Of a stretch of DNA of 18,883 bases, positions 1-18,883 are shown in pieces. Made by a program: the position numbers and the translations under genes. Below the pieces are notes generated by a model. It had not been told where the DNA came from, did no database searches, and saw nothing but the letters and a program-made list of their open reading frames with translations. Numbering within the stretch: the first letter of the stretch is position 1; each line of letters starts with the position of its first letter. This DNA comes from Candidatus Desantisbacteria bacterium CG1_02_49_89 (lineage in GTDB: Bacteria; Desantisbacteria; UBA1551), in NCBI GenBank assembly GCA_001871075.1, contig MNUP01000150.1, positions 1-18,883 of the forward strand, read 5' to 3'.

Positions 1-2
1 TT

Positions 3-2567
3 CTTTTAGCGTTTTTTTTATTGATAAGTTGCGCGTCAGCGCAGGTCTCGGATACGAATTCGTTTTTTTCAATCGCTGAGACTTCTGCGTTTGCTGATGG
101 GGTAGCCAGGTTTTCCGTTAATATTTATATAAGGGACGCGAATAATCAGCCCCTACAGGAAAAAGAAGTAACTATTATTACTTCAAGGGGTTCTGATTAT
201 GATTCAATTGTCCAGCCGGCAATTACAAATTTATCTGGTCAGTGCACCGGATACATAAGTTCGATAAACGGCGGATGGGATACGGTTGCGGTAGTCTGTG
301 ACCTGAAAACCATAGGAAGTCCTTTCCAGTGGATTCAGACAAATCAGGAGGATTTCAGTAAGGGAGAAACAGCAGTTGGTATTGACACAACGTCAATTCC
401 AGGTAGTTTAAAATTGATAGTGAGTCCAAAGGACGCATGCCAAGAAACTCTTTTTGGAGATGATAGTATAAGCCGTCAAGATGAATGGATGGCACAGAGC
501 TTTCAGGTTAATAAAAATTGCATATTGGATTATATCCAGTTAGATTTGAACAGAACAAATGCTGATGTTACTGGTACATTGGTTGCATCAGTCTGGGTTG
601 ACAGTGGCGGCAGTCTAGGTAATACAATTACTACATCAGACACAATCAATGTTTCAGATTTGGTGCCTTTTCAACTTAATCATGTAGACTGGTATTTTTT
701 GAATTTTCCTAATAAGGCTAATTTTTCAGTTAATACTATTTACTGGTTACAGTTAAAAGTTCTAGCTATTTCTGAAGGTATAGGAGGAATAGGTTTTGGT
801 TTCGTGAATAGTAATAATTATAATAATGGTAATATGAAGAGTTATACTATAGTATCTGGCGAACAAAATTTTCCAAATAATGATTATGTTTTCAGAATTT
901 TTATTAAAACATCATCAGCTGGAACCTTTGTATCCCAGTCTAGTTTATTCGAAACTGTTCCCATTGCGTGGGGAAAGCTGGAAACAACCCAGAGCTTAAA
1001 TAGCGAAACCGCAATTTATACAACATACGCATCAGACGACGGGATAAACTGGGACGCAGGCACGGATATTTCTCCAAGCAATGATATTCTTTCAGCAAGA
1101 AAAAGATACATAAAATGGCAGGCTGACCTGCAGACAGACAATACTGACGTAAGCCCAGTTATCGAAGAGGTTGTTGTTAATTATTTCGCCCCTGCAAATA
1201 TTTATTTCGTTCCGGCGTTCAAGCTTATAAACCTATCGGCAAACCCCAGAAATTTCAGTCCAAATGCTGATGGAGCAAAAGATACAATAGCGATTAGCTA
1301 CAAATTGATAGATAGCAATCCACAGGATACAATAAGTGTAAGGATATATAATCTTGCACATAACCTAAAAAGAACACTGATAAACCATATTCTGCAGGAT
1401 ACGGGCACTCATTCTGTTGAATGGAATGGTAGAGACGATATAAATGACATTGTCACGGACGGAACCTATTCTTACGAAATTACTGCTGAAGATTCGATTG
1501 GTAACTCTGTGACTGAATCAGGAACCGTGGTTGTGGATACAGTAAAACCAATGCCGGCGATCGCGGGCGTAGCCCTGGGAAAGCTGCAGGTAGGGTTGAA
1601 GTACGCGTTTGACGAGGCGATCGATACCTGGCAGGTGTTCCGCAGTATAGGGGATACAGCCGGTTTCACGCTTGCGGGAAGCGGAACAAACGAGCCCGAA
1701 TGGCTTGACACAGGGCCTCTCGGGAACGACCAGAAATATTTCTACTTTTTGATTGCCACTGACCTCGCGGGAAACACGAAAGTTACGAATACGGCGCGCG
1801 CTATACTCACCCTTGAGGGCGGTATTTTAAGCAACATGGGCATATACGCGCTTCCGAATTCAGCCGTCAAATGCAAAGATATCGCGAACGCGTATATTGT
1901 GGTCCTTGAAACCCAGACATTCGGCAACACGGCTGACCTTATTAAGATCGAAATGGCAAGAAAAGAGAAACTAACACTGGAAGCTGAAGGCAAGCTGATG
2001 CCGGTTGACAAAAAGCTTGTGGGCGCCTACGAGATAAATGCTTTTGAGGTGGATGGCGGGTACAATAAAATAAGCGCGATAAAGAACTGGCAGGCCGGCA
2101 AACCAATAAAACTGGTTTTATGTTACGACTCCTGCCCGGCAGGTAAAGAAGGCACGCTTTCCATTTATGAGTGGAGCGGGAAACAGTGGGTGGGCCTTGG
2201 CGGGGATGTGGCGCAGTCAACCCAGACGATCTCCCTTGACGTGAACCATTTCTCGACCTACGCGGTTATGTACCAGAGCTTAAGTGCTTTTGTGGGGGCA
2301 AAACCCAACCCGTTCTCGCCCAACGGGGACGGCATCAATGACCGGGTTGAGATAAGGTTTGATAATCCCGGCACCGAGGAAGTGGAATTTTTTGTTTTTG
2401 ACCTGACAGGGACGACCGTTAGAACGGATGTTTATCCCGCGGGAACCGCGTCTATTTTCTGGGACGGCAGGGATGAGGGCGGGAGGGTCGTGGAAGGCGG
2501 GGCGTATATCTGGCAGGTGGAGATGGGGACAAGGGCGGTGAACGGGGTTGTTGTTGTGGCGAAATAG
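3..2567 (+). CDS. Secreted multidomain surface protein with FlgD-like Ig C-terminal domain (5' partial)
   Basis: The frame is open to the left edge. The first codons read LLAFFLLISCASAQ, a signal-peptide core ending either in a lipobox (LISC) or in a Sec site (ASA-Q). The true start therefore lies before the window; the TTG at 21 is only the first possible start inside it. An invasin-like bacterial Ig domain covers about nt 60-320. A beta-rich region of unknown type follows at about 430-930. A first FlgD-like Ig domain (SANPRNFSPNADGAKDT) begins near nt 1240, then a fibronectin-like stretch, then a second FlgD-like Ig domain (KPNPFSPNGDGIND) from about nt 2300 to the stop. Such C-terminal domains are common on exported proteins and may act in sorting or anchoring. 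The first ~1.5 kb is visibly AT-richer than the last 1 kb, which suggests domain shuffling. Cargo function is unknown. Confidence 0.8.
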   Translation, partial: LLAFFLLISCASAQVSDTNSFFSIAETSAFADGVARFSVNIYIRDANNQPLQEKEVTIITSRGSDYDSIVQPAITNLSGQCTGYISSINGGWDTVAVVCDLKTIGSPFQWIQTNQEDFSKGETAVGIDTTSIPGSLKLIVSPKDACQETLFGDDSISRQDEWMAQSFQVNKNCILDYIQLDLNRTNADVTGTLVASVWVDSGGSLGNTITTSDTINVSDLVPFQLNHVDWYFLNFPNKANFSVNTIYWLQLKVLAISEGIGGIGFGFVNSNNYNNGNMKSYTIVSGEQNFPNNDYVFRIFIKTSSAGTFVSQSSLFETVPIAWGKLETTQSLNSETAIYTTYASDDGINWDAGTDISPSNDILSARKRYIKWQADLQTDNTDVSPVIEEVVVNYFAPANIYFVPAFKLINLSANPRNFSPNADGAKDTIAISYKLIDSNPQDTISVRIYNLAHNLKRTLINHILQDTGTHSVEWNGRDDINDIVTDGTYSYEITAEDSIGNSVTESGTVVVDTVKPMPAIAGVALGKLQVGLKYAFDEAIDTWQVFRSIGDTAGFTLAGSGTNEPEWLDTGPLGNDQKYFYFLIATDLAGNTKVTNTARAILTLEGGILSNMGIYALPNSAVKCKDIANAYIVVLETQTFGNTADLIKIEMARKEKLTLEAEGKLMPVDKKLVGAYEINAFEVDGGYNKISAIKNWQAGKPIKLVLCYDSCPAGKEGTLSIYEWSGKQWVGLGGDVAQSTQTISLDVNHFSTYAVMYQSLSAFVGAKPNPFSPNGDGINDRVEIRFDNPGTEEVEFFVFDLTGTTVRTDVYPAGTASIFWDGRDEGGRVVEGGAYIWQVEMGTRAVNGVVVVAK

Positions 2568-2598
2568 CAGCACAGGGGCAAGTGACCAGATGCAAGAT

Positions 2599-2622
2599 GT
2601 CCCAAAGGGATCCCTTTGGGAC
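2599..2622. repeat. 24-nt perfect palindrome downstream of the surface protein gene
   Basis: The arm GTCCCAAAGGGA is followed directly by its exact reverse complement. It sits 32 nt after the stop codon. No T-run follows, so a classical intrinsic terminator is not supported. It may be a REP-like repeat or a hairpin protecting the mRNA 3' end. A related CCCAAAAGGGA string occurs near 9230. Confidence 0.6.
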
Positions 2623-2671
2623 AAGCGAAAGAATTGGAAGAGAGCTCTAATCTTATTTCAGGAGGGAGAGC

Positions 2672-2992
2672 ATGGAAAAGAATGATGATCTGAAAGTACA
2701 ATCGCTGGCTCAAAAAATTAAAGAGAAATTTAACCCGCAAAAAGTAATCCTTTTTGGCTCACATGCAAACGGTGCACCTGCAAAGGGAAGCGATATAGAC
2801 CTTCTAATTATTATGAACACAAATCTTAAGCCCTACAAGCAAGCTTCTTTGATCCGCATGTTTCTAGATGATATATTCGGAGTGAACTATCCTATTGACA
2901 TTATTGTAAGAACTCCTGAATCAATAGAAAAAAGGCTTAAAGAAGGAGACTTTTTCATCAAGAATATCCTGGAAGAGGGAGTGCCTCTGTGA
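2672..2992 (+). CDS. MNT-type minimal nucleotidyltransferase, probable antitoxin of an MNT/HEPN pair
   Basis: This 106-residue protein has the pol-beta-type minimal nucleotidyltransferase motif: G29-S30 in VILFGSHANG, D41 and D43 in SDIDLLII, and a third carboxylate, D76, in PIDIIV. All residues needed for metal binding and nucleotidyl transfer are visible. In known MNT/HEPN (type VII) modules, this enzyme adds AMP groups to the HEPN partner and so neutralises it. An AGGAGGG ribosome site precedes the ATG. The 3' end overlaps the HEPN gene by 4 nt (GTGA), which implies translational coupling. Base composition is AT-rich like the rest of the island. Family assignment is firm; the antitoxin role is inferred from the partner. 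Confidence 0.88.
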   Translation: MEKNDDLKVQSLAQKIKEKFNPQKVILFGSHANGAPAKGSDIDLLIIMNTNLKPYKQASLIRMFLDDIFGVNYPIDIIVRTPESIEKRLKEGDFFIKNILEEGVPL

Positions 2993-3378
2993 AGGATTTA
3001 ACAAAGGAGTGGGTAAATAAAGCTGAAAAAGATTTTCAGGTGGCTAAGAGAGAGTTTGCTGCAAAGCCACCAGAATACGATGCAGTTTGCTTTCATTCTC
3101 AGCAATGTGTTGAAAAATATATGAAAGCAGTTCTTCAGGAAAACAATATCTTTTTTGAGAAAACCCATGACCTTGATGTTCTGTTGGAAAAATGCAAAGC
3201 ATTTATTCCTGGATTAGCAGGTTTAAAGCAAGAATTGGTAGAACTTTCTTCATTTGCTGTAGAAATCCGCTATCCGGGGGCAGAAGCAACAGGGGAGGAA
3301 GCAGAAAAATACTTATCAGTTGCTGAAGCCGTAAGAAAAATTATTCGCACCTATTTAAAACTTACAACTGATCGTTAA
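2989..3378 (+). CDS. HEPN-domain protein, probable toxin or substrate-binding partner of the MNT enzyme
   Basis: This 129-residue all-helical protein has the HEPN signature: WVNKAEKDFQVAKRE near the start, FHSQQCVEKYMKAVL at residues 35-49, THDLDVLLEKC from residue 59, and the late EIRYPG at 92-97. It starts at a GTG that overlaps the MNT stop. Many HEPN toxins are RNases with an R-x(4-6)-H motif. No such spacing is visible here: R94 is followed by YPG and no histidine comes after it. It may be a non-nucleolytic HEPN of the HI0074 type, which acts as the binding half of a two-subunit nucleotidyltransferase, or it may use another active site. Family call is strong; toxicity is uncertain. Confidence 0.85.
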   Translation: MKDLTKEWVNKAEKDFQVAKREFAAKPPEYDAVCFHSQQCVEKYMKAVLQENNIFFEKTHDLDVLLEKCKAFIPGLAGLKQELVELSSFAVEIRYPGAEATGEEAEKYLSVAEAVRKIIRTYLKLTTDR

Positions 3379-3407
3379 AACCATTTTAGCAAAATTATGA
3401 TTTAACC

Positions 3408-3427
3408 CCCCGCGGCTTGCCGCGGGG
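3408..3427. repeat. Left hairpin of the IS200-like element
   Basis: The arms are CCCCGCGG and CCGCGGGG with the loop CTTG. It is identical to the hairpin at 3966-3985. In IS200/IS605 elements and REP/RAYT systems, such hairpins are the transposase-binding sites. Confidence 0.8.
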
Positions 3428-3459
3428 ATACAAATCATCATTACCTGAAGGGGAGAAGA

Positions 3460-3480
3460 GGGGAAACAGGGTGTTTCCCC
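3460..3480 (+). promoter_or_regulatory. Leader hairpin upstream of the transposase
   Basis: A perfect 9-bp stem (GGGGAAACA / TGTTTCCCC) with a GGG loop lies in the 5' leader, about 20 nt before the AGGTG ribosome site. IS200-type elements are known to carry leader hairpins that block read-through transcription or translation of the transposase. That role here is inferred by analogy. Confidence 0.5.
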
Positions 3481-3514
3481 TCATCCTTAAAGGGTTGCCG
3501 AGGTGTAAGTGGGA

Positions 3515-3961
3515 ATGAGGCAAGGAGCCCACACGCAATGGGAATGCAGGTATCACGTGGTGTGGTGCCCAAAATACAGGAAAGATATCTTTATAAATGA
3601 AGGATTGCGAAGCTATACTTGGGAACTTTTCAAGAGGATAGCCAGAGAATATGACATCAACATCGAAGCCATGGATATTGCGGAGGATCACGTTCATATG
3701 CTGATAGAGATACCGCCAAAACTGTCTGTGGCAGACGTTGCGAGAACATTCAAGAGTATCAGCGCAAGGGAAATCTTTGAAAAGTTCCCAAGCCTGAAGA
3801 GCAGATTGTGGGCCGGGGAATTGTGGAAAGACGGCTATTTCTTGAAAAGTGTGGGTTCCGAGGTAACAAGAGAAATGGTGAAAAAATATATAGATAGCCA
3901 TTGGGAACGGGAAGGCAACCCTGCGCAGCTTCGGCTCGATTTCAAGCCGAAGCGAGCATAA
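3515..3961 (+). CDS. tnpA: IS200/IS605-family or REP-associated Y1 transposase
   Basis: This 148-residue protein is of normal length for Y1 HUH transposases. It opens with the family signature YHVVWCPKYRKDI. The HUH metal-binding pair is H59 and H61 in EDHVHML, and the probable nucleophile is Y125 in KKYIDSH. The residue four after this tyrosine is H129, where IS200-type enzymes usually have glutamine. The ATG at 3515 was chosen because AGGTG at 3501-3505 lies 9 nt upstream; the GTG at 3509 is too close to it. A 9-bp palindrome (3928-3953) lies inside the last codons. The frame is intact, so the enzyme may be active on the flanking hairpins. Confidence 0.88.
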   Translation: MRQGAHTQWECRYHVVWCPKYRKDIFINEGLRSYTWELFKRIAREYDINIEAMDIAEDHVHMLIEIPPKLSVADVARTFKSISAREIFEKFPSLKSRLWAGELWKDGYFLKSVGSEVTREMVKKYIDSHWEREGNPAQLRLDFKPKRA

Positions 3962-3965
3962 GACT

Positions 3966-3985
3966 CCCCGCGGCTTGCCGCGGGG
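3966..3985. repeat. Right hairpin of the IS200-like element
   Basis: Exact second copy of the 8-bp-stem, CTTG-loop hairpin at 3408-3427, in the same orientation, starting 5 nt after the transposase stop codon. Confidence 0.8.
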
Positions 3986-4007
3986 TAATTCAAAATTGCT
4001 TCATCGC

Positions 4008-4055
4008 CAGTGCGAATTCGTAAAGATAGTGAATGGCGTGGTGGCGGTGGCAAAG
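4008..4055 (+). pseudogene. Remnant of a FlgD-Ig-type protein 3' end
   Basis: In the frame of codon 4029, this stretch reads QCEFVKIVNGVVAVAK. That closely resembles the last residues of the surface protein (AVNGVVVVAK-stop), but here the stop is replaced by a CAA codon. No upstream domain survives. It is best read as the leftover tail of a paralogue. The match is short, so it could be chance, but the second, near-exact tail copy at 5817-5887 supports it. Confidence 0.4.
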
Positions 4056-4135
4056 CAAGAACCCGAGCCTTCGGCTTAAAACCTTGTTTTTCGTAGGTGA
4101 AATCGTAGGTCCAGCAAAATAGAATAACAACGAAT

Positions 4136-5668
4136 ATGAAGAATAGTAGTAAAACAGACCGAAAATTCATGAAGATTGCCATAGAAGAAATGCTCCTATC
4201 GCGATCAGAACATGCCCAAAAACCGGATCCGATGGTTGGGACTGTATTGGTCGACAAAAGCGGAAAGGAATTAGGTAGAGCTCATCGTAGTATATTCACA
4301 CCAGGAGATCATGGAGAATTTTCAATTCTTGAAAAAGTAAGACCTGATATAGATCCTTCTGGTTGTACATTATACGTAACTTTAGAGCCATGTACTGAAA
4401 GAGAGAATCCAAAGAAAATACCTTGTGCTCAAAGAATAGTTGAGAAAAAAATTGACCGCGTAGTAATTGGTATTTTAGATCCTAATCCTAAAATTTGTGG
4501 TTTTGGTAAATCATATTTGGAGAACTATGGTATAAAAGTTAATTTTTTTGACAAAGATCTTGTAGAAGAAATTAGGATCTGGAATAAAGACTTTATAGAT
4601 TTTATGCAAAATAATAAACAAAAGTTGGAGGGTAGTATGAGCAAATTAGAAGATATAGAACTACCTTCTCAAGAAGAACAGAAACCATATAGCGATGCTA
4701 CTATTAAAGATTTCTCAAACGAAACAATTAAAAAGTATATGAAATATCGGTCAGATATTTCATATACTGTTCCCTCTAAGGAATTATGGACTTTTTTCAG
4801 AAAAAATAGATATCTTGTTAAAGGGGATAAAGGAGACGTACCCACTTTGGCTGGAATTGTACTATTCGGAAAAGATCCGAGTATTTTTATTCCAGAACAT
4901 AGAATTTTAGCTGAGTGTTTTGGTGGAACCCCAGAAAATGGAGCATCAACCGACAAAACCATCGGGAATGGTAAGAAAAATATTACCGGTCCATTATTTG
5001 AGATGACAAAAACCGCTGAAGATTTTTATAAAACGCATATACGAAAGGTACCTTTAATCAAAGGCTTTCAGAGAGTAGATGAAGAGCTTGAATATCCTAA
5101 GGAAGTAATCCGAGAGGCTATCGTGAATGCCTTAGTTCATCGGGATTATAGACTGGGTGGTCATATTTCATTCCAAATATTCAGAGATAGAATTGTAATA
5201 AAGAATCCCGGAAGTATTCTTCGCCCTAATACCATAGAGCGCATGAACTCTTTTGATGTGACTCCTGCTAGACGAAATCCAATAATAGCCGAAGCCGCTG
5301 AGAAAATGATGTTAATGGAGAAAAAGGGAAGAGGTATTCCCGATATGTCTGATCAATTGCAAAAATACGGACTCCGTCCACCGAATTTTGCCTATGATGG
5401 ATATTTAATTGTAACTTTATATGGGAGGGAGAAAACACCCCCTGAATACAGGATTCAGAAAGAGTTCCGTTCTTCACTTACAGATAGACAGTTAAAAATT
5501 CTTAATTTCATCTGGGAACAGGGAAGAGTTAATAGTGAGGAAACAACAAAGAAATTTGATATTACCAGAGAGACTGCAAACCAAGACTTCAGGAAATTGT
5601 TGAAACTTGGTCTAATAGAGAAAAAAGGCACCGGAAGAGCCACTTACTATATCTTGGGTAATATTTAA
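4136..5668 (+). CDS. RibD-like zinc deaminase fused to GHKL (HATPase_c_4) ATPase and winged helix
   Basis: A 510-residue protein in two parts. Residues about 10-160 are a RibD-type pyrimidine deaminase domain: zinc ligands H59, C86 and C97, catalytic E61 in DHGEFSIL, TLEPCTERENPKKIPC, and the family segment VVIGILDPNPKICGFG. Residues about 190-510 match the COG2865 'RecG-like' regulators: TLAGIVLFG, the ATPase N-box EAIVNALVHRDY (about 325-336), NPGSILRPNTI, KKGRGIPDM, then a C-terminal winged helix (about 448-508). In COG2865 proteins the first domain is normally AlbA_2/Schlafen-like; here the deaminase stands in its place. All catalytic motifs are intact. The gene is AT-rich and stands alone between mobile or remnant sequences. 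No good ribosome site precedes the ATG; M12 is an alternative start. Substrate is unknown; a nucleotide-based defence or regulatory role is inference. Confidence 0.85.
   Translation: MKNSSKTDRKFMKIAIEEMLLSRSEHAQKPDPMVGTVLVDKSGKELGRAHRSIFTPGDHGEFSILEKVRPDIDPSGCTLYVTLEPCTERENPKKIPCAQRIVEKKIDRVVIGILDPNPKICGFGKSYLENYGIKVNFFDKDLVEEIRIWNKDFIDFMQNNKQKLEGSMSKLEDIELPSQEEQKPYSDATIKDFSNETIKKYMKYRSDISYTVPSKELWTFFRKNRYLVKGDKGDVPTLAGIVLFGKDPSIFIPEHRILAECFGGTPENGASTDKTIGNGKKNITGPLFEMTKTAEDFYKTHIRKVPLIKGFQRVDEELEYPKEVIREAIVNALVHRDYRLGGHISFQIFRDRIVIKNPGSILRPNTIERMNSFDVTPARRNPIIAEAAEKMMLMEKKGRGIPDMSDQLQKYGLRPPNFAYDGYLIVTLYGREKTPPEYRIQKEFRSSLTDRQLKILNFIWEQGRVNSEETTKKFDITRETANQDFRKLLKLGLIEKKGTGRATYYILGNI
4627..4639 (+). 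promoter_or_regulatory. Possible internal ribosome site and start at the domain junction
   Basis: GGAGGG at 4627-4632 lies 4 nt before an in-frame ATG at 4637, exactly between the deaminase and ATPase parts. It could produce a separate 343-residue ATPase-winged-helix protein, or it may be a relic of two fused genes. The spacing is short. Confidence 0.4.
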
Positions 5669-5691
5669 AGGAACTATCTGCATAGTCATTG

Positions 5692-5757
5692 CGTCAGGTT
5701 TTCGTCAGGTTTTCGTCAGGTTTCAATAATGGATTTTTACGTCAGATTTACGTCAGG
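5692..5757. repeat. Five iteron-like CGTCAGG direct repeats
   Basis: CGTCAGG or CGTCAGA starts at 5692, 5703, 5714, 5740 and 5751. Neighbours are 11 nt apart within the groups of three and two, and the groups are 26 nt apart. Flanking bases are T-rich (TTTT or TTTA). Eleven nt is close to one helical turn, as in protein-binding arrays. The cluster starts 23 nt after the deaminase-ATPase stop, between that gene and the right edge of the island. Confidence 0.6.
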
Positions 5758-5816
5758 TTAACAATGACTGGTATCCCCGTATTACTTTACTTAATAGGAT
5801 ATAAAAGCATATCTGA

Positions 5817-5887
5817 GCGGGGCGTATATCTGGCAGGTGGAGATGGGGACAAGGGCAGTGAACGGGGTTGTTGTTGTGGCGAAATAA
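5817..5887 (+). pseudogene. Detached copy of the surface-protein gene 3' end
   Basis: Bases 5817-5886 match 2497-2566 with a single mismatch (5857). They read GAYIWQVEMGTRAVNGVVVVAK followed by TAA. No upstream FlgD-like domain is present, so this is a tail without a gene. Together with the intact copy it forms a direct repeat around the 3.2-kb island. The 417 nt between the deaminase-ATPase and the GH57 gene hold only this remnant and repeats. Confidence 0.8.
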
Positions 5888-5896
5888 AACTCGTTC

Positions 5897-5925
5897 GTCC
5901 CGCCCAGCAAGATTGGCGGGCAAGC
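5897..5925. repeat. Dispersed hairpin repeat, CCCGCC/GGCGGG type
   Basis: These 29 nt are identical to 8688-8716, which lies inside the MBL hydrolase gene. The core is CCCGCC, a 10-nt loop, then GGCGGG. Related hairpins are at 13239-13255 and near 14750-14770. Confidence 0.75.
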
Positions 5926-6006
5926 TGTGCATCGCCTGCCCTCGCGTTTTGCTTTCGAAGAAAGCAGCAGAGGGTAACATCGTGACATCGTAAAAAATCA
6001 TTTTGA

Positions 6007-6056
6007 CACTGATTTTCACTGATTTATCCGTGAAAATCCGTGCTAATCCGTGGTTA
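6007..6056. repeat. 10-nt tandem repeats before the GH57 gene
   Basis: Two CACTGATTT(T/A) units are followed by three TCCGTGNNNN units, all with 10-nt period. AATCCGTGGTTA at its right end is the exact reverse complement of TAACCACGGATT at 16998-17009, so the two arrays are inverted members of one family. Confidence 0.65.
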
Positions 6057-6085
6057 AAAGTAGTTCTTTTCGTGGTAAAAGATAA

Positions 6086-8296
6086 ATGTCTGACAAACCG
6101 TTATACGTCGCTTTTATTTGGCATATGCACCAGCCGCTTTACAAGAACGGCGTGGCAGGAAAATATCTTCTTCCCTGGGTAAGGATGCACGGGATAAAGG
6201 ATTATTTTGATATGGCAGCGATCCTTGAGGATTACCCGAACGTCCGCCAGACATTCAACCTTACGCCGGTGCTGATGATGCAGATCGAGGACTACGTTAA
6301 GAACAAGGCAACTGACGCGTTCCTTGACATAACGATGAAAAAAGCGGAAGGGCTGGCGAAAGAGGACAAGGAGTTCATACTCTACAACTTCTTCATGGCG
6401 AACTGGGACAACATGCTTGGCAAATGCCCCAGATACCTTGAGCTGCTTGACAAAAGGGGCAGGCAGACCACGCGGGAGCAGGTGGCAAAGATCACAGGCA
6501 ATTTTTCAACGCGGGATTATCTTGACCTGCAGGTTCTTTTCAACTTAGTGTGGTTTGACCCGATGTTCCTTGAAAAAGAGCCGTTGCAGCAGCTTATCCA
6601 AAAGGGCAGGGATTTTACGGAGGAAGACAAGGCCGCAGTCATAAAAAGGCAGGTAGAAGTGCTTGCGATGATAATGCCTGAATACAGGAAACTTCAGGAC
6701 GCCGGGCAGATAGAGGTTACGACAAGCCCTTTTTACCACCCCATACTGCCGCTTGTGTATAATACGGACATAGCCAGGATCCCGTCTTCCAATATCCTCC
6801 TGCCCAGGAAAAGGTATTCCGCCCCTGCGGATGCGCAGAAGCAGATCGAGAAAGCCGTAGAGTTCTACAAGGAGCGGTTCGGCAGGCAGCCGCAGGGAAT
6901 GTGGCCCTCTGAGGGAAGCGTGAGCGGGGACGTTCTGCCGCTGATGGAAGGCGCGGGAATAAAATGGACGGCGACAGACGAGGGAATACTTGAAAACTCT
7001 TTGAAAAAAACAATCTCGAAGGATACCCGCGGCAACGTGCTTAACCCGGACCTGCTCTATAAGCCATACAGGTTCCAGTGGAACGGCCGCCATATAGACA
7101 TGATCTTCAGGGACCACACGCTTTCTGACCTGATCGGTTTCAGCTATTCGAAGTGGAAGACGGAAGAGGCTGTCAGCGATTTCATCAGAAGGCTGGAGAC
7201 CATAAACGAAAAAACTTTAAAAATACCGGGCGATTTTCTCGTGCCGATAATACTTGACGGGGAAAATGCCTGGGAGCACTATCCCAATGACGGCAGGGAT
7301 TTCCTGAAAGGGATCTACGCGAAGCTCAATTCTCACCCGTCCATCAAGTGCGTTACGGTCTCGGAGTTCCTGGGCGCGAGGAAGTTCGTGGACACGCTTC
7401 CGGCGCTTTCCCCGGGTTCGTGGATAAACAGGAATTTTGACATTTGGATAGGGGACGAGGAAGAGAACACGGCCTGGGATCTTCTCGGCAGCGCCAGGGA
7501 ATTCCTCGTAAGTTACGAGGCGGAGGTTGACGGCGGATCATCCGGGCAGGAGAAAACCGCGCAGCTTGCGGGGGCATGGGAGGAGATATACGCGGCTGAG
7601 GGAAGCGACTGGAACTGGTGGTACGGGGACCAGCACACAAGCGGTTTTGACGAGGCGTTCGATTTCCTTTACAGGCAGCACCTTTCAAATGTTTACAAGG
7701 CAGCCGGGGCTGAGCCTCCGGCGTACCTCAACGAATCCATAATTCTCCCGGCAAAAGAGAGCATGCCCGAAACAGAACCGGTGGACCTGCTTCGGCCGAC
7801 CCTTGACGGAGTTGTTACGGATTATTACGAGTGGATCCCCAGCGGCTGCTACGAAATAAGAAAGACCGGCGGGACCATGCACCAGGCAGAGAGCATAGTA
7901 AGGGCGATCTACTACGGTTTTGACATGGAAAATATATACCTCAGGCTTGACATGCACCTTCGGGATGCGGATGCAGGTAAACGCGAAGACGTCCCGGCGC
8001 TTTCTTTCATCCTAAATTTTATTTCTCCTAAGATGGTCCAGCTGAAGTTTTCAACGGAAGACAAGGACCTTCTGATCGCGGACCAAGGCGAAAGAAGGCT
8101 TGGGGCGATAGCGGCAAAGAAGATCATAGAGATCAAAATGCCGTTCGCGGACCTGGGCTTCAAAATGAAGGACGAGGTCAAATTTTCCGTGTCGGTAATG
8201 AGGAACGGGGCTGAAATGGAGCACTGGCCCAGCCGCGCACCCATAACGTTCACGCTGCCGTCCCCGGACTATAAATTAGAGCACTGGTCCGTTTGA
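6086..8296 (+). CDS. Glycoside hydrolase family 57, alpha-amylase-like
   Basis: A 736-residue enzyme of the GH57 alpha-amylase group (COG1449), acting on alpha-1,4- or alpha-1,6-glucans such as starch or glycogen, by hydrolysis or glucan transfer. The N-terminal motif is HMHQP (13-17). The probable nucleophile is E276 in GMWPSEGSVS and the probable acid/base is D391 in ILDGENAWEHYPNDG. FRDHTLSDLIGFSY (about 341-354) is also typical. Residues beyond about 560 form a C-terminal beta-rich extension without an obvious catalytic role. No signal peptide is visible, so a cytoplasmic role in storage-glucan turnover is likely. The ribosome site is weak. Both catalytic residues are present; exact specificity cannot be read from the sequence. 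Confidence 0.9.
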   Translation: MSDKPLYVAFIWHMHQPLYKNGVAGKYLLPWVRMHGIKDYFDMAAILEDYPNVRQTFNLTPVLMMQIEDYVKNKATDAFLDITMKKAEGLAKEDKEFILYNFFMANWDNMLGKCPRYLELLDKRGRQTTREQVAKITGNFSTRDYLDLQVLFNLVWFDPMFLEKEPLQQLIQKGRDFTEEDKAAVIKRQVEVLAMIMPEYRKLQDAGQIEVTTSPFYHPILPLVYNTDIARIPSSNILLPRKRYSAPADAQKQIEKAVEFYKERFGRQPQGMWPSEGSVSGDVLPLMEGAGIKWTATDEGILENSLKKTISKDTRGNVLNPDLLYKPYRFQWNGRHIDMIFRDHTLSDLIGFSYSKWKTEEAVSDFIRRLETINEKTLKIPGDFLVPIILDGENAWEHYPNDGRDFLKGIYAKLNSHPSIKCVTVSEFLGARKFVDTLPALSPGSWINRNFDIWIGDEEENTAWDLLGSAREFLVSYEAEVDGGSSGQEKTAQLAGAWEEIYAAEGSDWNWWYGDQHTSGFDEAFDFLYRQHLSNVYKAAGAEPPAYLNESIILPAKESMPETEPVDLLRPTLDGVVTDYYEWIPSGCYEIRKTGGTMHQAESIVRAIYYGFDMENIYLRLDMHLRDADAGKREDVPALSFILNFISPKMVQLKFSTEDKDLLIADQGERRLGAIAAKKIIEIKMPFADLGFKMKDEVKFSVSVMRNGAEMEHWPSRAPITFTLPSPDYKLEHWSV

Positions 8297-8373
8297 ATAC
8301 AGTGTCATAGCATCAGAATTTCGTAGGGCAAGCCTTTTCGAAGACCCGCCAATTATTTAGGAGGGAGGCTTGC

Positions 8374-8405
8374 GATAAGTTGATAAGTGGATAAGTAGAT
8401 AAGGA
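8374..8405. repeat. 8-nt tandem repeat (GATAAGTN x4)
   Basis: GATAAGT/GATAAGG units start at 8374, 8382, 8390 and 8398. This lies in the 265-nt gap after the GH57 gene, which otherwise holds hairpin repeats and no gene. Confidence 0.6.
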
Positions 8406-8409
8406 TAGC

Positions 8410-8427
8410 CGCAACCTTCAGGTTGCG
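8410..8427. repeat. 18-nt palindrome with CTTCAG core, copy 1
   Basis: Arms CGCAACCT and AGGTTGCG with a central TC. The same 8+2+8 layout with different arms recurs at 13178-13195 and 17038-17055. Confidence 0.65.
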
Positions 8428-8494
8428 TATCATTGCGACCCGCTAATATTCATGGCGGGGAAGCAATCCGGTTTTTAATGCATGACGATGCATC

Positions 8495-8542
8495 CGCCCA
8501 TTTAAAAATGGGCGAGACCTCGCCCCGATGGTTATCGGGGCG
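8495..8542. repeat. Composite double-hairpin repeat, copy 1
   Basis: A first hairpin (CGCCCAT / ATGGGCG) is followed by AGACCT and a second hairpin (CGCCCCGAT, loop GGTT, ATCGGGGCG). The same order recurs at 13129-13171. It ends 20 nt before the MBL hydrolase ATG and would fold in that mRNA leader. Confidence 0.65.
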
Positions 8543-8561
8543 GGCGATGAACGAGGGAACA

Positions 8562-9164
8562 ATGATTATAAAGACCGTAACCGTGGGCGAGCTGGCTACG
8601 AACTGCTACATAGCAGGCGACGAAAAAGGCGTTGTGATCATCGACCCCGGCGCCGACTCCCCGCAAATCCTTAAAACAGTGTCCAGTGTCCCGCCCAGCA
8701 AGATTGGCGGGCAAGCCCAGTGGCCAGTGGCCAGCGTAATACTGACGCACGCGCACCCCGACCACATAGGCGCTGTGGATGAGGTCGCGGGAAAGCTGAA
8801 ATGCCCGATATACATGCACGGCTTGGACTCTGACTGGCTGAAAGGGATCTTCGGCAGCAAATTCCCCGGCCTGCACGTGGTTGAGGAGGGCGGGATCATA
8901 AAAGCGGGCGGGGTGCCGTTTACGATCCTGCATACCCCGGGGCACAGTGAGGGAAGCATATGCCTCTATAACGAAAAAGAAAAGGTACTTTTCAGCGGGG
9001 ACACGCTTTTCGCGGATGGCACAGGCAGGACAGACCTTCCCGGAGGGGATGAAGAGAAAATGACGGCGTCCCTTAAAAGGCTTCTCGCTCTGCCGGCGGC
9101 AGTAACGGTTTATCCGGGCCACGGGGAAGCGGCGCTGATAAGTGAGATACGGGGAATGCTTTAA
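8562..9164 (+). CDS. MBL-fold metallo-hydrolase (glyoxalase II-like)
   Basis: A 200-residue enzyme of the COG0491 group. Metal-binding motif H63-A-H65-P-D67-H68, then LHTPGHSEGS, the bridging aspartate in FSGDTLF, and the last histidine in VYPGHGE. The ATG at 8562 was chosen because GAGGG at 8553-8557 precedes it, the protein then starts as the family does (MIIKTVTVGELATNCYI), and the sequence upstream in the same frame is the composite hairpin repeat. Substrate is unknown; thioester hydrolysis is typical of relatives. Residues 41-57 (SSVPPSKIGGQAQWPVA) are encoded by repeat DNA and lengthen the segment before the metal motif by about 10 residues compared with usual members. The frame and all metal ligands survive. 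Confidence 0.88.
   Translation: MIIKTVTVGELATNCYIAGDEKGVVIIDPGADSPQILKTVSSVPPSKIGGQAQWPVASVILTHAHPDHIGAVDEVAGKLKCPIYMHGLDSDWLKGIFGSKFPGLHVVEEGGIIKAGGVPFTILHTPGHSEGSICLYNEKEKVLFSGDTLFADGTGRTDLPGGDEEKMTASLKRLLALPAAVTVYPGHGEAALISEIRGML
8677..8731. repeat. Heptad repeats and hairpin inside the MBL hydrolase gene
   Basis: CAGTGTC twice (8677-8690), the 29-nt hairpin repeat also found at 5897-5925 (8688-8716), then CAGTGGC twice (8718-8731). The block is translated in frame without a stop. CAGTGTC is the same heptad that fills the recombinase gene at 9885-9912. Confidence 0.75.
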
Positions 9165-9239
9165 AGATCAAGTTAAATTGCAAATTTATGGATCATTTAT
9201 AAGATAAAAATCCTTCATTTTTAATTTTCCCAAAAGGGA

Positions 9240-9290
9240 CCCCTGCATCCAGGTTTAATTAAAAACCTGCATGGGGTGCATTTTTAATTT
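9240..9290 (+). terminator. Hairpin with T-rich tail after the MBL hydrolase
   Basis: CCCC (9240-9243) and AGGTTT (9251-9256) can pair with GGGG (9273-9276) and AAACCT (9263-9268), with an internal loop. TTTTT follows at 9281. It could terminate the preceding gene, but it resembles the local repeat hairpins and lies only about 20 nt before the recombinase ATG. Confidence 0.4.
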
Positions 9291-9308
9291 TTAATTGTAA
9301 TTAAACCC

Positions 9309-10280
9309 ATGGAAGACACAGAGCTGATAAACGAGTTCATAAACTTCATAAGCGTGGAAAGGGGCCTGAGCAGGAACACGCAGGTTTCGTACCGCATTGA
9401 CCTGAAAGGTTACGAGGCCTTCCTTAAAAAAAGGGGCCTGGGTTTCAAAGGCGCGGGCCAGGAGGACGTGACGGAATTCCTGCGCGCTATGCAGTCAGGC
9501 GGTTCCCTGACCTCAACGCTTGCGAGGAAGCTGGTTGCGGTTAAGATGCTGCACAGGTTTTTGACAAACGAAGGATACGCGGATAAGGACCCCACAGCGT
9601 TCCTGGACCCGCCCAGGAAGGAAATGCGCCTTCCTTCTGTCTTGAGAAAAGACGAGGTGGAGGCGATACTGGGCAAGCCTGATCTGTCAAAGCCTGCGGG
9701 CCTGCGGGACAAAGCCCTGCTCGAATTGCTCTACGCGACCGGGATGCGCGTGTCTGAAGCCGCGGACCTGCGCGTGGAAGACCTGAACCTGGCCGGCGGT
9801 TTTATCAGGTGTTTCGGCAAGGGAGGCAAGGAAAGGATCATCCCGGTAGGCGGCAAGGCAGTTGAAGCGGTCGAGGCATACCTAAGTGTCCAGTGTCCAG
9901 TGTCCAGTGTCCAGCCAAAGAAAAACCCGAAACCCGAAACCCGAAACCCCCCTGCTTTTGCAGGAAAGCAAGAAGGGGGACTCGCTTTATGCGGCCCGAA
10001 ACAGAACTACTTATTTATTAATCCCAGAGGGAGCAGGTTCAGCAGGCAGGGGCTGTGGGGAATAGTAAAGAATTACGTAAAAAAGGCGGGCATAACAAAG
10101 AAGGTCACGCCGCACACGTTCAGGCACTCTTTCGCCACGCACCTGCTTCAGGGCGGGGCTGACCTGCGTTCCGTGCAGGAAATGCTGGGGCACGCGGACA
10201 TATCCACGACCCAGCTGTACCTGCACCTGGACAGGCAGACCGTCCAGGACGCGTATAAGAAATTTCATCCAAGAGCGTAA
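9309..10280 (+). CDS. xerD: Tyrosine recombinase XerC/XerD, with repeat-encoded insert
   Basis: A 323-residue site-specific recombinase for chromosome dimer resolution. The N-terminal SAM-like DNA-binding domain reads VERGLSRNTQVSYRIDLKGYEAFL. The catalytic domain has R147 in ATGMRVSEAADLR, the lysine in FGKGGKERIIP, HTFRHSFATHLL, the LGHADIS histidine, and the nucleophilic tyrosine in TTQLYLHL. All catalytic residues are present. The N-terminus looks more like XerD than XerC, but the two are hard to separate by eye. Residues 193 to about 232 are encoded by tandem repeats (AGTGTCC x4, AACCCGA x3, a hairpin). They replace the usual ~15-residue link before the LF strand by about 42 residues. 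No ribosome site is evident before the ATG. Confidence 0.88.
   Translation: MEDTELINEFINFISVERGLSRNTQVSYRIDLKGYEAFLKKRGLGFKGAGQEDVTEFLRAMQSGGSLTSTLARKLVAVKMLHRFLTNEGYADKDPTAFLDPPRKEMRLPSVLRKDEVEAILGKPDLSKPAGLRDKALLELLYATGMRVSEAADLRVEDLNLAGGFIRCFGKGGKERIIPVGGKAVEAVEAYLSVQCPVSSVQPKKNPKPETRNPPAFAGKQEGGLALCGPKQNYLFINPRGSRFSRQGLWGIVKNYVKKAGITKKVTPHTFRHSFATHLLQGGADLRSVQEMLGHADISTTQLYLHLDRQTVQDAYKKFHPRA
9885..9979. repeat. Tandem heptads and hairpin inside the recombinase gene
   Basis: AGTGTCC x4 (9885-9912), AACCCGA x3 (9924-9944), then hairpin CCTGC-TTTT-GCAGG (9951-9964) inside outer C5 and G5 arms (9947-9951 and 9975-9979). All of it is translated in frame as part of the recombinase. Confidence 0.8.
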
Positions 10281-10282
10281 AT

Positions 10283-10412
10283 ACCGTCGGGCGTCGTAAG
10301 TCATACGTCGTATGTTTTGCGTCGTATGCGAATAAAAAATTATTGAACGTATAACGTAAGACGCTCGACATCCGACGGTCTTTAACACGTACGACGTACG
10401 ACGTTTGACGTA
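10283..10412. repeat. CGTCGTATG-rich inverted and tandem repeats
   Basis: ACCGTCGG at 10283 and CCGACGGT at 10372-10379 are inverted. Between and beyond them, units like CATACGTCGTATG, GCGTCGTATG, CACGTACGACG and TACGACG recur in both orientations. The block fills the gap between the recombinase and the next gene and could fold into a long imperfect hairpin. Confidence 0.6.
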
Positions 10413-10425
10413 TGACGGGGTCAGC

Positions 10426-13068
10426 ATGGAGTTGATCACTACCCATATCGGGTCGGATTTTGACAGCTTTGCTTCAATGGTTGCCGCGGAAAAACTCTAT
10501 CCCGGGGCGATGATATCTTTCCCCGGAAGCGTTGAGCAGAACGTGCGGGAGTTCCTTGCCCTGCACAAGCACGCGATCGAGATCGTGAAGCCCAAGGATG
10601 TGCCGCTGGACCAGGTGACAAGGCTGATAATAGTGGACACGAGGCTTGCTTCGAGGATAGGCGATTTCGCGAAACTGCTTGAAAAAAGCGGGCTGTCCAT
10701 CCACATCTACGACCACCACCCCCGCACCACTGAGGATCTGGCAGGAGAGGCGGGTGTCAGCGAGATAACAGGCGCCGCGTCCACTATCCTCACGAAGATC
10801 ATAAGGGACCGGAAGGTCCAGATCACGCCCCTTGAGGCGACGATACTGATCCTGGGCATCTACGAGGACACCGGTTCTTTCACGTTCGGCTCAACAACGC
10901 CGCAGGACCTGGAAGCCGGTTCCTACCTGCTGGGTTGCGGCGCGAACCTGAACATAGTGTCGGATTTCGTGAATCCCGGCCTGAACCCCGAGCAGGTGAA
11001 GCTCATGAACCTGCTGATGGCGAACCTTAAGATGGAGACCGTCAACGGCATAAAGGTGGCGCTTACCTGGGCTGACGCGGGGGAACAGAGCGGCAGCCTT
11101 TCGCTTGTGGTGCACAAGCTGCGGGACATGGAAAATTTCAACGTGCTGTTCGCGGTCGTTAAATTCTCAAACCGCATCCAGGTGATAGGCAGGTCACGCC
11201 TGGAAGAGGTTGACGTGGGGAAGATACTCGAACTGCTGGGCGGCGGAGGCCACTCAAGGGCGGCGTCCGCGAAAATAGAAAGCCAGGACATAAACGAAGT
11301 CAGGGAGAAGCTTTACAGGGCGCTGAGGATGAAGATCAAGCCGCTCATACAGGCCCAGAAGATAATGGCAACGCCTGTGCGGACCGTCCAGGAGGACCTT
11401 TCTGTGGGGGAGGCAAGAAGGCTCATGCTGAGGTTCAACTTTTCAGGTCTTCCCATACTTAACAAGGAAAAGCTTACGGGGATAATCTCGCGCACGGACC
11501 TTGACAGGGCAAGCCAGCACGGGTTCAGGGAAGCCCCGGTAAGGGATTATATGACAAGCCGGCCGATAACCATAGGCCCTGACGCCAGCCTTGAGGAGAT
11601 ACAGACGCTTATGATATGCCATAATATAGGCCACCTGCCGGTTGTTGACAAGAAAGGCAGCCTGCGGGGCATGGTCACCAGGGGGGAGCTCCTGCGCATC
11701 CTGCACAACGAGAAGAACCAGGTTTTTTCCCTTTACTCCTCGCCGCTTGTGAAGAAAAATCTGAAATCCCTGATGGAGAAAAAACTCCCCCAGTTCCTGC
11801 AGAAGATCCTCAGAAAGATAGGCAGGACCGGGGAACAGCTGGGTTACCCCACTTTTGTGGTCGGGGGTTTTGTGCGCGATCTGATGCTGGGGATCGAGAA
11901 CCTGGACATAGACATAGTTGTCGAAGGGGACGGCATAAGGTTCGGCAAAGAGCTCGCGAAGAAGGCGGGCGGCAGCTCTTTAACGCACGAGGCTTTCGGC
12001 ACCAGCATTGTTACTGTTGAAAACCTGCCAGCGGCCTGGAACCTGCGCCTTGAAAAGCCGCTGAAGATCGACATAGCCACCGCAAGGATGGAATTCTACG
12101 AGTATCCCGCGGCCCTGCCCAAGGTGGAGCTCAGCTCGATAAGGCAGGACCTTTACAGGCGCGATTTTACCATAAACGCCATGGCGATACGGCTTGACAG
12201 GAGGCGTTTCGGGGAGCTCTACGATTTCTTCGGCGGGGAGGACGACCTTGCCAAAAAGAGGATAAGGGTCCTGCACAACCTCAGTTTCGTGGACGACCCA
12301 ACGAGGATCTTCCGCGCGATAAGGCTTGCGGCGCGCTTCGGTTTCGAGATAGACAGGCAGACACTCTCGTTCATACGCAACGCCCTGGACCTTGCCATAT
12401 TCGACAAGCTGACCAACGAGCGGATAAGAGAGGAGCTGATACTGATATTTGAGGAATCTGAGCCGGTCAGGGCGGTAAAACAGATGGAGGCGCACGGCAT
12501 CCTGTCCTGCATACATCCGGGCATAAAATTCACTGAGGGCATGTCCGAGCAGCTGCGCGGCGTCGACGACGTGTTTTCCTGGGCGATACTCTACAGCCGG
12601 GAAAAGATCCAGAAGTGGCTCATATACCTTTTAGTCCTGATGAAGAACCTTAAGGATGAAGAAGTCCTGGAGGTCGCGGACAAATTCAAATTTCCGCTTG
12701 ACGTCCGGGGGATCATACTGCGCGTCCCGGAGGTCGCGGGGGTTGTCAGGAAGCTTTCCCGCAAAGGGCTCAAGCCCAGCGGCATACACAGTGCCCTTAA
12801 AGGATTCCCGCCTGAAATACTGCTTATGATCATGGCCGTTTTTAAAAACCCCGTGGTCAGGAAGCACATCGGCTTTTATTTTTCCAAAGCCTCCGCGGCG
12901 TGCCTGAAGCTGGACGGCGAGAAGCTGAAAAGCATGGGCCTGAAACCCGGGCCTGAATTCAGGAAGATAATGGGCTCGGTCCTTAAGGCCAAGCTGGACG
13001 GGAAAATAAGGGACACGCTTGAGGACGAAATAAGGTTCGTGCGCGCGAAATGGCTCCCTAAGAAATAA
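10426..13068 (+). CDS. DHH-CBS-CBS-tRNA nucleotidyltransferase fusion (A-adding / CCA enzyme type)
   Basis: An 880-residue protein with three modules. First, a DHH/DHHA1 phosphoesterase-like unit (HIGSDFDSFASM; DHHPRT near residue 95; GGGGHSRAASA near 272). Second, two CBS domains (about 311-431: AQKIMATPVRTVQEDLSV..., VRDYMTSRPITIGPDASL...). Third, a class II poly(A)/CCA nucleotidyltransferase head (GGFVRDLMLG near 480, DIDIVVEGDG, RRDFTINAMAI near 579) with its helical tail. This architecture is known from bacteria such as Aquifex, where it is the A-adding enzyme completing tRNA 3' ends. The DHH part may act as a phosphodiesterase and the CBS pair may sense adenylates. The ATG at 10426 was preferred over an upstream TTG at 10405, which lies in repeat DNA. 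A separate CC-adding enzyme would be expected elsewhere. Confidence 0.9.
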   Translation: MELITTHIGSDFDSFASMVAAEKLYPGAMISFPGSVEQNVREFLALHKHAIEIVKPKDVPLDQVTRLIIVDTRLASRIGDFAKLLEKSGLSIHIYDHHPRTTEDLAGEAGVSEITGAASTILTKIIRDRKVQITPLEATILILGIYEDTGSFTFGSTTPQDLEAGSYLLGCGANLNIVSDFVNPGLNPEQVKLMNLLMANLKMETVNGIKVALTWADAGEQSGSLSLVVHKLRDMENFNVLFAVVKFSNRIQVIGRSRLEEVDVGKILELLGGGGHSRAASAKIESQDINEVREKLYRALRMKIKPLIQAQKIMATPVRTVQEDLSVGEARRLMLRFNFSGLPILNKEKLTGIISRTDLDRASQHGFREAPVRDYMTSRPITIGPDASLEEIQTLMICHNIGHLPVVDKKGSLRGMVTRGELLRILHNEKNQVFSLYSSPLVKKNLKSLMEKKLPQFLQKILRKIGRTGEQLGYPTFVVGGFVRDLMLGIENLDIDIVVEGDGIRFGKELAKKAGGSSLTHEAFGTSIVTVENLPAAWNLRLEKPLKIDIATARMEFYEYPAALPKVELSSIRQDLYRRDFTINAMAIRLDRRRFGELYDFFGGEDDLAKKRIRVLHNLSFVDDPTRIFRAIRLAARFGFEIDRQTLSFIRNALDLAIFDKLTNERIREELILIFEESEPVRAVKQMEAHGILSCIHPGIKFTEGMSEQLRGVDDVFSWAILYSREKIQKWLIYLLVLMKNLKDEEVLEVADKFKFPLDVRGIILRVPEVAGVVRKLSRKGLKPSGIHSALKGFPPEILLMIMAVFKNPVVRKHIGFYFSKASAACLKLDGEKLKSMGLKPGPEFRKIMGSVLKAKLDGKIRDTLEDEIRFVRAKWLPKK

Positions 13069-13072
13069 CTGC

Positions 13073-13103
13073 GTGTCAGCGTATCAGCGTATCAGCGTGT
13101 CAG
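13073..13103. repeat. 8-nt tandem repeat (GTRTCAGC x4)
   Basis: GTGTCAGC, GTATCAGC, GTATCAGC and GTGTCAG follow directly after the nucleotidyltransferase stop. The 311-nt gap before nusA holds only this and the other repeats listed, and no gene. Confidence 0.65.
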
Positions 13104-13128
13104 AGCAAAGGCAAGGAATTTAATTGCC

Positions 13129-13171
13129 CGCCCCTTTGGGGCGAGGTCTCGCCCCGATGGACATCGGGGCG
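13129..13171. repeat. Composite double-hairpin repeat, copy 2
   Basis: Hairpin CGCCCC-TTT-GGGGCG, linker AGGTCT, then hairpin CGCCCCGAT-GGAC-ATCGGGGCG. The second stem is identical to that of the copy at 8495-8542; only its loop differs (GGAC instead of GGTT). Confidence 0.65.
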
Positions 13172-13177
13172 GATAAC

Positions 13178-13195
13178 TCAGGGCTTCAGCCCTGA
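13178..13195. repeat. 18-nt palindrome with CTTCAG core, copy 2
   Basis: Arms TCAGGGCT and AGCCCTGA with a central TC, 7 nt after the composite hairpin. Confidence 0.65.
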
Positions 13196-13238
13196 TATTA
13201 CTTAATGCACTCAATGGCAAGTATTTATCCGTCTGCAT

Positions 13239-13281
13239 CCCGCCTCATCGGCGGGTCGCCGTAGTGGCGACCTTGGTCGCC
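13239..13281 (+). promoter_or_regulatory. Overlapping, mutually exclusive hairpins upstream of nusA
   Basis: CCCGCC (13239-13244) pairs with GGCGGG (13250-13255). GGCGACC (13266-13272) can pair perfectly with GGTCGCC on its left (13254-13260) or on its right (13275-13281). The alternatives exclude each other. This could be an attenuator or repeat decay; it lies about 100 nt before the nusA start. Confidence 0.35.
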
Positions 13282-13323
13282 CTGTTTAAAGCTCCTTATT
13301 CCCCTTAATAATCATCTTTAAAT

Positions 13324-13357
13324 AATCACTGTAATCATTTTAAAAATCACCGTAATC
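13324..13357. repeat. 21-nt-period direct repeat in the nusA leader
   Basis: AATCACTGTAATC (13324) and AATCACCGTAATC (13345) are 21 nt apart and sit just before the nusA ribosome site. Confidence 0.5.
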
Positions 13358-13379
13358 GTATCAAATAAAGGAGATAAAA

Positions 13380-14609
13380 ATGAATAAAGAATTTCTGGAA
13401 GTGCTCAACCAGATTGAGAAGGAAAAAAGAATACCCAAGGAAAGGCTGCTTGCGAACCTTAAGGAAGCCATAACGTCGGCATACAAAAAAAGTTTCGGTT
13501 CGTCCCACAATGCCGAGGTGGACATAGACAGCGAAACCGGAAAGATAAAGATAACGTCCAACCAGGCCGTTGTGGAAGGCCCGTCAAAGCCCGGCTTGGA
13601 AATAACGCTTGCGGACGCGCGCAAAATAAAGCCCGGAGTGAAAGCCGGGGACAAGATAGACGTGGACGTTCCCCTGGAAGACTTCGGCCGCATCGCGACC
13701 CAGGTCGCCAAGCAGGTCATAATGCAGAGGATACGCGAGGAAGAAAGGGTCCTTGTGTACCAGGATTTCAAGCCCAAGGAAAAGAACCTTCTCACGGGCG
13801 AGGTCCGCCACAAGGACGCGCGCAATAACTACCTTCTTGACATCGGCGGGCACGAAGCCATCCTGCCGGTTAACGAGCAGGTGAAGACAGAGCGCCTGAA
13901 TTTACGCGACAGGGTCAAGGTTTTTCTTCTTGAGGTTAAGAGGACGTCAAAGGGACCGGTCATATACGTTTCGCGCACCCACCCGGAGCTGCTTAAAAGG
14001 CTTTTCGAGCTGGAGATCCCGGAAATACACGAAGGCGTTGTGGAGATAAAAGGCATAGTAAGAGAGCCTGGGACAAGGGCGAAAGTCGCGGTGTTCTCGA
14101 ATAATGAGAAGGTTGACCCCCTTGGCGCCTGCGTGGGCATGAAGGGACTGCGCATACAGGCAATTGCCAGGGAAATGGGAGTGGAAAAAATAGACCTTGT
14201 CCGCTGGAACGAAGATATCGGGACCTACATCCTGAATTCCTTAAGCCCGGCGAAGTCGCAGGAAATACACCTGGACAAGGACAACAAGCGCGCAACAATA
14301 CTGCTGGAAGACGAACAGCTGAAACTGGCGATCGGAAAGAAAGGGCAGAACGTAAGGCTTGCCAGCCGGCTGACAGGATGGCAGATAGACCTGAGGAAGC
14401 GGGAGGAGATCGTTTCCAACCTGACGTCCCTTCCCGGGGTGGGAGAGTCAACCGCAGGCGCCCTGATGGAGGCGGGTATAAGGAGGATAGAGGACCTCGC
14501 GAAGGCGACCCCGGAACAATTGACTGAGGTGAAGGGCATAGGCGAAAAGAAGGCGGAAAACCTTATAGACGCGGCAAAAAGGCACGTTCAGATAGCGAAA
14601 AGCAAGTAA
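13380..14609 (+). CDS. nusA: Transcription termination/antitermination factor NusA
   Basis: A 409-residue RNA-polymerase-binding factor controlling pausing, termination and antitermination. The NusA N-domain begins NKEFLEVLNQIEKEKRIPKERLLANLKEAITSAYKK (residues 2-36). The S1 domain covers about 134-200 (LLTGEV..., DRVKVFLLEVKRT). KH1 has GMKGLRIQAIAREM and KH2 has GKKGQNVRLASRLTGW. The C-terminus carries a helix-hairpin-helix domain (LPGVGESTAGALMEAGI... VKGIGEKKAENLIDAA). The length is normal for the short NusA type with one HhH region. AAGGAG at 13368-13373, 6 nt before the ATG, fixes the start. rimP, its usual upstream neighbour, is absent, and a repeat-filled gap takes its place. infB follows after a mobile-like repeat. 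Confidence 0.96.
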   Translation: MNKEFLEVLNQIEKEKRIPKERLLANLKEAITSAYKKSFGSSHNAEVDIDSETGKIKITSNQAVVEGPSKPGLEITLADARKIKPGVKAGDKIDVDVPLEDFGRIATQVAKQVIMQRIREEERVLVYQDFKPKEKNLLTGEVRHKDARNNYLLDIGGHEAILPVNEQVKTERLNLRDRVKVFLLEVKRTSKGPVIYVSRTHPELLKRLFELEIPEIHEGVVEIKGIVREPGTRAKVAVFSNNEKVDPLGACVGMKGLRIQAIAREMGVEKIDLVRWNEDIGTYILNSLSPAKSQEIHLDKDNKRATILLEDEQLKLAIGKKGQNVRLASRLTGWQIDLRKREEIVSNLTSLPGVGESTAGALMEAGIRRIEDLAKATPEQLTEVKGIGEKKAENLIDAAKRHVQIAKSK

Positions 14610-14641
14610 AATATTTTAACCACACGATTTTCACAGAGGGT

Positions 14642-14865
14642 GTCATTGCGATCGTAGAGCCATCTGCCTAGCTCTGGCTCGAAGACCCCCGTGTTAAGTT
14701 CCGGCTGTAGGGTCATAGACTTAGCTCTGACCCGAAAGTCCCTGCGTTGCCCGCCAATATTTGTGGCGGGGCAGGGATCGGAACTACAGGGGGAAGCATT
14801 TTGAGGTGACGAAGCAATCCCGCTTGGATTGCCACGCCCCGTATAAAATCGGGTCTCGCAATGAC
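14642..14865. mobile_element. 224-bp MITE-like element with 10-bp inverted ends
   Basis: GTCATTGCGA (14642-14651) and TCGCAATGAC (14856-14865) are exact inverted repeats bounding a non-coding block. Inside are two related hairpins, 14657-14680 (GAGCCA/TGGCTC) and 14710-14733 (GGGTCA/TGACCC), both with TAGCTC in the loop. There is also a CCCGCC/GGCGGG hairpin near 14750-14770 and GACGAAGCAATC. The element fills most of the 299-nt gap between nusA and infB. A second member begins at 18830. Confidence 0.6.
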
Positions 14866-14908
14866 CGCAAAATATAAAATAAAAATTTATTTGTAAAGGG
14901 GAAATAGC

Positions 14909-16978
14909 ATGGCTGAAAAAAAGAAAAAGGTCTCCGATTTAGCGAAAGAAGCGGGTATTCCCAGCAAGGAATTCCTGCAGATCCTCAAGAAGATGAAGAT
15001 CATTGCGGGCAGCGCGTCCAGCACGATCTCCGAAGAAGAAGCCAGGAAAGCGATGGACCTTCTCAAGAAGGTTGAGGGGCGCCAGGCGAAAAAACCGACG
15101 GCAGAAAAACCTGCCGGGAAGGAAGAAAAGGCATTGCCGAAAAAGGCGGCGAAACCCCGCGCTAAAAAAGCCGCGGGGAAGGCCGCTGCCGTAAAGCCCG
15201 CAGTCGCGGAAAAACCGAAGAAGGCCCAGGAGCCGGTAACCGCTGTAAAGCCGAAAGAACCTACGACGGCGCCGGTCAAGACAAAGGCCAAAGCATCTGC
15301 GGCGGTAAAAACAAAGCCACCGGCAAAAGCGGAAGCACCCGTGCCTGTGAAGGAAGTGCCCCGCGCAAAGGAACCGGAAGCGCCTGTTGCAGCGCCTCCT
15401 CCGCCCAAAAGATCTTTTGTCAAGATCCGCCCGGAAAGGGTTTTAAACCCCATGCCGCGGCCGCCTATAGTCACTGTCATGGGCCATGTTGACCACGGAA
15501 AGACCACGCTTCTGGACGCGATCAGGCAGACGAACGTCGCCGGTAAGGAAGCGGGCCAGATAACCCAGCACATAGGCGCTTACGAGGTGGATATAAAAGC
15601 CGGCAGCAGTTCCGGCAGGGTCGTGTTCCTGGACACCCCGGGCCACGAGGCTTTCACCGCCATGAGGGCAAGGGGAGCGCAGCTTACCGATATAGTCATA
15701 CTGGTTGTTTCCGCGGACGACGGAGTTATGCCGCAGACCACGGAAGCCATAGACCACGCGAGGGCCGCGAACGTGCCGATAATCGTTGCCATAAACAAGA
15801 TCGACAAGGCAAACGCGAATCCCGAGCAGGTGAAGCAGCAGCTTTCAAATTACAACCTGATAGCAGAGGACTGGGGCGGGGATACCTTATGCGTTCCGGT
15901 ATCCGCTATAAAGCGCCAGGGGCTGGACAAGCTGCTGGAAACGATACTGCTCCAGGCTGAAATGCTCGAACTCAAGGCTGACCCCGCTGTGCCTGCCCTG
16001 GCGACCGTGATAGAGGCGAGGCTTGACAGGCACATGGGCCCTGTCGCGACGGTAGTGGTGCGGGAAGGAACTTTAAGGATCGGCGACTATTTCATAATCA
16101 CCCCGGACATCGAGAGCGTTTCCGCCGCCGTTATGCAGAAGGTAAGGGCGCTCGTGAACGACAGGGGCGAAAGGATACAAGAGGCGCCGCCGTCAACGCC
16201 GGTTGAAGTGCTGGGCCTGACCCTGGTCCCCCAGACCGGGGAGATCCTAAGCGTGATTGCGGACAAAAAACTCCTGAAGGAAATGCAGGAAAACGAGCCC
16301 GAGAAACCGGAGGCGCCGCAGGCGAGGAAGTTCACTCTTGAGGATCTGCAGCAGCAGATAAAAGACGGCGAAATGAAGGAGCTGAAGATCGTGCTGAAGA
16401 CGGACGTGCAGGGCTCGCAGGAAGCGATAATAAAAGCGTTCCAGAAGCTCAGTACCGAGGAAGTAAGGCTTAACGTGATGCACAGGGCCGTGGGCGAGAT
16501 AAACGAAGCGGACATAATGCTGGCTTCCGCCTCGGGAGGCATAATCTTCGGTTTTAACGTCGGCATGAGCCTGAACGCGAAAAAAATGGCGGAATACGAG
16601 GGAGTGGACGTCCGGTTGTACCGCATAATCTACGAGATAGTGGACGACATAAAGAAGGCGATGGACGGATTGCTTCCGCAGAAGTTCGAGGAAATCATAA
16701 TCGGCCGCGCGGAGATCCAGCAGGTATTCAAGATCTCGAATGCCGGGATCGCGGGTTCCAGGGTAACGGACGGCAAAATAACCAGGGACGCGAAAGTGAG
16801 GCTCATAAGGGAAGGCAAGGTCGTCTACGACGGGAAGATCACCAGCCTGAGGCGGTTCAAGGACGACGTCAAGGAGTGCGAAAAGGGCTTTGAGTGCGGC
16901 CTGATGCTTGACAAGTTCGACGATTTCAAGGAGCACGACGTTGTCCAGGCCTACGAGATGCAGCCCGTCGCTAAATAG
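14909..16978 (+). CDS. infB: Translation initiation factor IF-2
   Basis: A 689-residue GTPase that places initiator tRNA on the 30S subunit and drives subunit joining. An IF2-N domain (about 1-58) is followed by a low-complexity Lys/Ala/Pro linker (about 60-155). Then comes the G domain: G192-HVDHGKTT (G1), QITQHIGA (G2), D242-TPGHEAF (G3), N296-KID (G4) and VPVSAIK (G5). Domain II ([20 protein letters not shown]), domain III ([12 protein letters not shown]) and the C-terminal tRNA-binding domain ([25 protein letters not shown]) are complete. Domain II has an extra loop of roughly eight residues after GDYFI. AAGGGG precedes the ATG. An AT-rich stretch between the MITE-like block and the start could hold a promoter. 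Confidence 0.97.
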
Positions 16979-17000
16979 CGTATCGCAAAATCTTTTTAAC

Positions 17001-17030
17001 CACGGATTCTCACGGATTCCCACGGATTTT
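17001..17030. repeat. CACGGATTNN x3, 10-nt tandem repeat
   Basis: CACGGATTCT, CACGGATTCC and CACGGATTTT. The array is inverted relative to the TCCGTG array at 6027-6056. A CACGAAGA/CACGAAAG pair follows at 17083-17098. Confidence 0.7.
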
Positions 17031-17037
17031 ATGTAAC

Positions 17038-17055
17038 TCAAACCTTCAGGTTTGA
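17038..17055. repeat. 18-nt palindrome with CTTCAG core, copy 3
   Basis: Arms TCAAACCT and AGGTTTGA with a central TC, in the infB-rbfA gap. Confidence 0.65.
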
Positions 17056-17128
17056 TTCCTTGAACTTCGGAACCACGAAGACACGAAAGTATCCCTAACT
17101 TTTAACCTTTAACTTTTTTGGAGGTTCA

Positions 17129-17473
17129 GTGAGCGCCAGGCGCATGGAAAGAATAAATGAATTCATAAAGAGGGAGATATGTTTTCTCCTCCAGAGGGAG
17201 ACAAAGGACCCCAGAATCGGCTTCGTGACCGTGCTGAGCTGCAGCGTCACGCCTGATCTGACCGAGGCGAGGATCTACATCAGCGTCCTGGGAACCAAAA
17301 AACAGAAGGCGGACACGATGGCCGGCCTTGACAGCGCGGCTCCTTTTATGCGGAGCCAGCTGGGAAAGCACATAGCGCTGCGCTACACCCCGAAGGTGAC
17401 ATTTTTCCTTGACGAAACGGAAGAGAAGGCGGCGCGCATAGAGGAATTGCTGGAGAAAATTAAGAATCCCTGA
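17129..17473 (+). CDS. rbfA: 30S ribosome-binding factor RbfA
   Basis: A 114-residue KH-type protein needed for late 16S rRNA maturation and cold adaptation. Family features are RRMERINEFIKREICFLLQRETKDPRIGFVTV, the conserved VTPDLTEARIYISVLG, and the late RSQLGKHIALRYTPKVTFFLDET. The start is GTG at 17129, preceded by GGAGG at 17120-17124. It follows infB as in many bacteria, but truB does not come next. lysA begins 16 nt after its stop, so the two are probably cotranscribed. A 150-nt gap of repeats separates it from infB. Confidence 0.95.
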   Translation: MSARRMERINEFIKREICFLLQRETKDPRIGFVTVLSCSVTPDLTEARIYISVLGTKKQKADTMAGLDSAAPFMRSQLGKHIALRYTPKVTFFLDETEEKAARIEELLEKIKNP

Positions 17474-17489
17474 CAGGAGAGAAATTAAA

Positions 17490-18731
17490 ATGGAAGCTTT
17501 CAGATACATGAACGGAAAATTACGCTGTGAGAACGCCGATATCGGAAAGGCCGCGGCAGCGGTGGGCACGCCTTTCTATATTTACAGCCGCAGGGCGTTC
17601 GCGGACAACTTTCGCAGGCTTGATAAGGCACTTGCCGGGTCCAGGCACATCATATGCTACGCCTGCAAGGCAAATTCGAACCTTTCTGTTTTCCGCCTGT
17701 TCGCAAGGCTTGGTGCCGGCGCTGACATAGTCTCGGGAGGCGAGCTTTACAAGGCGCTTAAGGCGGGCGTGGACCCCGGGAAGATCGTATTTGCCGGAGT
17801 GGGCAAGACGGAAGACGAGATCAGGTTCGCTCTTTCAAGCAGGATCCTGATGTTCAATGTCGAGTCGGTCCCGGAACTGAACCTGATAAATGACATCGCC
17901 GGGAAAATGCGCAGGAAGGCAGCGGTTGCCGTAAGGGTGAATTTCGGTTTTGACCCCCACACGCACGGCTATATAAATACAAGCAGGGGCAGCAAGTTCG
18001 GCATAGACATGTCTATGGCAAGGGGTGTTTTCGCGTATGCGAAGGTCCTGAGGAACATTGACATCGCGGGCCTGCATTCCCATATCGGCTCGCAGATAAC
18101 CCAGACCGGTCCCTTTGTAAGGAACCTTAGAATGGCGCTTTCCCTGGCTGAAAGCCTTAAGGAACTTGGCATACACCTGCGCTTCATCAACCTTGGCGGC
18201 GGGCTCGGAATAGCATACAGGGAGAAGGAATCACCGGTTTCGGTTTCATCAGTCGGGAATATATTCAGGAAGCTTTTAAAGAACAGCCGCAGGTACACGC
18301 TCATACTTGAGCCGGGCAGGTTCCTTTCGGCGAATGCAGGCGCTCTTGTCACGAAGGTTCTTTACGCCAAGGAATCTTTCGGAAAGAAGTTTGTTATTGT
18401 TGACGCGGGAATGACAGATCTGATCCGTCCCTCCCTTTACGGTGCTTATCATCGTATTCTTCCGCTCACCACTGTCCGCTCACCACTGGCCACTGTAGTT
18501 AGTGTAGTCGGGCCTGTATGCGAGACAGGGGATTTCTTCGCTCTTGACAGGAAAATGCCGGTGCCCGGGCAGGGAGATCTGCTTGCGGTCATGGACGCCG
18601 GCGCATACGGCTTTGAGATGTCTTCCAACTACAACTCCCGTCCGCGCCCGGCGCAGGTGCTTGTCAGCGGCAGCAGGTTCTCGGTTATCAGGAAGCGGGA
18701 GACGCGCGCGGACCTGGTGCGCGGCGAGTAA
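17490..18731 (+). CDS. lysA: Diaminopimelate decarboxylase
   Basis: A 413-residue PLP enzyme that converts meso-diaminopimelate to lysine, the last step of that pathway. The PLP lysine is K60 in YACKANSN. H196-S-H198-IGSQI and INLGGGLGI form the cofactor-phosphate region of the fold-type III barrel. EPGRFLSANAG and C344 in VGPVCETGDFF mark the substrate site built at the dimer interface. AYGFEMSSNYNSRPRP is the C-terminal signature. AGGAGA (17475-17480) precedes the ATG. The loop before VVGPVC (LTTVRSPLATVVS) is encoded by short tandem repeats, but overall length is normal. The enzyme implies a diaminopimelate-based lysine route and probably DAP-type peptidoglycan. Confidence 0.95.
   Translation: MEAFRYMNGKLRCENADIGKAAAAVGTPFYIYSRRAFADNFRRLDKALAGSRHIICYACKANSNLSVFRLFARLGAGADIVSGGELYKALKAGVDPGKIVFAGVGKTEDEIRFALSSRILMFNVESVPELNLINDIAGKMRRKAAVAVRVNFGFDPHTHGYINTSRGSKFGIDMSMARGVFAYAKVLRNIDIAGLHSHIGSQITQTGPFVRNLRMALSLAESLKELGIHLRFINLGGGLGIAYREKESPVSVSSVGNIFRKLLKNSRRYTLILEPGRFLSANAGALVTKVLYAKESFGKKFVIVDAGMTDLIRPSLYGAYHRILPLTTVRSPLATVVSVVGPVCETGDFFALDRKMPVPGQGDLLAVMDAGAYGFEMSSNYNSRPRPAQVLVSGSRFSVIRKRETRADLVRGE
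18461..18495. repeat. 14-nt tandem repeat inside lysA
   Basis: TCCGCTCACCACTG occurs twice back to back (18461-18488), followed by GCCACTG. GCCACTG is the reverse complement of the CAGTGGC heptad found in the MBL hydrolase gene. It is translated in frame. Confidence 0.65.
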
Positions 18732-18741
18732 AAAATAGATC

Positions 18742-18795
18742 CTAGATGTTAGATGCTGGGTTAAGGATTTATTTAAATAAAATTCCTACATCTAG
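18742..18795 (+). terminator. Possible AT-rich hairpin after lysA
   Basis: CTAGATG (18742-18748) pairs with CATCTAG (18789-18795). Inside lies the perfect palindrome TTTATTTAAATAAA (18768-18781). It begins about 10 nt after the lysA stop. No clean T-run follows, so it may be a terminator or another intergenic repeat. Confidence 0.3.
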
Positions 18796-18829
18796 TGTGG
18801 TGTCTCTAACAGATCTTTACATTTGGGCT

Positions 18830-18883
18830 GTCATTGCGAGGAGTGTTAACGACGAAGCAATCTCGACCTAAAAATCGAGATTG
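18830..18883. repeat. Second GTCATTGCGA repeat, cut by the window edge
   Basis: It starts with GTCATTGCGA, identical to the left end of the element at 14642, and contains GACGAAGCAATC as that element does. A 9-bp hairpin (CAATCTCGA / TCGAGATTG, 18858-18883) reaches the last base, so the right half lies outside. Confidence 0.65.

Follow-up and report, generated by a model that had tools for sequence, protein, structure and literature searches.

A RibD-like deaminase fused to a COG2865-type ATPase in a mobile unit of Candidatus Desantisbacteria, with a possible role in genetic conflict

The fusion gene and its mobile surroundings

The window, positions 1 to 18,883 of contig MNUP01000150.1 of Candidatus Desantisbacteria bacterium CG1_02_49_89, carries a gene that joins a RibD-like deaminase to the middle region, GHKL-type ATPase domain and winged helix of COG2865 proteins (Table 1). 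The gene lies in a 3.3-kb AT-rich unit, delimited by two 70-bp direct repeats, that also holds an MNT/HEPN gene pair and a transposase; its own GC content is 35.7%, versus 53.7% for the downstream stretch. These features agree with an earlier note on this DNA, which placed the gene in an AT-rich mobile island beside an MNT/HEPN pair. Because the left repeat is the 3' end of an upstream gene, the unit either duplicated that gene end or arrived with it. No integrase was found in the 3.3-kb unit. The transposase is nested between the MNT/HEPN pair and the fusion gene, and the two palindromes around it are near-identical. A degenerate stretch just before the fusion gene (positions 4029-4054, 19 of 26 bases) may be a third copy of the gene end or may be due to chance; if real, it would point to more than one insertion at gene ends of this kind. 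On the 3' side of the fusion gene, a short cgtcaggtttt-like unit is repeated in tandem (positions 5690-5765).

Table 1. Features of the repeat-bounded unit and of the fusion protein, in window coordinates
Feature	Position	Strand	Basis or remark
Left 70-bp direct repeat, 3' end of upstream secreted-protein gene (21-2567)	2497..2566	+	69/70 identical to right copy
MNT nucleotidyltransferase of MNT/HEPN pair	2672..2992	+	PF01909, E 8e-13; MntA model NF047752 below cut-off
HEPN protein of MNT/HEPN pair	2989..3378	+	PF05168, E 4e-28
23-nt GC palindrome, left of transposase	3405..3427	.	z -5.3
IS200/IS605-type Y1 transposase	3509..3961	+	PF01797, E 4e-40; NF033573, E 3e-44
23-nt GC palindrome, right of transposase	3963..3985	.	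z -3.4
Fusion gene (RibD-like deaminase, COG2865 middle region, HATPase_c_4, winged helix)	4136..5668	+	ATG start, 510 aa
Deaminase domain, residues 8-158	4157..4609	+	Pfam, RibD model, tree, structure alignment
H59, zinc ligand	4310-4312	+	Alignment
E61, proton shuttle	4316-4318	+	Alignment
C86, zinc ligand	4391-4393	+	Alignment
C97, zinc ligand	4424-4426	+	Alignment
Variable linker, residues 159-190	4610..4705	+	Low pLDDT, 17% mean identity
COG2865 middle region, residues 191-306	4706..5053	+	Alignment with canonical COG2865 proteins; 3lmm match starts at residue 233
GHKL-type HATPase_c_4 domain, residues 307-431	5054..5428	+	EAIVNALVHRDY at 327-338, NPG at 357-359, GRG at 398-400
Winged helix, residues 445-505	5468..5650	+	HTH_DeoR match and AlphaFold2 model
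Right 70-bp direct repeat	5817..5886	+	99% identical to left copy; only other full copy in genome

Both halves of the protein are recognized by Pfam. The front matches dCMP_cyt_deam_1 (PF00383) over residues 6-112 (E 2e-13; 50.4 bits versus a cut-off of 25), and the back matches HATPase_c_4 (residues 341-422, E 7e-21) and HTH_DeoR (residues 451-496, E 1e-5). The earlier note's COG2865-type ATPase and winged helix thus hold, and the motifs EAIVNALVHRDY (E327 to Y338), N357PGSIL and G398RGIPD lie where it had put them. A phmmer search of solved structures found RibD proteins with the front half and 3lmm (DIP2311) with the back half. PADLOC matches to CARF, Csa3 and CasR profiles were set aside as covering the winged helix only.

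Prediction of the full-chain structure, a check proposed in the earlier note, gave the same division. In the AlphaFold2 model, two parts are confidently predicted and the join between them, at residues 160-236, is weak (mean pLDDT of 72). Residues 3-160 superpose on RibD (2hxv) with a Z score of 21.4 and 1.8 A over 148 aligned positions, and residues 233-431 superpose on DIP2311 (3lmm) with a Z score of 18.0 and 2.5 A over 170. The alignment behind the model was built from viral-contig relatives in place of the fusion homologs of other genomes, so it was a thin one. As a GHKL protein, the fusion would be expected to form a dimer.

From about residue 191 to 505, the protein shares domain order, motifs and fold with the COG2865/DIP2311-like proteins (SLFN_AlbA_2, middle region, HATPase_c_4 and winged helix; 3lmm), including the EAxxNAxxHRDY, NPG and GxG motifs and the C-terminal winged helix. 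The difference is at the front, where the SLFN_AlbA_2 domain of those proteins is replaced by the deaminase, as the earlier note had observed. SLFN_AlbA_2 gave no Pfam match to the fusion protein up to an E value of 0.1, whereas all seven canonical relatives taken from viral contigs carry both SLFN_AlbA_2 and HATPase_c_4. Retention of the middle region of about 115 aa before the HATPase indicates that only the first domain was exchanged.

A deaminase clade beside RibD

The RibD model TIGR00326 (NCBIfam) matches residues 22-160 of the fusion protein (E 8e-19) at 68.1 bits, against an equivalog cut-off of 156.35. With a deaminase-only profile, the five full-length fusion proteins scored 249 to 276 bits, versus at most 111 bits for the next best proteins, all of them RibDs of 350 to 400 aa. 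In a tree, the fusion deaminases and one further protein, L066, form a single clade (support of 0.96) that is sister to RibD. L066 (L066:4282-5316) is a 344-aa protein on a prophage contig, with the fusion-clade deaminase at its C terminus and an N-terminal stretch of about 190 aa for which there was no Pfam match.

The intact RibD-like site claimed in the earlier note is present at the residues that it named, and H59, E61, C86 and C97 are invariant in all full-length fusion members. Features shared with RibD/RibG (TIGR00326, 2hxv and 4g3m) are the fold (Z of 21), the HxE motif, the PC..C zinc site and the DPNP ribose-contact motif; RibD/RibG proteins have a reductase domain that the fusion lacks. 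The zinc loop also departs from that of RibD: the spacing is C-x10/12-C, so that the RibD signature PC-x8-C is not matched while HxE and both cysteines are present, and the longer loop is basic, with a conserved Arg and a Lys or Arg three residues before the second Cys. In the alignment, the RibG K79 loop GKTPPC corresponds to R..P.K in the fusion family, which has an extra invariant residue, R51, within the motif R-[SG]-[IE]-[FLY]-x-x-G-[DE]-H. D115 is invariant and N117 is present in all but one member; these are the equivalents of the ribose-binding residues of RibG. In RibG, K79 contacts the phosphate and D101 and N103 contact the ribose, and in fungal Rib2 the phosphate is bound by R105 (PMC8256712). 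Retention of D115 and N117, together with a conserved basic zinc-loop residue near the phosphate-binding Lys or Arg of RibG and Rib2, suggests that the substrate may be a phosphorylated nucleoside other than the riboflavin intermediate.

Conservation differs among the domains of the fusion family. Mean pairwise identity is highest in the deaminase (49%), followed by the HATPase (41%), middle region (31%), winged helix (27%) and linker (17%), and this pairing of a constrained enzyme with a fast-changing sensing end would be expected if an effector were coupled to a variable sensor. All members keep N-box residues E327 and N331 in the ATPase, as well as PG in the NPG motif. In two of the six members (those of genomes G116 and G815), Glu takes the place of the first GxG glycine, and ATP binding may therefore be lost in some members.

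Recurrence, transfer and neighboring genes

An architecture search with scoring of neighbors, also proposed in the earlier note, found homologs of the whole fusion. A second full-length copy lies on another contig of the window genome and is 31% identical to the window protein. Searching 386 genomes from across the bacteria with a profile added three full-length copies, in genomes G116, G130 and G002, each from a separate phylum and all outside the phylum of the window, and a later phylum-wide search added a sixth copy, in G815, that is split by a frameshift. The G815 copy spans L102:1031-2562, and its frameshift falls within the deaminase, after HxE and before PC..C. The phylum-wide searches gave no other member (0/400, 0/84 and 0/9 elsewhere), one of them scoring at most three candidates per genome, so that misses are possible. 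In all searches together, the architecture was present in about 5 of approximately 925 genomes. A contig-scan match from Zixibacteria (L001) proved to be false, being an MlaD-like protein.

The fusion proteins of G116, G130 and G815 are 65 to 78% identical to one another, even though these genomes belong to different phyla. Compared with 31% between the two copies of a single genome, this indicates transfer rather than descent, with the gene moving between lineages. Phage and plasmid collections contained no full-length homolog by tblastn; the hits there covered the ATPase half alone or were ordinary RibD proteins. With the deaminase alone, tblastn returned RibD and nucleoside deaminases from plasmids and nothing from phages. 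A first scan of viral contigs found nothing, and a second returned mostly TadA and RibD proteins, together with L066, which lacks the ATPase half.

Neighbors were counted as the closest three genes to either side that encode at least 120 aa, with restriction-modification (RM) or AbiE genes called at a PADLOC E value of <1e-25. At the G116 locus, AbiEi and AbiEii genes lie upstream and a gene resembling type IIG restriction enzymes lies downstream. The downstream neighbors in G002 are an SfiI-type restriction enzyme and the corresponding methyltransferase, and in G815 an HSDR_N/type I-like gene overlaps the start of the fusion gene. No recognized defense gene was found within three genes of the G130 copy or of the second copy in the window genome. 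Near the latter is a DNA gyrase A-like gene of 1393 aa with an apparent intein (L062:11795-15976). RM or AbiE genes (PADLOC E value of <1e-30) thus occur within three genes of the fusion in three of six loci and make up 6 of 32 neighbors, compared to 0 of 127 random genes from the same genomes among the matches listed, which cover 25 of 27 families (Fisher p of 4e-5 per gene, where genes within one locus are not independent, and p of 0.002 to 0.035 per locus, according to which base rate is assumed). This excess supports a role in conflict, from few loci.

Possible roles of the fusion protein

The fusion is a new and recurrent combination of known domains. As a protein type it is real, mobile and, as far as seen, undescribed: no named system with this domain order appeared in the literature searched, and surveys of the deaminase superfamily or domain databases may list the architecture. 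We consider it about evenly probable that the protein is a horizontally moving, one-protein conflict system, most likely directed against phages. Under such a mechanism, the winged helix and COG2865/GHKL half would sense invading nucleic acid or the nucleotide state and would keep the deaminase off until triggered. The released enzyme would then deaminate a small phosphorylated nucleotide, with a cytidine- or aminopyrimidine-type nucleotide as the favored candidate, and a nucleotide pool needed by the invader would be drained or corrupted. Support for a defense role comes from recurrence and transfer of the whole architecture, the invariant catalytic site in the best-conserved domain, the distinct clade, the RM/AbiE excess, the repeat-bounded unit with MNT/HEPN, and precedents among known systems. 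Against it stand the two loci without a recognized defense gene, the lack of a full-length homolog in the phage and plasmid collections searched, the Glu in GxG of the G116 and G815 proteins, and the usual view of COG2865 proteins as transcriptional regulators. The earlier note had proposed a single protein in which ATP sensing or DNA binding controls a pyrimidine deaminase; this is borne out in part by the domain exchange, the conservation of the catalytic site, the mobile surroundings, the sporadic occurrence and the RM/AbiE association (three of six loci), while gating by ATP or DNA is what we infer.

The chief alternative is a COG2865-like transcriptional regulator in which the deaminase fold is the sensor: it would bind, and might also turn over, a pyrimidine-type ligand and so control nearby genes. 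The COG2865 build with its winged helix would suit this role, the C-terminal portion of the 3lmm-type protein is labeled "transcriptional regulator DIP2311-like" in Pfam, and the loci have no common partner gene, as for a free-standing regulator. However, a conserved target gene is also absent from the neighborhoods, the distribution is patchy and marked by transfer, and conservation is greatest in the deaminase, with its invariant H/E/C/C site, but among the lowest in the winged helix. A regulator is rather unlikely, if still a serious candidate.

A base editor, in which the winged helix guides the deaminase to invading DNA or RNA that is then mutated, would explain a DNA-binding type of domain on the same chain, and there are Pfam matches to Inv-AAD and MafB19-deam. 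These matches are weaker than the one to dCMP_cyt_deam_1, the nearest clade is RibD, a mononucleotide-type deaminase, and the ribose-contact residues of RibG are retained, making nucleic acid an improbable target.

RibD is also the best named match, as expected if the protein were a housekeeping deaminase, of the riboflavin pathway or another, to which a regulatory tail is attached, and the earlier note had itself raised membership in a described family of this type. The results did not bear this out. The score of 68 bits is far under the equivalog cut-off of 156, the reductase domain is absent, the zinc loop has C-x10/12-C in place of C-x8-C, and the gene is sporadic, in about 5 of approximately 925 genomes. 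Moreover, the window genome carries a separate, complete 400-aa RibD, so riboflavin synthesis needs no fusion gene, and a housekeeping function is very doubtful. An accidental fusion, assembly error or decaying gene deserves hardly any credence: the frameshift in G815 means that some copies decay or hold sequencing errors, but five intact full-length copies in four genomes keep the same domain order and conserved sites, and the second copy in the window genome and homologs in four others rule out an assembly accident for the window gene.

For the conflict system, the closest precedents are found in two groups. AvcD deaminates dCTP and dCMP upon phage infection, after loss of its RNA antitoxin (PMC10511110), and AvcID and dCTP-deaminase systems are analogous in using a deaminase effector on nucleotide pools, as is proposed for the fusion (PMC10511110). 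They differ in how the enzyme is restrained, by an RNA antitoxin in AvcD and by a GHKL/winged-helix half attached to the enzyme in the fusion. The dCTPase profile PDLC02373 of PADLOC matched the fusion protein at an E value of 0.006 over 47 residues only, and Rfam had no match in the window, where an undescribed RNA antitoxin is possible. VcSduA is a one-protein anti-phage Shedu in which an N-terminal GHKL domain is suggested by its authors to control a nuclease (PMC12137116). Like the fusion, it combines a GHKL domain and an effector in a single protein of patchy spread (PMC12137116); unlike the fusion, its effector is a PD-(D/E)xK nuclease, and the GHKL type and domain order differ. The Shedu DUF4263 nuclease domain had no Pfam or PADLOC match in the fusion protein. 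By analogy, the fusion would act like AvcD in its effector and like GHKL-Shedu in its gate, as a member of neither.

The COG2865 module may have other partners. All five full-length fusion proteins match the PADLOC model PDLC02402 over the COG2865 middle/HATPase part (E values of 3e-10 to 8e-21). This model and PDLC02418 carry PADLOC's name of pAgo-associated SIR2-PNTD; the fusion differs from both in having no SIR2 domain, and no Argonaute gene was seen near the fusion loci. The PDLC02402 matches hint that SIR2 effectors, too, carry the COG2865 module in defense contexts. A new family of one-protein defense systems is conceivable, and we put it forward tentatively, at somewhat under even confidence: a COG2865 GHKL/winged-helix gate would control an exchangeable effector in the first-domain position, here a RibD-derived deaminase with a new substrate.

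COG2865 proteins are common, are usually regarded as transcriptional regulators, and are mostly unexplained. A first domain of enzyme type with an intact and strongly conserved active site provides a direct handle on the signal of the GHKL/winged-helix part. If the proposed defense role is correct, a RibD-derived deaminase with a new substrate would join the short list of nucleotide-depleting effectors.
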